64,000 nt of DNA from NCBI RefSeq assembly GCF_008843145.1, contig NZ_CP030265.1:1533001-1597000 (forward strand). Reading direction: 5' to 3'. The notes under the pieces are model-generated. The model did not search any database. It was not told where the DNA came from and saw nothing but the letters and a program-made list of their open reading frames with translations. Origin of the DNA: Skermanella pratensis (GTDB taxonomy: Bacteria; Pseudomonadota; Alphaproteobacteria; Azospirillales; Azospirillaceae). How positions within the stretch are numbered: position 1 is the first letter of the stretch; every line of letters begins with the position of its first letter. Below, one piece after another: positions 1 to 64,000 of this stretch. Position numbers and translations under genes: made by a program.

Positions 1-127
1 CTTCACCAACCAGACGATCAACTGGGGCATGGCGGCGGCGCTCGGCTCGGTGCTCCTTCTGGCGACGCTGCTGCTCTATTGGGTCTATGCGCGGCTGGTC
101 GGCGTCGATCGCATGCGGATGGGATGA
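1..127 (+). CDS. ABC transporter permease, C-terminal end (partial)
   Basis: The reading frame is open from base 2 to the TGA at 125-127 and runs off the left edge, giving the last 41 residues. They form one hydrophobic transmembrane stretch (AALGSVLLLATLLLYWVYAR) followed by a short positively charged cytoplasmic tail. The stop lies 7 bases before the next permease start. I infer that this is the first of a pair of inner-membrane permeases (PotB-like) in a polyamine/opine-type ABC importer. Family assignment rests on the neighbour, because too little of this protein is visible. Confidence 0.6.
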   Translation, partial: FTNQTINWGMAAALGSVLLLATLLLYWVYARLVGVDRMRMG

Positions 128-134
128 GGCGGGC

Positions 135-971
135 ATGAGACCGATCCTGAACCTTCCGCCCCACGCGACCCCGGCGCAGCGCGCCTGGCATGTGGGACTG
201 TGGGCGATCACGATCCTCGTGCTGGGTTTCCTGGTCCTGCCGATCCTGGTGATCGTCCCCCTGTCGTTCAGCAGCGGGTCGTTCCTGAACTTTCCTCTGC
301 CGGGGCTCTCGCTGCGCTGGTACCAGGAGCTGCTGGGGTCGGAGCGCTGGCTGTCGTCGCTCCGCAACAGCGTGGTGGTCGCCTGTGCCGCCACCTTGTT
401 CGCGACGATCCTGGGAACGCTGGCGGCCCTGGGATTGCAACGGGCGAGCTTTCCCGGCCGCTCGCTGCTCCTGGCGCTGGTGATCTCGCCCATGGTGGTG
501 CCGCTGGTGATCGTCGCGGTCGGCGTCTATTTCTTCTACGCACCGCTGGGGCTGACCGGCAGCCTGGTCGGCCTGACGCTGGCCCATACCGCGCTGGCCG
601 TGCCGTTCGTCGTCATCACCGTGTCGGCGACGCTCCAGGGGTTCGACACCAACCTGTCCCGCGCGGCGGCCAGCCTGGGGGCCGATCCGGCGACGGCGTT
701 CTTCCGAATCACGCTGCCGATCATCCTGCCCGGCGTGGTGTCGGGGGCGCTGTTCGCCTTCGTCACCTCGTTCGACGAGGTGGTGGTGGCGCTCTTCCTG
801 ACCGGCCCGCAGGAGCGCACCCTGCCGCGCCAGATGTTCGACGGCATCCGGGAGAATATCAGCCCGGTCATCGCCGCCGCCGCGACCCTGCTGATCGTCC
901 TGTCGATCCTGCTGATGACGGTCATGGAGGTGCTGCGCCGCCGGGGCGAGCGCCTGCGCGGCATCCGCTGA
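135..971 (+). CDS. ABC transporter permease, PotC-like (spermidine/putrescine type)
   Basis: This 278-residue inner-membrane permease has about six hydrophobic segments (near residues 22-44, 78-100, 110-135, 140-165, 203-225, 245-268). A typical EAA loop for contacting the ATPase lies near 177-200 (RAAASLGADPATAFFRITLP). These features match the polyamine/putrescine PotC branch of the binding-protein-dependent permeases. The ATG at 135 is preferred over an upstream ATG at 87 because it directly follows the stop of the previous permease and has a purine-rich GAGGCGGG in front. The ATPase and binding protein would be outside the window to the left. The substrate is not determined. Confidence 0.85.
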   Translation: MRPILNLPPHATPAQRAWHVGLWAITILVLGFLVLPILVIVPLSFSSGSFLNFPLPGLSLRWYQELLGSERWLSSLRNSVVVACAATLFATILGTLAALGLQRASFPGRSLLLALVISPMVVPLVIVAVGVYFFYAPLGLTGSLVGLTLAHTALAVPFVVITVSATLQGFDTNLSRAAASLGADPATAFFRITLPIILPGVVSGALFAFVTSFDEVVVALFLTGPQERTLPRQMFDGIRENISPVIAAAATLLIVLSILLMTVMEVLRRRGERLRGIR

Positions 972-1050
972 AGTCAGCTGCCGGAAACAAGAAGATGCAG
1001 GATCGTCCACCGGTAGCCACCGTGCGTGACGGCAAGGCTTGGGGGGCATC

Positions 1051-1365
1051 ATGCCAGAGCCTGAGGACATGGACGGTATCCGGTACCCTGCGGTGGACGC
1101 CGCCTTTATCGAGAAGCGGGGGTTTCGGAAATATGCCGGGGCGTGGTCGCCGTGGGCGCTGGGCGTCGGCACGGTGGTGACCCCGGTGTCGCTGTTCCTC
1201 AATCCGGAGTACCGGCCGGGCATATGGGGATGCGCGATCTGGTTCCTGACCGGCACCGCCTGTTTCGGGCGCTACGGACGCCATCACCTTGTGAAGTCGC
1301 AGGAGGAGGCGTTCGCGATCGGCCACCGCTCCAAGTCGGAGACCGTCCCCGGCTTGGCGGGCTAG
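1051..1365 (+). pseudogene. APC-family (ethanolamine/amino-acid) permease remnant with internal deletion
   Basis: This is an open frame of about 104 residues. Its N-terminus (FIEKRGFRKYAGAWSPWALG) resembles the start of APC amino-acid/ethanolamine permeases. Its C-terminus (NPEYRPGIWGCAIWFLTG, then YGRHHLVKSQEEAFA) resembles the last transmembrane segment and tail of the same family, which normally ends in RHRLVLSPEEEFA-like sequence. The two parts are joined near residue 43-45, so roughly 350 residues holding about ten helices are missing. The reading frame survived the deletion, so a short membrane peptide could still be made but cannot transport. A frame from 1039 is also open. The assignment is from remembered family patterns, not a search. 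Confidence 0.55.
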
Positions 1366-1419
1366 CTGGACGATCTACCTGATGCGGATGGGATACCGGG
1401 ACCGGGGACGACCATCCGC

Positions 1420-1992
1420 ATGCATCTGCTGAACATCTTCCGACGGGGCCAACGGCTGGGATTGTGCCTCATCCTGCTGGTCGCCGCGATGCCCGCCCGG
1501 GCCGACGAGCAGGCGGCCTGGGCAGCCCTGGGGCAGGGCGGCCACATCGCCCTGATGCGGCACGCCGTGACGGTCCCGGGAGTGGGTGATCCGCCGGGAT
1601 TCCGCCTGGGCGACTGCGCCACCCAGCGCCTGCTGTCCGATGCCGGACGGGATTGGGCGCGGCGAATCGGGGCGGACCTGCGTAAGCGCGGTGCGGCAGC
1701 GGGACGGGTGCTGACCAGCGCGTGGTGCCGCTGCGTCGAAACCGCTGAACTGATGGACTTGGGACCGGTGGAGGTGTTCGAGCCGCTGAACTCCTTCTTC
1801 GGCACCGGCGAAGGCGGCGTGAAGCAGACGGAAGCCGCAAGGGAACTCATGGCGGCGTGGCGCGGTCCGGCAACGCTGGTGTTGGTGACCCATCAGGTCA
1901 ACGTCACCGCCCTGACCGGAATCTATCCGACATCGGGGGAAATCGTGGTCCTGCGCCCGGGCGGGGAGGTCGTGGGCAGGATCCGTCCCTGA
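1420..1992 (+). CDS. Histidine phosphatase superfamily protein with signal peptide
   Basis: The protein has 190 residues. The N-terminal 29 residues form a signal peptide (basic start, hydrophobic core LCLILLVAA, AxA-like cleavage at PARA-DEQ), so it should act in the periplasm. The phosphohistidine-forming RHA motif is in ALMRHAVT near residue 47. A second-half THQVNVTALTG motif supplies the other catalytic His. The order and length fit the branch-2-like small periplasmic histidine phosphatases (phosphoglycerate-mutase fold). Substrate is unknown. It stands alone between the permease remnant and a noncoding stretch, and no operon partner is evident. Confidence 0.8.
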   Translation: MHLLNIFRRGQRLGLCLILLVAAMPARADEQAAWAALGQGGHIALMRHAVTVPGVGDPPGFRLGDCATQRLLSDAGRDWARRIGADLRKRGAAAGRVLTSAWCRCVETAELMDLGPVEVFEPLNSFFGTGEGGVKQTEAARELMAAWRGPATLVLVTHQVNVTALTGIYPTSGEIVVLRPGGEVVGRIRP

Positions 1993-2069
1993 CCCAGGTC
2001 GCACCTATACCGAAAGGCAATAGGTTACTTCCTCTGTACAGGGTTGCCCAATCTTTGGCGATCTGGCAG

Positions 2070-2094
2070 AAAAAAGGCCGCCTTGAGAGCGGCC
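2070..2094 (-). terminator. Intrinsic terminator (minus strand)
   Basis: The stem GGCCGC/GCGGCC at 2076-2081 and 2089-2094 has a 7-base loop and, on the minus strand, is followed directly by TTTTTT. It would end a minus-strand transcript coming from above 2094. The nearest minus-strand protein gene stops at 2376, about 280 bases away, which favours a separate RNA. Confidence 0.55.
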
Positions 2095-2200
2095 TGAGTC
2101 TAGGGAGGAAACGCCCAACAAGGGCGAAGCAGCAATTGCTTGCTGCAATGCAAAAACTAACGGAAGCGCTCGCAGATGCAATATGGAAGCGAGCGCCAGA
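2070..2200 (-). ncRNA. Candidate structured small RNA with CCUCC anti-SD linker
   Basis: Read on the minus strand, four stem-loops occur in order. They are GCGCTCGC/GCGAGCGC (2166-2196, loop 15), GCAGCAA/TTGCTGC (2129-2146, loop 4), CGCCC/GGGCG (2112-2126, loop 5) and GGCCGC/GCGGCC (2076-2094, loop 7). The last is followed by six T (2075-2070), a classical intrinsic terminator. The single-stranded linker before the terminator hairpin carries TTTCCTCCC, complementary to a Shine-Dalgarno sequence. This is the layout of alphaproteobacterial trans-acting sRNAs with exposed CCUCC motifs. No promoter could be assigned and the 5' end is a guess. An alternative is a degraded gene leader on the plus strand, where the same bases read GGGAGG. 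Confidence 0.4.
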
Positions 2201-2375
2201 CAGAATTTCCAGCGCATTACCCGTAATCTGTTGCAACTTGGCAACACTGCGCGGGGTGAACGGCCCGGCCGATCCCGTGATCCGGGATGTATGTGCCGCA
2301 GGGAGCGGTTCACATCTTGGCATCCTGCGGCGGTTCGCCCGTGGCCGTCCTATCGTCGCGGACGCTGCCGACCGT

Positions 2376-2567
2376 TCAGGGGGCGCGCTTGGGCGGAAAA
2401 CCGGACGGCGGCACCTCCCGCTCCTCGGTCGTGCTGGCGGCCTCCTCGCCTTGGGTGGGTTCGGGGACTCCGCCCGGCGCATAGGGCGGCATGGCGGGAT
2501 CGTTGCCGGGGCGACGCGGCGGAACGGGTCTTTCCCCGGGCTTCCTGAGATCGCGCTCGTCGGTCAT
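2376..2567 (-). CDS. Small proline-rich hypothetical protein
   Basis: This 63-residue polar protein is rich in Pro, Glu and Arg (13 prolines by eye). It has no hydrophobic segment and no motif I recognise, and is probably intrinsically disordered and cytoplasmic. The start is supported by a good ribosome binding site (GGGAGAG about 8 bases before the ATG). It lies 84 bases downstream of another minus-strand small gene. Function unknown. Confidence 0.5.
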   Translation of the reverse strand: MTDERDLRKPGERPVPPRRPGNDPAMPPYAPGGVPEPTQGEEAASTTEEREVPPSGFPPKRAP

Positions 2568-2651
2568 GTCTTTTCTCTCCCTGCCCGTATTCCATGATTG
2601 CGATACGGGAGTAAGGGGCTAGGAGGCGAAAAGGTTCAGGCCGCCAATCCC

Positions 2652-2984
2652 TCAGGCGGGTCCCTGAAGAAGGTAACCGGTCACCACGAACGTCGCGACT
2701 CCCAGCAGCACGGAAATGCCCAGCAGCATCCAGGCATTCACCTCGAACCGGGACGGGATCGCCCCCGCTTCGTCGAAGACGGTGGTCATGACGGCGCGCC
2801 TGGCCCCGGGATCGGTGAAGCACTGCTCGACCTTGGCCCGTTCCACCTTGCCGGTGCCCAGGGCCTCGTGCGCCCGGGCAAGGGCGGCGTCCAAGCTGTC
2901 GATCGTGTCGCTGGTCTGCCAGACACCCCGCCTGAGGGTTGCCAGGGTATAGGTCACTCGGCGGTTCGACGCTGGTGCGGACAT
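2652..2984 (-). CDS. Hypothetical protein with one C-terminal transmembrane segment
   Basis: The protein has 110 residues. Residues 1-80 are soluble, with a helical region (DSLDAALARAHEALGTGKVE). Residues about 85-106 (WMLLGISVLLGVATFVVTGY) form one membrane span close to the C-terminus, so it is probably a tail-anchored inner-membrane protein facing the cytoplasm. A GGGAAG box lies upstream of the ATG. No known domain is recognised. It may be co-transcribed with the small proline-rich gene downstream. Confidence 0.55.
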   Translation of the reverse strand: MSAPASNRRVTYTLATLRRGVWQTSDTIDSLDAALARAHEALGTGKVERAKVEQCFTDPGARRAVMTTVFDEAGAIPSRFEVNAWMLLGISVLLGVATFVVTGYLLQGPA

Positions 2985-3159
2985 GGACGCTTCCCGGATC
3001 TTGGACGTTGGATTATACGATAGTATTTCTAATGTTTTTACCGGAGGTTAATCCGATCGAATGCATCCGATTGCCCAGTCGCACGCCGGCCGGCCCGGCC
3101 TATGATGCCTTTCCGCGAAGGGGCGAGCCTGAATCGAAAACGACCTGCCGAGAGGACTG

Positions 3160-3987
3160 ATGGGGGACGCGACCTTGATCGTCGGCCGCAACAGTTTGCT
3201 TGCCAGGGCTCTGCGCGACTGCGGCGGCGTTCCGAACTGCCGTTATGTCGGGCATGACGAGCTGGACCGACCGGATCTGCTCGACGGTGTCGGTCGGATC
3301 GTCAATTTCGCCTATCATCCCGAACTCAGGAGCGGACCCTACCGGGCCGACCTGGACATCGATCTTCGCCTGGGGCGGGCGGCGGCCGAGTTGGGCCTGG
3401 GTTACGTCATGCTCAGCACCCGCAAGGTCTATGCGCCGGAATACGCCTTCGGGGCGGCCGAGGAAAGCCCGGTCGGTCCGGTCGATCCCTACGGCCGCAA
3501 CAAGCTGACGATCGAGCGGGTGCTGGCCAACCTCCTCGGCGAGCGGTTGACGATCCTGCGGGTGGGAAACGTCGTCGGGTACGATCGTCTCGACGCCCGG
3601 CCCAGCTTCATGAGCTTGATGCTCGGACGGCTCGCCGGCGAGAACCGGATCGTGCTCGACGTCAGCCCCTTCGTGCGACGCGATTTCCTGCCGGTCGAAC
3701 AGGTGGCGGCAGCGATCAAGGCGGTGCTCAATCATCGGCTGGTCGGGACCTACAATGTCGGATCCGGCGCCTGCGTCGAGGTGGGCCGCATGGCGCTGTG
3801 GGTGATCGAGGGATTCGGCCGGGGCGAACTGGTCGTCACTTCGCCACGCATCCATGACGAATTCGTCCTGGACGTCGCCAAGATCATGTCGGAGACCGAC
3901 TGGTCATGGCGGAGCGGCGCGCTTCCCGAATATTGCCGCAGTCTGGGGCGCCGCCTTGCCAAGGCGGAGATCCGAATCGACGGATAA
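3160..3987 (+). CDS. NAD-dependent epimerase/dehydratase family (extended SDR), sugar-nucleotide enzyme
   Basis: The 275-residue protein has a Rossmann N-terminus (TLIVGRNSLLARAL) in which the usual GxxGxxG glycines are partly replaced. It retains an STRKVY serine region near residue 87 and a YGRNK catalytic YxxxK near 113-117, and the later LRVGNVVG and FLPVEQVAAAI segments are typical of sugar-nucleotide SDRs. It probably reduces or epimerises an NDP-sugar for surface polysaccharide, as suggested by the export and rfb genes that follow. The closest general class is RmlD/GalE-like; the exact substrate cannot be read from sequence. It is separated by 232 bases with a palindrome from the next gene. 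Confidence 0.7.
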   Translation: MGDATLIVGRNSLLARALRDCGGVPNCRYVGHDELDRPDLLDGVGRIVNFAYHPELRSGPYRADLDIDLRLGRAAAELGLGYVMLSTRKVYAPEYAFGAAEESPVGPVDPYGRNKLTIERVLANLLGERLTILRVGNVVGYDRLDARPSFMSLMLGRLAGENRIVLDVSPFVRRDFLPVEQVAAAIKAVLNHRLVGTYNVGSGACVEVGRMALWVIEGFGRGELVVTSPRIHDEFVLDVAKIMSETDWSWRSGALPEYCRSLGRRLAKAEIRIDG

Positions 3988-4077
3988 CGCGGGCGGGTCC
4001 GGCAAAAGCGCTGAAGACTCCGCTGCCTTATCCCAAAAGTCCTATCCTATTAGCTATGTGTTGTCTATCGATCACAC

Positions 4078-4099
4078 CTGATGCGCAAATGCGCATCAG
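4078..4099. promoter_or_regulatory. Perfect 22-bp palindrome, probable operator
   Basis: Ten-base arms CTGATGCGCA and TGCGCATCAG flank a two-base AA centre. The site lies about 120 bases before the ATG of the outer-membrane barrel gene and about 90 after the previous gene. No T run follows, and a 2-base loop is too tight for an RNA hairpin terminator, so a dimeric repressor or activator site is more likely. The regulator is unknown. Confidence 0.45.
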
Positions 4100-4219
4100 T
4101 ACGTCCGCATGGTTGCTTGCTTTGGCGTTTCTGGCTTCATTAAGGTCGGCCGGGCCGTTGAAAGTCGGCTTGAGGGGCTTTTTAATATGTTCAACAGATT
4201 GCCATTTTCGGTGGGGGCG

Positions 4220-5461
4220 ATGAAGATCAAGACTTTGCCACTGCTCTTCGGTGCGGCCGCTCTGCTGGCAGGGACCAGCACTGCGGTGATTGCCCAGGAG
4301 CTTCAGCGCGGGACCAGCGTGCTGGACCGTCCGCGGCCGGAATTGGACCCGTTGGGCATCCGCCAGGGCGGTTTCCTGATCTTCCCGAAGATCGAGCTTG
4401 GCACCACCTACGACGACAACGTCTTCGCCTCCGACACCAACGAGGAAGGCGACTTCCTGTTCCAGGTGCTGCCGTCGGTCACCGTGCAGTCGGATTTCAA
4501 CCGGCACCAGCTGCGCTTCGGCGCCGGCGCCGACATCGGCCGTTATGCCGACAACACCAGCGAGAACTACGTCGACTATTTCGTCACAGGCGGCGGGCGC
4601 TTCGACATTACGGGCGAGTCGGCGGTTTCGCTCGATCTGGCACACCGCAAGCTGCACGACGATCGCGGCGATCCGGACACTCCCGATGCGGCATCCGAGC
4701 CGGTGGAGTTCACGCGGAGCGGGGCGGAGCTGGGATACACCCAGCGGTTCAACCGTTTCCTGACCAGCTTCAGCATCGGTGCCGAGAACGAGGACTACGA
4801 CGACGTCGCCTCGATCGGCGGGACCGTCCTGGACCAGGACGACCGCGACAACTGGGCCTACACCGCCACGGGCCAGATCGGCTACGACCTGTCGCCCGGC
4901 TACCGGCCGTTCGTGCGGCTGACCTATATCCGCACGGAATATGACGAGGGCACCCTGCCGCCCGACAGCGACGGGTACGAGGCTGTGGTCGGCACCACGA
5001 TCGACCTGACGTCGCTGCTGACCGGCGAAGTGTTCGTCGGCTATCTCTCGCGGGATTACGACGAGGAGGTCTACGGCGATTTCACCGGCGTCGCCTATGG
5101 CCTGTCGCTCGACTACGCGGTGACGCAGCTCACGACCATCTCCGGCGACGTCTCCCGCGGGGTCGAGGAAGGCTTCGGCACCACCCCCAATCCGCGCGAC
5201 CGGTCGACGTTCCAGATCGGCGTCGATCACGAGTTGCTGCGCAACCTGATCCTGTCGGCACGGGCGGAATATCGGATCGACGATTACCAGTCGACCGACC
5301 GCGAGGAGGACTTCTACCTGCTGCAGGCCGGCGCGACCTACACGCTGAACCGGAACTTCTATCTCCGGGGCACGTACACCTTCTCGCGCCGCGACTCCAA
5401 CCAGGTGGGCGACGATTACGACCGGAACCTGATCGCGCTGCGTCTCGGCGCCCAGCTCTGA
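4220..5461 (+). CDS. Outer-membrane beta-barrel protein of polysaccharide cluster (BBP2-like)
   Basis: The 413-residue precursor has a clear signal peptide (MKIKTLPLLFGAAALLAGTS, cleavage after IAQ). The mature part is rich in Asp, Tyr and Thr and made of alternating hydrophobic/polar strands ending in ALRLGAQL with a terminal aromatic-poor strand, as in the beta-barrel porin 2 / EpsL-like proteins found beside Wza-type exporters. It most likely sits in the outer membrane and assists polysaccharide export. The ATG at 4220 is chosen because it starts the signal peptide and follows GTGGGGG. ATG 4187 would add 11 residues. A strong terminator follows at 5489. Confidence 0.7.
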   Translation: MKIKTLPLLFGAAALLAGTSTAVIAQELQRGTSVLDRPRPELDPLGIRQGGFLIFPKIELGTTYDDNVFASDTNEEGDFLFQVLPSVTVQSDFNRHQLRFGAGADIGRYADNTSENYVDYFVTGGGRFDITGESAVSLDLAHRKLHDDRGDPDTPDAASEPVEFTRSGAELGYTQRFNRFLTSFSIGAENEDYDDVASIGGTVLDQDDRDNWAYTATGQIGYDLSPGYRPFVRLTYIRTEYDEGTLPPDSDGYEAVVGTTIDLTSLLTGEVFVGYLSRDYDEEVYGDFTGVAYGLSLDYAVTQLTTISGDVSRGVEEGFGTTPNPRDRSTFQIGVDHELLRNLILSARAEYRIDDYQSTDREEDFYLLQAGATYTLNRNFYLRGTYTFSRRDSNQVGDDYDRNLIALRLGAQL

Positions 5462-5488
5462 CGTTTATCCGGACCGGTTCGTTCGACC

Positions 5489-5524
5489 GGCGGCGCCTGC
5501 CCAGCAGGCGCCGCCTTTCTTTTT
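5489..5524 (+). terminator. Intrinsic terminator after beta-barrel gene
   Basis: A perfect 11-bp stem GGCGGCGCCTG/CAGGCGCCGCC with loop CCCAG is followed by TTTCTTTTT. It lies 28 bases after the stop codon and separates the barrel gene from the export lipoprotein gene. Confidence 0.9.
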
Positions 5525-5823
5525 GGGCACATCCGAAGTTTCCGGTAGTGGCGACAACGTGCAGCCTCGGGCAACGGCGGCGATGATGTCCCGAAAGATC
5601 GGTAATGCAGACGTGTACCGGTTGATGCATAAAAAATCACAAACAATGCAACCAATTACTGCCATAGGCTTAATTCCTCTCCTCTTTTTCAGTTTAGGCG
5701 CATTGTCGATAGTATTCACGTGGTCGTAAGGGGGCAGGGATGCGGAGTGCCCGCATTCCGGAGGGCCGGTCAGGCGTGATATTGCCCCGCGACGATCCGG
5801 CAAGGCCCAGAGAAGAGGAACCG
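5525..5823. other. Intergenic region upstream of export lipoprotein
   Basis: This stretch is AT-richer than its surroundings (about 5620-5720) and probably holds the promoter for the following operon. I could not fix a convincing -35/-10 pair. A short open frame with one hydrophobic stretch overlaps it but has no good ribosome binding site and starts inside the terminator. Confidence 0.4.
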
Positions 5824-6396
5824 ATGCTTTTTGCTACCTGGAAGAAAGTTGCGACCGGTTGCGTCGTGGCCGTGAGCTTGGCGGCCTGCCAGAACACCGG
5901 CTCGAACGCACCGCTGGAGACGCAGACCGCGTCCGTGGGCGAGTACCAGCTGGGAGCAGGCGACGAAGTCCGCATCACTGTTTTCGGCCAGGAGCAGCTC
6001 TCCGGCACTTTCCGCGTCGATGGCGCCGGATATGTCGCGATGCCGCTCGTCGGCGAGGTCGAGGCCAAGGGCAAGACGTCCCGCCAGCTCGAAATGGCCA
6101 TCGCCCAGAAGCTTAACGAAGGCTATGTGCGTGATGCCCGCGTCAGCGCCGAAGTGGTCACTTTCCGACCCTTCTACATCATCGGCGAAGTCAACAATCC
6201 CGGCCAGTATCCCTATGCCAACGGCATGACGGCGACCACGGCCGTCGCCATGGCGGGCGGCTACACCTATCGCGGCCGCCAGGACTATATCCTGGTCACC
6301 AGGGGCAACGATCCGGAGAAGGTCGAGCGGCGCGCCCCGATCAACACCCGGGTTCTGCCGGACGACGTCGTCCGTATTCCCGAACGCCTGTTCTGA
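5824..6396 (+). CDS. Polysaccharide biosynthesis/export lipoprotein (Wza-like, Poly_export + SLBB)
   Basis: The 190-residue protein has a lipoprotein signal: MLFATWKKVATGCVVAVSLA then AC, i.e. lipobox SLAAC. A Poly_export domain follows (YQLGAGDEVRITVFGQEQLS near 42-61, then GYVAMPLVGEV), and then an SLBB-type part (FYIIGEVNNPGQYPYANGMT). It is short compared with E. coli Wza (379 residues), as in many alphaproteobacterial versions with one SLBB. It would form the outer-membrane/periplasmic channel for exopolysaccharide. ATG 5824 follows AGAAGAGGAA. It is 11 bases upstream of rfbC and probably co-transcribed with it. Confidence 0.85.
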   Translation: MLFATWKKVATGCVVAVSLAACQNTGSNAPLETQTASVGEYQLGAGDEVRITVFGQEQLSGTFRVDGAGYVAMPLVGEVEAKGKTSRQLEMAIAQKLNEGYVRDARVSAEVVTFRPFYIIGEVNNPGQYPYANGMTATTAVAMAGGYTYRGRQDYILVTRGNDPEKVERRAPINTRVLPDDVVRIPERLF

Positions 6397-6407
6397 GCCG
6401 CGGCACC

Positions 6408-6959
6408 ATGGAAATCGTCGAGACCGAAATCCCCGACGTCAAGTTGCTGACGCCCCGCAAGTTCAGCGACCACCGCGGCTTCTTCGTCGAGACCTACAAC
6501 CGCAAGGCCCTGGAGGGCATCGGTTTCACGAAGGAGTTCGTACAGGACAACCACTCCCTGTCGGTTCCCGTGGGCACCGTCCGCGGCCTTCACTTCCAGC
6601 TCGAACCCTATGCGCAGGACAAGCTGGTCCGCGTGGTCAGGGGGGCGATCCTGGACGTCGCGGTCGACCTGCGGCGCGGTTCTCCGACGTTCGGCCGGCA
6701 CGTCAAGGCCCGCCTCGACGCGGAGTCCGGCCGGCAGATCCTGGTTCCCGTGGGCTTTGCCCACGGCTTCGTGACGCTGGAGCCCGATACGGAGGTCATC
6801 TACAAGGTGACCAATTATTACGCTCCCAGTCACGACCGCGGCCTTCTGTGGAACGACCCTGACTTGGGGATCGAATGGCCGGTGGCCGGCGACCAGGCCG
6901 TGCTGTCCGACAAGGACAAGGTGCAGCCGCGTCTGAGCGACCTGAAGGATGCCTTCTGA
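6408..6959 (+). CDS. rfbC: dTDP-4-dehydrorhamnose 3,5-epimerase
   Basis: At 183 residues this is the usual RmlC length. It epimerises dTDP-4-keto-6-deoxyglucose at C3 and C5 in the dTDP-L-rhamnose pathway. Visible family features are HRGFFVETYNR near 22-32, QDNHSLS near 46-52, RGLHFQ with the catalytic His at 62, and VGFAHGFVTLEPDTEVIYKV in the cupin core. It follows the export lipoprotein by 11 bases. No rfbB or rfbD is nearby, so either they are elsewhere or the product feeds another deoxysugar. Confidence 0.93.
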   Translation: MEIVETEIPDVKLLTPRKFSDHRGFFVETYNRKALEGIGFTKEFVQDNHSLSVPVGTVRGLHFQLEPYAQDKLVRVVRGAILDVAVDLRRGSPTFGRHVKARLDAESGRQILVPVGFAHGFVTLEPDTEVIYKVTNYYAPSHDRGLLWNDPDLGIEWPVAGDQAVLSDKDKVQPRLSDLKDAF

Positions 6960-7277
6960 GGAGAGTATCGCGACGGTCTGGAGAGTGTGAAAGGGGGACC
7001 CTGATAAGAGCACCCCGATTTCCTCTCCAGACATCGCGGAACGAATGTTAGGCATCCCCGTTCGATTAATCGAGTAACTACCGAAGCGATAGCTGTGGAC
7101 AGAGCGGCAGTCGCTTAAAATGGTCACAGACAAGGGACGAAGAAGCCGAGCCCTTGTTTCTAGACCTGAAACGTCTCTAGACCCGAAACAATTACGGTCA
7201 ACGCAACGGGGCAGGATATTCGCGGAACTCGCGGACCCCGTGCTTTGCACCACTATGCACCAGCCGAGGAATATACA
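6960..7277. promoter_or_regulatory. Repeat-rich intergenic leader before the rfbA operon
   Basis: This gene-free stretch contains three structures. The first is an inverted repeat GTCTGGAGAG (6976-6985) / CTCTCCAGAC (7023-7032) around a 37-base centre. The second is the 12-bp palindrome TCGATTAATCGA (7062-7073). The third is a near-perfect direct repeat, TCTAGACCTGAAAC (7159-7172) and TCTAGACCCGAAAC (7176-7189), 17 bases apart. The direct repeats lie about 90-120 bases before the SDR start, a plausible activator-binding position. No T tract follows the inverted repeat. Confidence 0.45.
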
Positions 7278-8345
7278 ATGCAGCGTGTGATGGTCACCGG
7301 CGCCGGCGGTTATATCGGCACAACCCTAGTTCCGATGCTGCTCGACCAGGGCTATGCCGTGCGCGCGGTTGACCGGTTCTTCTTCGGTCATGAACTGCTG
7401 AAGTCCCACCCGGACCTGGAGATGGTCCGCGAAGACGTCCGCCGCCTTTCCGTGTCGGATTTCGCCGGAATCGACGCGGTCATCGACCTCGCCGCCATTT
7501 CCAACGATCCCAGCGGCGAGCTGTTCCAGGACGTGACCTGGGCGGTCAACCACCGCGCCCGGGTTCGGTGCGCCGAGTTGGCCAAGCAGGCCGGCGTGAA
7601 GCGCTATGTCCTGCCGTCGTCCTGCAGCATCTACGGCTTCCAGCCCGACGGGGTCGTTGCCAACGAGGAAACGGCAACCAACCCGCTCACCACCTATGCG
7701 AAGGCCAACGAGCAGGCCGAGCATGGCGTGCTGCCGCTGGCCGACGACAACTTCACCGTCGTGGTCCTGCGCCAAGCCACCGTCTACGGTTACAGCCCGC
7801 GCATGCGGCTGGACCTGGCCGTCAACGGCATGACCTTCGGCGCCTGGAAGACCAGCAAGCTGCCGCTGATGCGCGACGGCTCCCAGTGGCGTCCGATGGT
7901 CCATGTCCGCGACACCGCGTCGGCCCAGATGTTCATGCTGACCGCGCCGGCGGAAAAGGTGAACGGCCGGATCTTCAACGTCGGTTCCGAAGCCAACAAC
8001 TACCAGATCGGCCAACTCGCGCAGATCGTCGTCGACACCCTGCCGAACAAGGTCGAGATCGAGTGGTACGGCGATGCCGACACCCGGTCGTACCGCGTAT
8101 CGTTCGACCGCATCGAGTCGCTCGGCTGGAAGGCCCAGCGGGTCGCCGAGGACGGCATCCGGGAGATCGCGGCCAAGCTGGAGTCGGGAGAGCTGGACCG
8201 CACTGCCGAGACGATCACGCTGGACTGGTACAAGAACCTCGTGAAGTGGCACGAGATCATCCGGAAGGTCGAACTGTACGGCGGCATCTTCGATATCCCG
8301 GAAGCCGAGGCCGACAGCCTGCGCCGTTCGGAGGCGGCTGAATGA
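7278..8345 (+). CDS. NAD-dependent epimerase/dehydratase (extended SDR)
   Basis: The 355-residue protein has a canonical Rossmann motif at the N-terminus ([20 protein letters not shown]). An SSCSIYG serine site lies near residue 118 and YAKAN near 144-148. The classic YxxxK is therefore Y-A-K-A-N here, with Asn where the catalytic Lys normally sits and a Lys two positions after Tyr. [14 protein letters not shown] and [12 protein letters not shown] are typical for NDP-sugar enzymes. It is expected to work on a nucleotide sugar together with rfbA (4-base overlap) and the downstream oxidoreductase. ATG 7278 starts the Rossmann fold directly; an upstream in-frame start at 7245 would add 11 unlikely residues. 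Confidence 0.75.
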
Positions 8346-9256
8346 AAGGGATCATCCTGGCCGGCGGGTCAGGGACGCGGCTTGCTCCCATCACCAGCGT
8401 GGTGAGCAAGCAGCTTCTCCCCGTCTACGACAAGCCGATGATCTACTACCCGCTCAGCACCCTGATGCTGGCGGGAATCCGGGACGTGCTGATCATCACT
8501 ACGCCGCAGGACCGCGACCTGTTCGCCCGCCTGCTGGGTGACGGCTCCCGCTGGGGCATGAACCTCAGCTACGCCGTCCAGCCCAGCCCGGACGGCCTGG
8601 CCCAGGCGTTCCTGATCGGCAAGGACTTCATCGGCAACGACCCGGTCTCCCTGATCCTGGGCGACAACATCTTCTTCGGCTACGGCATCACCGACCGCCT
8701 CCAGCGCGCGGCGAAGCTGACCGACGGCAGCGTGGTGTTCGCCTATCAGGTGAGCGATCCGGAGCGCTACGGCGTGGTTGCCTTCGACCACGACGGCCGG
8801 GTGACCGACATCGAGGAAAAGCCGGCCAAGCCGAAGTCCAACTTCGCCGTCACCGGCCTCTACTTCTACGACAGCGACGTCGTCGGCATCGCCAAGGACC
8901 TGAAGCCCAGCGCCCGCGGCGAGCTGGAGATCACCGACCTCAACCGCGTCTATCTGGACCGCGGCAAGCTCTCGGTCGAACTGCTCGGCCGGGGAACCGC
9001 CTGGATCGACACGGGAACCCACGACAGCCTCCTGAACGCCGGCAACTTCATCGAAGTGATCGAGGCCCGGCAGGGCCTCAAGGTGGCCTGCCCGGAGGAG
9101 ATCGCCTGGCGCATGGGGTACATCACCGATACGCAGCTTGCGGAACTGTCCGCGTCGCTGATGAAATCGGGCTATGGAAAATATCTGCTTCGGCTGCTCG
9201 AGCAGGATTTCTCCGGCTGGCGGCCGGAGTTCAAGTCGGACAGCGAACACATCTGA
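8342..9256 (+). CDS. rfbA: Glucose-1-phosphate thymidylyltransferase
   Basis: At 304 residues this is close to RmlA size (about 290-300). It makes dTDP-glucose from glucose-1-phosphate and dTTP. The signature [11 protein letters not shown] is at 8-18, followed by [20 protein letters not shown] with the catalytic Lys at 31. The metal-binding Asp is in LGDNIFFG (D108), and [19 protein letters not shown] and [16 protein letters not shown] also match. ATG overlaps the stop of the upstream SDR by 4 bases, indicating translational coupling. The SAF-domain oxidoreductase follows after 46 bases. Confidence 0.95.
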
Positions 9257-9302
9257 TTATCCGGGCGCCGTCCGCTGACGGCCGCCCCCCAGGGAGATTA
9301 TC

Positions 9303-10499
9303 ATGCAGCACAGTCCGGAGATCCGGATCGGTGTCGTCGGCACCGGCTTCATTTCCTCGCATTTCATCATGGCGCTGGACCGCCAGAAGGGCTTCACGGC
9401 CTCCCGGGTCCTGACCCGCCGTCCGGTCGAGGGCTGCACGGGCTTTCCCCGGCCCGAGTTGCTGACCAACTCGCTGGCGGACCTGATCGAGAACTCCGAC
9501 GTCGTGCTGGAATGCACCGGCGATGCGATCCACGCGACCGACGTCGTGGCCGCGGCACTCAGCGCGAACCTGCCCGTGGTCACGATGAACTCGGAGTTCC
9601 ACATCACCGCCGGTTCCTACTTCGTCGGCAAAGGCCTGGTGACCGAGGCCGAGGGCGACCAGCCGGGCGACCAGGCGGCACTCCGCGAGGACGTGCTGGA
9701 GATGGGCTTCGAGCCGCTGGTGTACGGCAACATCAAGGGCTTCCTGAACCATGATCCGACCCTGGAGGACATGACCTACTGGGGCAACCGGAGCGGAATC
9801 AGCCTGCCGATGGTGACCTCGTTCACCGACGGCACCAAGGTTCAGATCGAGCAGGCCTTCGTCGCCAACGGCCTGGGCGCCGAGATCGCGAAGCCGGGCA
9901 TGCTGGGCGTTCCCGAGGACGACCTGAAGGCGGGCGGCACCCAGCTGGCCGAGGCCGCCGACAGGCTCGGCAAGCCGATCAGCGACTATGTCCTGTCGCT
10001 CAAGCTGCCGCACGGCGTCTTCATCGTCGGCAAGCACGATCCCCGCCAGAAGGGCGCGCTGCGTTACCTGAAACTGGGCGACGGCCCTTACTATGTCATC
10101 CTGAAGCACAATATATTCGTGCATCTGGAGATCCTGAAGACGATCAAGCGGGTCGTCAACGAGCGGCGCATTCTCCTGGACAACTCGGCCACGCCGGTCG
10201 CCAGCGTCTGCACCGTGGTCAAGCGCGACCTGAAGCCGGGCGACCGGATCGCGTCGGGCATCGGCAGCTTCGACGTGCGTGGCGAGGCGGTGCGCATCGC
10301 CGACACCGTGGGCCACGTTCCGATCGGCCTGCTCGCCGATGCGGTAATCAGGCGTCCGCTGAAGCGCGGCGACATCATCGGCATGGACGACGTCGAACTT
10401 CCGGACAGCCTGGCCCTCCGGGCCTGGAAGGAAATCGAGCGGTCGGCGCTGAGCTCAAGCCAAGGCCAGGCGGAGACGCGGACGGCGATCGCATCCTGA
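9303..10499 (+). CDS. NAD(P)-dependent oxidoreductase with C-terminal SAF domain
   Basis: The 398-residue protein has an N-terminal dinucleotide fold (IGVVGTGFISSHFIMALDRQ) followed by a homoserine-dehydrogenase-like middle. A C-terminal SAF domain spans about 300-372 (TVVKRDLKPGDRIASGIGSF and PLKRGDIIGMDDVELP), as in antifreeze/sialic-acid-synthase type sugar enzymes. It probably modifies a nucleotide-activated sugar or a sugar-derived acid for the polysaccharide; the reaction is not known to me. RBS AGGGAG is 5-10 bases before the ATG. It is likely the last gene of the rfbA operon, since a hairpin follows at 10511. Confidence 0.75.
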   Translation: MQHSPEIRIGVVGTGFISSHFIMALDRQKGFTASRVLTRRPVEGCTGFPRPELLTNSLADLIENSDVVLECTGDAIHATDVVAAALSANLPVVTMNSEFHITAGSYFVGKGLVTEAEGDQPGDQAALREDVLEMGFEPLVYGNIKGFLNHDPTLEDMTYWGNRSGISLPMVTSFTDGTKVQIEQAFVANGLGAEIAKPGMLGVPEDDLKAGGTQLAEAADRLGKPISDYVLSLKLPHGVFIVGKHDPRQKGALRYLKLGDGPYYVILKHNIFVHLEILKTIKRVVNERRILLDNSATPVASVCTVVKRDLKPGDRIASGIGSFDVRGEAVRIADTVGHVPIGLLADAVIRRPLKRGDIIGMDDVELPDSLALRAWKEIERSALSSSQGQAETRTAIAS

Positions 10500-10510
10500 C
10501 CGAGGGGAGA

Positions 10511-10546
10511 TCCCTCCGAGGTATATACCAACGCACCTCGGAGGGA
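10511..10546. terminator. Perfect 12-bp hairpin after oxidoreductase gene (no U tract)
   Basis: Arms TCCCTCCGAGGT and ACCTCGGAGGGA enclose 12 bases; the palindrome GGTATATACC (10520-10529) overlaps the left arm and loop and offers an alternative fold. It starts 12 bases after the stop codon and is not followed by T. It may be a U-less terminator, a processing/stability element, or an operator for the next gene. Confidence 0.4.
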
Positions 10547-10634
10547 ACCCGTGACCCGGCCCCAAATTGATAGGGGCATGGTTTCCGACTACCGACCGTG
10601 GCATCAACCGTGTGTTCAAAGGTACAACCGACGT

Positions 10635-12197
10635 ATGCGTAACTTTTTCCGGAAACGGCGTAATCCCCAGTTCGGTGAGGCCGGCGCAGGTGAGAATGTC
10701 CGGCCGGATCTGGACCCGCGCGTGACACCGTTCGGGCCGCGGCTGGTGTCCGACCTGGGTGACTCCGATCAGCACGACGACGAGGACGAGGATCTTGGGG
10801 TTCCCCGGCATGGCGGGCTGGGGAATGCCGGACATGCCGTCGAGGACCGCGGACTGATGATGCGGTCCGCATCCGACCTGCTGCATGTCCGCAAGAGTGA
10901 CGATCCTGCCCCTCCGCGGTCCCGGGGCGACGACGAGGACCTGGAGCTGCCGCGCTTCTCCCTGCCGGTCGCCGGTACCCTGCGGTCGCGGGCGAGCGGG
11001 CATCTTCCGGGCCTGACTCCGGAGCTGAACAAGGCGCTGCGCGAGGCTTTCACCCCCACCCGGCCGAAACAGGAAGTCAATTCCCTGTTCGTTGGCAGGC
11101 TGAATACCCTGCGCCGCATCATCGCGGCGATCGAGGAGGAGCGGGCGCACGTCGTCCTGTTCGGCGACCGCGGCCGAGGCAAGACCTCGCTCGCCAACGC
11201 CATCCAGCAGATCGCCCAGCAGGCGGGATACTTCACGCTGAAGCTGACCTGCAGCGCGGAACTGAGCTTCGAGGACATCTTCCGGAACTTCCTAAGGAGG
11301 ATTCCCGGCACCTTCTACCGGTCCGAAGTGGACAACCCGTTCGCCGCCCGGCGCACCATGTCGAGCTTCGACGAGCTGCTTCCGCCCGGCCAGTTCAGCG
11401 TCACCGAGCTGAACGACGTCCTGGCCGAAATACAGGGTGCCCATGTCCTGCTGGTCCTGGACGAGTACGACCGGGTGACCAGCGAGGACTTGCGCAACAA
11501 GCTGGCGGAGCTGATCAAGAACCTGACCGACAGCTCGATTCCGGTGACGCTGTTCGTCGTCGGCGTGGCCGAGAGCCTGGACCAGTTGCTGGGCAAGCAT
11601 CCGTCGATCCAGCGTTCCCTCGTCGCCGTGCACCTTCCGCTGATGAGCGACAAGGAAATCGACCGGATCATCGTGGCCGGCTCCGAGGCAGCGGGCGTCG
11701 GATTCAGCGAGGAGGTCCGCGACCGGATCGTTATGCTGGCCAAGGGGCTGCCCTATTACGCGCAGCTCCTGGCGCTCCACGCCGCGCGCAGCTCGGTCAG
11801 CCGGGGAGCCACCCAGGTGAACGGCGGCGACCTCGCCTATGCCGTGGCCCGTTGCGTCCAGGAGGCCGAGCGCGGCATCGTCGAGGCGTACAACAAGGCG
11901 CTCGGCCCCGACCGCAAGGCGTCCTTCTCCGACGTGCTGTACGTCGCGGCGCAATGCCGGTCCGACGAGTACGGCAGCTTCCATCCGGGAGACATGGCGC
12001 AGGTCCCCATCCGTGAGTCGGGCGAACCCTTGCCGCTGCTGTCGCTCCAGTATCCCTTGAGCCGGCTCAGCGACGACGAGCGGGGCGGCGTCCTGCAGCG
12101 CATCGTCGAACCCGGCGGTTTCCGTTATCGTTTCCGCAATCAGATGATGCGCCAGTATGTACTGATGCGTCAGGCCAAGGAGCGCGGCCTGATCTGA
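10635..12197 (+). CDS. AAA-family ATPase (Orc1/Cdc6-like P-loop) with acidic disordered N-terminus
   Basis: The 520-residue protein has a basic start (MRNFFRKRRN). An Asp-rich, low-complexity stretch (residues 40-110) precedes the AAA core. Walker A is GDRGRGKTS at 177-185 and Walker B is VLLVLDEYDR near 271-280. A sensor-like LFVVGVAESLDQLLG and a C-terminal winged-helix-like region follow. The core resembles STAND/Orc1-type ATPases. It lacks transmembrane segments. Its position at the end of the polysaccharide block suggests a role in assembly or regulation, which is inference only. ATG 10635 is chosen because the residues encoded upstream (from 10551) look noncoding; the start is uncertain. 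Confidence 0.7.
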   Translation: MRNFFRKRRNPQFGEAGAGENVRPDLDPRVTPFGPRLVSDLGDSDQHDDEDEDLGVPRHGGLGNAGHAVEDRGLMMRSASDLLHVRKSDDPAPPRSRGDDEDLELPRFSLPVAGTLRSRASGHLPGLTPELNKALREAFTPTRPKQEVNSLFVGRLNTLRRIIAAIEEERAHVVLFGDRGRGKTSLANAIQQIAQQAGYFTLKLTCSAELSFEDIFRNFLRRIPGTFYRSEVDNPFAARRTMSSFDELLPPGQFSVTELNDVLAEIQGAHVLLVLDEYDRVTSEDLRNKLAELIKNLTDSSIPVTLFVVGVAESLDQLLGKHPSIQRSLVAVHLPLMSDKEIDRIIVAGSEAAGVGFSEEVRDRIVMLAKGLPYYAQLLALHAARSSVSRGATQVNGGDLAYAVARCVQEAERGIVEAYNKALGPDRKASFSDVLYVAAQCRSDEYGSFHPGDMAQVPIRESGEPLPLLSLQYPLSRLSDDERGGVLQRIVEPGGFRYRFRNQMMRQYVLMRQAKERGLI

Positions 12198-12213
12198 TCA
12201 GGTGAGATCGACG

Positions 12214-12262
12214 TCCCGTGCGCAGGGCGGCGTCGGCCCCCGGCGCCGCCCTGCGCACGGGA
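12214..12262. terminator. Perfect 19-bp hairpin after AAA ATPase (no U tract)
   Basis: Left arm 12214-12232 begins TCCCGTGCGC. Right arm 12244-12262 is its exact complement, and the loop is 11 bases. It lies 16 bases after the stop codon. No T run follows on either strand. It is positioned as a terminator between converging genes. Confidence 0.5.
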
Positions 12263-12316
12263 ACGCTGGAAGCTGACCCGCATCGTCATCACCGGGCGCC
12301 GGTGCCCGGATCGATC

Positions 12317-12556
12317 TCAGTGGGTCTTGAGGTAGACGTAGGCCGCGATAACCGCGCCCAAGACGCCGAATAGACCCGCCAAGACGAGGCAACTCATCAG
12401 GAACTGCCTGATTTCGCCTTGCTTCCAGGCGCTCCGCGCGAGCAGGGCCAGATAGGCCGCCACGAAAAATCCGATTCCCTGCAAGAACGTCATCTTGGGC
12501 GGCTGCCGTCCCGGGCCGATTTCCGTTGCCTTGTCACTGGCACGTTCCCTTCCCAT
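12317..12556 (-). CDS. Small membrane protein, two transmembrane segments
   Basis: About 79 residues run from ATG 12556. Two hydrophobic segments are clear (TFLQGIGFFVAAYLALLARS and FLMSCLVLAGLFGVLGAVIA), separated by a short charged loop, with a YLKTH tail. No family is recognised. The start is weakly supported: the frame is open up to 12661, and an inner ATG (MTFLQG) would give a 58-residue form. It is convergent with the AAA ATPase gene. Confidence 0.5.
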   Translation of the reverse strand: MGRERASDKATEIGPGRQPPKMTFLQGIGFFVAAYLALLARSAWKQGEIRQFLMSCLVLAGLFGVLGAVIAAYVYLKTH

Positions 12557-13245
12557 TTCCGAAATGTTGCTCACCCCATTGGGGGTGCCCATTGGGCAAA
12601 GGTGTGCTCGAAAGGTCGCACTTAGCATGAATGAATCGATGGGCGGGGTAATTCGCCCCAACCGGCCCTGGCGTAATTCGTAAATTTATATTAACCATAT
12701 TTGCGGCGATTTGGATGGCAGGCGCCGGGCGGATCATATCCGGCGGTGTTGGCGTATGCCAGTTTCAAGAGCGCCAAAGGGTTCTCGACCAGGATTGGGA
12801 GACCGGAGCAGGTGCATGCACAGCCAGGTCAACTTTGCTCACACGGTGAATGTCGGCCTGATACGATGTTGACCGGAGCGATTGTGCAGTGCACTATATG
12901 CTTAATAGCTCAGTAATCTGAAGTAACAAAGCTAGTTCGGGTAAGATCGTTCGTTCGTGCAAACGGAAACGGCTAGTTTCTATTCGCTGCGATACCTCGA
13001 AATTTCGGGTGAGTTGGACTGAGAGCATTACCCTTAACATCGGGGAGCTTTGGACATATGTCTAATGCGCGCTCGGTTTATTCCAATGGGGAGATATCCT
13101 ACCAGTCAACCCTAGGATAACTTCATCCGAAAGAGAAAAGAAGGTGCGACCCGGGATGAGACCAGGCGGTTGGCAATAGCCATCTGGGCCGACAACCGGC
13201 GCAAGAAACAACAACTACAAGTGCCTTTCAGCGCGGGAGCGGATT
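12557..13245. other. Long AT-richer noncoding stretch upstream of first LuxR-type regulator
   Basis: About 690 bases have no supportable gene. They contain the palindromic element CACCCC-ATTG-GGGGTG (12572-12587) and an AT-rich segment (about 12660-12720 and 12890-13130). These probably include the promoter for the regulator at 13246. Short open frames here have no motif and poor starts. Confidence 0.4.
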
Positions 13246-13926
13246 ATGCAACGTATCGAAGCTTTTCTGATCGACTCCAACAAACTTTTCCGGGAGGGGC
13301 TGAAGCGCCTTCTGGACGACTCTCCCTTCCAGATCGTCGCCGAGGCGGGGAATCTTCGCGAAGGCGTCGCGATTGCCGAGTCGGGTCTCCGGCCTCAACT
13401 CGTGTTGCTCGATCTGGTCAACGGCGGTGACGACGAGGCCGAGGCCATGCGCCGGCTGCGTTCCCTGCTGCCGGATACCCGGATGGTGGTCCTGACGACC
13501 GACCTGTGCACCCGTCGTCTGGCCAATGCCCTCGAGGCCGGCGCCGACGGTTACCTTATGAAGGACCTGTCGGCCGACGCGCTGGCGCAGTCGCTCCGCT
13601 TGGTGATGATGGGTGAAAAGGTGTTCCCGACGCATCTCGCGGCATTGCTGATCAGCGGCCGGGTGAATGGCAACGGGCTGGAAATGCCGATTTCCCGCAA
13701 GGGCCTGTCGCAGCGTGAAGTCCAGATCCTGCGGTGCCTGCTCAACGGCGACAGCAACAAGATGATCGCGAACCACCTGAACATCACCGAGGCGACGGTG
13801 AAGGTTCATCTGAAGAGCCTGTTGCGCAAGATCAACGCGTCGAACCGTACCCAGGCCGCGATCTGGGCCTTGAACAACGGCATCGGCGGAGAGCTGACCG
13901 GCGGCGCGGCGGCGTCCATCGCCTGA
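13246..13926 (+). CDS. NarL/FixJ-family response regulator (receiver + LuxR HTH)
   Basis: The 226-residue protein has an N-terminal receiver with phospho-acceptor Asp in VLLDL (D56), a Thr in VVLTTD and a Lys in YLMKDLS. Only one of the usual acidic pair is present (FLIDSN: D10 then Ser). The C-terminal LuxR-type HTH spans about 150-212 (LSQREVQILRCLLNGDSNKM, ATVKVHLKSLLRKINASNRT). It is a DNA-binding transcription factor, probably phosphorylated by a histidine kinase that is not in the window. RBS GGGAGCGG precedes the ATG. A bidirectional terminator follows. Confidence 0.88.
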   Translation: MQRIEAFLIDSNKLFREGLKRLLDDSPFQIVAEAGNLREGVAIAESGLRPQLVLLDLVNGGDDEAEAMRRLRSLLPDTRMVVLTTDLCTRRLANALEAGADGYLMKDLSADALAQSLRLVMMGEKVFPTHLAALLISGRVNGNGLEMPISRKGLSQREVQILRCLLNGDSNKMIANHLNITEATVKVHLKSLLRKINASNRTQAAIWALNNGIGGELTGGAAASIA

Positions 13927-14000
13927 GCCCGGCCGTAGTCCGAGACCAGCCCGCCCGGAGCCGGTGCCTGCCGAAGGGCGCCTGATCGCGAGTGGGACGA

Positions 14001-14047
14001 GAAAAGATGGCCGGTTTCCGCCGAATGCGGGCGCCGGCCTTCTTTTC
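14001..14047. terminator. Bidirectional terminator between two LuxR-type genes
   Basis: Arms GAAAAGATGGCCGG (14001-14014) and CCGGCCTTCTTTTC (14034-14047) pair with a single mismatch around a 19-base loop. The A-rich left end and T-rich right end give U tracts on both strands, suiting the convergent genes at 13926 and 14090. Confidence 0.75.
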
Positions 14048-14089
14048 ATCCGCGTCTGTTTCGGGTCCTGTGGCCCGATCCCGTGGTGA

Positions 14090-14836
14090 TCAGCCCTCGG
14101 AGCTTCGGACCGCGAGAGGGGGCATGGGATCGGCGTTCCGGGCCTGCTCGAGGGAAGGCTGCTGCCGGGCGGCGAAAACGCCGGCTTCGGTCCGGTTGCG
14201 GAAGTGAAGCTTGGACAGGACGCTCCGCACCATCGACTTGATGACGGCTTCCGACAGATCCAGCTGGTCGGCGATCGTCCTGTTGTTCAGCCCCTGTCCA
14301 AGCAGCAGCAGCGTCTGGAACTCCACCGCCGACAGCCGCGGCAGCAATGTCAGCCTGATCTCGTCCACGCCGAGCCGCGACAGGAACTGCTTGGGCATCA
14401 GGCAATGCCCCTCAAGTCCGAGATCGATCAACTCGTTGATCCGGTCGACGTTGATGTCCTGGAACACCCAGGCATCGGCGAAGGCCAGGATGTGCGCCGC
14501 GTCCAGGAGTTCGCGGCTGCTCAGGACGACGACGATGCGGCTGCGGCGCGAGAGCCGCAGGTACACCATCGGCTCATTCTCTCGCAACGCCGCGAACTGC
14601 TGAACGCCGATCAGGATCGCATCGGGCGTCAGATTGCTCTGCTGCAGGTCCGAGATGTCGTGGAACACCGAGATCCGATGTCGGCCGGCGCCTTCAAGCG
14701 CCGACACGAGAGGCTCGGCGATGGTGTCGTCGTCAACGACGAGGCAGACATGCATGGGCGTCACTGTGTTCAACTTCTTGTCATCCAAACCGGGGGCGAA
14801 GATTTGTCGGGTGGTCTGGTCGTTCGGCGCATGCAT
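14090..14836 (-). CDS. LuxR-family regulator with degenerate receiver domain
   Basis: The 248-residue protein has a C-terminal HTH that is intact and typical (LSAVEFQTLLLLGQGLNNRT, then EAVIKSMVRSVLSKLHFRNR, about 167-228). The N-terminal domain starts like a receiver (MHVCLVVDDD at 28-37). At the expected phospho-acceptor strand it reads DAILIGVQQ, with Gly instead of Asp, so phosphorylation in the normal way is unlikely. It may act constitutively or bind a ligand or partner. Start 14836 is uncertain because no good RBS is seen; the Met at 14755 directly before the receiver strand is an alternative. It is convergent with the regulator at 13246. Confidence 0.75.
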   Translation of the reverse strand: MHAPNDQTTRQIFAPGLDDKKLNTVTPMHVCLVVDDDTIAEPLVSALEGAGRHRISVFHDISDLQQSNLTPDAILIGVQQFAALRENEPMVYLRLSRRSRIVVVLSSRELLDAAHILAFADAWVFQDINVDRINELIDLGLEGHCLMPKQFLSRLGVDEIRLTLLPRLSAVEFQTLLLLGQGLNNRTIADQLDLSEAVIKSMVRSVLSKLHFRNRTEAGVFAARQQPSLEQARNADPMPPLAVRSSEG

Positions 14837-15928
14837 AGCACTGCTCTGAATTTCTGCCCGGCGCCGCAGGGGAAGGCGCCGGGCGGTGGTGGGTGGCAGG
14901 GCATCGGCTGATCTGTCGTCATCGTCAAGTTCTCAAAGAATTGACCAATTGGGGGAAAGAAACGAGACAACAAACATCAAATTTAGGCTGTTGGGTAAGC
15001 TAAAATCCAAAGTAGTTTGTTTTGGTTAATTTACAATATCGCAGGCATTGCGCTGCGGAAATATAGCAATGAGGTTATATTCCTGCTTATCGTGGCAACC
15101 CATCCGGTTGGGACCAGCGCAAATGCGCGCGTTTTCGGCTAAGTCAGGTTGCGAGTTTCAGATTTGATTATCTCTTTTGATTGCAGTGGCAATATGCATG
15201 GCAGAGCGAGTAGTTAAAATGCGATGCTAACGCTACGTTAAGTTCAGGTTCGGACATGCGGCCGATGTCTGCCGATGGGCGGGAAATCTGACGTTATTGC
15301 GGTGAAGACGGACAACAGTTTACGCATTGTGGCGAACCGGTGGCGCGAAATAAACGAGGTTTGTCTAGATACAGACGGTATAACCCCAATACACCCGGGA
15401 AAGGTCTGCCTTGATTGGCGGGAATGGATTGGAGTAGGTGGAAGCTGGTGGGTTGATCGTCCGGCATCTTCGAACGGATTTTGCCGACCCGCACAGTCGC
15501 GCTGCCTGAGTCCCTTCCGAATGCGCGGTTTTGTCACGGTACCCCAAAAGGGGGTGCCGACGCCGATTGCTGTGCCCATTCCCGCTGCCGCCGTGCTATA
15601 TCGTCTTAGTATAGGAAACTGGGCAGTCTGTCGGCGGTCCGGTTCGGGAATGAGAGTTTCGTATCGCATGGGTTGCAGCGAGCGGGTTGCGAGTCGATCC
15701 CCGACGGGCCCCCGACGGGCCGGGGAAGGGAGAACCGCAGGGTCCGGGAGCGGATACTGGGGCAGGTCAAAGGCTCGGTGAAGCCAGGGGCTTCCGAAAT
15801 TGATGTTGGCAGGTCGTACTTGTCGGGAGAAATGTTCGGTGCGCTAAAATCTAACGGCACTTCTTGTGCCAAAATCCCTTTGTAAACGTTTCCGTCGTGT
15901 GACGGTTGGCCGTCTTTGAGGTGCAGCG
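14837..15928. other. Long noncoding stretch (1.1 kb) between LuxR-type genes
   Basis: No protein gene is supportable: open frames on both strands around 15244-15781 lack motifs, RBS and coding-like composition. Bases 14930-15240 are clearly AT-richer than the genome average. A palindromic box ACCCC-AAAAG-GGGGT is at 15541-15555, similar in form to the one at 12572. A duplicated CCCGACGGGCC occurs near 15700-15722. The stretch probably holds promoters for both flanking regulators, but its length is unexplained. Confidence 0.4.
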
Positions 15929-16582
15929 ATGAAAATTTTGATTGGCGACGACCATTTGTTGTTCAGGGAAGGACTGCGTCGTCTGCTGGAACAACTGAGC
16001 GCTGATGCGACCTTCACTGACGCCAGTACCTTCGATGAAGTACTGGAGCTTGTTCAGAACGGCGGCGACACATTCGATCTGATCCTGATCGATCTCCAAA
16101 TGCCGGGATGGCCGGGGTTCTCCGGACTGGAACAGGTCTGCAACGAGGCATCGGACACGCCGGTCGTCGTGGTGTCGGCGTCGGAGAACCAGGCGGATGT
16201 CCGCAGTTCGCTGGATGCCGGGGCCGCCGGCTTCATTCCGAAATCTTCCAGCGTCAAGATCATGCTGAGTGCCTTGAACCTCGTGTTCTCCGGCGGCATC
16301 TACCTGCCCCCCTCGGCGATCCATGCCGACGTCGCGGCCAAGGCGACGCCCATCAAGCTGGATACGGAGCACGGCGACCGGGGCTCCAATCATCACCAGC
16401 TGACCCAACGCCAGTGGGAGGTGTTGAACTGCCTGCGCGAAGGCAAGTCCAACAAGCAGATCGCCTATGAACTGGGGCTGTCCGAAGGGACGGTGAAGAT
16501 CCACGTCACCGCCATCTTCAAGTCGCTCGGCGTCAAGAACCGGACCCAGGCGGTGATCGTCGCGTCGGAACTCCAGCGTTGA
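15929..16582 (+). CDS. NarL/FixJ-family response regulator (receiver + LuxR HTH)
   Basis: The 217-residue protein has a complete receiver: acidic pair D7-D8 (IGDDHLLFREGL), phospho-acceptor D55 (LILIDLQMPG), Ser in VVVSASE and Lys in FIPKSSS. The LuxR HTH is near 150-212 (LTQRQWEVLNCLREGKSNKQ, EGTVKIHVTAIFKSLGVKNR). It is a conventional two-component output regulator. No kinase is adjacent, so it is an orphan. GAGGTG lies before the ATG. It is the third LuxR-type gene within 3.4 kb. Confidence 0.9.
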   Translation: MKILIGDDHLLFREGLRRLLEQLSADATFTDASTFDEVLELVQNGGDTFDLILIDLQMPGWPGFSGLEQVCNEASDTPVVVVSASENQADVRSSLDAGAAGFIPKSSSVKIMLSALNLVFSGGIYLPPSAIHADVAAKATPIKLDTEHGDRGSNHHQLTQRQWEVLNCLREGKSNKQIAYELGLSEGTVKIHVTAIFKSLGVKNRTQAVIVASELQR

Positions 16583-16721
16583 TGCCGGATCGAGCGCGTT
16601 ACGCCTTTGTGACGACAGGTGCGTGACAGCTTGATCCGATAGGCTTCTCCAGGCTGCCCGAAAGGACGGCGCCGCCGGCCGGACATGGGGGCCGGCCGCA
16701 TGGGACTGAGGGGAACGCGGA

Positions 16722-16829
16722 GTGACCAGCATGCCGACATCGCCCTCCCTGCCCAGCGGCGAGCCGGTGATCCGGACTGTCGCCATGCCCGCCGATACCA
16801 ATCCGGCCGGCGACATTTTCGGCGGCTGG
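16722..16829 (+). pseudogene. Acyl-CoA thioesterase (YciA-type) N-terminal fragment
   Basis: A GTG at 16722 (or ATG 16731) preceded by GAGGGG opens a frame whose first 33 residues match the start of YciA-type hotdog thioesterases (VIRTVAMPADTNPAGDIFGG, ending in W). Similarity stops abruptly at 16829, exactly where the family continues with LSQMDLAG-like sequence. The rest, about 100 residues, is missing. The frame continues for about 35 codons of unrelated sequence into the next remnant. This is a truncated, nonfunctional copy. Confidence 0.65.
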
Positions 16830-16885
16830 CGACGAGAACCGCCTGCCGTGCCCCGTACCGGCCTGAACCTGGAACGGGCGGCCCG

Positions 16886-17075
16886 ATGCGCATCCTGGTG
16901 GTGGAGGATACGGAGGACCTGGCCGACGCCGTGATGCGCCGGCTCCGTCATCTCGGCTACGCGGTGGCTTCGCCGGCGGGGGGACCGGACGCCGGTGCCG
17001 ATGGTGGCAGCCCGGTCCCAGGTCAACGTGAAGGCCGACATGCTCGACCTCGGCGCCGACGACTTCATCGTCAAG
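16886..17075 (+). pseudogene. OmpR-type response regulator remnant in two pieces
   Basis: Piece one (16886-16966) encodes MRILVVEDTEDLADAVMRRL then RHLGYAV, a typical receiver start with the acidic pair. Piece two (16989-17075, shifted frame) encodes TPVPMVAARSQVNVKADMLD then LGADDFIVK, a typical receiver middle ending at the conserved Lys. The segment between them, which should hold the phospho-acceptor Asp (about 50 residues), is deleted. Everything after the Lys, including the DNA-binding domain, is gone. It cannot function. Confidence 0.65.
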
Positions 17076-17079
17076 CGGT

Positions 17080-17193
17080 GGAGGGCCGCCGATCATTCCG
17101 ATCACGCTCACCCCGGCCCTGCTGGTGTTTCTCGACACGTTGAAGCACGAGAACTTCCTGCGCCAGTGGTATCTGGCCTTCCAGGCACCCTGA
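17080..17193 (+). pseudogene. Unidentified C-terminal gene fragment
   Basis: In a third frame, 37 codons ending in TGA (17191-17193) read as protein-like sequence (IPITLTPALLVFLDTLKHEN, then FLRQWYLAFQAP). No start or upstream part is present in this frame. It looks like the last residues of another deleted gene joined directly to the response-regulator remnant. I do not recognise the family. Confidence 0.35.
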
Positions 17194-17337
17194 CCTTCCG
17201 CACCGTGGCGGCTCCGGGCCGGCGCCCTTTGATCTTCCCGCATGGCGCGGTAGACTGGCGATCCATCGCACGTTTCGCGCTCCCGCGCGTGCTGCGGTGC
17301 AATGAACGATAAGAACCGATCGGGAGCGAAGAGCCAA

Positions 17338-17883
17338 ATGGCGGCACAATCGACGATTTGCGATTTCGGGTGGAAAGCCGTGGATTTCAGCCTGCCAGGC
17401 ACCGACGGCGGGCGCTATGGGCTGGCCGACATACGGGGGCCGAACGGAACCCTCGTCATGTTCATCTGCAATCACTGCCCCTATGTGAAGGCGGTCATCG
17501 ACCGCATCGTCCGGGACTGCCGCGACCTGGAGCCCCATGGGGTCCGGGCCGTCGCCATCATGTCGAACGACACGGAGCGCTATCCCGACGACGGCTTCGA
17601 CAACATGAAGCGATTCGCGGAGCGGCACGCCCTGCCGTTTCCCTACCTGATCGACGAGAGCCAGCAGGTCGCGAAAGCCTATGACGCGGTCTGCACGCCC
17701 GATTTCTTCGGCTTCAACGCCGAGCTGGAACTGCAGTACCGCGGCAGGCTGGACGCTTCCAAGGTCCAGCCGGTGCCCAATGCCCCGCGCGAACTGTTCG
17801 ACGCCATGGTCCGCATCGCCGGGACGGGTCAGGGGCCGGCGGAGCAGATTCCCAGCATGGGCTGCTCGATCAAATGGAGATAG
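17338..17883 (+). CDS. Thioredoxin-family / AhpC-TSA-like protein
   Basis: About 181 residues run from ATG 17338 (an in-frame ATG at 17302 would add 12). The fold is peroxiredoxin-like: FSLPGTDGGRYGLADIRGPN, then the redox-type FICNHCPYVKAVIDRI with Cys-Asn-His-Cys. A DESQQVAKAYDAVCTPDFFG segment and the conserved end SMGCSIKWR follow. These match the thioredoxin-like proteins with an NHCPYV motif. It is probably a cytoplasmic thiol oxidoreductase; substrate unknown. It is transcribed alone after the pseudogene cluster. Confidence 0.8.
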   Translation: MAAQSTICDFGWKAVDFSLPGTDGGRYGLADIRGPNGTLVMFICNHCPYVKAVIDRIVRDCRDLEPHGVRAVAIMSNDTERYPDDGFDNMKRFAERHALPFPYLIDESQQVAKAYDAVCTPDFFGFNAELELQYRGRLDASKVQPVPNAPRELFDAMVRIAGTGQGPAEQIPSMGCSIKWR

Positions 17884-18025
17884 GCGTAGCGGAGTGGGAG
17901 GGGGATCGGTGCCCCCGTCATGCTCCCGGTCGCTTTGCCGCCTTGACCGCCATCGGGCCGTCTGGTAATCGGCCCAACCCGGACGCATGAGGACCGGCGG
18001 ACTTCGTCTGCCCGGAAAAAGCTAT

Positions 18026-18706
18026 ATGACCGATATCTTCCGCGAAGTTGACGAAGAGCTTCGCCGCGATCGATTGGAAAAGCTCTGGAAGCGGTATGGC
18101 GTGCTGATCGTGGCCGCCGTGCTCGTCGCCGTCGTCGGTACCGCGGGCTTCATGGCGTGGCGCAACTGGCAGCAGTCGCAGGCCGAGATCCAGACCCAGC
18201 AACTGGCCGACGCGCTCCGCCTGGCCGGTGCGCCGGACGGGCAGGGCGGCACCGCGGGCGGCAATCCCGAGGCTGCGGCCGATGCGCTCTCCGCCTTCGC
18301 GGGGCAGACGGGTGCCGGACCGGGTACGCTGGCCCGCTTCTACGAGGCGGGGCTGCGCGCCCGCGAGGGCAATGGCGAGGCCGCGGTCTCGATCTATGAC
18401 CAGCTCGCGCAGTCCTCCGAGGTGGCGCAGGTCTACCGCGATCTCGCGACGGTGCTGTCGGTCATGCATCAGGTCCAGTCCGGGGACCCGGGTCAGCTTC
18501 GCGCCCGGCTCCAGCCGCTGACCGCGGAGGTCAGTCCGTGGCGCCATTCTGCTCGCGAGTTGACCGCCCTGCTGGCGATTCGCGCCGGCGACCGCGATGC
18601 GGCCGCCAAGCTTTTCGCCCAGCTCCAGGGCGATGCCTCCGCCCCCTCCGGTGTCCGCAACCGCGCCACCGAACTCGCCGCCCTCTACGCTGTCGAGCCG
18701 CAATGA
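18026..18706 (+). CDS. YfgM-like tetratricopeptide membrane protein
   Basis: The 226-residue protein has a cytoplasmic N-terminus (MTDIFREVDEELRRDRLEKL), one transmembrane segment at about 28-48 (LIVAAVLVAVVGTAGFMAW), and a periplasmic helical-repeat region with Ala-rich TPR-like pairs. This matches the PF09976 family, to which E. coli YfgM, the SecYEG/PpiD-associated periplasmic chaperone, belongs. It directly precedes bamB with overlapping ATGA, the order also seen in E. coli (yfgM-bamB-der). ATG 18026 is chosen over 17987 because the extra residues are not conserved in style. Confidence 0.85.
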   Translation: MTDIFREVDEELRRDRLEKLWKRYGVLIVAAVLVAVVGTAGFMAWRNWQQSQAEIQTQQLADALRLAGAPDGQGGTAGGNPEAAADALSAFAGQTGAGPGTLARFYEAGLRAREGNGEAAVSIYDQLAQSSEVAQVYRDLATVLSVMHQVQSGDPGQLRARLQPLTAEVSPWRHSARELTALLAIRAGDRDAAAKLFAQLQGDASAPSGVRNRATELAALYAVEPQ

Positions 18707-20100
18707 CCCAACGCTGCGCCCCATCGTCTTCCATGTCCGTTGTTGGCCGGCCCGTTTGCCGGTCCGTCACCAGCTCGCTGAGCGCCAGGCTGCTGGCGGC
18801 GTGCATGGTGACCCTGTCCCTGGCCGGCTGCGGCTCAGGAAGCTGGTTCGGCGACAGCGAGCCGCCGCCGCTTCCCGGCGAGCGGATTTCCGTGCTTCGG
18901 CTGGAACGGCAGCTGGAGCCGGATCCGCGCCTGGCCGATCTCCGGGTCGAGTTGCCGGCGCCGGTGGCGAACGCGGCTTGGCCCCAGGCCGGCGGCAATC
19001 CCGACCATGCCATGGGCCATCCGGCCCTGGCGGCACAGCCCCGTCAGGCCTGGACCGCGGACATCGGCGCCGGTTCGTCCAGCGACACGCGCCTGCTCGC
19101 CCAGCCTGTGGTGGCCGGCGGGCGGGTCTATACCCTCAACACCGATTACGAACTGACCGCCTTCGATACGGCCACCGGACGCCAGGTCTGGCAGGTCGGC
19201 GTCGAGCGCGAGAACGAATCCGGCGGCGCGCTGGGCGGCGGGGCCGCCTTCGCCGAAAACAGGCTGTTCGTGACCACCGGGTATGGCGAGTTGCTGTCGG
19301 TCGATCCCGTCTCCGGCGCGATCGGCTGGCGGACCCGGGTTCCCGGTCCGGTGCGGTCCGCGCCGTCCATCGCGAACGGCCGGGTGTTCGTCATCACGGT
19401 GGACAACCAGCTGATCGCCTATTCGGCCAGCGACGGCGCCACCCTGTGGACCCACACCGGCATCCTGGAGACCGCGGGGCTGCTGGGCGCCGCAAGCCCG
19501 GCGGTGGATGGAACGATCGTTGCCGCCCCCTATTCCTCCGGCGAGCTGTTCGCCCTGCGGGCGGAGAACGGACGGGTCGCCTGGTCGGACAACCTGGCCG
19601 CCGTGCGGCGGGTCGGAGCCTTGTCCAATCTCGCCGACATCCGCGGCATGCCCGTGATCGACCGTGGGCTGGTGGTGGCCGTCAGCCACAGCGGCCGTAT
19701 GGTCGGGATCGATGAGCGGACAGGCGGACGCGCCTGGGAGCAGGAGATCGGCGGGGTCGATACCCCGTGGGTCGCGGGCGACTTCATCTTCGTGCTCACC
19801 AACGACAATGAGGTGATAGCGCTCACCCGCCAGTCCGGCCGGATTCGCTGGGTCGCCCCGCTGGCACGCTACGAGGATCCCCAGGACCGCAGCGGCCCGA
19901 TCATCTGGACCGGTCCGGTGCTGGCCGGGGGCCGCCTGTGGCTGGCCAATTCCGTCGGCGACCTGGTGGCGCTGTCTCCCGAGGACGGGCGGGAGCAGCA
20001 GCGCTTCGAACTCCCGGACGGCGCGTTCATTTCGCCGGTGGTGGCCGACGGCACGCTCTACGTCCTGACCAACGACGGTACCCTGGTCGCCTATCGCTGA
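18703..20100 (+). CDS. bamB: Outer-membrane protein assembly factor BamB
   Basis: The 465-residue precursor has a lipoprotein signal with lipobox LSLAGC (C43), so it is anchored in the outer membrane facing the periplasm. The rest is an eight-bladed PQQ-type beta-propeller with repeated [24 protein letters not shown] and [12 protein letters not shown] blades. It assists BamA in outer-membrane protein insertion. It overlaps the YfgM-like gene by 4 bases. A second ATG at 18733 is a possible start. The unusually long n-region (about 30 residues) before the hydrophobic core suggests the later start may be real. Confidence 0.88.
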
Positions 20101-20122
20101 GGCGGCCGATTATTGGAGTGGT

Positions 20123-20140
20123 GGAGCCGTTCGCGGCTCC
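20123..20140 (+). promoter_or_regulatory. 7-bp hairpin with UUCG tetraloop in front of der
   Basis: GGAGCCG-TTCG-CGGCTCC is a perfect stem closed by the very stable UUCG loop. It lies between bamB (stop 20100) and der (ATG 20145/20154). Its left arm contains the GGAG that could serve as ribosome binding site, so the fold could modulate der translation. No T run follows. Confidence 0.5.
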
Positions 20141-20153
20141 CTACATGGAAGCA

Positions 20154-21539
20154 ATGTCCCTAACCGTCGCGATCATCGGCCGGCCCAATGTCGGCAAGTC
20201 CACCCTGTTCAACCGGCTCGTCGGCAAGAAGCTGGCGCTGGTGGACGATACCCCCGGCGTCACCCGTGACTGGCGCGCGGCACCGGCCCGGCTGGCCGGC
20301 ATCGACCTGACCGTGATCGACACCGCCGGGCTGGAAGAAGCCTTCGACGACAGCCTCGAGGCTCGCATGCGCCGCCAGACCGAGCGGGCGATCGATGAGG
20401 CGGACGTCGCCCTTCTGCTGATCGATGCCCGTGCCGGCGTCACGCCGCTGGACCAGCACTTCGCGACTTGGCTCCGCAAGGGCAAGACTCCGGTCATCCT
20501 GCTGGCCAACAAGTGCGAGGGCCGGGCCGGGGCACCGGGTCTATACGAGGCGTTCGAGCTTGGCTTGGGTGAGCCGGTGCCGATCTCCGCCGAGCATGGC
20601 GAGGGGTTGGCGGAACTGGTCGAAGCGCTGCTCCCCTATGTGCCGCCCGAGGAGACGCAGCCGGACGCCGAGCAGGACGAGGCCGGCAGTGATCCGGCAG
20701 CGCGCGAGGGCGGCAAGCCGGAACCGCTGCGTCCGCTCCAGCTCGCGATTGTCGGCAGGCCCAACGTGGGCAAGTCGACCCTGCTGAACAGCCTTGTCGG
20801 CGAGGAGCGGGTCCTGACCGGTCCCGAGGCCGGCATGACCCGCGACGCCATCACCGTCGAGTGGACCTACAAGGACAGGCCGATCCGGCTGGTCGATACC
20901 GCCGGGATGCGCAGGAAGTCGCGGGTGGACGACAAGCTGGAGAAGCTGGCCGTCGCGGACGCCTTGCGGGTGATCCGGCTTGCCCAGGTGGTCGTGCTGG
21001 TGGTCGATGCGGAGGCGATCCTGGACCACCAGGACTTGACGATCGCCCGGATGGTGCTGGACGAGGGGCGCGCCCTGGTCATCGCGGTCAACAAGTGGGA
21101 TATCGTGACCGACCGCGCCGGCACTCTCAAGCAGATCGACGACAAGCTGCAGTCGCAGCTCGCGCAGGTCCGGGGTATCCCCGTGGTCACCCTGTCCGCC
21201 TTGCGCCGCCAGCGGCTCGACGCCCTGCTCGACGCCGTGCTGGACATCTACGAGATCTGGAACAGGCGCGTCGGCACGTCGGACCTGAACCGATGGCTGG
21301 CCGGCATGACCGAGGCGCATCCGCCGCCGGCGGTCGAGGGGCGGCGGATCAAGATCCGCTACATGACGCAGGTGAAGGCCCGCCCACCCACCTTCGCGCT
21401 GTGGGTCAGCAAGCCGCTGGACCTTCCGGAGACCTATCTCCGCTATCTGGTGAACGGACTGCGGGACGCGCTCAACCTGCCCGGGGTGCCGATCCGCATG
21501 CTGACACGCAAGGGCAAGAATCCTTATGCCGAAGACTGA
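20154..21539 (+). CDS. der: Ribosome biogenesis GTPase Der (EngA)
   Basis: The 461-residue protein has two tandem GTPase domains: first G1 GRPNVGKST at 9-17 with DTAGLEE; second G1 GRPNVGKST near 200 with [11 protein letters not shown] and NKWD. A C-terminal KH-like domain follows ([20 protein letters not shown]). It acts in 50S subunit assembly. An acidic linker ([20 protein letters not shown]) joins the G domains. ATG 20154 begins exactly at the conserved [13 protein letters not shown] 20145 would add three residues. It is third in the yfgM-bamB-der order. Confidence 0.95.
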
Positions 21540-21572
21540 CCACTCGCGGCCGAACCGATAGCGCCGGCTCGA

Positions 21573-22079
21573 TCAAGTCAGGTTTTCCTCGATCAGCCGT
21601 TCGACGACCACGACATCGCGCCATACCCCGTCCAGCTTGCCGTGCTTCAGGTATGTCCCCACCTCGCGGAAGCCCACGGCGGCGCAGGCGCGGCGGCTGG
21701 CGCCGTTCTCGGTGAAGATGCGGGAAACCAGTTTCCAGTATCCGGCTTGGCGGGCCGCCTCGATCAACCCGGTCAGCGCTGCGCGTCCGGCACCCCGTCC
21801 GCGCTCACCGCGGGCGACATAGACCGAGAACTCGGCGATACCCCCGTAGCAGCCCCGGGACCGGTAGGATGAGGTGGAGGCGAAGGCGACGACCTTCCCG
21901 TCGTCCTCCGCCACGACGATCGGGTAGGGACCGAGAGGGCCGGTCGCGTCGAGCCAGGCCCGGATCTGCTCGACCGTCCGGGGCTCGGTCTCGAAGGTTC
22001 CGATCCGGTCGGCGATGCCCTGGTTATAGATCTCGGTGATCGAACCGGCATCGGCCAGGGTGGCGGGGCGGATCAGCAT
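21573..22079 (-). CDS. GNAT N-acetyltransferase (phosphinothricin acetyltransferase-like)
   Basis: The 168-residue protein begins LIRPATLADAGSITEIYNQG and has YRSRGCYGGIAEFSVYVARG followed by the acetyl-CoA-binding GERGRGAGRAAL and FTENGASRRACAAVGF. This matches the Pat/Bar-type GNAT branch, which acetylates phosphinothricin-like amino acids. A true substrate cannot be read from sequence. It is convergent with der (33 bases apart) and 30 bases downstream of the SDR gene on the same strand, so possibly co-transcribed with it. Confidence 0.85.
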   Translation of the reverse strand: MLIRPATLADAGSITEIYNQGIADRIGTFETEPRTVEQIRAWLDATGPLGPYPIVVAEDDGKVVAFASTSSYRSRGCYGGIAEFSVYVARGERGRGAGRAALTGLIEAARQAGYWKLVSRIFTENGASRRACAAVGFREVGTYLKHGKLDGVWRDVVVVERLIEENLT

Positions 22080-22109
22080 GGCGGCGTCGGAGCGGGGGCG
22101 GAGCCTGGG

Positions 22110-22817
22110 TCAGACGGAAACGACCTCGCCGTGAAGCCGACAGGCGGGCTCGGCCAATTCGACGAAGCGGCCCGTGATCTCCTCCGGGGCGGGATGGATC
22201 ATCGGGTCTTCGCCGGGGAAGCCGTGGGCCCGCATCTTGGTCCGCACCACGCCGGGGTCGAGCAGGTTCACCTTCAGCGGCGAGAGCGCCACCTCCAGGG
22301 CATACATCTTGACCATCATCTCCAGCGCGGCCTTGCTCGCGGCGTAGGCGCCGAAATAGGCCACCGCGCTTCGGGCCACGCCCGAGGTCACGAACATCGC
22401 GCGGCCGGCATCCGACCCGCGCAGGAGCCTGTCGAGGCTCCGGATCAGCCGGTAGTTGGCGGTGACGTTGAGCCCGAAGACACGTTCCCAGGTCTTGGGC
22501 GCGTAGTGCGAGATCGGGCTGAGGTCGCCCAGCATCGCCGCATTGCCGACCAGGATGTCGAGCCGCCCGAACCGCTCGAAGATCGATTGGCCAAGCTGGT
22601 CGATCTTGTCGAAATCCATCAGGTCGACCGGCACCAGCGTCGCGGTGCCGCCCTTGGCGCGGACCCGGTCGTCGACCTCCTCCAGCCCGCCGACGGTGCG
22701 GGCAGCGAGGATGACGTGCGCCCCCTCGGCGGCGAAGCGTTCCGCCACGGCGGCGCCGATGCCTCGGGAAGCGCCGGTGATCAGGGCGACGCGGTTCGAC
22801 AGTCGGGGTTCGGACAT
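22110..22817 (-). CDS. SDR-family NAD(P)-dependent oxidoreductase
   Basis: The 235-residue classical SDR has cofactor motif TGASRGIGAAVAERF near 14-28, NNAG replaced by VGNAAML near 90, catalytic Ser in FVTSGVARSAV, and YAASK (Tyr and Lys) near 158-162. The C-terminus (TGRFVELAEPACRLHGEVVS) is that of YciK-like enoyl/oxo reductases. Substrate unknown. It lies 51 bases downstream of purF on the same strand. Confidence 0.85.
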   Translation of the reverse strand: MSEPRLSNRVALITGASRGIGAAVAERFAAEGAHVILAARTVGGLEEVDDRVRAKGGTATLVPVDLMDFDKIDQLGQSIFERFGRLDILVGNAAMLGDLSPISHYAPKTWERVFGLNVTANYRLIRSLDRLLRGSDAGRAMFVTSGVARSAVAYFGAYAASKAALEMMVKMYALEVALSPLKVNLLDPGVVRTKMRAHGFPGEDPMIHPAPEEITGRFVELAEPACRLHGEVVSV

Positions 22818-22868
22818 GAAGGCTGTTCTCGTGGTCAGGTATCTGGATGGGCAGGTTTTCGGACGGGA

Positions 22869-24326
22869 TCAGCCGCGCGCTTCGGCGCGGTAGGTGATCT
22901 CCGACGTTTCGCCCGGAGTGTCCCGGTCGAGCAGCGGGATCGGATAATCCCCGGTGAAGCAGGCGTCGCAATACTGCGGCCGGGCGTTGTTGCGGCCCGG
23001 CTCGTTGACCGCTTTGTACAGGCCGTCGATCGAGATGAAGGCCAAGCTGTCGGCGCCGATATACTTGGCCATCTCGGCGATCGAATACTTGTGGGCCAGC
23101 AGCTTCTCCTTCTTGGGCGTATCGACGCCGTAGAAGCAGGCGTGGCTGGTCGGCGGGCTGGAGATCCGCATATGGACCTCGCGGGCGCCGGCCCGGCGCA
23201 CCATCTCGATGATCTTGATCGAGGTCGTGCCGCGGACGATGCTGTCGTCCACCAGGACGACCCGCTTGCCCTCGATCATGTGGCGGTTGGCATTGTGCTT
23301 CAGCTTGACGCCCAGGTTGCGGATCTGGTCGGTCGGCTCGATGAAGGTGCGGCCCACATAGTGGTTGCGGATGATGCCCAGCTCGAAGGGGATGCCGCTT
23401 TCCGCCGCATAGCCGATCGCCGCCGGCACGCCGCTGTCCGGCACCGGGATGACCACGTCGGCATCGACGGCGCTCTCCCGCGCCAGCTCCATGCCGATGC
23501 GCTTGCGCGCCTCGTAGACCGAATTGCCCTCCATCACGCTGTCGGGCCGGGCGAAGTAGATGTATTCGAAGATGCAGAATCGGCGGTGCTGCGGCAGGAA
23601 CGGGCGCAGGCTGTGGACGCCGGAACTGTCCAGGACGATCATCTCGCCCGGCTCCACGTCGCGGACGAAGTCGGCGCCGATGATGTCGAGGGCGCAGGTC
23701 TCGCTGCACAGCACATGGCTGTCGCCGACCCGCCCCAATACCAGGGGCCGCACGCCCAGGGGGTCGCGGACGCCGATCACCATGTCCTTGGCCAGCGCGA
23801 TCAGCGAGTATGCGCCTTCCACCTGGCGGAGCGCCTCGACCATGCGGTCGATCACCGACCCGCTGCGGGCGGTCGCCATCAGGTGGACGATCACTTCCGT
23901 GTCGGTGGTGGACTGGAACAGGCAACCGCGCCGGACCAGCTGCCGTCGAAGCATCAGCGCATTGGTCAGGTTGCCGTTGTGCGCCAGGGCGAAGCCGCCG
24001 AACTCGAAATCGGCGAACAGTGGCTGGACGTTGCGCAGGATCGTGTCGCCGCTCGTGGCGTAGCGGACATGCCCGATTCCGGCATGGCCGCGCAGCTTGG
24101 CGATGACCGACTGCGAGCTGAAATTGTCCCCGACCTGCCCCATGGCATGCTGGATATGGTAGTGTTCGCCATCGAAGGTGACGATGCCTGCCGCCTCCTG
24201 CCCACGGTGCTGAAGCGCGTGAAGACCGAGCGCCGCGACGGCAGCCGCCTCACCGTGGTTGTAAACGCCGAACACCCCGCACTCTTCGCGCAGCTTGTCG
24301 TCATCGAACGGATGGGTCGTCAACAT
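22869..24326 (-). CDS. purF: Amidophosphoribosyltransferase
   Basis: The 485-residue enzyme catalyses the first committed step of purine synthesis (PRPP + glutamine to phosphoribosylamine). The N-terminal nucleophile Cys is C16 after a short propeptide (KLREE-CGVFGVYNH), and LQHRGQEAAGIV marks the glutaminase domain. The PRPP-binding motif VVLVDDSIVRGTT is near 350. The ATG is followed by a propeptide of normal length. A small stem (AAACCC/GGGTTT, 24334-24352) lies just before the ATG on the minus strand. It is downstream of cvpA (41 bases), the usual cvpA-purF pairing. Confidence 0.96.
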   Translation of the reverse strand: MLTTHPFDDDKLREECGVFGVYNHGEAAAVAALGLHALQHRGQEAAGIVTFDGEHYHIQHAMGQVGDNFSSQSVIAKLRGHAGIGHVRYATSGDTILRNVQPLFADFEFGGFALAHNGNLTNALMLRRQLVRRGCLFQSTTDTEVIVHLMATARSGSVIDRMVEALRQVEGAYSLIALAKDMVIGVRDPLGVRPLVLGRVGDSHVLCSETCALDIIGADFVRDVEPGEMIVLDSSGVHSLRPFLPQHRRFCIFEYIYFARPDSVMEGNSVYEARKRIGMELARESAVDADVVIPVPDSGVPAAIGYAAESGIPFELGIIRNHYVGRTFIEPTDQIRNLGVKLKHNANRHMIEGKRVVLVDDSIVRGTTSIKIIEMVRRAGAREVHMRISSPPTSHACFYGVDTPKKEKLLAHKYSIAEMAKYIGADSLAFISIDGLYKAVNEPGRNNARPQYCDACFTGDYPIPLLDRDTPGETSEITYRAEARG

Positions 24327-24367
24327 GGGTGCTAAACCCTTTCGCGGGGTTTGTGAACTGTAGGCTG

Positions 24368-25069
24368 TCAGCGGTTGGTCTCGATCAGGCGGTCGAGTTC
24401 GGTTCGGTCACGGTCTTTATACCCCGAGTCGGGCACCTGCGCACCCGCGTTCGTCGCGGCTGCCGGCGTCGGCCGCGGAGTGGAAAGGCGCTTCAGGGCT
24501 TCCTCCTGGATCGCGCGGCTGGCCATGTCAGCGGCTGCCTTGGCCGCGGCGGCGCCGGACGCTGACTCGACCGCCGGCCCGGTGCGGCCCGGCACCAGGT
24601 TGCGCAGCATCTCGGCCCCGGTCTGGATCACCGGCATGGTCCTCGCGTCCCGAAGCCAACGCGGCTGCTCCGTGGGCGGGAAGACCCATGTCACCGAGAT
24701 ATAGGCAAGGCAGACGATCACCGCACCCCGGGCGATGCCGAAAACGAAACCGAGGGAGCGGTCCACGGCGCTCAGCGCCGATCCGCGCACGCCCTTCGAG
24801 ATCTGGTGGCTGAGGATCGACAGCAGGATCAGGGACGTGACGAACACCGCCAGGCCGGCCACGCCCTTGGCGATCAGGTCCTTGGCGACGACCTGCTGGA
24901 CCAGCGGCAGGACATGGGGGAACAGGTACAGGGTCGCGAAGGCGGCGCCGACCCAGGCGCCGACCGACAGCACCTCGCGGACCAGTCCGCGCGCGAAGGC
25001 CAGCAGGGCCGACAGCAGCAGGATGACGATGACGGCGATATCGGTCGGGTTGATTGATGTCGAGTCCAT
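24368..25069 (-). CDS. cvpA: CvpA-family inner-membrane protein
   Basis: The 233-residue protein has four hydrophobic segments in the first 125 residues (IAVIVILLLSALLAFARGLV, GAWVGAAFATLYLFP, VAGLAVFVTSLILLSILSHQ, FVFGIARGAVIVCLAYISVT), as in CvpA. A polar C-terminal tail of about 100 residues is rich in Ala and Arg. E. coli CvpA (162 residues) is needed for colicin V production; its general role is unclear. It lies between radA (41 bases) and purF on the same strand, an arrangement common in alphaproteobacteria. Confidence 0.9.
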   Translation of the reverse strand: MDSTSINPTDIAVIVILLLSALLAFARGLVREVLSVGAWVGAAFATLYLFPHVLPLVQQVVAKDLIAKGVAGLAVFVTSLILLSILSHQISKGVRGSALSAVDRSLGFVFGIARGAVIVCLAYISVTWVFPPTEQPRWLRDARTMPVIQTGAEMLRNLVPGRTGPAVESASGAAAAKAAADMASRAIQEEALKRLSTPRPTPAAATNAGAQVPDSGYKDRDRTELDRLIETNR

Positions 25070-25110
25070 GTCGGGGATCCGTCACGTCATCTGGTGGATC
25101 AGGGGAGGCA

Positions 25111-26520
25111 TCAGGCCCGTCCGCGTCCGGCGGACGCCGCGGCGCGGGGTTCCTGGAACATCGGGATCAGATCCTCCAGGTGGGCCAGTTCGATCCTGCG
25201 GATCCCGACATCGGCGCGGCTGCCGGACTTCCGGCTGCGCTGGGTCGGCATCAGGGACTTTTCGAAGCCGAGCTTCGCGGCTTCCTTCAGGCGGACATCG
25301 GTCTGGCTGACCGCGCGGATCTCGCCCGACAGCCCTATCTCGCCGAACACCACCGTATCGGCCGGCACCGGTTCCCCTGTCAGCGACGACACCAACGCCG
25401 CCGCGACAGCCAGATCGGCGGCGGGTTCGCCGATCCGCAGGCCGCCGGCCACGTTCAGGTAGACGTCGTTGGCGCCGATCGCGACCCCGCAGCGCGCCTC
25501 CAGCACGGCGAGCACCATGGCGAGCCTGCCGCCGTCCCAGCCGACCACCGCTCGGCGCGGCGTGCCGAGCGGGGAGGGGGCGACCAGGGCCTGGATCTCG
25601 ACCAGCACCGGACGGGTTCCTTCAAGCCCGGCGAACACGCAGGCGCCGGAAACGTCTCCGCGCCGCTCCGCCAGGAACAGTTCCGACGGGTTGGACACTT
25701 CGGTCAGGCCGGAGTCGGTCATCTCGAACACGCCGATCTCGTCGGTCGGGCCGAAGCGGTTCTTGACCGCGCGGAGAATTCGGAACTGGTGGCCGCGCTC
25801 CCCTTCGAAATAGAGCACGGTGTCGACCATATGCTCCAGCACCCGTGGGCCCGCAATCGTGCCTTCCTTGGTCACGTGCCCGACCAGCACCAGGATGATG
25901 CCGCGCCGCTTGGCGACCCGGATCAGCTCCTGGGCCGAGGCGCGCACCTGGGCGACCGTGCCGGGCGCGCTGTCCAGCGTGTCCACGTACATGGTCTGGA
26001 TCGAGTCGATGATGCACAGGCCCGGCGCGTCGGCGGCGTCGAGTGAGGCGACGATGTCGCGGACGTTGGTCGCGGCGGCCAATTCCACCGCGGAGTCGCT
26101 GGTGCCGAGGCGCGCGGCGCGCATCCTGACCTGATCGACCGCTTCCTCCCCCGAGATGTAGGCGCACCGCAGGTTCCGGGCGAGGCTGCAGACGACCTGG
26201 AGCAGAAGGGTGGATTTGCCGATACCGGGATCGCCGCCAACCAGCAGTGCCGATCCCGGCACCATGCCGCCGCCGCAGACGCGGTCATATTCCGCGATGC
26301 CGGTGATGCGCCGGGGAGCCCTCTCGGAAACGCCCTTCAGGTCGACGAAGTCGATCCGGCGGCCGGTGCCGGCCGTGCGGCCCAACCCCTTGGGAGCGCT
26401 TTCCGGAACCGTCTCTTCCACGAGGGTGTTCCACTCGCCGCAAGCGTCGCACTTGCCGCTCCATTTGGGAGAGCTGGCGCCGCAGGCCTGGCAGACATAA
26501 CGTGTGTTGGAACGGGCCAA
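25111..26520 (-). CDS. radA: DNA repair protein RadA
   Basis: About 469 residues run from a TTG start at 26520 that gives the canonical MARSNTRYVCQACG. There is an N-terminal C4 zinc finger (C10, C13, C24, C27), Walker A GGDPGIGKST near 95-104, the RadA-specific KNRFG motif, and a C-terminal Lon-like domain with SLTGEPVPADTVVFGEIGLS. It is a branch-migration helicase in recombination. The frame is open 30 codons further up to an ATG at 26610, but those residues are not RadA-like, so the rare TTG start is preferred; no strong RBS decides it. Confidence 0.93.
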   Translation of the reverse strand: MARSNTRYVCQACGASSPKWSGKCDACGEWNTLVEETVPESAPKGLGRTAGTGRRIDFVDLKGVSERAPRRITGIAEYDRVCGGGMVPGSALLVGGDPGIGKSTLLLQVVCSLARNLRCAYISGEEAVDQVRMRAARLGTSDSAVELAAATNVRDIVASLDAADAPGLCIIDSIQTMYVDTLDSAPGTVAQVRASAQELIRVAKRRGIILVLVGHVTKEGTIAGPRVLEHMVDTVLYFEGERGHQFRILRAVKNRFGPTDEIGVFEMTDSGLTEVSNPSELFLAERRGDVSGACVFAGLEGTRPVLVEIQALVAPSPLGTPRRAVVGWDGGRLAMVLAVLEARCGVAIGANDVYLNVAGGLRIGEPAADLAVAAALVSSLTGEPVPADTVVFGEIGLSGEIRAVSQTDVRLKEAAKLGFEKSLMPTQRSRKSGSRADVGIRRIELAHLEDLIPMFQEPRAAASAGRGRA

Positions 26521-26626
26521 TGTAACCGGGTTCTCGACATGTTTGCGGTGCAGCAATGGATAGCACGCGCGAACATTCCGACCTATGGGAAACACCAGGC
26601 TGGGAAACATTCGGCGCGAGACTTTG

Positions 26627-26650
26627 CCCCGGGCTGTGCCCAGCCCGGGG
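26627..26650. terminator. Perfect 9-bp GC hairpin between mlaF and radA
   Basis: Arms CCCCGGGCT and AGCCCGGGG enclose 6 bases (GTGCCC). It sits between the mlaF stop and the radA start on the same strand. It has no T tract on the minus strand, so it is a possible weak terminator or leader structure for radA. Confidence 0.35.
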
Positions 26651-26746
26651 ACTAACCTGAAAACGCTCGATGCTTATCGAAACAGGGTTTATTTAAGATG
26701 AACAGAATAGGAATACCAGAGGCCGGCCCAGGGTCGAGGCCGCGGG

Positions 26747-27580
26747 TCAGGGTTGCATGACCTCCATCTGGATCGGCCCGTCGGCGCGCCCGTGGATGAA
26801 CTGGTCGACATAAGGATTGCCGGAATTGTCAATTTCCGACACCGGGCCGTTCCAGATGATCCTGCCCTTGTAGATCATCGCGATCCGGTCGGCGATCTTG
26901 CGGGCGCTCGCCATGTCGTGGGTGATCGACAACGCGGTGGCGCCCAGGTCCTTGACGCATTTGGTGATCAGGTCGTTGATCACGTCGGCCATGATCGGAT
27001 CGAGGCCGGTGGTCGGCTCGTCGAAGAAGATGATCTCCGGCTGTGTGGCGATCGCGCGGGCCAAGGCGACGCGCTTCTGCATGCCGCCGGACAGTTCGGC
27101 GGGGAACAGTTCCGCCACTTCCTTGGCGAGGCCGACCGAGGCCAGCTTCTCGATCGCGATCTCCCGCGCCTTGCCCCGGGGCATCTTCTCGCCCTGGATC
27201 AGCCCGAAGGCGACGTTCTCCCACACCGGCAGGCTGTCGAACAGGGCGGCCCCCTGGAACAGCATGCCGAACTTGCGCATCACCCGCTCGCGGTCGCGCG
27301 GGCCGAGGTTGGCCGTCTCCTCCCCGTCGATCCGGATCGAACCGCTGTCTGCCAGCATCAGGCCGAGCGCGCATTTCAGCATCACGGACTTGCCGGTGCC
27401 CGAGCCGCCGATAACCACCAGCGATTCGCCCTGGCCGACCTCCAGGTCCACGCCGTTCAGCACGTGCTTGTCGCCGAAGGATTTGTGGACGCCGGACAGC
27501 TTCAGCTTGGGCGTCACGGTCCGGGTTCCGGGCGCGGCGTCGGCGGGCCTGCCTTCTGCGGTATGTGTCATGGCGCTCAT
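26747..27580 (-). CDS. mlaF: ABC transporter ATP-binding protein, MlaF-like
   Basis: The 277-residue ATPase has Walker A GGSGTGKSVMLKCALGL, signature LSGGMQKRVALARAI and Walker B IIFFDEPTTGLDPI, followed by the switch His in THDM. The GSGTGKS and GGMQKR variants are characteristic of MlaF/Ttg2A lipid-transport ATPases. It overlaps mlaE by 4 bases. Together they form part of the phospholipid transport system that keeps outer-membrane asymmetry. The usual MlaD substrate-binding protein does not follow (hairpin, then radA). Confidence 0.9.
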   Translation of the reverse strand: MSAMTHTAEGRPADAAPGTRTVTPKLKLSGVHKSFGDKHVLNGVDLEVGQGESLVVIGGSGTGKSVMLKCALGLMLADSGSIRIDGEETANLGPRDRERVMRKFGMLFQGAALFDSLPVWENVAFGLIQGEKMPRGKAREIAIEKLASVGLAKEVAELFPAELSGGMQKRVALARAIATQPEIIFFDEPTTGLDPIMADVINDLITKCVKDLGATALSITHDMASARKIADRIAMIYKGRIIWNGPVSEIDNSGNPYVDQFIHGRADGPIQMEVMQP

Positions 27581-28350
27581 CGCGAAAAGAACAGGCCGGT
27601 GATCAGGTAGTTGAACACCAGGATCAGGATGGAGGAGGAGACGACCGCGTTGGTCGTCGCGGCACCCACGCCCTGGGCGCCGCCGCGCGACTGGTAGCCG
27701 TGGTAGCAGCCCATCAGCGCGATCACGAACCCGAAGACCGCCGCCTTGACCAGGCCGGAGATGACGTCCATCGGCACCAAGTACTCCCAGGTGCGCCCGA
27801 TATAGGCGGCCGGGTTGAAGTCCAGCCGGTAGACGCCGATCAGAAAGCCGCCGAACACGCCGATGATGTCGGCCACCAGGACCAGCAGCGGCAGCATGGT
27901 GAGGCCGGCGATGAGGCGGGGCACCACCAGATACTTGAACGGGTTTGTCGCCAGCGTGGACAGGGCGTCGACCTGCTCGGTCACCCTCATGGTCCCGATC
28001 TCCGCCGCCATCGAGGCGCCGATGCGGCCGGCGACCATCAAACCGGCGAGCACCGGCCCCAACTCGCGGGTGACGGAGAGCACCACCACGGTCGCGACGG
28101 CCCCCTCCGCCTGGAAGCGGGCGAAGCCGGTATAGCTCTGCAGGGCCAGCACCATGCCGGTGAAAAGGGCGGTCAAACCGACGACCGGCAGCGAATAGTA
28201 GCCGATGTCGATCATCTGGCGCCCGATCAGGCGCAGGTAGAACGGCGGCCGGAAACAGTGCGAGACGGCGACGCCCGTAAACAGCATAAGCCGGCCGGTC
28301 GCTTCCAGAAATACCAGGAAGGCGCGGCCGGTCGTGGTCAGGAAGCCCAT
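27577..28350 (-). CDS. mlaE: MlaE-family lipid ABC transporter permease
   Basis: The 257-residue permease has N-terminal amphipathic MGFLTTTGRAFLVFLEATGR and five to six membrane segments. The MlaE signature is REVGPVLAGLMVAGRIGA-like (here RELGPVLAGLMVAGRIGAS), followed by AEIGTMRVTEQVDAL. The Met at 28350 has GGGGGA just upstream; a further in-frame ATG at 28395 would add 15 unlikely residues. It is first gene of a mlaE-mlaF pair inserted between dnaB and radA. Confidence 0.9.
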   Translation of the reverse strand: MGFLTTTGRAFLVFLEATGRLMLFTGVAVSHCFRPPFYLRLIGRQMIDIGYYSLPVVGLTALFTGMVLALQSYTGFARFQAEGAVATVVVLSVTRELGPVLAGLMVAGRIGASMAAEIGTMRVTEQVDALSTLATNPFKYLVVPRLIAGLTMLPLLVLVADIIGVFGGFLIGVYRLDFNPAAYIGRTWEYLVPMDVISGLVKAAVFGFVIALMGCYHGYQSRGGAQGVGAATTNAVVSSSILILVFNYLITGLFFSR

Positions 28351-28602
28351 TGATCCCCCGTGGCAGCCTAGCGGGTGGCGGTTCCGCTCACCCACACCCC
28401 CGTGCCGGGCACGACACTCGGGCCGAACGCGTCGAGGGAACGGCTGAAACCCTGCACCTAACCTGCTGGTGCCGTTGCAACTTTACCTCCGCGCGCAACC
28501 TTGTGCGGCGCACCCTAGCCAACCGTCATAACACTGTCAACGGTGGGGGAAGAGACCTTACGGCGGCGCTTCCCCCCTTTCGGATGCCGCTGGCCGACGC
28601 CG

Positions 28603-30114
28603 TCACTCGTAGTCGCCGCCACTGCCGGGATGATTCTGGTCCAGATCGCCGAACTTGGTGTACTGGCCGTCGAAGAACAGGCGCACCGTGCCGATCGGCC
28701 CGTGGCGCTGCTTGGCGATGATGACTTCGCCGGTGTTGTGGACTTCGCCCAGGCGCTGCTGCCAGCGCTGGTAGCGGTCGTTGAACTTGTCGTCGGCCTC
28801 GTCGGGCCGCCGGCTCGGTTCGGCGCGCTCCAGGTAATACTGTTCGCGGAAGACGAACATGACCACGTCGGCGTCCTGCTCGATCGATCCGGACTCGCGC
28901 AGGTCGGAAAGCTGGGGCCGCTTGTCCTCGCGCTGCTCGACGGCGCGGGAGAGCTGGGACAGGGCCATGACCGGGACGTCGAGTTCCTTGGCGATGGCCT
29001 TCAGGCCGCGGGTGATCTCGGAGATCTCCTGCACCCGGTTCTCGTTGCCCTTGCCTCCGGAGCCGCGCAGCAGCTGAAGGTAGTCGACTACGATCAGCCC
29101 GAGGCCGCCCGACGTGCGAGCCAGTCGGCGAGATCGGGTCCGGACCGCCGCGATGCTCAGTGCCGGCGTGTCGTCCACATAAAAGGGAACGCGCGACAGG
29201 ATGCTGCTGGCTTCCGAGAAGCGCTGGAAGTCTTCCGGCTTCAGGTCGCCGCGCCGGATCTTCTCCGAAGCAACCTGCGCCTCGTCGGCCAGGATACGGG
29301 TTGCCAGCTGCTCGGCCGACATTTCCAGCGAGAAGAAGGCGACTCCGGCGCCTTCCTTGCCGTCGGTGCGCAGGTGGGCCTTGGCTGCGGCGAACGCGAT
29401 GTTGGTCGCGAGCGCCGTCTTGCCCATGGACGGACGCCCGGCGAGGATCAGCAGGTCGCTGGGATGGAGGCCGCCCAGCTTGCGGTCCAGGTCGATCAGG
29501 CCGGTGGTGACGCCGGTGACCTGGCTGTCCCGCTTGAACGCCTCCTCCGCCATCTCGATGGCGACTCGGAGCGACTGGCTGAACGGCTGGAAGCCGCCCT
29601 GGATGTCGCCGGTCGTCGCCAGGTCGAAGAGCTTCTTCTCCGCCCCTTCGATCTGTTCGAGCGCCGCACCCTCGAGGTTGTGGCTGTAGGCCTCGTTGAC
29701 CATGTCCTCGCCCATGTCGATGAGCTGGCGGCGGAGGTACATGTCGTGGATGATTCGGCCGTAGTGCTCGGAATTGACCACCGAGACCACGCTGCCGGCC
29801 AGTTCGGCCAGGTAGCCGACGCCTCCGACGCTGTCGAGCGCCGGATCGCCTTCGAAATAGCGCTTCAGCGTGATCGGGTCGGCGACCTCGCCGCGCTGGA
29901 CCAGGGTATGGATCGTCTCGAAGATTCGGCTGTGGACCGGATCGTAGAAATGCTCCGGCTTCAGAAACTCGCCGACCTTCTCGTAGGCCTTGTTGTTGGT
30001 CAGGATCGCGCCCAGCAGGCTCTGCTCAGCCTCGGCGTTGTGCGGGGTGAGTCGGTAGCTGGGGCGTCGTCCGGCAGCATCCGCGGGGCGGGCGGCGCGA
30101 GGATCAGTGGTCAT
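28603..30114 (-). CDS. dnaB: Replicative DNA helicase DnaB
   Basis: The 503-residue hexameric helicase has N-terminal domain YRLTPHNAEAEQSLLGAILT, Walker A AGRPSMGKTALATN, Walker B LIVVDYLQLL, and the later DLRESGSIEQDADVVMFV with arginine finger region. It unwinds DNA at replication forks. ATG 30114 is chosen over upstream in-frame starts (30123, 30210) because the preceding residues lack homology in style, but the exact start is uncertain. DnaA-box-like sequences lie 57-97 bases upstream of this start. It is divergent from the hypothetical gene at 30327. Confidence 0.95.
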   Translation of the reverse strand: MTTDPRAARPADAAGRRPSYRLTPHNAEAEQSLLGAILTNNKAYEKVGEFLKPEHFYDPVHSRIFETIHTLVQRGEVADPITLKRYFEGDPALDSVGGVGYLAELAGSVVSVVNSEHYGRIIHDMYLRRQLIDMGEDMVNEAYSHNLEGAALEQIEGAEKKLFDLATTGDIQGGFQPFSQSLRVAIEMAEEAFKRDSQVTGVTTGLIDLDRKLGGLHPSDLLILAGRPSMGKTALATNIAFAAAKAHLRTDGKEGAGVAFFSLEMSAEQLATRILADEAQVASEKIRRGDLKPEDFQRFSEASSILSRVPFYVDDTPALSIAAVRTRSRRLARTSGGLGLIVVDYLQLLRGSGGKGNENRVQEISEITRGLKAIAKELDVPVMALSQLSRAVEQREDKRPQLSDLRESGSIEQDADVVMFVFREQYYLERAEPSRRPDEADDKFNDRYQRWQQRLGEVHNTGEVIIAKQRHGPIGTVRLFFDGQYTKFGDLDQNHPGSGGDYE

Positions 30115-30170
30115 CGTTTCCATGTCGGGAAGACTAGCAGAGCGGGCCGGGCCGAGATAGTCGCCGCGGC

Positions 30171-30211
30171 TGTGGACAGCTTGTGGAACCCGGCGAGTGA
30201 AGTTATCCACA
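30171..30211. promoter_or_regulatory. DnaA-box cluster upstream of dnaB
   Basis: A perfect DnaA box TTATCCACA is at 30203-30211, with two weaker boxes on the other orientation, TGTGGACAG (30171-30179) and TGTGGAACC (30182-30190). Three sites within 41 bases lie in the divergent intergenic region just ahead of dnaB. This suggests DnaA-dependent control of the helicase gene, or a DnaA titration site. Confidence 0.55.
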
Positions 30212-30274
30212 GGCTGTGAAGATGGCGGAAATTAGCTCTCGCCATGAGGATTTCCGGATGCGATCATGCGTCGA

Positions 30275-30297
30275 GGCATGGGTGTATTAACCATGCC
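30275..30297. promoter_or_regulatory. Inverted repeat upstream of hypothetical gene
   Basis: Seven-base arms GGCATGG and CCATGCC are separated by 9 bases (GTGTATTAA), 30 bases before the GTG of the gene at 30327. It could be a dimeric regulator site or part of the promoter; TTAACC inside resembles a CtrA half-site, which alone is not evidence of CtrA binding. Confidence 0.3.
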
Positions 30298-30326
30298 ATC
30301 GACCGCGTTAAGGAAGGATTGGTTGA

Positions 30327-30731
30327 GTGGCCCGGAAATCCGACGGCGATAGCCGCCCGACGGCGGCTCAGGTGGAGCTGGCCCGGCTGGTGGCGGACCG
30401 GCACGACTTGCGGCTTCCGACCGGGTTCGAGAGCGACGGGATCTGGACGGGCAAGTTCCTCGACGTCTTCGCTTACGACACCGAGGTGGAGGAGGATGTC
30501 TTCCGCCGGGTCCGTAACCTCGTCCAGTATGTCCGCGAAGGGCGCGACATCCCCGAGATGGCGCGCAAGGTCGGGCTTCGCCCGGACCAGGTCGAGTTCA
30601 TGATCTCCGTGCTGCGCTGGTCGGACTACGACATGGAGGAGGTGGTCGAGGATTTCGACAACGACCCGGAGGACGCCGCCTGGCGCGACATGGACCGCGA
30701 GGTGGAGGCACGTTCCTACGAGTATCGTTGA
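30327..30731 (+). CDS. Conserved-type hypothetical protein, acidic, helical
   Basis: The 134-residue soluble protein starts from GTG with AAGGAAGG about 8 bases upstream. It is strongly acidic at the C-terminus (DYDMEEVVEDFDNDPEDAAW, DMDREVEARSYEYR) and has a helix-turn-helix-like middle (IPEMARKVGLRPDQVEFMIS). There is no signal peptide or membrane segment. I do not recognise a named family. It is divergent from dnaB. The HTH-like region may bind DNA or a protein partner. Confidence 0.65.
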   Translation: MARKSDGDSRPTAAQVELARLVADRHDLRLPTGFESDGIWTGKFLDVFAYDTEVEEDVFRRVRNLVQYVREGRDIPEMARKVGLRPDQVEFMISVLRWSDYDMEEVVEDFDNDPEDAAWRDMDREVEARSYEYR

Positions 30732-30810
30732 GGGGCCGCCGATGGCGCGGGCTCCGGTCTTCCGGGGCCTTCGGGAGTTCGCCCCTGCGAATGCGGCATT
30801 AGGTTTGTCG

Positions 30811-30851
30811 CAACAACTGTCCGGATAGCCTGTTGGACCGGACAGTTGTTG
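30811..30851 (+). promoter_or_regulatory. Perfect 14-bp hairpin directly before an RBS
   Basis: Arms CAACAACTGTCCGG (30811-30824) and CCGGACAGTTGTTG (30838-30851) enclose 13 bases. The right arm ends in the G that begins the GAGAGGA ribosome binding site of the small gene at 30862. In RNA this is a stable hairpin abutting the RBS; in DNA it is a large operator-like repeat. Its role is unknown. Confidence 0.55.
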
Positions 30852-30861
30852 AGAGGATCCG

Positions 30862-31047
30862 ATGCAGTATCACGAACAGAATGAAGACGGGAAAGATGCC
30901 GGCGGCCATATCGGAGCGGCTGCCGGCCTTATCATCGGCATCGTGCTGGGCTCGGTGATGTTGAACTTCACGGGTCCGGATGTTTCGGGCAACCCGGCCT
31001 CGGACTCGGCGTTGACACGACAGCTCCAGACGCTGACCCACGGCTGA
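30862..31047 (+). CDS. Small single-pass membrane protein
   Basis: The 61-residue protein has a charged N-terminus (MQYHEQNEDGKDAGGH), one hydrophobic segment at about 17-36 (IGAAAGLIIGIVLGSVMLNF), and a polar C-terminus. GAGAGGA precedes the ATG, and a strong terminator follows at 31080. Own promoter-side hairpin, RBS and terminator indicate an independent transcription unit. No family recognised. Confidence 0.6.
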   Translation: MQYHEQNEDGKDAGGHIGAAAGLIIGIVLGSVMLNFTGPDVSGNPASDSALTRQLQTLTHG

Positions 31048-31079
31048 CGATCATTTCCAAGGGGTAACCTGAAAACACG

Positions 31080-31114
31080 GAAAGCGCGCCGGCTGCCACA
31101 GCCGGCGCGCTTTC
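31080..31114. terminator. Bidirectional 16-bp hairpin terminator
   Basis: Arms GAAAGCGCGCCGGCTG (31080-31095) and CAGCCGGCGCGCTTTC (31099-31114) pair perfectly around CCA. The T-rich ends on both strands are short. It serves the convergent small membrane gene and the rplI operon. Confidence 0.8.
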
Positions 31115-31147
31115 GCATGGGAGCAATGGATGGTCCGGCGACGCCGA

Positions 31148-31723
31148 TCAGGCGTTGTCGGCTTCCTCTTCCTCTCCGGCAGCGGCGGCGGCGGCAGCCG
31201 CTTCCGCCTCTTCCTCGTCGGCCAGCAGGTCGGCCGTGGTGACCATGCCGCCGCGCTGGGCCTGCATTTCGGCCTCTTCCAGCGAGCGGGCGACGTTCAC
31301 CTTGACGTTCACGCTCACCTCGGGGTGGAGGATGAGGCGCACGTCGAACAGGCCGAGGCTCTTGATCGGGTCGCTGATGGCGACCTGGTTCCGCTCGACG
31401 GTGAAGCCGTTGGCGGTCACCGCCTCGGCGATGTCGCGGCCGTTGACCGAACCGTACAGCATGCCCGACTCGGCGGCCTGACGGGTGATGACGACGGCCA
31501 GCCCCTTCATCTTGCCGGCCACTTCCTCGGCTTCCTTGCGGCGCTCCAGGTTCTGCGCCTGAAGCTGGGCCTTCTGCGTCTCGAAGAAGGCGAGGTTCGC
31601 CTTCGTCGCGCGCAGCGCCTTCTTCTGCGGCAGCAGGAAGTTGCGCGCATAGCCGGGCCGAACCTTGACGACCTGACCCATCTGGCCGAGCTTCTCGACC
31701 CGCTCCAACAGAACGATATCCAT
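31148..31723 (-). CDS. rplI: 50S ribosomal protein L9
   Basis: The 191-residue protein begins [20 protein letters not shown] and has [20 protein letters not shown], the L9 signature, then a long central helix and the C-terminal domain with [12 protein letters not shown]. It is longer than E. coli L9 (149) because of an Ala/Glu-rich C-terminal tail ([20 protein letters not shown]). It binds 23S rRNA domain V. RBS GGGGAG precedes ATG 31723. It follows the DUF2232 gene by only 2 bases. Confidence 0.95.
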
Positions 31724-31725
31724 GA

Positions 31726-32673
31726 CTAACTCCCCTGATCCGGGCCGGTCCGGGAGAACCGCCGGCGCAGCCCGGCCCATTGCTCAATCACACCAAGGCC
31801 GACGACCATGGCGATCGGCCAGCCGGACACCAGCAAAAAAAAGTAAAACACCATCAGCAGCAGGGTCCGGGCCTGCCGCCCGCCGGCGAAGGCGTGAACC
31901 ACCGCCAGCCCGGCGAAGAAGAACGGTACCAGCAGCACGATCGCCGCGTTGAGCCCCAGGTATCCCAGCTGCCCCTCGCCGCCCAGCAGGGCCAGGACGC
32001 CGGCCACCGCCAGAAGTATCGGGGTCCAGTTCGGCAGCTCAACTTCCGCGACCCGCATCGCGGGACGGAGATTGCGGCCGAACCGCATCAGCACCCCCTG
32101 GGCCAGGGCCGCGTTGATGATCGCCATCGTGAGCCACGAGACCACCACCATGCCGGGGAACACCTGCGCGAACCCGTCGATCAGATCGCCCAGCGGTTCC
32201 TCCGCCTCGGCGGTGCCGGCGGCGGCGTCGCCGAACGCGAGGCTCAGGAACTGCCGCACCGATCCTTCGAGGCCGCCCGGATCCCCGAGCGTCAGCAGGG
32301 CCGCCAGCGCCAGTCCCACCAGGCCCAGCCCGGTCAGGACCACCAGCAGCAGTCCGGGCGGGTACCATTCCAGGGTGCCGTCGGGAGCGGCCCGGGCCAG
32401 CAGCGCCTGCCGGACGATCACCGCCACCACGATCCCGTTGGCCAAGCCATAGGACAGGCCAAAGAGCGGGCCGCCGAACCCGGCGACCGCCAGGATCGCG
32501 ACGGTCACGGCGATCACGAACGGCCGCAGTCCCAGTCCCAGCCCAACCATCAGCAGCGGGAGCGGCCCCAGATAGGCCAGGATGACCGTGCCCAGGCCGC
32601 CGGCCGTCACGGAAAGATAAAGCAGCGCGCTGAGCACGCCACCGCCGATCGCCATCAGCAGGGCATTAGGCAT
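31726..32673 (-). CDS. DUF2232 integral membrane protein
   Basis: The 315-residue protein has about eight hydrophobic segments (for example [40 protein letters not shown] and [20 protein letters not shown]). Its place between rpsR and rplI is characteristic of the DUF2232 (YybS-like) membrane proteins in alphaproteobacteria. Function is not established. It is likely co-transcribed with the ribosomal genes on both sides. Confidence 0.85.
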
Positions 32674-32718
32674 GGCGCCGCTCCATTCCCCCGTAAACCG
32701 ACCCGGTCGCCCGAGTGC

Positions 32719-32985
32719 TTACTTCACGACGTAGGGCAGCAGGGCCAGGAAACGGGCGCGCTTGATCGCCCGCGCCAGCTCGCGCTGCTTCTTGGTGGAC
32801 ACCGCGGTGATTCGGCTCGGCACGATCTTGCCGCGCTCGGAAATGAAGCGCGAGAGCAGCTTGATGTCCTTGTAGTCGATCGTCGGAGCGTTCGGACCCG
32901 AGAAAGGGCAGGTCTTGCGGCGGCGGAAGAACGGACGACGCGGACCGCCGCCCGAGCGGCCACCAGGGGACGGTGCGGCACTCAT
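32719..32985 (-). CDS. rpsR: 30S ribosomal protein S18
   Basis: The 88-residue protein has [54 protein letters not shown] and [12 protein letters not shown], all typical for S18. An N-terminal Gly/Ser-rich extension of about 15 residues is present. S18 pairs with S6 on the 30S platform. ATG overlaps the rpsF stop by 4 bases. Confidence 0.97.
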
Positions 32986-33449
32986 GCCTGCTCTCCTTCG
33001 AATTCAGTGCGGCGGGGAGGACGGGGCGCGCGGTCGCCACGATCGCCGCGGTCACCACGATCGCCGTCGAAACGGCGGCCGCCGCGGTCGCCACGATCAC
33101 CGCGGTCGCCACGATCGCTCCGCTCGTTGCGGCTCTGCATCATGGCGGACGGGCCGGGCTCCAGCTCGTCGACGCGAACCGTCATGTAGCGCAGCACGTC
33201 TTCGCTGATGCTCATGTTGCGCTCCATCTCGGCGACGGCCGGGGCGGGGGCGACAAGATTGAACAGGACGTAGTGGCCCTTGCGGTTCTTCTTGATCTTG
33301 TAGGTGAGGGTCTTCAGACCCCACTGCTCGGTCTTGGCAACCTCGCCACCGTTCTCGCGGATGATGTTCGAGAAGGTTTCGGTCAGCTGCTCGACCTGCG
33401 CGGACGAGATGTCCTGGCGTGCGATGAACACGCACTCGTAATTCGCCAT
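32982..33449 (-). CDS. rpsF: 30S ribosomal protein S6 with RGD-repeat tail
   Basis: The 155-residue protein has a normal S6 core in residues 1-98 ([20 protein letters not shown], then [20 protein letters not shown]). Residues 111-140 are a low-complexity tail of RGD triplets ([27 protein letters not shown]), so the protein is longer than E. coli S6 (131 before processing). It starts the rpsF-rpsR-DUF2232-rplI operon. GGGGAGACC lies before the ATG. The tail is probably disordered and may contact RNA. Confidence 0.95.
33030..33119. repeat. Tandem repeat encoding RGD triplets in rpsF tail
   Basis: Nine- to eighteen-base units based on CGGTCGCCACGAT / CGGTCACCACGAT repeat imperfectly and encode GDR/RGD triplets of S6. 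The unit number is likely to vary between strains by slippage. Confidence 0.7.
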
Positions 33450-33798
33450 TTGGTCTCCCCATGGCTGTTAGCGGTCCGGCGCTGCGGTCCGGCGAAATGC
33501 CGGAGTCAGCCGCCCGGGCCTAGCCGGACGCTTGGCGTGCGCCGGCAAGGAGCTTTGGAAGCGGCGCACTATACACACCCGCGCCGGCGGAGCAAGCGAA
33601 TAAGCTTGACAGCGGGGAACTGCGGCATCTTCGCTTCGGAGCGAGTTGCCGGGCCGCTTCAAGTGCAGTGCAGCATACGGTTCGCGGCGCAACCGTTCGC
33701 ATCGCCGTTTAGCCCGGCCTTGACTTCATTCCGCCAGGCGGTATGACTATCGGCCATTTTGGCGCCTCCCCAAGGCGCCATTCAATTATACGGGTACA
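33450..33798. promoter_or_regulatory. Divergent control region between rpsF operon and fabD
   Basis: This gene-free stretch separates two divergent operons. Near rpsF a 10-base direct repeat GCGGTCCGGC occurs twice (33471-33480, 33484-33493), which in the rpsF leader RNA gives GCCGGACCGC twice. It might be related to the S6:S18 autoregulatory leader, known for its CCG loop motif. Near fabD the hairpin TGGCGCC/GGCGCCA (33760-33780) lies 18 bases before the ATG. TTGACA is present at 33606-33611 but lacks a matching -10. Confidence 0.45.
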
Positions 33799-34746
33799 GT
33801 GATGACGCGCGCATTCGTCTTTCCGGGCCAGGGCAGCCAGGCGGTCGGCATGGGCCGGGAACTCGCCGATGCCTTTCCGGTCGCCCGTCACACCTTCGAG
33901 GAGGTGGACGAGGCGCTGCAACAGAACCTGTCCCGCCTGATGTTCGAAGGTCCCGAGGGCGACCTGACCCTGACCGAGAACGCGCAGCCGGCGCTGATGG
34001 CGGTCAGCGTCGCCGTCCTGCGCGTGCTGGAACGTGAAGGCGGGGTCGAGCTGCACAAGGCCGCGGCCTTCGTCGCCGGCCACTCGCTCGGGGAATACTC
34101 GGCGCTGGCCGCCGCCGGCACCTTCAGCCTGTCCGACACCGCGCGCCTGCTGAAACTGCGCGGCCAGGCCATGCAGAAGGCGGTTCCGGTGGGCGAGGGC
34201 GCCATGGCGGCGCTGCTCGGGCTCGACCTCGCGGCGGCGCAGGAAGTCGCGGCCGAAGCGGCACAGGGCGAGGTCTGCTCGACCGCCAACGACAACGCGC
34301 CCGGCCAGGTGGTGGTCAGCGGCCACCGGGCGGCGGTCGAGCGCGCGATCGCGATCGCGGCGGGGCGGGGCGCCAAGCGGTCGATCCTGCTGCCGGTCAG
34401 CGCGCCGTTCCATTGCGAGCTGATGGCGCCGGCCGCCGAATCGATGGCCGAGGCGCTCGCCAACGTGGAACTGCGCGGCCCGGTGGTTCCGGTCGTCGCC
34501 AACGTCTCCGCCGAGGCGGTGGTCAGCCCGGACGAGATCCGCCGCCTGCTGGTCGATCAGGTCACCGGGCTGGTGCGCTGGCGCGAAAGCGTCCTGTTCA
34601 TGAAGGGGCAGGGGGTCGACACCCTGGTCGAGCTGGGCTCGGGCAAGGTCCTGAGCGGCCTCGCCAAGCGCATCGACCGGGAAATCTCCGGCCTGTCGGT
34701 CCAGGGGCCGGCCGACATCGAGACTTTCCTCAAGACCGTCTCCTGA
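33799..34746 (+). CDS. fabD: Malonyl-CoA:ACP transacylase
   Basis: The 315-residue enzyme transfers malonyl from CoA to ACP for fatty-acid synthesis. FVFPGQGSQAVGMGRELADA is at the N-terminus. The catalytic Ser is S95 in GHSLGEYSAL, and the catalytic His is in PVSAPFHCELM near 202. The C-terminal VDTLVELGSGKVLSGLAKRI is typical. It is first gene of the fabD-fabG-acpP-fabF-mltG set. Confidence 0.97.
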   Translation: MMTRAFVFPGQGSQAVGMGRELADAFPVARHTFEEVDEALQQNLSRLMFEGPEGDLTLTENAQPALMAVSVAVLRVLEREGGVELHKAAAFVAGHSLGEYSALAAAGTFSLSDTARLLKLRGQAMQKAVPVGEGAMAALLGLDLAAAQEVAAEAAQGEVCSTANDNAPGQVVVSGHRAAVERAIAIAAGRGAKRSILLPVSAPFHCELMAPAAESMAEALANVELRGPVVPVVANVSAEAVVSPDEIRRLLVDQVTGLVRWRESVLFMKGQGVDTLVELGSGKVLSGLAKRIDREISGLSVQGPADIETFLKTVS

Positions 34747-34798
34747 ATCCCGCACCCTACCGGCTGCTTCGCGCCGCACGTTGATTTCGAGGCCATCG

Positions 34799-35536
34799 AT
34801 GTTCGATCTGACAGGTAAATCCGCGCTGGTGACCGGCGCTTCCGGCGGAATCGGCGCCGCCATCGCGCGTGCCCTGCATGCCCAGGGGGCCGCGGTCGCC
34901 CTGTCCGGCACCAAGGTCGAGGCGCTGGAGGCGCTCGCGGCGGAACTGGGCGGACGCGCCTTCGTGGTGCCGGCCAACCTCGGCGACACGGCCGCCACCG
35001 AGGCCCTTGTCAAGAATGCCGAAGCCGCCATGGGGCAGGTCGACATCCTGGTCAACAACGCGGGATTGACCCGCGACGGCCTGGCCATGCGGATGAAGGA
35101 CGAGGACTGGCAGCTGGTTCTGGACGTCAACCTGACGGCGGGCTTCAGGCTGTCGCGCGCGGTGCTGCGCGGGATGATGAAGCGCCGCTGGGGCCGCATC
35201 ATCGGGATCACCTCGATCGTCGGGGTCACCGGCAATCCGGGGCAGGCCAACTATGCGGCGAGCAAGGCCGGCATGATCGGCATGTCCAAGGCGCTGGCCG
35301 CCGAGGTCGCGTCACGCAACATCACCGTGAACTGCGTGGCCCCGGGCTTCATCGCGACCGCGATGACCGACGTGCTGCCCGACGAGCAGAAGCAGAAGCT
35401 GACGGGCGCCGTTCCGGCGGGCCGGCTGGGCGATCCGGGCGACATCGCCGCCGGCGTCGTATACCTGGCCAGCGAACAGGCCGGTTACGTAACGGGGCAG
35501 ACATTGCATATCAACGGCGGCATGGCCATGATCTAG
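34799..35536 (+). CDS. fabG: 3-oxoacyl-ACP reductase
   Basis: The 245-residue SDR has cofactor motif TGASGGIGAAIARAL, NNAGLTRDGLAMRM near 87-100, and catalytic Ser139, Tyr152 and Lys156 in TSIVGVTGNPGQANYAASK. The C-terminal AGYVTGQTLHINGGMAM is diagnostic for FabG. It reduces 3-oxoacyl-ACP with NADPH. ATG 34799 follows CGAGG; a TTG at 34781 would add six residues. It lies 52 bases after fabD. Confidence 0.96.
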   Translation: MFDLTGKSALVTGASGGIGAAIARALHAQGAAVALSGTKVEALEALAAELGGRAFVVPANLGDTAATEALVKNAEAAMGQVDILVNNAGLTRDGLAMRMKDEDWQLVLDVNLTAGFRLSRAVLRGMMKRRWGRIIGITSIVGVTGNPGQANYAASKAGMIGMSKALAAEVASRNITVNCVAPGFIATAMTDVLPDEQKQKLTGAVPAGRLGDPGDIAAGVVYLASEQAGYVTGQTLHINGGMAMI

Positions 35537-35713
35537 GGAACATGGCGGATCCGCGACGGTTGCCAGCGGGGGATGCTGGTCAACCCCGTTCAAGTGTGTT
35601 ATGTGACGGCACTTTTCATGGGGCCGACACTAACGGGTTGGGCCGATAATATCTGGTGTCCAGACGTCGGGGCTCACCCCAATCAAACGAAAGATTTGGG
35701 AAGGTTTGTAAAG

Positions 35714-35953
35714 ATGAGTGACATCGCCGATCGCGTGAAGAAGATCGTCATCGAACACTTGGGCGTCGAAGAGTCCAAGGTCACCGAAAATGCCAGCTTC
35801 ATCGACGATCTGGGCGCCGACAGCCTGGACACGGTCGAGCTGGTCATGGCGTTCGAAGAAGAGTTCGGGTGCGAGATCCCCGACGACGCCGCCGAGAAGA
35901 TCCTGACCGTCAAGGACGCGATCGATTTCATCAAGGCGAACGCCGCGGCCTGA
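35714..35953 (+). CDS. acpP: Acyl carrier protein
   Basis: The 79-residue acidic protein has the 4'-phosphopantetheine attachment Ser37 in [15 protein letters not shown], followed by [16 protein letters not shown]. It carries acyl chains for FabD, FabG and FabF. ATG 35714 follows GGAAGG at good distance. It is preceded by 177 bases with an imperfect hairpin (GGTTGCCAGC at 35558 with GCTGG-T-CAACC at 35575) and probably has its own promoter, as is common for this abundant protein. Confidence 0.97.
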
Positions 35954-35968
35954 GCCCCGGTACAGAGT

Positions 35969-36010
35969 AGGGGCCCGGCCAGGTCGGCGACCTGGCCGAC
36001 CGAAGCCCCT
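35969..36010 (+). terminator. Hairpin between acpP and fabF (no U tract)
   Basis: Inner arms GGCCAGGTC (35977-35985) and GACCTGGCC (35989-35997) pair perfectly. Outer arms AGGGGC (35969-35974) and GCCCCT (36005-36010) extend it. It lies 15 bases after acpP and is probably an attenuator or 3'-end stabiliser that lowers fabF relative to acpP. Confidence 0.45.
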
Positions 36011-36075
36011 GCCGTTCACTCCCTGGCCTTACCAAGGCATTGGCTTTCCAAGCCACGAGCAGTTCAGGATTGATC

Positions 36076-37341
36076 ATGAGACGTGTCGTCGTAACCGGTC
36101 TCGGGATGGTGTCGCCCCTCGGGGTCGGCGTTCAGAACAACTGGGAACGTCTCATCAAGGGCGAGTCCGGCCTGCGCGCCATCACGTCGTTCGACGTTTC
36201 CGACCTGCCGGCCAAGATCGCCGGCCAAGTGCCGCGCGGTCCGACCGCCGAGGGTCTGTTCAACGCGGACGACCATGTATCGACCAAAGACCAGCGTAAG
36301 ATGGACGAGTTCATCGTGCTGGCCATCGCAGCCGCCCGCGAAGCGGTCGCCGACAGCGGCTGGGAGCCGCAGACCGACGAGCAGCGGGAGGCCACCGGCG
36401 TCATGATCGGCTCCGGCATCGGCGGCCTGATCGGCATCTATGAGGGTTCCATCACCCTTCACGAGAAGGGCCCGCGCCGGATCTCCCCCTTCTTCATCCC
36501 CGCCAGCCTGATCAACCTGGCTTCCGGCCACGTTTCGATCATGTACGGCTTCAAGGGACCGAATCATTCGGCCGTCACCGCCTGCTCGACCGGCGCGCAC
36601 GCCATCGGCGACGCCGCGCGCCTGATCATGTGGGAAGACGCCGACGTCATGCTGGCCGGCGGCACCGAGGCGGCGGTCAGCCGCCTGGGCATCGCCGGCT
36701 TCGCGGCGGCCCGCGCGCTTTCGACCGGCTACAACGACCGTCCGTCCGAAGCGTCGCGCCCCTATGACAAGGGCCGGGACGGCTTCGTGATGGGCGAGGG
36801 CTCCGGCGTCCTCGTGCTCGAGGAGCTGGAGCACGCGAAGCGCCGCGGCGCCAAGATCTATGCCGAGGTGACCGGCTACGGCCTGTCCGGCGACGCCTAC
36901 CACATCACTTCCCCGCCGGAAGACGGCAACGGGGGCTTCCGATCGATGCGCAACGCCCTGAAGCGGGCCGGCATCGATCCGTCCGAGATCGACTACGTCA
37001 ACGCCCACGGCACCTCCACGCCGCTCGGCGACGAAATCGAGCTGGGTGCGGTCAAGCGGCTGTTCGGCCCGGCGATCGAGACGGTCTCCATGTCGTCCAC
37101 CAAGTCGGCGATCGGTCACCTGCTCGGGGCGGCCGGCGCGGTCGAGGCGATCTTCTCGATCAAGGCAATCAACGACGGCGTGGTTCCGCCGACGCTGAAC
37201 CTGCAGGATCCTTCGGAGAGCTGCCTGGGCGTCGATCTCGTGCCGAAGCAGGCCAAGGAGAAGCGGGTGAAGGCGGCATTGTCGAACTCGTTCGGGTTCG
37301 GCGGCACCAACGCCTCGCTGGTTTTCAAGGAATACAAGTAG
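36076..37341 (+). CDS. fabF: Beta-ketoacyl-ACP synthase II
   Basis: The 421-residue condensing enzyme has active-site C170 in VTACSTGAHAIGDAARL and the two His in VNAHGTSTPLGDEIE and KSAIGHLLGAAGAVEA. It elongates acyl-ACP using malonyl-ACP. ATG 36076 gives the canonical MRRVVVTGLGMVSPLG. An upstream in-frame TTG is unlikely. mltG follows after 7 bases. Confidence 0.97.
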   Translation: MRRVVVTGLGMVSPLGVGVQNNWERLIKGESGLRAITSFDVSDLPAKIAGQVPRGPTAEGLFNADDHVSTKDQRKMDEFIVLAIAAAREAVADSGWEPQTDEQREATGVMIGSGIGGLIGIYEGSITLHEKGPRRISPFFIPASLINLASGHVSIMYGFKGPNHSAVTACSTGAHAIGDAARLIMWEDADVMLAGGTEAAVSRLGIAGFAAARALSTGYNDRPSEASRPYDKGRDGFVMGEGSGVLVLEELEHAKRRGAKIYAEVTGYGLSGDAYHITSPPEDGNGGFRSMRNALKRAGIDPSEIDYVNAHGTSTPLGDEIELGAVKRLFGPAIETVSMSSTKSAIGHLLGAAGAVEAIFSIKAINDGVVPPTLNLQDPSESCLGVDLVPKQAKEKRVKAALSNSFGFGGTNASLVFKEYK

Positions 37342-37348
37342 GTTCGCC

Positions 37349-38341
37349 ATGCGTCTTGCCGTCCGGGTCGCGATCGGGGCGGTCGTCGTCATCGGCGTGT
37401 TCGCCGGCGCGGCGCTGTGGGGTCTCCACCTCGTCAACCGCGCCGGCCCGCTTGAGGCCGACAGCGCCGTCGTGATCCCCCGCAGCAGCGGGCTGGATGC
37501 GATCAGCGCATCGCTGACCGAGGCCGGGGTCGTGGACGCGCCGCTGGTCTTCGTGGCCGCCGCCAAGGTCACGGGAGCCAACCGGGCGCTCAAGGCCGGC
37601 GAATACGCCTTCCCCGCCCATGTCAGCATTGCCGAAGCCTTGCGCATCCTGCAGAGCGGCAAGACGGTGGTCCGCCGCTTCACCGTTCCTGAGGGGCTGA
37701 CATCGTCGCAGGTGGTGGCGTTGCTGCGCGACGAACCGTCGATGTCCGGCGAGATCAAGTCCGATCCCGCCGAAGGCGCCCTGCTGCCGGAGACCTATCA
37801 CTATTCCTGGGGCGACAACCGGGCCGACCTGCTGAAGCGGATGCAGACCGCCATGCAGTCGGCGCTGAAGGCGGCGTGGGACAAGCGCTCCCTGTCGCTG
37901 CCGCTGGACAGTCCCGAGCAGGCGCTCGTGCTGGCATCGATCGTCGAGAAGGAGACGAGCGTGCCGCAGGAGCGGGCGAAGGTCGCCGGCGTCTTCGTCA
38001 ACCGGCTGCTCGCCAGCATGCGGCTCCAGTCCGACCCCACCGTGGTCTATGCGCTGACCCAGGGTGAAGGAGTCCTGGGACGCGCCCTGACGCGGGCCGA
38101 CTGGAAAATCGAATCGCCCTACAACACCTATGTGGTGGACGGGCTGCCGCCGTCCCCGATCGCCAATCCGGGCAAGGCCGCGCTGGAGGCCGCCATGAAC
38201 CCGGAACAGCACGACTATATCTATTTCGTCGCCGATGGGACGGGCGGCCATGCCTTCGCCAAGACGCTGGCCGAGCATAACCGCAACGTCAGCCGCTGGC
38301 GCGAGGTCATGAAGCGGCAGGGCGACGGCGCCGCGGAGTAG
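37349..38341 (+). CDS. mltG: Endolytic transglycosylase MltG
   Basis: The 330-residue protein has one N-terminal membrane anchor (about 7-27), a LysM-like part (IPRSSGLDAISASLTEAGVV), and a YceG catalytic domain with LASIVEKETSVPQERAKVAG, which holds the catalytic Glu. RLQSDPTVVYAL and YNTYVVDGLPPSPIANPG follow. It cleaves nascent peptidoglycan in the periplasm and sets glycan length. It follows fabF, the usual alphaproteobacterial arrangement. Confidence 0.95.
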   Translation: MRLAVRVAIGAVVVIGVFAGAALWGLHLVNRAGPLEADSAVVIPRSSGLDAISASLTEAGVVDAPLVFVAAAKVTGANRALKAGEYAFPAHVSIAEALRILQSGKTVVRRFTVPEGLTSSQVVALLRDEPSMSGEIKSDPAEGALLPETYHYSWGDNRADLLKRMQTAMQSALKAAWDKRSLSLPLDSPEQALVLASIVEKETSVPQERAKVAGVFVNRLLASMRLQSDPTVVYALTQGEGVLGRALTRADWKIESPYNTYVVDGLPPSPIANPGKAALEAAMNPEQHDYIYFVADGTGGHAFAKTLAEHNRNVSRWREVMKRQGDGAAE

Positions 38342-38350
38342 TGCCCGGGT

Positions 38351-39034
38351 TCACGGCTTGGCCAGTACCCGCCGGGCGAGCGGTACCGTGACGCGCCGGC
38401 GAGCGGCCAGCGCCGCCGCGTCCAGGTCGGCGACGAGGCGCCGGGCCGCGTCGAACGACCGCTCCATGTGGGTCACCAGGAAGCTCACCACGTCGGCGCC
38501 GACCCGCAACTGCCGGTCGGCGAACAGCTTGACCAGGATCGCCGCCAGAAGCGCGTCGTCCGGCGCGCCCACGGCCACCGCGGGCGCCGCCATCAGCCGG
38601 GACCGCAGGTCCGGCAGTTTGATTCCCCACCGGGCGGGCGCCGACTCCGACGTCAGCAGCAGGTGTCCGCCGGTCTCCTGAGCCAGATTGTAGAGATGGA
38701 ACAGGGCGCGTTCGGCCCGTGCGTCGCCGGTGCCGCGGTCGGCATTGTCGATCACGACGGCTGCTGCCTCGCCCAGCAGTTTCGGCAGGGTTTCGATCCG
38801 GAGATCGCCGGGCTCGATCCGGGGCGCCTGGGTGCGGGCGCGCCAGACCTGGGCCAGGTGGGTCTTGCCGCAGCCCGCCGGCCCGAAGATCACCAGCGCC
38901 GGCGCCGGCCAGTTGGGCCACAGGTCGAGCCACGCGACCGCCGCCTCGTTGCTGGGCGCCACCAGGAAGTCGTCCGCTCCCATCGCCGGCCGGTGGCCCA
39001 GATCCAGGGGGAGCTGCGCCGGGATTCCGGTCAC
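38351..39034 (-). CDS. hdaA: DnaA-related regulatory ATPase HdaA
   Basis: The 227-residue protein starts from a GTG at 39034 that overlaps the AI-2E stop. N-terminal AQLPLDLGHRPAMGADDFLV carries the QLPL clamp-binding motif of Hda proteins. The AAA core has GPAGCGKTHLAQVW (Walker A) and VVIDNADR in place of the usual DE (Walker B). The C-terminal DnaA DNA-binding domain is absent. With the beta clamp it is expected to stimulate ATP hydrolysis on DnaA and so limit initiation. It is last of a four-gene minus-strand operon. Confidence 0.88.
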   Translation of the reverse strand: MTGIPAQLPLDLGHRPAMGADDFLVAPSNEAAVAWLDLWPNWPAPALVIFGPAGCGKTHLAQVWRARTQAPRIEPGDLRIETLPKLLGEAAAVVIDNADRGTGDARAERALFHLYNLAQETGGHLLLTSESAPARWGIKLPDLRSRLMAAPAVAVGAPDDALLAAILVKLFADRQLRVGADVVSFLVTHMERSFDAARRLVADLDAAALAARRRVTVPLARRVLAKP

Positions 39035-40119
39035 GGCCGCCAAGCCTCGTCCGCGGGGCCGGAATCCGGACCCGAATAGTAGGAGCTTGACAGGTACTGC
39101 TGTAGCGCGAAGCGGATAAGCACGCCGATCACCGCCGCTACCGGCACCGCCATCAGCACGCCGACGAAGCCGAACAAGCTGCCGCCCGCGAGCAGCGCGA
39201 ACATGACCCATACCGGGTGCAGTCCGACCTTGTCGCCGACCAGCTTGGGCGTGAGGAAGTTGCCCTCCACGGCCTGCCCGACCAGGAAGATCACGACCAC
39301 GACGACGACCGGAGTCCATGTGTCGTACTGGACCAGCGCGATTCCGACGCTCGACACGAAACCGACCAGCGACCCGACATAGGGGACGAAGGACAGCAGC
39401 CCGGCGATCGACCCGACCACCAGCCCGAAATTCAGCCCGAAGACCGAGAGGACGACGCCGTAGAACAGCCCGAGCACGAGGCAGACGGTGGCCTGTCCGC
39501 GGACGAACCCGGCCAGCGTCCTGTCGATCTCGTTGACCTGGTCCAGGATCGTCGCGGCGTGCTGCCGGGGCAGCCAGCCATGGATGGTCCCGATCATCAC
39601 GTCCCAGTCGCGGAGCAGGTAGAAGGCGACGATGGGCGTGATGAACAGCAGGGTCAGCACGTCGAACAGGGCGACGCCCCCGGTCACGATCGACTGCAGG
39701 ACGGTACCGAGCCAGCCGACCACCTCTCCGGCATAGGAACCGACGGCGCTGCGCAACCGCTCCAGGTCCTCGGGCGACAGCTGGGTGAGCAGACCTTCCG
39801 CGGTGGGAATGGCCGTGTTGTTCACCCAGGCGACGATGCGCGGCAATGTCTCCACCAGCTGGACCACCTGCGACTGGATCAGGGGCACCAGCAGGATCAG
39901 CACGAGGATGAGGCAGAACAGGAAGAACAGCAGGACGCAGGTCGTGGAGAGCCAGCGCGGCGTTCCCATCCGCTCCAGGCGGTCGGCGACCGGATCGAGG
40001 AAATAGGCGATCGCCATGCCGGCCACGAAGGGCAGCAGCATGTCGCGCAGCACATAGAGCGTCACGAAAGTGGCGACCGCCGTGATCAGCCAGAAGCGGC
40101 GCTGGCGCCGCCAACTCAT
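39031..40119 (-). CDS. AI-2E family transporter (PerM-like)
   Basis: The 362-residue membrane protein has N-terminal helices (FWLITAVATFVTLYVLRDML) and LLPFVAGMAIAYFLDPVADR, typical of AI-2E/PerM proteins. A long periplasmic-type helical segment and later FVPYVGSLVGFVSSVGIALV and VGQAVEGNFLTPKLVGDKVG follow. The latter two are family hallmarks. Substrate is uncertain despite the family name. ATG overlaps the CDP-alcohol phosphatidyltransferase stop by 4 bases, and its stop overlaps hdaA. Confidence 0.92.
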   Translation of the reverse strand: MSWRRQRRFWLITAVATFVTLYVLRDMLLPFVAGMAIAYFLDPVADRLERMGTPRWLSTTCVLLFFLFCLILVLILLVPLIQSQVVQLVETLPRIVAWVNNTAIPTAEGLLTQLSPEDLERLRSAVGSYAGEVVGWLGTVLQSIVTGGVALFDVLTLLFITPIVAFYLLRDWDVMIGTIHGWLPRQHAATILDQVNEIDRTLAGFVRGQATVCLVLGLFYGVVLSVFGLNFGLVVGSIAGLLSFVPYVGSLVGFVSSVGIALVQYDTWTPVVVVVVIFLVGQAVEGNFLTPKLVGDKVGLHPVWVMFALLAGGSLFGFVGVLMAVPVAAVIGVLIRFALQQYLSSSYYSGPDSGPADEAWRP

Positions 40120-40676
40120 TTCGTGCCGCCGAGCCGGCTGAGTAGCCGGCTTCCCGTCACCACGTAACCCAGCCCCGACCAGATTGTGGTCGTGGCCACG
40201 ACCCAGATCATGATCGGCGTGATCCAGGCCAGGTTCACCGGCGGCTCGGTCAATCCCAATCCCGATGTGGACAGGACGAGAGCCGCCAGGGCGATCTGCA
40301 TGGTCGTATTGACCTTGCTGATGAAGGACGGCTGCATCGCGAACGACTCCTTGAGCGTGTAGAGCAGCAGCACGCCGCCGACGATCAGGATATCGCGAAA
40401 CACCACCAGGATCACAAGCCAAAGGGGAAGGTAGCCGGTGTGGCCGAGCGCCAGATAGACGCTGACCAGCAGCGCCTTGTCGGCCAGCGGGTCCAGATAG
40501 CCGCCCAGCATGGTGCGGGCCCGGAAGGCGCGCGCGATGAACCCGTCCACCGCGTCGGACACGCCGGCGGCGACGAACAGCCAGAACGCCCAGAACAGCT
40601 CGCCGTCCAGGATGAGCCACACCGCCAGGGGCACTGACAGCAGGCGCCCCATGGTGATGATGTTGGGAATGCTCAT
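40116..40676 (-). CDS. CDP-alcohol phosphatidyltransferase (PgsA-like)
   Basis: The 186-residue membrane enzyme begins MSIPNIITMGRLLSVPLAVW. The catalytic CDP-alcohol signature DG-x2-AR-x8-G-x3-D-x3-D is visible in SDAVDGFIARAFRARTMLGG followed by YLDPLADK. It probably makes phosphatidylglycerol phosphate or a related phospholipid head group; PgsA versus a second CDP-alcohol transferase cannot be distinguished. It lies in the DUF2066-pgsA-AI-2E-hdaA operon. Confidence 0.88.
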   Translation of the reverse strand: MSIPNIITMGRLLSVPLAVWLILDGELFWAFWLFVAAGVSDAVDGFIARAFRARTMLGGYLDPLADKALLVSVYLALGHTGYLPLWLVILVVFRDILIVGGVLLLYTLKESFAMQPSFISKVNTTMQIALAALVLSTSGLGLTEPPVNLAWITPIMIWVVATTTIWSGLGYVVTGSRLLSRLGGTK

Positions 40677-40695
40677 GATGCGTGGACCCGGTCCG

Positions 40696-41955
40696 TCACC
40701 GGAAGGTTCGGCCGACTGGTCCCGATGCCTGCGATCCGACCCAGCGCAACTGCCAGACGGGCCCCGTCTGGTAGACGCCGATCGGCTGCCCGGCCGGCCC
40801 CAGCACGGAGACGGGCGCCGCCACCGTTCCCGGAACCGCGGGCAGGCCCGCCTGGGCGGCGCCCTGGTCGAGCGGCAGCGCCTCGGTCAGCTCCAGGTCC
40901 TGCTGGGAGAGCGCTGTCCTCAGCACATCCGGGGAGCCCCGGTATGTCAGTTCGACCCTCGCCGCCGTCCGGGTCAGGGACATCAGGTCGGCGCGCGTCA
41001 CGGTCGGAACCTGGGAAAGCCGCCGCTTGGTCTGGACCCAGTCGTCGAGGCGGGCGATCGGCACGGCCACCTGCATGGTCTGCTCCGGCCCGGCGGCCAC
41101 GGTATTGGCCTGCCGCCACTTTTCCTCGAGCGAGCGGACGACGGCCGCGACTCCGCCGGCCAGATAGGCGTCCACGGTCTGGCCTGGAGCGGCTGGGACG
41201 GTGACGGTATCGCCGCGCTTCGTCCCGTCCGGCGAATAGCGGGTCAGCCTGACGGTGTTGGGCTGGGATGGATCGGGCTCCGCTCCGCGCACGCCCAGCA
41301 CTGCCACCAGCACGTCGCTGGCACCGTAACGCTCGGCGATCGCGTTGAACCCGCCGGTATCGCCTTCCAGCGCGGTGGCGGCGCTGACGTCGGCGATGTC
41401 GGTCAGCTCGCCATAGGGCACGACGATCGGAACCATGCCCTGCGGCGGCGGGAAGTTCTCCCAGGCGGCGCGCCAAGCGCTGCGGTCCTCCCACAGCACC
41501 GGTGGATTGCCGGTCGACTGGTAGACCGGCAGCACCAGCACGGGCCGGCTGCGGACCTCGACATAGCTGGCGCCCTTGTCCTGGAGCAGCGTCCGTACGT
41601 TCGCCGGGCGGAAGCGTACGGTCAGCGTCGCCAGATAGCGCACGGCCGAACTGCGTTCCCGCTGCACCTCGAAGTCCTGCACCAGCCTTGCTACCTCCAG
41701 GTCGCTCAGTTCGGGCGGGCGGGCGCCCGGGACCGGGCTCAGGCGGCCGTAGAGTTCGGCGAACGCCTTGCGCTGGGCCTCGGTGATCGCCCGGTCGCGC
41801 GCCGCCGCGGCATTGTCCGCCGTGACGTCGACCGCGACATCCTTCACGGTGAAGATATCGCTGCTTTCCTGAGCCCTTGCCGGGGTGGAAAAAGCCAGCA
41901 GGACGATGCCGAGGACTAGCTGGAGCAGGCATGCCAGCGGACGGCGGTGAAGCAT
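40696..41955 (-). CDS. DUF2066 domain-containing exported protein
   Basis: The 419-residue precursor has a signal peptide (MLHRRPLACLLQLVLGIVLL, cleavage after ARAQ). The N-terminal half (VAVDVTADNAAAARDRAITE, AQRKAFAELYGRL) is the DUF2066 signature. The C-terminal half has beta-rich regions with YRGSPDVLRTALSQQDLELT. It is exported, probably periplasmic or outer-membrane associated; role unknown. ATG 41955 starts the signal peptide (the frame is open to 42084). It is divergent from purM with 106 bases between. Confidence 0.85.
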   Translation of the reverse strand: MLHRRPLACLLQLVLGIVLLAFSTPARAQESSDIFTVKDVAVDVTADNAAAARDRAITEAQRKAFAELYGRLSPVPGARPPELSDLEVARLVQDFEVQRERSSAVRYLATLTVRFRPANVRTLLQDKGASYVEVRSRPVLVLPVYQSTGNPPVLWEDRSAWRAAWENFPPPQGMVPIVVPYGELTDIADVSAATALEGDTGGFNAIAERYGASDVLVAVLGVRGAEPDPSQPNTVRLTRYSPDGTKRGDTVTVPAAPGQTVDAYLAGGVAAVVRSLEEKWRQANTVAAGPEQTMQVAVPIARLDDWVQTKRRLSQVPTVTRADLMSLTRTAARVELTYRGSPDVLRTALSQQDLELTEALPLDQGAAQAGLPAVPGTVAAPVSVLGPAGQPIGVYQTGPVWQLRWVGSQASGPVGRTFR

Positions 41956-42061
41956 TGCAAAGCCTTCCGTTTCGAGTATGTTCGGCCCTTGATGCCGGCC
42001 CGTGATGCTGTTGTTGACCTGGGACCGGCCCGGTTTATAACCCAGCGCACGCGAGGACGCC

Positions 42062-43144
42062 ATCAGCACCACACCGAATAACACCGGCGACGCCTATAAG
42101 GATGCCGGTGTTGACATCGACGCCGGCGCTGCTCTCGTCGATGCGATCAAGCCGCTGGCGAAGGCGACTGCCCGGGTCGGAGCGGATGCGGGACTGGGCG
42201 GTTTCGGTGCCCTGTTCGATCTGAAGGCGGCCGGCTACAAGGACCCGATCCTGGTCGCCAGCACCGACGGCGTGGGCACCAAGCTGAAGATCGCCATCGC
42301 CGCCGGCAAGCACGACACGATCGGCATCGACCTCGTCGCCATGAGCGTCAACGACCTCGTGGTCCAGGGCGCCGAGCCGCTGTTCTTCCTCGATTACTTC
42401 GCGACCGGAAAGCTCGACGTCGCGGCCGGCCGGGACATCGTCGCCGGAATCGCCGAGGGCTGCCGGCAGGCCGGATGCGCCCTGATCGGCGGCGAGACGG
42501 CCGAGATGCCGGGCATGTACGCGGGCAAGGACTACGACCTCGCCGGTTTCGCCGTGGGGGCGGCCGAGCGCGGGCAGATCCTGACCGGCGCCGACGTGGC
42601 CGCCGGCGACGTGGTGCTCGGGCTGGCGTCGAGCGGCGTCCATTCCAACGGCTACTCGCTGGTGCGCCGGATCGTCGAGAAGGCCGGGCTGTCCTACCAG
42701 GACGAGGCGCCCTTCGCGCCGGGAACCACGGTCGCCGAAGCCCTGCTGACCCCGACCCGGATCTACGTCAAGCCGGTGCTGGCCGCCGTGCGGGCAGGCA
42801 CCGTCAAGGCGCTGGCCCACATCACCGGCGGCGGCCTGACCGACAATATCCCGCGCGTGCTGCCCGAGGGACTGGGCGTTTCGCTCGACGCTTCGGCGTG
42901 GCCGCTGCTCCCGGTGTTCCGCTGGATGGCGGACTCGGCCGTCATCGGCGACGACGACCTGGCGCGCACCTTCAACTGCGGCATCGGCATGGTTGTCATC
43001 GCCGCGGCGGACAAGGCGGACGAGGCGCAGCGCATCCTGGCGGAGGCCGGCGAGACGGTCTATCGGATCGGCGAAGTGCAGCCCGCGATCGGCGATGTCG
43101 AGCGCGTGGTGATCGACGGAGTGGACACGGCGTGGCACGGCTGA
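42062..43144 (+). CDS. purM: Phosphoribosylformylglycinamidine cyclo-ligase with apparent ATC start
   Basis: The conserved PurM N-terminus ([53 protein letters not shown]) is encoded from about 42080 on, but no ATG, GTG or TTG occurs in frame between the upstream stop at 42038 and GTG 42272. The only sensible start is ATC at 42062 (I-S-T-T-P-N-N), with GAGGA five bases upstream. This gives 360 residues, close to the usual 345-355. Starting at 42272 would delete 70 conserved residues. It catalyses ATP-dependent closure to aminoimidazole ribotide. It overlaps purN. Confidence 0.9.
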
Positions 43145-43785
43145 AGGTCGGTGTCCTGATCTCGGGTCGGGGAAGCAACCTCCAGGCCCTGATCGACGCC
43201 TGCGCCGATCCCGGCTTCCCGGCGGAGATCGTGCTGGTGCTGTCCAACAAGGCCGACGCCTACGGGCTGGAGCGCGCCAGGGCGGCCGGCATTCCGGCAT
43301 CCGTGGTCAGCCACCGGGACTTCGCCGACAAGCCGAGCTTCGAGGCGGCCATGGACGAGGCGCTGAGGTCGGCCGGGGTCGATCTCGTCTGTCTCGCCGG
43401 CTTCATGCGGCTTCTGACGGCCGACTTCGTCGAGCGGTGGCGCGACCGGCTGATCAACATCCATCCCTCGCTGCTGCCGTCCTTCAAGGGGCTCGACACC
43501 CACGCCCGCGCGATCGGGGCCGGCGTGAAGTTCACCGGCTGCACCGTGCATTTCGTCCGCCCCGCCATGGACGAGGGACCGATCATCGTGCAAGCCGTGG
43601 TGCCGGTCCTGCCCGACGACGATGCCCATGCCCTGGGTGACCGCGTGCTGGTCGCCGAACACCGGTGCTATCCCCTGGCCCTCCGCCTGATCGCGGAGGG
43701 CAGGGCCCGCGTCGAGGGGGAACGGGTCGTACTGTCCGACAGCCCGCCCCGGCTGGACGGGCCGGTCCTGAACCCTCCCGCATGA
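43132..43785 (+). CDS. purN: Phosphoribosylglycinamide formyltransferase
   Basis: The 217-residue protein starts from a GTG at 43132 that overlaps the purM stop by 13 bases (translational coupling). [20 protein letters not shown] binds the phosphate. The catalytic Asn and His are in [20 protein letters not shown], and the catalytic Asp is in [10 protein letters not shown]. It transfers formyl from 10-formyl-THF to GAR in purine synthesis. purM-purN order is standard in alphaproteobacteria. Confidence 0.95.
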
Positions 43786-43872
43786 TCCCCGCCACGGATA
43801 GCGCTTGTAAATGCAGCGGCCGTCACTTAAATCGGGACCGCCGAAAACCGAAAAACAACGAAGAGGTTGGAG

Positions 43873-44019
43873 ATGGCCGTGGCCGACGATAACGACGATC
43901 TTCGGAACGAAGAGTTCCGCGCCCATTTGGAATCCTATGAGCGTTTCACCATGCTGACGAAGTACGGCACCATCGCCGTCGTCGCCATCCTGGTTCTCAT
44001 GGCGATCTTCCTGCTCTGA
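43873..44019 (+). CDS. aa3-type cytochrome c oxidase subunit IV (48 residues)
   Basis: This tiny protein has a soluble acidic N-terminal helix (MAVADDNDDLRNEEFRAHLE) followed by SYERFTMLTKYGTIAVVAIL and a single membrane span to the C-terminus (VLMAIFLL). This pattern, especially the F-x-x-LTKYGTI sequence just before the span, fits the bacterial aa3-type oxidase subunit IV family (PF07835). AAGAGGTTGGAG precedes the ATG. It lies alone between purN and the FemX-like gene, far from any oxidase core subunit in this window. Confidence 0.8.
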   Translation: MAVADDNDDLRNEEFRAHLESYERFTMLTKYGTIAVVAILVLMAIFLL

Positions 44020-44073
44020 CGCCTTGACCGGGCGGCGCCCGTCTCCTTCAGCGCGGCGGTCGCGCCCGGTTCC

Positions 44074-45027
44074 ATGACTTCCCCGTTCAATCCCTTCCGC
44101 ATCGACTGGAACGATTGCACCTTCTCCCAGTGGGATGCCCTGCTGGCCCGGTGCAAGCGTCCGACCCTGCTTCAGTCCTGGCAATATGCCCTGGCGCTGG
44201 CGAAGACCGAGGGATGGAAGGCCGATTTCGGCATCATCCGCTTCGAGAACAAGCCGGTCGGCCTCGTCCAGGTGCAGACCAAGCGCTGGCTGCCGTTCCT
44301 GACGACGTGCCGGATCTATCGCGGCCCGCTGTGGATCCATGACGAGATCCCGGGAGAGATGCTGAAGCTGGTCCTGCGCATGATCCGGGACCGCTACCAT
44401 CTCTTGCGCGGCCGTCCCCTGGTCTTCCACCCCGAATTGATCGACAGCGAGGCCGCGCGCAAGCGCTTGGCGGATACCGGCTTCCACCGTCGGGAAGAGG
44501 GGTACGAGTCGGTCTGGCTCGACCTCGCTGCCGAACCCGATGCCCTGAGGGCCGGGCTGGACCGCAAATGGCGGAACAAGCTTCATCAGGCGGAGCGCAA
44601 CGGGCTCTCCGTGGAAGTCGACACGGCGGCCGTTCACTTCGACTGGCTGATGGAACATTACCTGCAGGATAAGATGGCGCGGAACTACCGCGGGCCATCC
44701 CCGGCATTCCTGCGGGTCCTGCACAGTCTTTCGGCTGAAACGACGCCGCCGGTCCTGCTGCGGGCGGTTCACCAGGGCAGGCCGGTGGCCGGCGTGCTGC
44801 TGGTGCGGCATGGTGCCGCTGCCACCTATCAAGTGGGCTGGAACGGGGAGGAGGGGCGGGATCTGCGCGCCCATCACCTGCTGCTGTGGCGATCGGCTCT
44901 GTGGCTGAAGGCCCAGGGCCATACCGGCTTCGACCTCGGCGGCATCAACGAGACGACGCCGGGGATCGCGCGGTTCAAGATCGGCATGGGCGGCCAGCCG
45001 TTCCGCCTGGTCGGCGGGTACGTCTGA
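44074..45027 (+). CDS. FemA/FemX-like GNAT aminoacyltransferase
   Basis: The 317-residue protein has two GNAT-like halves. PTLLQSWQYALALAKTEGWK near 30-49 and the C-terminal AHHLLLWRSALWLKAQGHTG then FDLGGINETTPGIARFKIGM are characteristic of the peptidoglycan bridge / lipid II glycyltransferase-like family. RKWRNKLHQAERNGLSVEVD forms the central hinge. In proteobacteria such proteins are often tied to polysaccharide or peptide modification; acceptor unknown. It is convergent with ndk. Confidence 0.8.
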   Translation: MTSPFNPFRIDWNDCTFSQWDALLARCKRPTLLQSWQYALALAKTEGWKADFGIIRFENKPVGLVQVQTKRWLPFLTTCRIYRGPLWIHDEIPGEMLKLVLRMIRDRYHLLRGRPLVFHPELIDSEAARKRLADTGFHRREEGYESVWLDLAAEPDALRAGLDRKWRNKLHQAERNGLSVEVDTAAVHFDWLMEHYLQDKMARNYRGPSPAFLRVLHSLSAETTPPVLLRAVHQGRPVAGVLLVRHGAAATYQVGWNGEEGRDLRAHHLLLWRSALWLKAQGHTGFDLGGINETTPGIARFKIGMGGQPFRLVGGYV

Positions 45028-45066
45028 CCGTCCGGGGCTGCCGTCAGTTCCCGATCAGGACCCGTA

Positions 45067-45489
45067 TCAGGGAACGATTTCGCTCTTGCTGAAGAAGAAC
45101 TTGATCTCGCTGGCGGCGTTCTCTGGGCTGTCCGAGCCATGGACCGAGTTAGCCTCGATCGACTCGGCGAAATCCTTGCGGATGGTGCCGGCGGCGGCGT
45201 TCGCCGGGTTGGTCGCGCCCATGATGTCGCGGTTGCGCTGGACGGCGTTCTCGCCTTCCAGGACCTGAACCACCACAGGACCGGAAATCATGAAGTCGAC
45301 CAGCTCGCCGAAGAACGAGCGCTCGGCATGGACCTCGTAGAACTTTTCCGCCTGTTCCTTGGTCAGGCGGATGCGCTTCTGCGCGACGATCCGCAGCCCG
45401 GCTTCCTCGAAGCGGGCATTGATCTTGCCCGTAAGGTTCCGGCGGGTCGCGTCCGGCTTGATGATGGACAAGGTCCGTTCGACGGCCAT
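45067..45489 (-). CDS. ndk: Nucleoside diphosphate kinase
   Basis: The 140-residue protein has N-terminal [18 protein letters not shown]. The phosphohistidine is H117 in [18 protein letters not shown]. It balances NTP pools by ping-pong phosphate transfer. Length and motifs fit the bacterial family exactly. It is transcribed away from the ABC-F gene; the divergent region contains three 12-bp tandem repeats. Confidence 0.97.
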
Positions 45490-45572
45490 GTTGGAAGGCT
45501 CCTGTGTGCTCTCGCAAAATTCGCGGCGTTATATACGCGCATCGGCCGGGTTAGCAACGGGGCTTTTTCAAC

Positions 45573-45608
45573 GGACCCATCAGGGGACCCATCGGGGGAC
45601 CCATCCGG
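45573..45608. repeat. Three tandem 12-bp repeats between ndk and ABC-F gene
   Basis: GGACCCATCAGG, GGACCCATCGGG and GGACCCATCCGG follow each other without gaps, differing at one or two positions. They lie 84 bases before ndk and 69 before the ABC-F start, and are a candidate regulator-binding array or slippage product. Confidence 0.6.
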
Positions 45609-45676
45609 CATCGTCGCGATTTCCGTATCCAGTCCCTTCAAAACGGCCCGTCCGCCATGCTATCACCAGCCCCGGC

Positions 45677-47569
45677 ATGCTTCACATCAACGAACTGATT
45701 TTCCGCTTCGGCGGGCGTGTGATCTTCGACCACGCCACCGTCGCCATCCCCAAGGGCCATCGCGTCGCGCTGGTCGGCCGCAACGGCACGGGCAAGACGA
45801 CCCTGCTGCGCCTGATCGCCGGCCAGATGGCTCCGGACGGCGGGGCCATCACCATGCCTGCGGAGACCCGCCTCGGCATCGTCGCCCAGGAGGCGCCGAG
45901 CAGCGACGTCAGCCTGATCGACACGGTTCTGGCTGCCGACGTGGAGCGCACGGCCCTGCTGGCGGAGGCGGAGACCGCCCGGGACCCCCATCGCATCGCC
46001 GAGATCCACACCAGGCTGGCCGACATCCACGCCCATTCGGCCCCGGCCCGGGCGGCCCAGATCCTGTCGGGCCTTGGCTTCGACGCGGAGGCGCAGACGC
46101 GGCCGTGCAGGGACTTTTCCGGCGGCTGGCGTATGCGCGTGGCGCTCGCCGGGGTGCTGTTCGCCCAGCCGGAACTGCTGCTGCTGGACGAGCCGACCAA
46201 CCACCTGGACCTCGAGGCGACGATCTGGCTGGAGAACTACCTGCGGAACTATCCGCACACGATCCTGCTGGTCAGCCACGACCGTGAACTGCTGAACAAG
46301 GTTCCGACCACCACGGTCCATCTGGACCAGGGCAAGCTGGTTTCCTACGCCGGCGGCTACGACCAGTTCGAACGGACCCGGCGCGCGAACCTGGAGCGGC
46401 TGGCCGCCAACCAGACCAAGCAGATCGCCCAGCGCAAGCATATCCAGTCCTACATCGACCGGTTCCGCTACAAGGCGTCCAAGGCCCGGCAGGCCCAGAG
46501 CCGGATCAAGATGCTGGAGCGGATGGAACCGATCATCAGCATCGTCGAGGACCATACCGTCAGTTTCGACTTCCCGTCGCCCGAGCCCTTGGCGCCGCCG
46601 CTGATCCAACTCGAAGACGTCGATGTCGGCTACGACGGCAAGCCGATCCTGCGCGGGCTGGACCTCCGCATCGACCTGGACGACCGGATCGCGCTGCTGG
46701 GCGCCAACGGCAACGGCAAATCGACCCTGGTCAAGCTGCTGGCCAATCGGCTCGCCCCGATGAAGGGGGACATGCGGAGGTCCGGCAAGCTGAAGATCGG
46801 ATATTTCGCCCAGCACCAGGCCGAAGAGCTGGATCTCGGCCTGAGCGCCGTCGCCCAGGCGCGGCTGTGGATGAAGGACGTGGTGGACGAGAAGGTCCGC
46901 GCCCATCTCGGCCGCTTCGGCTTTCCCCAGCAGAAGGCCGACACCCAGATCGCCAAGCTGTCCGGCGGAGAGAAGGCCCGCCTTCTGTTCGCCCTGATGA
47001 CCCGCGAGGCGCCGCACGTCCTGATGCTCGACGAGCCGACCAACCACCTGGACATCGATAGCCGCGAGGCTTTGATCCAGGCGATCAACGGGTTCGAGGG
47101 CGCCGTGATCCTGATCAGCCACGACCCCCACCTGATCGAGCTGACCGCCGACCGGCTGTGGCTGGTCGACGGCGGCGCCTGCAGGCCCTATGACGGCGAC
47201 CTGGAGGACTACCGCAAGCTCCTGCTGGAAAAGAGCCGGGCCGAGCGGTCCGACGGCAATGACCGGGACGCCGGACCCAGCAAGAAGGACCAGCGCCGCG
47301 CCGCCGCCGAACTGCGGGCGGCCCTGGCCCCGCTCAAGCGCAAGGCGGACGATGCCGAGAAGCTGATCGCCAAGCTGACCCGCGAGCGGCAGGCGCTGGA
47401 AACCAAGCTGGCCGATCCCGCCCTCTACAGCGGCCCTGCGGACAAGGTGACCAAGCTCCAGATCGACCTGGGCGAAGTGCAGAAGAAGCTCGAAGCCGCC
47501 GAGGACACCTGGATGGAAGCGCTGGAGGCGCTGGAAGCTGCCGAATCGGAGGCGGCCGGCGCCGCCTGA
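45677..47569 (+). CDS. ABC-F family ATPase (Uup/YheS-like)
   Basis: The 630-residue soluble protein has two ABC cassettes: Walker A GRNGTGKTTLLRLIAGQM and GANGNGKSTLVKLLANRL; signatures FSGGWRMRVALA and LSGGEKARLLFA; Walker B LLLLDEPTNHLDLEA and VLMLDEPTNHLDIDS. The ABC-F interdomain linker (about 230-300) is rich in Arg and Lys. The C-terminal 90 residues form a coiled coil (LKRKADDAEKLIAKLTRERQ). It is expected to act on ribosomes or tRNA/DNA rather than as a transporter. ATG 45677 starts at the conserved MLHINELIFRFG. Confidence 0.92.
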   Translation: MLHINELIFRFGGRVIFDHATVAIPKGHRVALVGRNGTGKTTLLRLIAGQMAPDGGAITMPAETRLGIVAQEAPSSDVSLIDTVLAADVERTALLAEAETARDPHRIAEIHTRLADIHAHSAPARAAQILSGLGFDAEAQTRPCRDFSGGWRMRVALAGVLFAQPELLLLDEPTNHLDLEATIWLENYLRNYPHTILLVSHDRELLNKVPTTTVHLDQGKLVSYAGGYDQFERTRRANLERLAANQTKQIAQRKHIQSYIDRFRYKASKARQAQSRIKMLERMEPIISIVEDHTVSFDFPSPEPLAPPLIQLEDVDVGYDGKPILRGLDLRIDLDDRIALLGANGNGKSTLVKLLANRLAPMKGDMRRSGKLKIGYFAQHQAEELDLGLSAVAQARLWMKDVVDEKVRAHLGRFGFPQQKADTQIAKLSGGEKARLLFALMTREAPHVLMLDEPTNHLDIDSREALIQAINGFEGAVILISHDPHLIELTADRLWLVDGGACRPYDGDLEDYRKLLLEKSRAERSDGNDRDAGPSKKDQRRAAAELRAALAPLKRKADDAEKLIAKLTRERQALETKLADPALYSGPADKVTKLQIDLGEVQKKLEAAEDTWMEALEALEAAESEAAGAA

Positions 47570-47578
47570 GCCGGCCCG

Positions 47579-48358
47579 TCAGTCCTTGGCCGGCGTCTTG
47601 GCCAGCAGGACGTCGGCGAGCGCGGCCGGGAGGGCTCCGATCAGCCAACTCATGAAGTACGTCGGAAAGGGAAAGCCGATGCGGGCGCGGTCGCGCTCCA
47701 GCCCACGCCGGATGATCCGAGCCGCCCGGTCGGCATCCATCAGCAAAGGCATGGGGAAGCGGTTGCGGGCGGTGATCCTGCTGCGCACGAAGCCCGGGCA
47801 GATCACCGAAACCTCGATCCCCTTCGGGCGCAGGTCCAGCCGCAGCGACTCGCCGTAGCTCCTCACCGCCGCCTTGCTGGCGCAATAGGCCGGTGCTCCG
47901 GGATAGCCGCGGAAGCCTGCGAGCGAGCTGACCAGGCCCAGCTGGCCACGTCCGCGCTCCGCCATCGGTCCGATCAGCGGATGGATCGTGTTCAGCACGC
48001 CGTCCAGGTTGACCGAAAAAATGCGCCGGGCCTGCTCCTCGCTCTCGCCCCGGCCGCGCTTTCCGTCACCGCCGCCGGTCCCGCCGCTGATCCCGGCATT
48101 GGCGATGCACAGGTCGATCGGCGACTCGGCGTCGACCCCGGACAGCCATTGCCGCATGCCCTCGCGGTCCGTCACGTCGATCACCGCCGCCCGCACCGTG
48201 GCCCCGCGCGCCGTGCAGCGCGCCGCCACCTCGTCCAGCCGGCCGCGATCCCGGCCGGTCAGCACCAATGTGACGGCGGGACCGGCATAGGCTTCGGCCA
48301 GGGCCTCGCCGATGCCGCTGGAGGCGCCGGTGATCAGGATGGTGCGGGGATCGCGCAT
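47579..48358 (-). CDS. SDR-family oxidoreductase
   Basis: The 259-residue classical SDR has cofactor motif TGASSGIGEALAEAYAG near 10-26 and IANAGISGG near 85. The catalytic Ser is in LVSSLAGFRGYPG, and Tyr/Lys are in YCASKAAVRSYGES near 158-162. A C-terminal hydrophobic region (FPTYFMSWLIGALPAALADV) may peripherally bind the membrane. Substrate unknown. Between 93 and 108 a Gly/Arg/Glu-rich insertion (GTGGGDGKRGRGESEEQ) is unusual. It is divergent from yicC. Confidence 0.85.
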   Translation of the reverse strand: MRDPRTILITGASSGIGEALAEAYAGPAVTLVLTGRDRGRLDEVAARCTARGATVRAAVIDVTDREGMRQWLSGVDAESPIDLCIANAGISGGTGGGDGKRGRGESEEQARRIFSVNLDGVLNTIHPLIGPMAERGRGQLGLVSSLAGFRGYPGAPAYCASKAAVRSYGESLRLDLRPKGIEVSVICPGFVRSRITARNRFPMPLLMDADRAARIIRRGLERDRARIGFPFPTYFMSWLIGALPAALADVLLAKTPAKD

Positions 48359-48463
48359 GGCGGGTCTCCGGGCGTCGGGATTGGAGCGAAGGCCACAGCC
48401 GCTTGTTGTCAAGGGATGCGGGAGGTATAACGGCGGCCACCCAACGGTACTAGCGAGGCAGCG

Positions 48464-49357
48464 TTGAGCGCTCAACAACAAGTCGCCAGCATGACTGGTT
48501 TCGCGCGGGCCGAAGGGCGCGACCAGGGGTATGCCTGGACCTTCGAGATCAAGAGCGTCAACAGCAGGAACCTCGATCTCCGCTGCCGGCTGGCGCCGGG
48601 CTTCGACGCGCTGGAGCCGGTCGCCCGGACCGCCGTCCCCCAGCGGGTGCGCCGCGGCAGCGTCAACGTGTCCCTGTCGGTCACCCGGACCGCGGCGCCG
48701 AACCAGATCCGGATCAACCGCGACCTGCTGGACCAGCTCATCGCCCTTGCCGCCGAACTCGGCGGGACGACGGAGAAACCGCGGCTCGACGCGCTGCTCG
48801 CGGTGCGGGGCGTGGTCGAGACGGTCGAGGACGCCGACTTCGGCGACGACCGCGAGCGACTCGAAGCGGCGATGGCGGCGACCCTCCAGCAGGCGCTCGA
48901 TCATCTCGGCGCGGTTCGGCTGGCGGAAGGGGCGCGGCTGGTCGAGGTCCTTAACCAGCACCTGAACGAGATCGCCCGGCTGACCGACCAAGCCTCGGCC
49001 TGCGCCGCTCTCCAGCCGGAGGCGCTCCGGCAGAAGCTGCGCGGGCAGGTCGCGGCCCTGCTGGACGCGGTGCCCAGCCTGACGGAGGAGCGGCTTGCCC
49101 AGGAAGCGGCCCTCCTGATTGCCCGCGCAGACGTGCGCGAGGAACTGGACCGCCTGCGCGCCCATGTCGCCGCCGCGCGCGACATGCTGGCCAAGGGCGG
49201 CGGGATCGGCCGGCAGCTCGACTTCCTGTGTCAGGAGTTCAACCGGGAAGCCAATACCCTGTGCTCCAAGTCGTCCGACGTGGAGCTGACCCGCACCGGC
49301 CTCGCCTTGAAGGCCGCCATCGAACAGTTGCGTGAGCAGGCGCAGAACATCGAATGA
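48464..49357 (+). CDS. YicC-family endoribonuclease/stress protein
   Basis: The 297-residue protein starts from TTG 48464 (GAGGCAG upstream). SMTGFARAEGRDQGYAWTFE and IKSVNSRNLDLRCRLAPGFD are the YicC N-terminal signature. The C-terminal GKKLDFLCQEFNRE-like motif is present as IGRQLDFLCQEFNREANTLC, followed by SKSSDVELTRTGLALKAAIE. YicC proteins are reported as RNases acting on small RNAs. The alternative ATG at 48491 would remove nine residues. It overlaps gmk by 4 bases, the usual yicC-gmk pairing. Confidence 0.92.
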   Translation: MSAQQQVASMTGFARAEGRDQGYAWTFEIKSVNSRNLDLRCRLAPGFDALEPVARTAVPQRVRRGSVNVSLSVTRTAAPNQIRINRDLLDQLIALAAELGGTTEKPRLDALLAVRGVVETVEDADFGDDRERLEAAMAATLQQALDHLGAVRLAEGARLVEVLNQHLNEIARLTDQASACAALQPEALRQKLRGQVAALLDAVPSLTEERLAQEAALLIARADVREELDRLRAHVAAARDMLAKGGGIGRQLDFLCQEFNREANTLCSKSSDVELTRTGLALKAAIEQLREQAQNIE

Positions 49358-50025
49358 CCGTACCCATGGACATGCAGCCGGCCGGACCGGGCCCGGCCAA
49401 GATCGGGCGCCGCGGGCTGATGCTGGTGCTGTCGTCGCCCTCGGGCGCCGGCAAGACCACGATCGCGCGGCGCATGCTTCAGCGCAACAGCAGCCTCACC
49501 ATGTCGGTGTCGGTCACGACCCGCCCCATGCGGCCGGGGGAGGTCGACGGCATCGACTACCATTTCATCGACCGGGAAAGGTTCGAGCAGATGGTCGCCG
49601 AGCGCCAGCTGCTGGAGCATGCGCGGGTCTTCGGAAACTACTATGGTACGCCGAAGGGGCCGGTCGAGCAGGCGCTCGCCAAGGGGCGTGAGATCCTGTT
49701 CGACATCGACTGGCAGGGCACCCAGCAGCTTGCCGAGAACGCCCGCGACGATCTGGTCAGCGTCTTCGTCCTGCCGCCGTCCGCGAAGGAGTTGGAACGC
49801 CGGCTGTACGCCAGGGCGCAGGACAGCCCCGAGGTGATCGCCGGCCGCATGGCAAAAGCGTCGGACGAGATGAGCCACTATTTCGATTACGACTACGTGA
49901 TCGTCAATTACGACATCGAATCCAGCGTCCATCAGGTGCAGACCATCCTGGAAGGCGAACGCCTCAAGCGGCGCCGCCAGGTCGGCTTGGCCGACTTCGT
50001 CCGGCAGTTGCAGGAAGGTCTCTGA
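49354..50025 (+). CDS. gmk: Guanylate kinase
   Basis: The 223-residue protein has P-loop LSSPSGAGKTTIARRM near 28-43, SVSVTTRPMRPGEVDGIDYH for GMP binding, and IDWQGTQQLAENARDD. It phosphorylates GMP to GDP. There is an N-terminal extension of about 20 residues before the P-loop strand. Translation is coupled to yicC by ATGA overlap. Confidence 0.96.
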   Translation: MTVPMDMQPAGPGPAKIGRRGLMLVLSSPSGAGKTTIARRMLQRNSSLTMSVSVTTRPMRPGEVDGIDYHFIDRERFEQMVAERQLLEHARVFGNYYGTPKGPVEQALAKGREILFDIDWQGTQQLAENARDDLVSVFVLPPSAKELERRLYARAQDSPEVIAGRMAKASDEMSHYFDYDYVIVNYDIESSVHQVQTILEGERLKRRRQVGLADFVRQLQEGL

Positions 50026-50101
50026 CCCCGCACCTTCGGCATCGTCCTCCGAAGTGCAGGAAGTCTTAGGCCGGACTACCTGTCAAAGTCTACCGACACC
50101 G

Positions 50102-50944
50102 TTATCGAACCGCCGGTCGCCGCTTGCGGTAGGCCCGCGCCAGGGCGGCGAAGCCGGCGACGGGGATCTCCTCGGCACGCTGGGTCGGCACCAGCCCGGC
50201 TTCCTCGATCAGCGCCTCGGCGTCGCCCAGGGGCTTCAGGCTGGCCCGCAGCATCTTGCGCCGCTGGCCGAAGGCGGCGGCGGTGACCGTTTCCATCGCT
50301 TCGAAGTCGGCGGGTTCGGGCTCCTGCCGCGGGACGAGCTGCACGACGGTCGACTCGATCTTCGGCGGCGGCGTGAAGGCGCGGGCCGGCAGGTTGAACA
50401 ACGGACGCACATCCGCCCGCCACTGGGCGATGACCGACAGCCTGCCATAGGTCTTGCCGCCGGGTTTCGCCGCCAGGCGGTCGGCGACCTCGCGCTGGAA
50501 CATCAGCGTCAGGCTGCGGAACTGCTCGATCCGGCGCAGCCAGCCGATCAGCAGCGGTGTTGCGACATTGTAGGGCAGGTTGGCGACGATGGCGCGCGGG
50601 GCAGGGGCCAGCGCTTCGACATCGGCTTCCAGCGCATCTCCTTCGACCAGACGCAGCCTGCCCTCGGCCGCCTCCACCAGGTCGGCCAGCGCGGTGATGC
50701 AGCGGGCGTCGCGCTCGATCGCGACCACCCCGGCGGCGTCCAAGTTCAGCAGCGCCCGTGTCAGCCCCCCGGGGCCGGGTCCGACCTCGACCACCGTGAC
50801 GCCGGCCAGGTCGCCGGCCGCCCGCGCGATCCGTCCGGTCAGATTCAGGTCGAGTAGGAAGTTCTGACCCAGCGCCTTGCGGGCTCCCAAGTCGAAGCGC
50901 GCGATGACGTCTCGGAGCGGGGGCAGGTCGTCGATCCGGCTCAT
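50102..50944 (-). CDS. rsmA: 16S rRNA (adenine1518/1519-N6)-dimethyltransferase
   Basis: The 280-residue protein has [20 protein letters not shown] near 24-43, SAM-binding [16 protein letters not shown] near 51-66, and catalytic [11 protein letters not shown] at 122-132. It dimethylates two adjacent adenines near the 3' end of 16S rRNA (KsgA function). ATG 50944 overlaps the pdxA stop by 4 bases. It ends the lptF-lptG-surA-pdxA-rsmA series. Confidence 0.96.
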
Positions 50945-51978
50945 TTCCCGCGGCGCTCTGGGACGTAACGCCGGGCGGCGCGATAACCCGCCATCTCCAC
51001 GGCCGTCTTCATCGCCGCGATCAGGCTCGCCGGGTCGGCCTTGCCGGTGCCGGCGATATCCAGTGCCGTGCCGTGATCGGGCGAGGTCCGCACGAAGGGC
51101 AAGCCCAGCGTGATGTTCACCCCGGTGTCGAAGTCCACCGTCTTCAGGGGTATCAGCGCCTGGTCGTGATACATGCAGAGAACGGCGTCGTACCGCTTGC
51201 GCGCGGCGGCGTGGAACAGCGTGTCGGCCGGGAGCGGGCCGATCACCTGGTATCCTTCGCGCTTCAGGATGGTCGCCGCCGGCGTGATGATCTCGATCTC
51301 CTCGGTCCCAAGCGTGCCGCCTTCGCCGGCATGGGGATTGAGCGCCGCCAGGGCGAGGCGGGGCTCCTCGACCCCGAAGTCCGCTGCCAGGGCGGCTGCC
51401 GTCACGCGCGCGCATTGCACGATTCCCTGGGTGGTCAGCGCATCGATCGCGTCGCGCAGCGGCAGGTGGATCGTCACCGGGACGACCCGCAGGCCGCCGC
51501 CCGCCAGCATCATCACCGGTTCCGCCACCATCCCGGCCAACGCGGCCAGGTACTCGGTATGGCCGGGATAGCCGAAGCCGGCCTGGTACAGCGCGCTCTT
51601 CTGGATCGGGTTGGTCACCATGGCGGCACAGGCGCCAGCCCGCACCAGCATCACCGCGCGCTCGATACTTGAAAGAACGGCGGCGCCGTTCTCCGGGTCG
51701 GGCCTGCCCGGTTCCACCGGATGGTCCAGGGAAACCGGCAGGACCGGCAGCGCGTGGTCGAACACGGCGACCGCCTCGGCCGGATCCCCGACCCGCGCGA
51801 CCGGGACATCCAGGCCGATCAGGCGGCCGAGCGCCTCGATCCGGGCGGGATCGTCGAGCAGTACGAACGTCGGCACGGACCGTTCCCGCCTCGCCGCCCA
51901 GGCCATCAGCGCCAGCTCGCCGCCGATGCCCGACGGCTCGCCCATGGTCAGAGCCAGCGCCGCGCCGCTGCCGCCCAT
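50941..51978 (-). CDS. pdxA: 4-hydroxythreonine-4-phosphate dehydrogenase
   Basis: The 345-residue enzyme of pyridoxal-phosphate synthesis shows [20 protein letters not shown] at the N-terminus. Metal-binding His residues are visible in [29 protein letters not shown] and [33 protein letters not shown] is at the C-terminus. ATG overlaps the surA stop (ATGA), so its translation may depend on ribosomes reading surA, which is frameshifted in this sequence. Confidence 0.96.
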
Positions 51979-53143
51979 CAGACGCGCAGATCCACGAAGG
52001 CGGACATGCGCAGGTCGCGCAGCAGCCGGCGCTGCAGCATGTCGAGGCGATCCTGGCCCAAGGCTCCCAGGATCTGGTCGCGCGGCGGCAGTACCGTGCC
52101 CGTGGTGCGCTGTTCGCGCAGCAGCAGGATATGGTAGCCGGTCAGGCTGCGGATCGGGCGGGAGGCCTGGCCGGGGCGCAGATCGCGTAGCGCCCCGTCG
52201 AGCTCCTCCGGTAGCTGGCCCTGCTGCACCCAGCCCAGGTCGCCGCCGTTGGTGGCGCCCGCCGACTGTGAGAACTGGCGCGCCACGGCGGGGAAGCTGG
52301 CGCCCTGGCCGATCTGCTCGACCAGCCGGTCGGCCAGCCGCCGGACCTCCTCCTCCCGCTCGGGAGAATCGACGGCCAGGTAGATTTCGGCCGCCAGGTA
52401 CTCGGGCTTGCCGGCATTGGCCTCGATCCGCTGGAGCACCGCGTCGATCTCCTCCTCGCCGATCTCGATGCTCGGCCGCAGCCGCCGCTGGACCAGCTTG
52501 CCCCAGCCGATGGTGGCCCGGATCTGGCTTTCCAGGGCGCTTCGCGGCACGCCCTGGCTGGCCAGCATCTTCTCCAGCTGGTCGCGCTTCATCTGGTTCT
52601 GCTCGGCCACCCGGCCGAAGGCTTCGTCGATCTCCTTGTCGGTCACGGAGATGTTGGCCCGCGAAGCCTCCTGCATCTGCAGCCGCTCGTCGACCAGGCT
52701 GCGCAGCACCTGGGGGTCAGCCGCTGGCGGACTTCCGCGGTGCCGGGGAGGCCGGAGGATACCAGCGCAAGCTGCAGGCGAGCCGTGAGATCGGACATCG
52801 AGATGATGTCGTCGTTCACCACGGCGGCGATCCCTTCCACCGAACGGGGCGGTGGCGGGGCGACCAGGGCCGGTTCCGCCGGCCGCGCCTGCGGGGCGGG
52901 GGCGGGTGCCGCGGGACGCGGTGCTGCCTGCGGAGCGGGCCGCGGTGCCGTCTGCTGCGGCGCCGGACGCGGCTGCTGTTGCTGCTGGCCGCCCTGGGGC
53001 ACGGTCTGCGGCGTGGCGAACTGGGCCGCAGCCGGAAAGGCGCCCATGATGCCGCCCGAAGCGATCAAGGCCGCGGTGAGGACGGCGGCGCTCCAGCTCT
53101 GTCGTATGCTGCGGCTGATTGGATAAAGCATGAATCTATGCAC
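51978..53143 (-). pseudogene. surA: Periplasmic chaperone SurA, interrupted by a frameshift
   Basis: The N-terminal part (GTG 53143 or ATG 53131) has a signal peptide (SWSAAVLTAALIASGGIMGA, cleavage near AAAQ) and a long Pro/Gln/Ala-rich linker (about 45-105). The SurA start VEGIAAVVNDDIISMSDLTA then reaches QRLTP. The rest, beginning VLRSLVDERLQMQEASRANI and including the parvulin PPIase domain (GGDLGWVQQGQLPEELDGAL), is in another frame. One C missing in the C run (G5 on the plus strand, 52712-52716) joins the parts as LTPQVLRSLVDE. It is either a real inactivation, phase variation or a base-calling error. RBS GGAAGGG supports the GTG start. Confidence 0.8.
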
Positions 53144-53224
53144 TTTCGGCCCTTCCAATGCTTTGGGCTGTCGCGGGTTCGAAACGGGGTCGGCGGGATT
53201 CGCTGGAAAGGTCGTCGGCATCCG

Positions 53225-54328
53225 TCATCCGTCCTCGAGGTGGAGCAGCACGGCGATGCCGAGCAGCAGGCTCGCTCCGGCAGGGGCCCAGGCCGCAAGG
53301 GGAACGGGGATCGTCCCGGAGATTCCGAAGGCGCGGACCACGTCGCTGAACAGGAAAAGCACGAAACCGGTGACGACTCCGCCCGCCACCATCATCATCG
53401 TTCCGCCCCGCCGCGTCTGGCGCAGCGAAAAGGCGGCGGCGAACAGCACCATGGCGCAGAACAGGAGCGGCGTCGACAGCAGCGACTGGAAATGCAGCCG
53501 GTGCCGGGTCGCGGAGAAGCCGGTCTCCTGCAGGGTCCTGATGAAGCCGGGCAACTCCCAGAAGGACATGCTGTCGGGCGAGGCGAAGCTCTCCTGGATG
53601 CGTTCCAGAGTCAGGTCGGTGTCCAGCCGGTAGGAGTCGAAGGGTTCCGCAGGTCCGGCCCCGGAGTTCAGCCATCCCTGGCGGATCATCCAGTGTCCCG
53701 GCTCCAGCGTCGCCGACGTGGCGTCGATCCGGCTCGCGAACTCGCCGTTGGCGTCGTACATGAAGACGTTGACCGGCCGCAGGGTGGTGGTCCCGGCCTC
53801 GGCGGTGTCGGCGTGGATCAGATATTGCCCGTCTTCCTGGATCTGGCGGAGCCACAGGCCGGAGCCCGACACCACGAGCGAGCTTGTCCGGCCGCGCAGA
53901 TACCGGTCCTCCATCTTCTCGTACCTGGCGACCAGCACCGATCCGGCCGGGTTGATCACCGTCACCTGGAAGACGGCGATCAACGGCGCCACGATCAGGA
54001 CGGGCGCCAGGAACTGCCAGGCCGAGACACCGACGGCGCGCGCGACCACCAGTTCCTGGCTGCGGGTCAGCCGCCAGAAGGTCAACATCCCGGCGAACAG
54101 GATCACGAAGGGAAACACCTGCTGGCCGATTTCCGGCAGCTTGAACAGCGCCATCCGCACGACGACCGAGAAGGTCGCGTCGGGCTTTCCGGCGGCGCGA
54201 CGAAGCAACTCCACCGTATCCAGCAACAGGATGATCGCCAGCAGGATGCCGAGCAGCATGCAGAAATAGAGCAGGAACTGCCGCCCGATATAGCGCGAGA
54301 GCGTGGCCGAAGTCCTCATCCCGATCAC
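53225..54328 (-). CDS. lptG: LPS export ABC transporter permease LptG
   Basis: The 367-residue YjgP/YjgQ-family permease has an N-terminal helix RYIGRQFLLYFCMLLGILLA, then VFPFVILFAGMLTFWRLTRS and QELVVARAVGVSAWQFLAPV. A periplasmic beta-jellyroll (about 135-265) and three C-terminal helices follow. With LptF and LptB it extracts LPS from the inner membrane. It overlaps lptF by 4 bases. In related genomes lptD usually follows; here surA comes directly after 81 bases. Confidence 0.93.
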   Translation of the reverse strand: MIGMRTSATLSRYIGRQFLLYFCMLLGILLAIILLLDTVELLRRAAGKPDATFSVVVRMALFKLPEIGQQVFPFVILFAGMLTFWRLTRSQELVVARAVGVSAWQFLAPVLIVAPLIAVFQVTVINPAGSVLVARYEKMEDRYLRGRTSSLVVSGSGLWLRQIQEDGQYLIHADTAEAGTTTLRPVNVFMYDANGEFASRIDATSATLEPGHWMIRQGWLNSGAGPAEPFDSYRLDTDLTLERIQESFASPDSMSFWELPGFIRTLQETGFSATRHRLHFQSLLSTPLLFCAMVLFAAAFSLRQTRRGGTMMMVAGGVVTGFVLFLFSDVVRAFGISGTIPVPLAAWAPAGASLLLGIAVLLHLEDG

Positions 54329-55446
54329 CCCGCGGTCTGTTGGAAGCGGGATGCGCGGCCGCCGCGCAGGCGCGGCCTGATCATCAGGAAAGCGCCGACC
54401 GCCAGCGGGATCGCGACGACCACGTAGAGCAGCGGGATGAACGCGCTGTTGTTGACCGCCAGGTTGGTGATGCCGAGCGCTGCGCTCTGCAGCACCAGCA
54501 CACCGGCCACCGCCGCGATGATGCGCCGGCTCTGGCCGCGCCGGTTGAACTCGCCGACCAGCAGGATCGCGACGCCCATCATGGTGAATCCCAGCGCGAA
54601 GATCGGGCTGGTGTAACGCTGGTGCAGTTCAACGGTCAGCCGGCTCTTGAAGGGGAGCAGTTCCGGGCTGTCGCCCGCATGCATCAGTTCGGCGGTCGAT
54701 CGCTCCCGCGCGTCGGGGACGCGTTCGGCGAATTGTTTCTCGAAGATGCGCAGGTCGACGGCATAGCGGTCGAAATACAGTTGCGACATGCGGCCGGTCG
54801 CGAGGTCGACCTCCTGGCGGTTGCCGTCGAACACGACGACGCGGGTTCCCGCCTCGCCTTCCACCGTCATGCCGCGGTCGGCATTGATCGTGACCGGCTT
54901 GCCCGGCACGCGGGTATCGTGGATCAGCAGGCCCTGCAGTTCGCCGTCGGGCATCCGGCGCCGGACATAGACGGTCACGCCGTCGCCGGCCTCGTTGAAG
55001 ACGCCTTCGCGCAGGAACACCGTCGAGAACTCGCTCTTCGCCAGGCTTTCCAGCCGGCTCAGCTCACGGTGCGCCGCCGGGGCGAGATAGAGCGTCAGCC
55101 CGTAGCCGATCATCGTGACCAGCAGCGCCAGGATCAACGCGGGCTTGGCGAGACCCCACGGGCCCAGCCCGGCGGACCGCATCACCACCAGTTCCGAATC
55201 CATCGTCAGGCGGTTGTAGGTGAACAGCACGGCGGCCAGCAGGCTGATCGGCAACACGATCGACAGGAACGTGGGAAGGGTAACCAGCATGAGCTGAAGG
55301 AACAGGTAGACCGGGGCGCCGCCGTCCACCACGATCTCGAGAAGGCGCAACGATTGTGTGAGCCAGATGACCAGCGTCAAACCGGCGGTGACGAAGACGG
55401 TCGCCACTGCCAGGTGGCGGAAGAGATAAAGCGTCAACCGTTTCAT
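54325..55446 (-). CDS. lptF: LPS export ABC transporter permease LptF
   Basis: The 373-residue YjgP/YjgQ-family permease begins MKRLTLYLFRHLAVATVFVT. It has TLPTFLSIVLPISLLAAVLF and TYNRLTMDSELVVMRSAGLG, the conserved coupling helix region, then a periplasmic domain. The C-terminal helices (ALGFTMMGVAILLVGEFNRR) follow. It pairs with LptG. It is divergent from pepA with a 244-base intergenic region and is the first gene of its operon. Confidence 0.93.
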   Translation of the reverse strand: MKRLTLYLFRHLAVATVFVTAGLTLVIWLTQSLRLLEIVVDGGAPVYLFLQLMLVTLPTFLSIVLPISLLAAVLFTYNRLTMDSELVVMRSAGLGPWGLAKPALILALLVTMIGYGLTLYLAPAAHRELSRLESLAKSEFSTVFLREGVFNEAGDGVTVYVRRRMPDGELQGLLIHDTRVPGKPVTINADRGMTVEGEAGTRVVVFDGNRQEVDLATGRMSQLYFDRYAVDLRIFEKQFAERVPDARERSTAELMHAGDSPELLPFKSRLTVELHQRYTSPIFALGFTMMGVAILLVGEFNRRGQSRRIIAAVAGVLVLQSAALGITNLAVNNSAFIPLLYVVVAIPLAVGAFLMIRPRLRGGRASRFQQTAG

Positions 55447-55690
55447 GGACTCGCACTTATACCCAGCCGTCCGGCACCCGGAGTATCGGCCCTACCAGCG
55501 GCCCGACGGACGAAAGTGGCACACGAGCCCTGGTCGGCATAGCTTGACAGCGTATCGGCCGTGTTCTTTATCGGACACACGCCGTCGAAACAACCATCCG
55601 ATGCCGGGCCGGCCAAATTGCCGCCGGGACAAAAGGCCCCACCAGGCCCCATACGCTCACACATGAGGGCGATAACCCATGAGGGTAGAC

Positions 55691-57193
55691 ATGAAATTCG
55701 CGTTCTCCGATCTCACCCCGTCGCTGCCCACGTCCGGCTCGCTCGTCCTGCCCGTCCTGGCCGAACGCACGCTGACGCCCGCTGGCACCGACCTGGACGG
55801 GAAGACCGGCGGCATGCTGACCCGCGCCATGGCGGCCAACAAGTTCTCCGGCAAGACCGACGAGGTCCTGACCATGGTGGCGCCCGGCGGCGTCGACCTC
55901 GACCACATCGTCCTGATCGGCCTTGGCAAGCCCGAACAGGTGACCGACCTCACCTTGCAGGACGCCGGTGGCGCCATTGTGGCGGCCCTGGGGAAAAACG
56001 CGGCCGAGGTGTCGGTCGTGGTCGAGCAGGCGCCGGGCGTAGCGCTGGAGCCGTCGGCCATGGCGGCGGAGATCGGCTTCGGGGCGCTGCTGCGCTCGTA
56101 CCGGTTCGACAAGTACCGCACGAAGGAGAAGCCGGAGGCCAAGCCGGCGCTGCGGGCGGTCAACCTCCTGGTCCAGGGCGCCGATGCCGCGGAGAAGCTC
56201 TTCGCGGACCGCCAGGCGGTCGCTTCCGGCGTCTTCCTGACCCGCGACGTGATCTCCGAGCCGGCCAACATCCTCTATCCGCGCACGCTCGCCGACCGCT
56301 GCCTGGAACTGTCCGAACTGGGCGTCGAGGTCGAGGTGCTCGACCAGGACCAGATGGCGAAGCTCGGCATGGGCGCCTTGCTCGGCGTCGCGCAGGGCAG
56401 CGTGCGGGAGCCGTACCTGGTCGTCATGAAGTATGACGGCGCGCCCGACGCCGCGGACAAGCGGCCGGTCGCCTTCGTCGGCAAGGGCGTCACCTTCGAC
56501 ACCGGCGGCATCTCCATCAAGCCCGCCGCCGGGATGGAGGACATGAAGTGGGACATGGGCGGGGCCGGCGTGGTCCTGGGCCTGATGAAGGCGCTGGCCG
56601 GCCGCAAGGCCAAGGTCAACGCGGTCGGCGTCGTGGGACTGGTCGAGAACATGCCGTCGGGCAGCGCCCAGCGGCCCGGCGACATCGTGACCAGCCTGTC
56701 CGGCCAGACCATCGAGGTGCTGAACACCGACGCCGAGGGCCGGCTGGTCCTGGCCGACGCGCTGTGGTTCACCCAGGACACCTTCAAGCCGCGGGCCATG
56801 GTCGACCTGGCGACCCTGACCGGGGCGGTCATCGTGGCGCTGGGGACCGAGCACGCGGGGCTGTTCTCCAACGACGACGCCCTGTCGGAGCAGCTGGCCG
56901 CTGCGGGCCGCAAGGTCGGCGAGAAGCTGTGGCGCATGCCGATGAACGAGGCCTACGACAAGGCGATCAACTCCGACGCCGCCGACGTCAAGAACATCGC
57001 GGGCAGCCGCGACGCGGGCAGCATCATCGGCGCGCAATTCCTGCAGCGCTTCGTCAACAACGTGCCCTGGGCCCACCTCGACATCGCCGGGGTGACCTGG
57101 TCGAAGAAGGACGCCGGCACGATCCCCAAGGGCGCCACGTCCTTCGGCGTGCGCCTGCTCGACCGCTACGTCGCGGACGTGTACGAGGGCTGA
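55691..57193 (+). CDS. pepA: Leucyl aminopeptidase (M17)
   Basis: The 500-residue enzyme shows the M17 signature NTDAEGRLVLADAL near 345-358. Other metal-site residues are in VGKGVTFDTGGISIKPAAGM (Lys and Asp), GGAGVVLGLMKAL and KNIAGSRDAGSIIGAQFLQR. It removes N-terminal Leu and other residues in the cytoplasm using two Zn or Mn ions. ATG 55691 follows GAGGG; ATG 55679 would add four residues. A 19-bp hairpin follows 38 bases after the stop. Confidence 0.96.
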   Translation: MKFAFSDLTPSLPTSGSLVLPVLAERTLTPAGTDLDGKTGGMLTRAMAANKFSGKTDEVLTMVAPGGVDLDHIVLIGLGKPEQVTDLTLQDAGGAIVAALGKNAAEVSVVVEQAPGVALEPSAMAAEIGFGALLRSYRFDKYRTKEKPEAKPALRAVNLLVQGADAAEKLFADRQAVASGVFLTRDVISEPANILYPRTLADRCLELSELGVEVEVLDQDQMAKLGMGALLGVAQGSVREPYLVVMKYDGAPDAADKRPVAFVGKGVTFDTGGISIKPAAGMEDMKWDMGGAGVVLGLMKALAGRKAKVNAVGVVGLVENMPSGSAQRPGDIVTSLSGQTIEVLNTDAEGRLVLADALWFTQDTFKPRAMVDLATLTGAVIVALGTEHAGLFSNDDALSEQLAAAGRKVGEKLWRMPMNEAYDKAINSDAADVKNIAGSRDAGSIIGAQFLQRFVNNVPWAHLDIAGVTWSKKDAGTIPKGATSFGVRLLDRYVADVYEG

Positions 57194-57231
57194 TCGGCGG
57201 GACGTTCCGGACCCGCGGGTGAGCAATGAAA

Positions 57232-57279
57232 GCATCGCAGGCCGGCGTTGTCCCCCAGGGCAACGCCGGCCTGCGATGC
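57232..57279. terminator. Perfect 19-bp hairpin between pepA and holC (no U tract)
   Basis: Left arm 57232-57250 starts GCATCGCAGG. Right arm 57261-57279 is its exact complement, and the loop TCCCCCAGGG has 10 bases. It lies 38 bases after pepA and 39 before holC. Very stable, but without a T tract on either strand. Confidence 0.5.
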
Positions 57280-57318
57280 ATCGATCCCGAAAGCCACCTG
57301 TATAAGTTGAACCCGCCC

Positions 57319-57768
57319 ATGACCGAAATCCGCTTCTATCATCTTCAGCGCAAGACGCTGGAGGATGCGCTGCCGCAGATCCTGGAGAAGGCGCTGGAGC
57401 GCGGATGGCGGACCGTCGTCATGGCCGGATCGGAGGAGCGGGTCGAGGCCCTGGCCCAGCACCTGTGGACCTACAAGGATTTCGGGTTCCTGCCCCACGG
57501 CAGCGCCCGCGACGGCGATGCGGAGCACCAGCCGGTATGGCTGACCACGGAGGACGAGAACCCCAACGGCGCGACGGTGCTGATCCTGACCGACGGCGGA
57601 GTTTCGGACCGGCCCGACGCCTTCACCCTGATCTGCGAAATGTTCGACGGCAACGACTACGACGCGGTCCAGGCCGCCCGGCGCCGCTGGAAGCAATACA
57701 AGGACGATGGCCACGCGCTGACATACTGGCAGCAGACCGATCGCGGAGGCTGGGAAAAGAAGGCCTGA
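57319..57768 (+). CDS. holC: DNA polymerase III chi subunit
   Basis: The 149-residue protein begins TEIRFYHLQRKTLEDALPQI and has WRTVVMAGSEERVEALAQHL and the C-terminal RRRWKQYKDDGHALTYWQQT, all HolC-like. It links the clamp loader to SSB at the fork. ATG 57319 is chosen because the residues encoded upstream come from the 19-bp hairpin. It follows pepA as in many proteobacteria (pepA-holC). Convergent with the M1 peptidase gene. Confidence 0.92.
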   Translation: MTEIRFYHLQRKTLEDALPQILEKALERGWRTVVMAGSEERVEALAQHLWTYKDFGFLPHGSARDGDAEHQPVWLTTEDENPNGATVLILTDGGVSDRPDAFTLICEMFDGNDYDAVQAARRRWKQYKDDGHALTYWQQTDRGGWEKKA

Positions 57769-57780
57769 TACCCCGGCGGC

Positions 57781-59745
57781 TCAATCCACCGTGACGGCCC
57801 GCTTCAGCGGGTTCTCGCCCGGCGGCCAGATGCCGCGCTCGACCGCTTCACGACCCCGGAAGACCAGATAGCTCTGGCGGCCGTAGTGGGGCAGGGGGCG
57901 GAGCAGAGCCTCCAGCGCCGCGCGGTCGTCCGCCGCCACGACCAGGGCCGGTGAACCGCTCTCCATGCGTTCTGTCCAGACCCGCGCCGTTCCCTTGCCC
58001 GCCAGCCTGTCGGGGACCGGTTCCAGTCCGAGGCGGGCCAAGGCTTCGTATACCTGCGCCGTGATGCCGATCACGGCGACCGGCGCCCCGGCAAGGGGCC
58101 CGCCGACCGCCGCTCCCGCATCCATCAGGCGGGAAGCCAGGGCGCGCCCGAGGTCCTGGTGAGGACCGGCCAGCACCAGGCGGGTGGCGGGATCGAGGGT
58201 GACGTCGCGCAGGATCGGCGCCGCCTCCCCCGGAGCCAGGCGGCGGAACAGCCGGTACTCGGGATCGACGGCGACGCTCAGCGGCGTCGCGTCCAGGTCG
58301 ATCGTCCCGACCGCTTCGCCCGCGGCCAGCGGAATCGTCCGCCGGATCTTTCCTTCCGCCGTCTCGACGACCACCGGCACCTCCAGCCGGTAAGCCGGCT
58401 CGCCTTGGCCGATCCGGACGGCGAGCCGGTATCGTTCGCCGGTCCGTGTCCCCGCCGCCTCCATCAGGCGGAGCGCCGGCGCGCCGGTCCGCGACACCCA
58501 CTGGTCGAAGAATTCCGCCAGATCGCGGCCGGACGCCGCCTCGAACGCGGCGCGCAGATCGCTCCAGCCCGCCCGCCGGAAGCGGTGCCGCTCCCAGATC
58601 AGGCGGATGCCCCGGTCGAACGCCTCGTCCCCCAGCATGTCCCGCAGCATCAGGAACACGTAGGCCGACTTGTTGTAGCCCACGATCTTCGCGGCACCAT
58701 GGACCCGCGCGGTGAAACCGGCGAGCGCACCGTCCCGATCTTCGGGCAGGGCCGTGTAGTCGCGCAGCCAGCCGAACCGCATCTCCCGCGCGGCATCGGG
58801 GTCGCTCGCGGCGGTGAGGCCGTAATCGGCCATGTAGGTCGTCAGCCCCTCGGACCAGTTGCCGGAGGCATAGTCGACCAGCACGCCGTTGCCCCACCAA
58901 TTGTGCAGGATCTCGTGGGGCAGCGACTGGCCGCGCATGAAGGGCAGCGGCAGCACCTGCCGCCCGATATAGGTCAGGCCGGCGAATCCCAGCCCTACCG
59001 GCAGGGGAGCGGAGAGGATCGAGAATCCGGAAAAAGGATAGGTCCCGATCCGTTCGGAGAAATGCGCGATATAGGTTTCCGATGCCTGGAGATAGTCGTC
59101 GGACAGGTGTTCCAGGTCGGGCTCGAACAGGGTCCTCAGCCGCAGCCTGCCGGCCATTCGCTCCCGCATCTGCCAGCGGCCGGCGAACAGGGACGGCTCC
59201 TCCACCGCGGGATCGACGATGAAGACGGATTCCTCAGCCGTTTCCTCCGCGAGGTCGCCAGTCACGGCGGCGCGGTATCCTTCGGGGACCCGCACCGCCA
59301 GCCGGTAGGCCGTGCGCTCCGCGTCGAACCGGGGAAGCCATCCCGTCCCTCCCGGCAGGAAGCTCCCCGTCTCGCCCGATCCGGGCTCCTCGCCGCCGAA
59401 CGGGCTGCCGCTGTCGTCGAGCGGCGCCAGGATGCCGGAATACCGGATCGTCACCCGCATGTCGCCCGTACCGGCGGCCGGAACGCGCCAGCGCGCCGGG
59501 CCGCCGGCGGCGTCGGCCGGGCGGCCGTCGATCTCGACGCGGACGGGCGAGAACCTTGGCGACAGGTGGAACTCCAAAGGGCCGCCGCCGGTCACCGTCA
59601 CCCGGTCTGTCACTTCCAGCCGCCGCTCCGCCGGGTCGAGGACTATGGCGGCGTCGTGGGTCACCCGGGAGGCGGGAGCGGCGAGGCACGGCGGGGCGAG
59701 GGTCAGCCAGAGGAAGGCGCCGATGGCGGCCAGGCCGCTCTTCAT
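57781..59745 (-). CDS. M1-family metallopeptidase, exported
   Basis: The 654-residue precursor has a signal peptide (SGLAAIGAFLWLTLAPPCLA, cleavage before APAS). Zinc site HEILH at 277-281 is followed by E299 in NWSEGLTTYMADYG. A Tyr-rich catalytic region and a C-terminal part of about 300 residues without a clear family complete it. It is expected to be a periplasmic aminopeptidase. ATG 59745 begins the signal peptide. It sits at the end of the sixA-CYTH-CHAD gene run and is probably co-transcribed with it; why a peptidase is there is unclear. Confidence 0.85.
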   Translation of the reverse strand: MKSGLAAIGAFLWLTLAPPCLAAPASRVTHDAAIVLDPAERRLEVTDRVTVTGGGPLEFHLSPRFSPVRVEIDGRPADAAGGPARWRVPAAGTGDMRVTIRYSGILAPLDDSGSPFGGEEPGSGETGSFLPGGTGWLPRFDAERTAYRLAVRVPEGYRAAVTGDLAEETAEESVFIVDPAVEEPSLFAGRWQMRERMAGRLRLRTLFEPDLEHLSDDYLQASETYIAHFSERIGTYPFSGFSILSAPLPVGLGFAGLTYIGRQVLPLPFMRGQSLPHEILHNWWGNGVLVDYASGNWSEGLTTYMADYGLTAASDPDAAREMRFGWLRDYTALPEDRDGALAGFTARVHGAAKIVGYNKSAYVFLMLRDMLGDEAFDRGIRLIWERHRFRRAGWSDLRAAFEAASGRDLAEFFDQWVSRTGAPALRLMEAAGTRTGERYRLAVRIGQGEPAYRLEVPVVVETAEGKIRRTIPLAAGEAVGTIDLDATPLSVAVDPEYRLFRRLAPGEAAPILRDVTLDPATRLVLAGPHQDLGRALASRLMDAGAAVGGPLAGAPVAVIGITAQVYEALARLGLEPVPDRLAGKGTARVWTERMESGSPALVVAADDRAALEALLRPLPHYGRQSYLVFRGREAVERGIWPPGENPLKRAVTVD

Positions 59746-59764
59746 GCCGGATCGTCCCAATTCT

Positions 59765-60658
59765 TCACCCCCAGAAAGGCTCGGCCTTCTCGTAGTCGCG
59801 CCACCGCTCGGGCAGGTCGCCCATGTGGCGGCGCATCCGCCGTTCCAGCCAGTCGGCGAAGTCGCCCGCCGCCCGTCGGACGTCGCGTCCGGCATCGGCC
59901 GACAGCGCGTCGATCATGCGGCGGCTCACCGCGGCGTCGTTCAGGGTGCCCAGCAGGTCCTGCAGGGTCTCGACCGACTCCAGGTACGGGCGGACAGCGG
60001 CGGCCGGATAGAGGCCGCGGAAGAACTCGACGGCATAGCGCAGCTTCTTGAAGCTGATGCGCAACTGGTGCCGCTGGTCGGCGTCCAGCTTGCGGATCTG
60101 CCGCCCGGACTTGCGGGACTTGCGGTGCCTCAGGTCCAGCCAGCTTCCGGCGAGGTCCGCCATCGGCCGGGCCAGGAGCAGCCGGACGTCGGGCGCGGCG
60201 CCCTCGTTCCAGCGCCCGGACTCCAGCCAGCCGCCGAGACCCAGCATCAGCGTGGTGTAGCGCGGCGCATGCAGGGCCTCGACCGCGCGAGCGTGGGCGG
60301 AGCGGCGCGAGTCCGCGATCGCCTGGCCCAGCAGGCGAACCCCTTCGTCGCTGCCCTGCTTCTCGGCATAGGGCTCGAAGAACTGCGTCTGGAGGACGTC
60401 CCAGTCGCGGGCCGGACCCAGGCGTTCGGCCAGCCATTTGACTTCGTCCTTCAGCGTCCGCGCGTCTGGCGACGCGATGACGTCGTCGAACAGGCCCAGC
60501 GCGGAACGCAGGCGCCGCAGGGCTACCCGCATCTGGTGGATGCCTTCGGCTTCCAGTCCCGCCATGGCGCAGGCCTGGTTGGCCAGCGCATGGCTCATGC
60601 AGTTGCGCACGATGTGGCGGAAGCTCTCGGCTACCGTGGCTGCCGGCGTCAGGCCCAA
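59765..60658 (-). CDS. CHAD domain protein
   Basis: The 297-residue all-helical protein has conserved-His helices: SFRHIVRNCMSHALANQACA, EGIHQMRVALRRLRSALGLF with the CHAD H-x-x-R-V-x-x-R-R-x-R motif near 40-53, and LRISFKKLRYAVEFFRGLYP. CHAD domains bind polyphosphate through these basic/His surfaces. It overlaps the CYTH gene by 10 bases; in other bacteria the two domains are often fused in one protein. Cytoplasmic. Confidence 0.92.
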   Translation of the reverse strand: MGLTPAATVAESFRHIVRNCMSHALANQACAMAGLEAEGIHQMRVALRRLRSALGLFDDVIASPDARTLKDEVKWLAERLGPARDWDVLQTQFFEPYAEKQGSDEGVRLLGQAIADSRRSAHARAVEALHAPRYTTLMLGLGGWLESGRWNEGAAPDVRLLLARPMADLAGSWLDLRHRKSRKSGRQIRKLDADQRHQLRISFKKLRYAVEFFRGLYPAAAVRPYLESVETLQDLLGTLNDAAVSRRMIDALSADAGRDVRRAAGDFADWLERRMRRHMGDLPERWRDYEKAEPFWG

Positions 60659-61431
60659 GGGGGGGCCTTCGACGGCCGCGGCAGTGCGCCCGTGACCAGG
60701 GCGAACCCGGCTTCCGCCTTGCTCTCCGTCGCGATGCGCAGCGGCACGATGCGCTGGAGATCGTGGGCCAGCTCGAACAGGGCGGTGATCGATCCGGCCT
60801 TCAACTCCAACTCGATCTCGCTGATCGGCCGGTGTGCGACGCCCGCCCGGATCTCGCCCGTGTCCAGGGCCACCTCGATCGCGGTCAGCGGATCGGGCCG
60901 GAGCATCAGGGTGGTGCGCTGGAAGTCCGTCAGGAACATCGGCCTGATCGCCGGAAGCGCATCCTGCGGCACGACCTCGCGCACGCCGTCGAGGGTGAGC
61001 AGGGAGATGTCAGGATCGTCGGAGGGGACCTGCCACTCCCATTCGCGCCGGACCGCCACGGCCGCCGCGTCTCCAGGCGTCCCGCTGTTCATGGTCTTGA
61101 CCGCCTGGATCCGCTGGGCGCCCTGGCGGCGCACGCGCAAGGCCACCCCATAGGCCGCAAGCGCCAGGTCCGGCGTGTCGTAATAGACGGTGTGGAGGCG
61201 CTGGCTGGCCGTGGTGCCGTGCTGCAGCCCGACCAGGGCCGGGTGCCTCACCAGCCGGGCGAGGTTGCCGGGAGCGACGTACAGCTTCAGCTCGATCTCC
61301 CGCGCCGCCTGCGGCGTCGCGGATGCCGCGCCGGGAAGTTCGCCACCCGCCGGCGCCGTGTCCGTCGGTTGCAATGTCGTGCTGTCGCGGTTGTTCGACA
61401 CGGGCGGAGCAGCCTCGCTGGTCGGGGGCAT
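60649..61431 (-). CDS. CYTH domain protein (triphosphate tunnel metalloenzyme-like)
   Basis: About 260 residues include the CYTH hallmark EIELKLYV near 45-52, YYDTPDLALAAYGVALRVRR, a basic/acidic tunnel strand set with FQRTTLMLRPD, and HRPISEIELELKAGSITALF near the end. CYTH enzymes hydrolyse inorganic triphosphate or other triphosphates with metal. The start is ambiguous: AGGAGG directly precedes ATGATG (61434/61431), and 61431 gives the better spacing. It lies between sixA and CHAD, suggesting a polyphosphate link. Confidence 0.88.
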   Translation of the reverse strand: MPPTSEAAPPVSNNRDSTTLQPTDTAPAGGELPGAASATPQAAREIELKLYVAPGNLARLVRHPALVGLQHGTTASQRLHTVYYDTPDLALAAYGVALRVRRQGAQRIQAVKTMNSGTPGDAAAVAVRREWEWQVPSDDPDISLLTLDGVREVVPQDALPAIRPMFLTDFQRTTLMLRPDPLTAIEVALDTGEIRAGVAHRPISEIELELKAGSITALFELAHDLQRIVPLRIATESKAEAGFALVTGALPRPSKAPPWA

Positions 61432-61467
61432 CATCCTCCTGTCAATACTAGACCCTCGCACCAACCG

Positions 61468-61992
61468 TTAAGTTAATTTTTTCGGAAGAATGAGGCGGGA
61501 CAGCGTTCCGGCACGCGACCCGATGTCGCCCCAGGAGTCCCGGGGGAAGGTGAGCACCGCCAGGGCAGCCGTCGGAAACTTGGCGGCGAGGCTGCGGAGG
61601 TCGGCTTGGTCGCCGTCGCCGGCCAAGTCCTGCGCCAGGTTGTGGAGATCCGGATTGTGGGCGACCAGCAGGACTGTCGCTGCGTCGTCCGGCAGCCGGC
61701 GCAGACGGTCCAGCAGCGCCGCTTCGCCGCTCAGGTAGAGGCCATGCTCGTGCTGGGCCGGCACTTGCGGCCGGTCGGTTCCCAGCTGGGCGGTGACCAG
61801 TGCCAGCGTGTCGACGGCCCGCCGGGCCGTCGAGCAGAGGATGACGTCGGGGCGGAGCCCCTCGGCGCGCAGATGGCGGCCGATCAGGGTCGCGGCGCGG
61901 GCCCCCCGGGGGGCAAGGGGCCGGTCGTGGTCGTCGATGGAGGGGTCGTTCCAGGCGGATTTCGCGTGCCGGAGCAGGTAAAGCGTCTTCAT
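61468..61992 (-). CDS. sixA: SixA-like phosphohistidine phosphatase
   Basis: The 174-residue protein begins [20 protein letters not shown]; the RHA motif holds the phosphorylated His. Other family residues are [35 protein letters not shown] and the distal [20 protein letters not shown]. Similar to E. coli SixA (161 residues), which dephosphorylates phosphohistidine on the PTS-Ntr protein NPr. ATG 61992 is the only sensible start. Divergent from ppk1 with 186 bases between. Confidence 0.9.
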
Positions 61993-62178
61993 TGTGTTGA
62001 CGTGAGCCTCAAGGTATTCCCTATTCGCGGTCGGCAGATGACTCGGAAGCGTGCCACAGGGCCCGATTCCGTCGCCGCGGCCGGCGGAATCCGGCAACGG
62101 CCACCGTTCGCCTGTCAAAGCGTAACCGAGTCGCGCTATCGTGACCATTCCGTTAATCGTTTGAGCCCCGAGGAAGCC

Positions 62179-64000
62179 GTGACCAGCGCGCAGGAAATCG
62201 AGACCCCCGAGATCGATCCGACCTCTCCGGACCGGTTCATCAACCGTGAACTGTCGTGGCTGGCGTTCAACCAGAGGGTCCTCGAGGAATCGCTCAACGT
62301 GAACCATCCGCTGCTGGAGCGGCTGCGGTTCCTGTCGATCTCCGCCAGCAACCTGGATGAATTCTACATGGTCCGCGTCGCGGGGTTGAAGGCCCAGGTC
62401 CGGGCCGGGATCACGACGCTGTCCGACGACAATCTCGGCCCGGCCCAGCAGCTCGCCGCCGTCAACCAGCGCGTGATCGAGCTGATGCGCGACCAGCAGA
62501 ACGGCTGGCGGACGCTCCGGAAGGAACTGCGCGAGGCCGGGATCACCGTGGTGGACCCCAGCGAGCTGACCGACAGCGAGATGGATTGGCTCGAAGCCCG
62601 GTTCCTCGACGACATCTTCCCGCTCCTGACGCCCATCGCGGTCGATCCCGCCCATCCGTTCCCGTTCATCCCGAACCTGGGATTCAGCCTGGCGCTCCAG
62701 CTCTACGACCCGGACCGCAGCCAGAACCTGGACGCCCTGCTGCCGATGCCGTCCCAGCTGGAACGCTTCGTCCGGCTGCCCGGGTCCGACGTCCGGTTCG
62801 TCCTTCTGGAACAGCTCGTCCTGCTGTTCCTCGACCGGATCTTCCCGGCGCCGTTCAAGCTGACCGGGCACGGGGTGTTCCGGATCCTGCGCGACAGCGA
62901 GATGGAAATCGACGAGGAGGCGGAGGACTTGGTCCGCACCTTCGAGAGCGCCCTGAAGCGCCGCCGGCGCGGCAGCGTCATCCGGCTGGCGGTCAATATC
63001 GGGATGGCGCCGGACCTGCGGGAGTTCCTGCGCAACCAGCTCTCCGTCTCAAGCGACGACGTGTTCGTGCTGGAGGGGCTGATCGGCCTGGTCGATACCA
63101 AGCAGCTCATCATCGAGGAGCGCCCGGACCTCGTCTTCCCGCCCTACAACGCCCGCTTCCCGGAACGCATCCGCGATTTCGGCGGCGACTGCTTCGCGGC
63201 GATCCGGCACAAGGACATCGTCGTCCACCACCCGTACGAAAGCTTCGACGTGGTGGTGCAGTTCCTGCGGCAGGCGGCGCGCGACCCGGCGGCAGTCGCG
63301 ATCAAGCAGACGCTGTATCGGACCAGCAAGAACTCCCCCATCGTCGCGGCCCTGATCGAGGCGGCGGAGGCCGGCAAGACGGTCACCGCCATGGTCGAGC
63401 TGAAGGCCCGTTTCGACGAGGAAGCCAACATCCAGTGGGCGCGCGATCTGGAACGCGCCGGAGCCCAGGTGGTCTACGGCTTCGTCGACCTGAAGACCCA
63501 CGCCAAGGTGTCGCTGGTGGTCCGGCGCGAGGCCAAGGGCCTGCGCAGCTACGTCCACTTCGGCACCGGCAACTACCACCCGATCACCGCCAAGGTCTAC
63601 ACCGACCTGTCGTTCTTCACATGCGACCCCGCGCTCTGCCACGACGCCGCCTTCATGTTCAACTACATGACCGGCTACGCGACGCCGAAGTCCCTGGAGA
63701 AGGTCTCGATAGCCCCCCTCGCGCTCCGCGAGAAGCTGGTCGAGCTGATCGACCGGGAGATCGCCTTCGCGCGCGCCGGAAAGCCGGCCCGGATCTGGGT
63801 CAAGCTGAACTCGCTGGTCGATTCCCGCCTGATCGACAAGCTCTACGAAGCCTCCCAGGCGGGCGTCCTGATCGACATGATCATGCGCGGCATCTGCTGC
63901 CTGCGCCCTGGCGTTCCCGGCCTGTCAGACAACATCAGGGTCAAGAGCATCGTCGGGCGATTCCTGGAGCATGGCCGGATCATCTGCTTCGGCAACGGCC
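62179..64000 (+). CDS. ppk1: Polyphosphate kinase 1 (3' end cut by window)
   Basis: The frame opens at GTG 62179 with GAGGAAG upstream and stays open to the end of the window (607 residues seen of about 700). [20 protein letters not shown] is the PPK1 N-terminal signature. [16 protein letters not shown] contains the likely phosphorylated His, and [20 protein letters not shown] the second catalytic segment. [20 protein letters not shown] and [13 protein letters not shown] follow. It makes polyphosphate from ATP. It is divergent from the sixA-CYTH-CHAD run, giving a polyphosphate-related locus. Confidence 0.93.

Follow-up and report, generated by a model that had tools for sequence, protein, structure and literature searches.

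A conserved AUC codon as the very probable start of purM in an alphaproteobacterial genome

Where does translation of purM begin when its reading frame offers none of the usual start codons? In the 64,000-nucleotide stretch of DNA analysed here (the window), which lies within one 5.87 Mb contig (G000:C1), the purM frame runs from an in-frame TAA upstream to a TGA at 43142-43144. A sequence-only reading of the locus had stated that the frame holds no ATG, GTG or TTG before position 42272, and had proposed ATC at 42062 as the start; the absence is confirmed over the 77 codons from 42041 to the GTG at 42272. Hereafter AUH denotes an AUC, AUA or AUU start, and NUG an ATG, GTG or TTG start; to our knowledge, few bacterial genes start with AUH. 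Comparison with related genomes, together with the analogy of better-known genes, leads us to a joint reading to which we give a probability of roughly 0.8: AUC would be the real start of purM, a conserved weak codon that holds PurM low and that, by analogy, would be controlled by initiation factor IF3.

Translated from the ATC, the product scores 447 bits against the NCBIfam purM profile TIGR00878 (cut-off 236.35) and covers profile positions 2-330 of 332, a full-length match above the curated cut-off that places it in the PurM family. Among solved sequences 22 were matched, and 11 of these align from query residue 5-12; ten of the 11 are named PurM cyclo-ligase and one carries the older name AIR synthetase, the best being the PurM chain 5vk4, aligned from residue 8. 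The full profile match and the alignments to solved chains therefore indicate that the conserved PurM N-terminus is encoded while the usual start codon is absent, which bears out the earlier statement that the N-terminus is complete. A start at GTG 42272 would reduce the score to 375.6 bits, and that codon is an unlikely start because the match would then open only at profile position 62. The features of the locus are collected in Table 1.

Table 1 Features of the purM locus in window coordinates, and the infC locus of the same genome in contig coordinates
Feature	Position	Strand	Basis
TTGACC, -35-like, with a 16-nt spacer to the -10-like hexamer	42014..42019	+	sequence; putative promoter
-10-like hexamer TATAAC, includes in-frame TAA 42038-42040	42036..42041	+	sequence; box recurs in AUH loci
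Putative transcription start zone	42044..42049	+	-10 position and A at -18 in relatives
Shine-Dalgarno GAGGA, 4 nt before start codon	42053..42057	+	sequence; spacing conserved
ATC (AUC), very probable purM start codon	42062..42064	+	sequence, conservation in relatives
purM, phosphoribosylformylglycinamidine cyclo-ligase (AIR synthetase), 360 aa	42062..43144	+	TIGR00878, solved PurM chains
GTG, first NUG codon of purM frame, unlikely start	42272..42274	+	sequence
purN-like frame, GTG start, overlaps purM end	43132..43785	+	sequence, translation
infC of the window's genome (L305), ATA at likely start	G000:C1 near 5,263,240	minus	sequence

The Shine-Dalgarno (SD) sequence is separated from the ATC by CGCC, that is by four bases and not by the five given in the sequence-only reading. 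The pattern GAGGA-N5-ATC occurs three times in the window against a shuffle mean of 2.78 and is not commoner than that; with a true gap of four it misfits the purM site, whose weight comes from its conservation in relatives and not from the rarity of this pattern. Upstream of the SD, the -10 position and an A at -18, which is present in 61% of 54 AUH loci, suggest that the purM leader would measure only some 13-18 nt. Our promoter scan at its threshold listed none near purM, because its rule requires the second hexamer to end in T (position 6), and that base is C in TATAAC. As the in-frame TAA lies inside the -10-like box, it is probably untranscribed, and would be a by-product of the putative promoter. 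The overlap at the other end of purM suggests translational coupling with the next frame, which we call purN-like from a reading of its sequence.

The start codon was then compared across the family, in which all 82 genomes gave a PurM match and 81 were read in the start region, G008, whose match was partial, being left out. AUH stands at the aligned purM start in 66 of the 81 genomes and NUG (ATG, TTG or GTG) in the other 15. The genus of the window (g1) has ATC in all five genomes, as does g6 (5/5), while g2 has ATA in all seven; the 45 Azospirillum genomes (g11), among them the family member Azospirillum brasilense Sp7 with AUC, carry 44 ATC and one ATT, and genera with a single AUH genome have ATT (g3) or ATC (g4, g9 and g10). 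The NUG genomes comprise all 11 of g12 (ATG), with TTG in g13, ATG in g5 and g7 and GTG in g8. The same purM context within the family thus bears ATC, ATA, ATT, ATG or TTG: at the purM start position G033 reads GAGGACGCC-ATG (GAGGAC-GCC-ATG) and G016 reads GAGGATACC-TTG (GAGGAT-ACC-TTG). This replacement of AUH by ATG or TTG at the same spot is the best sequence evidence we have, since it marks the position as a start and not as a chance codon. The sequence-only reading had held that an ATG in relatives at this position would speak against an ATC start; the genus has ATC throughout and the start reading stands, and the ATG of the 11 g12 genomes and the TTG of g13, where the usual codons do occur, mark the place at which translation begins.

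A class-wide search found PurM in 289 of 385 alphaproteobacterial genomes. The 119 genomes read outside the family combine the best-scoring loci among the matches listed with loci from an earlier search, and this sample, which favours near relatives and query-like PurM, holds 51 AUH, 63 NUG and 5 ambiguous genomes; over all 200 genomes, with the same bias, the calls are 117 AUH, 78 NUG and 5 ambiguous. On these counts the ATC start proposed in the sequence-only reading is well supported. AUH occurs in 29 of 68 family codes, and 21 of these include one or more AUH loci free of NUG over 35 codons. Named AUH records include Kiloniella majae (ATA), Terasakiella sp. PR1 (ATT) and metagenome-assembled genomes labelled Rhodovibrio and Rhodospirillales (ATA), and no AUH call was made among the named records of Nitrobacteraceae (0/14), Methylobacteriaceae (0/6), Phyllobacteriaceae (0/7), Roseobacteraceae (0/5) and Paracoccaceae (0/5). 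In total 281 loci were called: 78 are strict (AUH with SD and no NUG within 35 codons), 49 have AUH with a good SD and a NUG with a poorer one, 151 are NUG and three are neither. Manual revision changed 14 of these calls: five became AUH on homology, two became NUG (one in Xanthobacteraceae, one in family code f38) and seven became ambiguous. Removal of duplicates left 274 rows: 122 AUH (68 ATC, 30 ATA, 24 ATT), 145 NUG and seven ambiguous. At one locus, L232 of G419, the N-terminal region of purM lacks an NUG, and a CTG lies about where GTG stands in other loci with that family code; a CUG start is possible there.

The AUH codon belongs to an initiation site that differs from that of AUG-started purM. 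In a comparison restricted to a single locus for each genus or named record (51 AUH, 76 AUG), 39 of the 51 AUH loci but 2 of the 76 AUG loci place GAGG precisely at -9 to -6, and CC occupies -2 and -1 in 44 of 51 against 19 of 76. Information over -11 to -1 amounts to 10.7 bits in AUH and 1.4 bits in AUG loci, and over -30 to -20 to 2.5 and 0.5 bits. SD strength was used in the AUH calls, so that the presence of an SD is partly built into this result, while its exact spacing is not; the strict loci without NUG, taken alone, have GAGG at -9 to -6 in 23 of 33 and CC at -2 and -1 in 26 of 33. A TATAAT-like box (at least four of six bases) starts between -30 and -24 in 31 of 51 AUH loci (upstream control stretches 11/51 and 15/51) and in 14 of 76 AUG loci (controls 9/76 and 14/76). 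The purM gene of the window shows what marks an AUH-started gene: no usable NUG, AUH at the homologous N-terminus, an SD at suitable spacing and an AUH conserved in relatives. We regard AUC 42062 as very probably the genuine start codon.

In the early coding sequence of the window's purM, a stable hairpin is predicted at 42075-42119 (z -2.56; 42044-42120 folded). It was rejected as a general feature: when the 33 strict loci were folded from +7 to +63 no hairpin common to them was found, and two of the 33 had z below -3 while most lay between -2 and +1.3.

Of the 36 sites of the motif GAGGANRCCATH in the window's genome, only the one at purM is start-like: it alone opens a frame of at least 30 codons that lacks any NUG, whether upstream in frame or in the 39 codons that follow. 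G048 (4.2 Mb) has a single copy of the motif, again at purM. Four near-identical stretches of the window's genome (L337, L345, L351 and L358) carry GGAGGCCATC before a 29-codon frame and are perhaps a repeated mobile element. Of 15 purH, purD and purF loci from five genomes, 14 have an ATG in frame close to the N-terminus, all but purF of G136, and AUH was therefore not seen in these other purine genes. The gene that does share the feature is infC: all of the best-scoring 30 family loci, that of the window's genome included, have ATA preceded by an SD as the likely start codon. In the window's genome a further ATG, with a weaker SD, lies in frame 14 codons upstream, and several of the 30 carry an upstream in-frame NUG as well. 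Two infC-family matches occur in many Azospirillum genomes (three in G088), against one in the window's genome; a second IF3 could matter for AUH starts.

The AUH start of purM is ordinary in kind, and unusual in its gene and its breadth. In E. coli, infC starts with AUU, and pcnB, which acts in RNA polyadenylation, is reportedly limited in expression by an inefficient AUU start, to go by the title of a 2002 paper by Binns and Masters; pcnB would resemble purM in an inefficient AUH start but is a different gene of a different bacterial group. The infC gene resembles purM in having AUH behind a good SD, and differs in that IF3 autoregulates infC, whereas PurM is not an initiation factor; autoregulation of the infC type does not apply, the product being PurM and not the discriminating factor. 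The sections of PMC13009471 drawn on here give an AUA start for infC of S. aureus, AUA for ccpN and AUU for cvfC1 in Staphylococcus, and AUA for citZ in NCTC 8325 lineages; they report that the ccpN start is conserved from S. aureus to B. subtilis, and that in S. aureus reporters AUH reaches about 10% of AUG in poor medium and ccpN AUA up to 30% in rich medium. As far as these sections go, ccpN and cvfC1 share with purM an AUH start with a conserved strong SD, while ccpN is a regulator, cvfC1 a small protein and citZ a lineage-specific enzyme variant; the Staphylococcus starts were demonstrated by ribosome profiling and reporters, whereas that of purM is known here from sequence.

Another parallel is sigR of Streptomyces. 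The part of PMC5472188 used here states that its GUC start and the repression by IF3 were shown genetically, that SigR falls with extra infC and rises with fidelity alleles, that IF3 represses non-canonical starts, and that the GUC is well conserved in Streptomyces, with no evidence for it in other actinobacterial genera. On that account sigR, like purM, has a non-canonical third base, is the first of an overlapping pair and has a misannotated start in genomes, and it differs in its GUC codon and in encoding a sigma factor. The view that non-canonical starts are known mainly from autoregulated genes is too narrow, as the published cases also include sigR, ccpN, cvfC1 and citZ. The part of PMC11497404 consulted contains nothing on AUH starts, and titles and abstracts among the matches listed in the open literature held no report of an AUH start for purM; subscription journals lay mostly outside that search, so novelty is unproven.

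The codon is part of an initiation site that is conserved as a whole: a putative promoter close by, a short predicted leader, GAGG at fixed spacing, CC and then AUH. Initiator fMet-tRNA would read AUC 42062 with a mismatch at the third position, and the well-placed SD would compensate for the weak codon. Owing to the mismatch, IF3 would reject most initiation attempts, as other genes with non-canonical starts suggest. Synthesis of PurM would then be slow and dependent on IF3 and on initiation fidelity, and PurN may likewise be kept low through its overlapping start. By this analogy the AUC start probably limits PurM translation through IF3; that the limit is physiologically regulated seems doubtful.

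Other explanations of the locus must be weighed against this. ATC is one base from ATG, and in a single genome a sequencing error or a strain-specific mutation would look identical; the ATC of all five genus genomes and the AUH of 66 of 81 family genomes refute the error reading and exclude a change private to the strain, leaving it next to no probability, and the distribution suggests that the weak start is ancient. Translation could also start elsewhere, either upstream in another frame with frameshifting or at a downstream codon, and 22 of the 45 Azospirillum genomes do have an in-frame ATG downstream of AUH, seven codons before the conserved anchor. This ATG has no SD in any of the 22 (+0.8 kcal/mol), however, and the remaining 23 have another codon there, e.g. 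ACG or GCG; in the window the next NUG would drop profile positions 2-61, and for an upstream start the leader would be too short if the putative promoter is right. A start elsewhere is thus very improbable. The later ATG without SD (L020, L136-L146 and other Azospirillum loci) is a likely place for start misannotation. Alternatively, nucleotide pools might shift the 5' end of the mRNA and hence ribosome binding, with AUH merely sensitising the system; the -10-like box and the C-rich start zone that recur at fixed distance in AUH loci would suit such a choice of transcription start, but the 33 strict loci, folded from +7 to +63, share no hairpin, and we consider it improbable.

A neutral start is a more serious contender, though possible rather than probable: AUH would be real but weak, an ancient loss of AUG tolerated through the fixed SD, with no regulatory role. 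In its favour, the third base changes 21 times among the 122 AUH rows of the 274-row tree, close to what 79 fourfold sites show in those rows (median 26); the preferred reading takes this count to mean that the AUH class persists and not one codon. AUH and NUG interchange frequently, with 32 changes on the 274-row tree and 23 on a 116-row tree, in which AUH is absent from one 36-row group. Nor is G clearly avoided, for among 248 ATN rows the third base changes 42 times and G against non-G alone 30 times, and this ratio of 0.71, compared with a mean of 0.54 at fourfold sites, does not demonstrate avoidance of AUG. Of 118 fourfold sites in Azospirillum, 19 are conserved to the same degree as the third base of the start. 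These third-base tests do not show selection against AUG, and in part speak against strong selection. Against neutrality, 29 family codes have AUH even though a single mutation would yield AUG, and its site, unlike that of AUG-started purM, is largely fixed in sequence and spacing. An ancestral AUH with many losses would fit the pattern, repeated gains being the alternative; the unrooted 116-row tree has a weak backbone, and its well-supported branches force only three AUH/NUG changes.

PurN is among the purine enzymes that draw on 10-formyl-tetrahydrofolate. As this compound supplies purines and fMet-tRNA alike, and initiation fidelity responds to one-carbon metabolism (both from the part of the review PMC7949028 used here), the AUH start might be an ancient metabolic gauge that ties purM-purN translation to fMet-tRNA supply and initiation fidelity. 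We think this a long shot; if true, the gauge would couple purine synthesis to one-carbon status and translation capacity.

The preferred reading, a real and conserved AUC start that would hold PurM low, has consequences for annotation. Rules that admit ATG, GTG and TTG alone are unable to locate the start of purM in AUH genomes. The natural series of AUC, AUA, AUU, AUG and UUG at one site bears on why cells keep a bad start codon. As purM is a core biosynthetic gene with AUH, within a nearly fixed initiation site, in 29 of the 68 alphaproteobacterial family codes read, its AUH start could be among the most widespread after that of infC.
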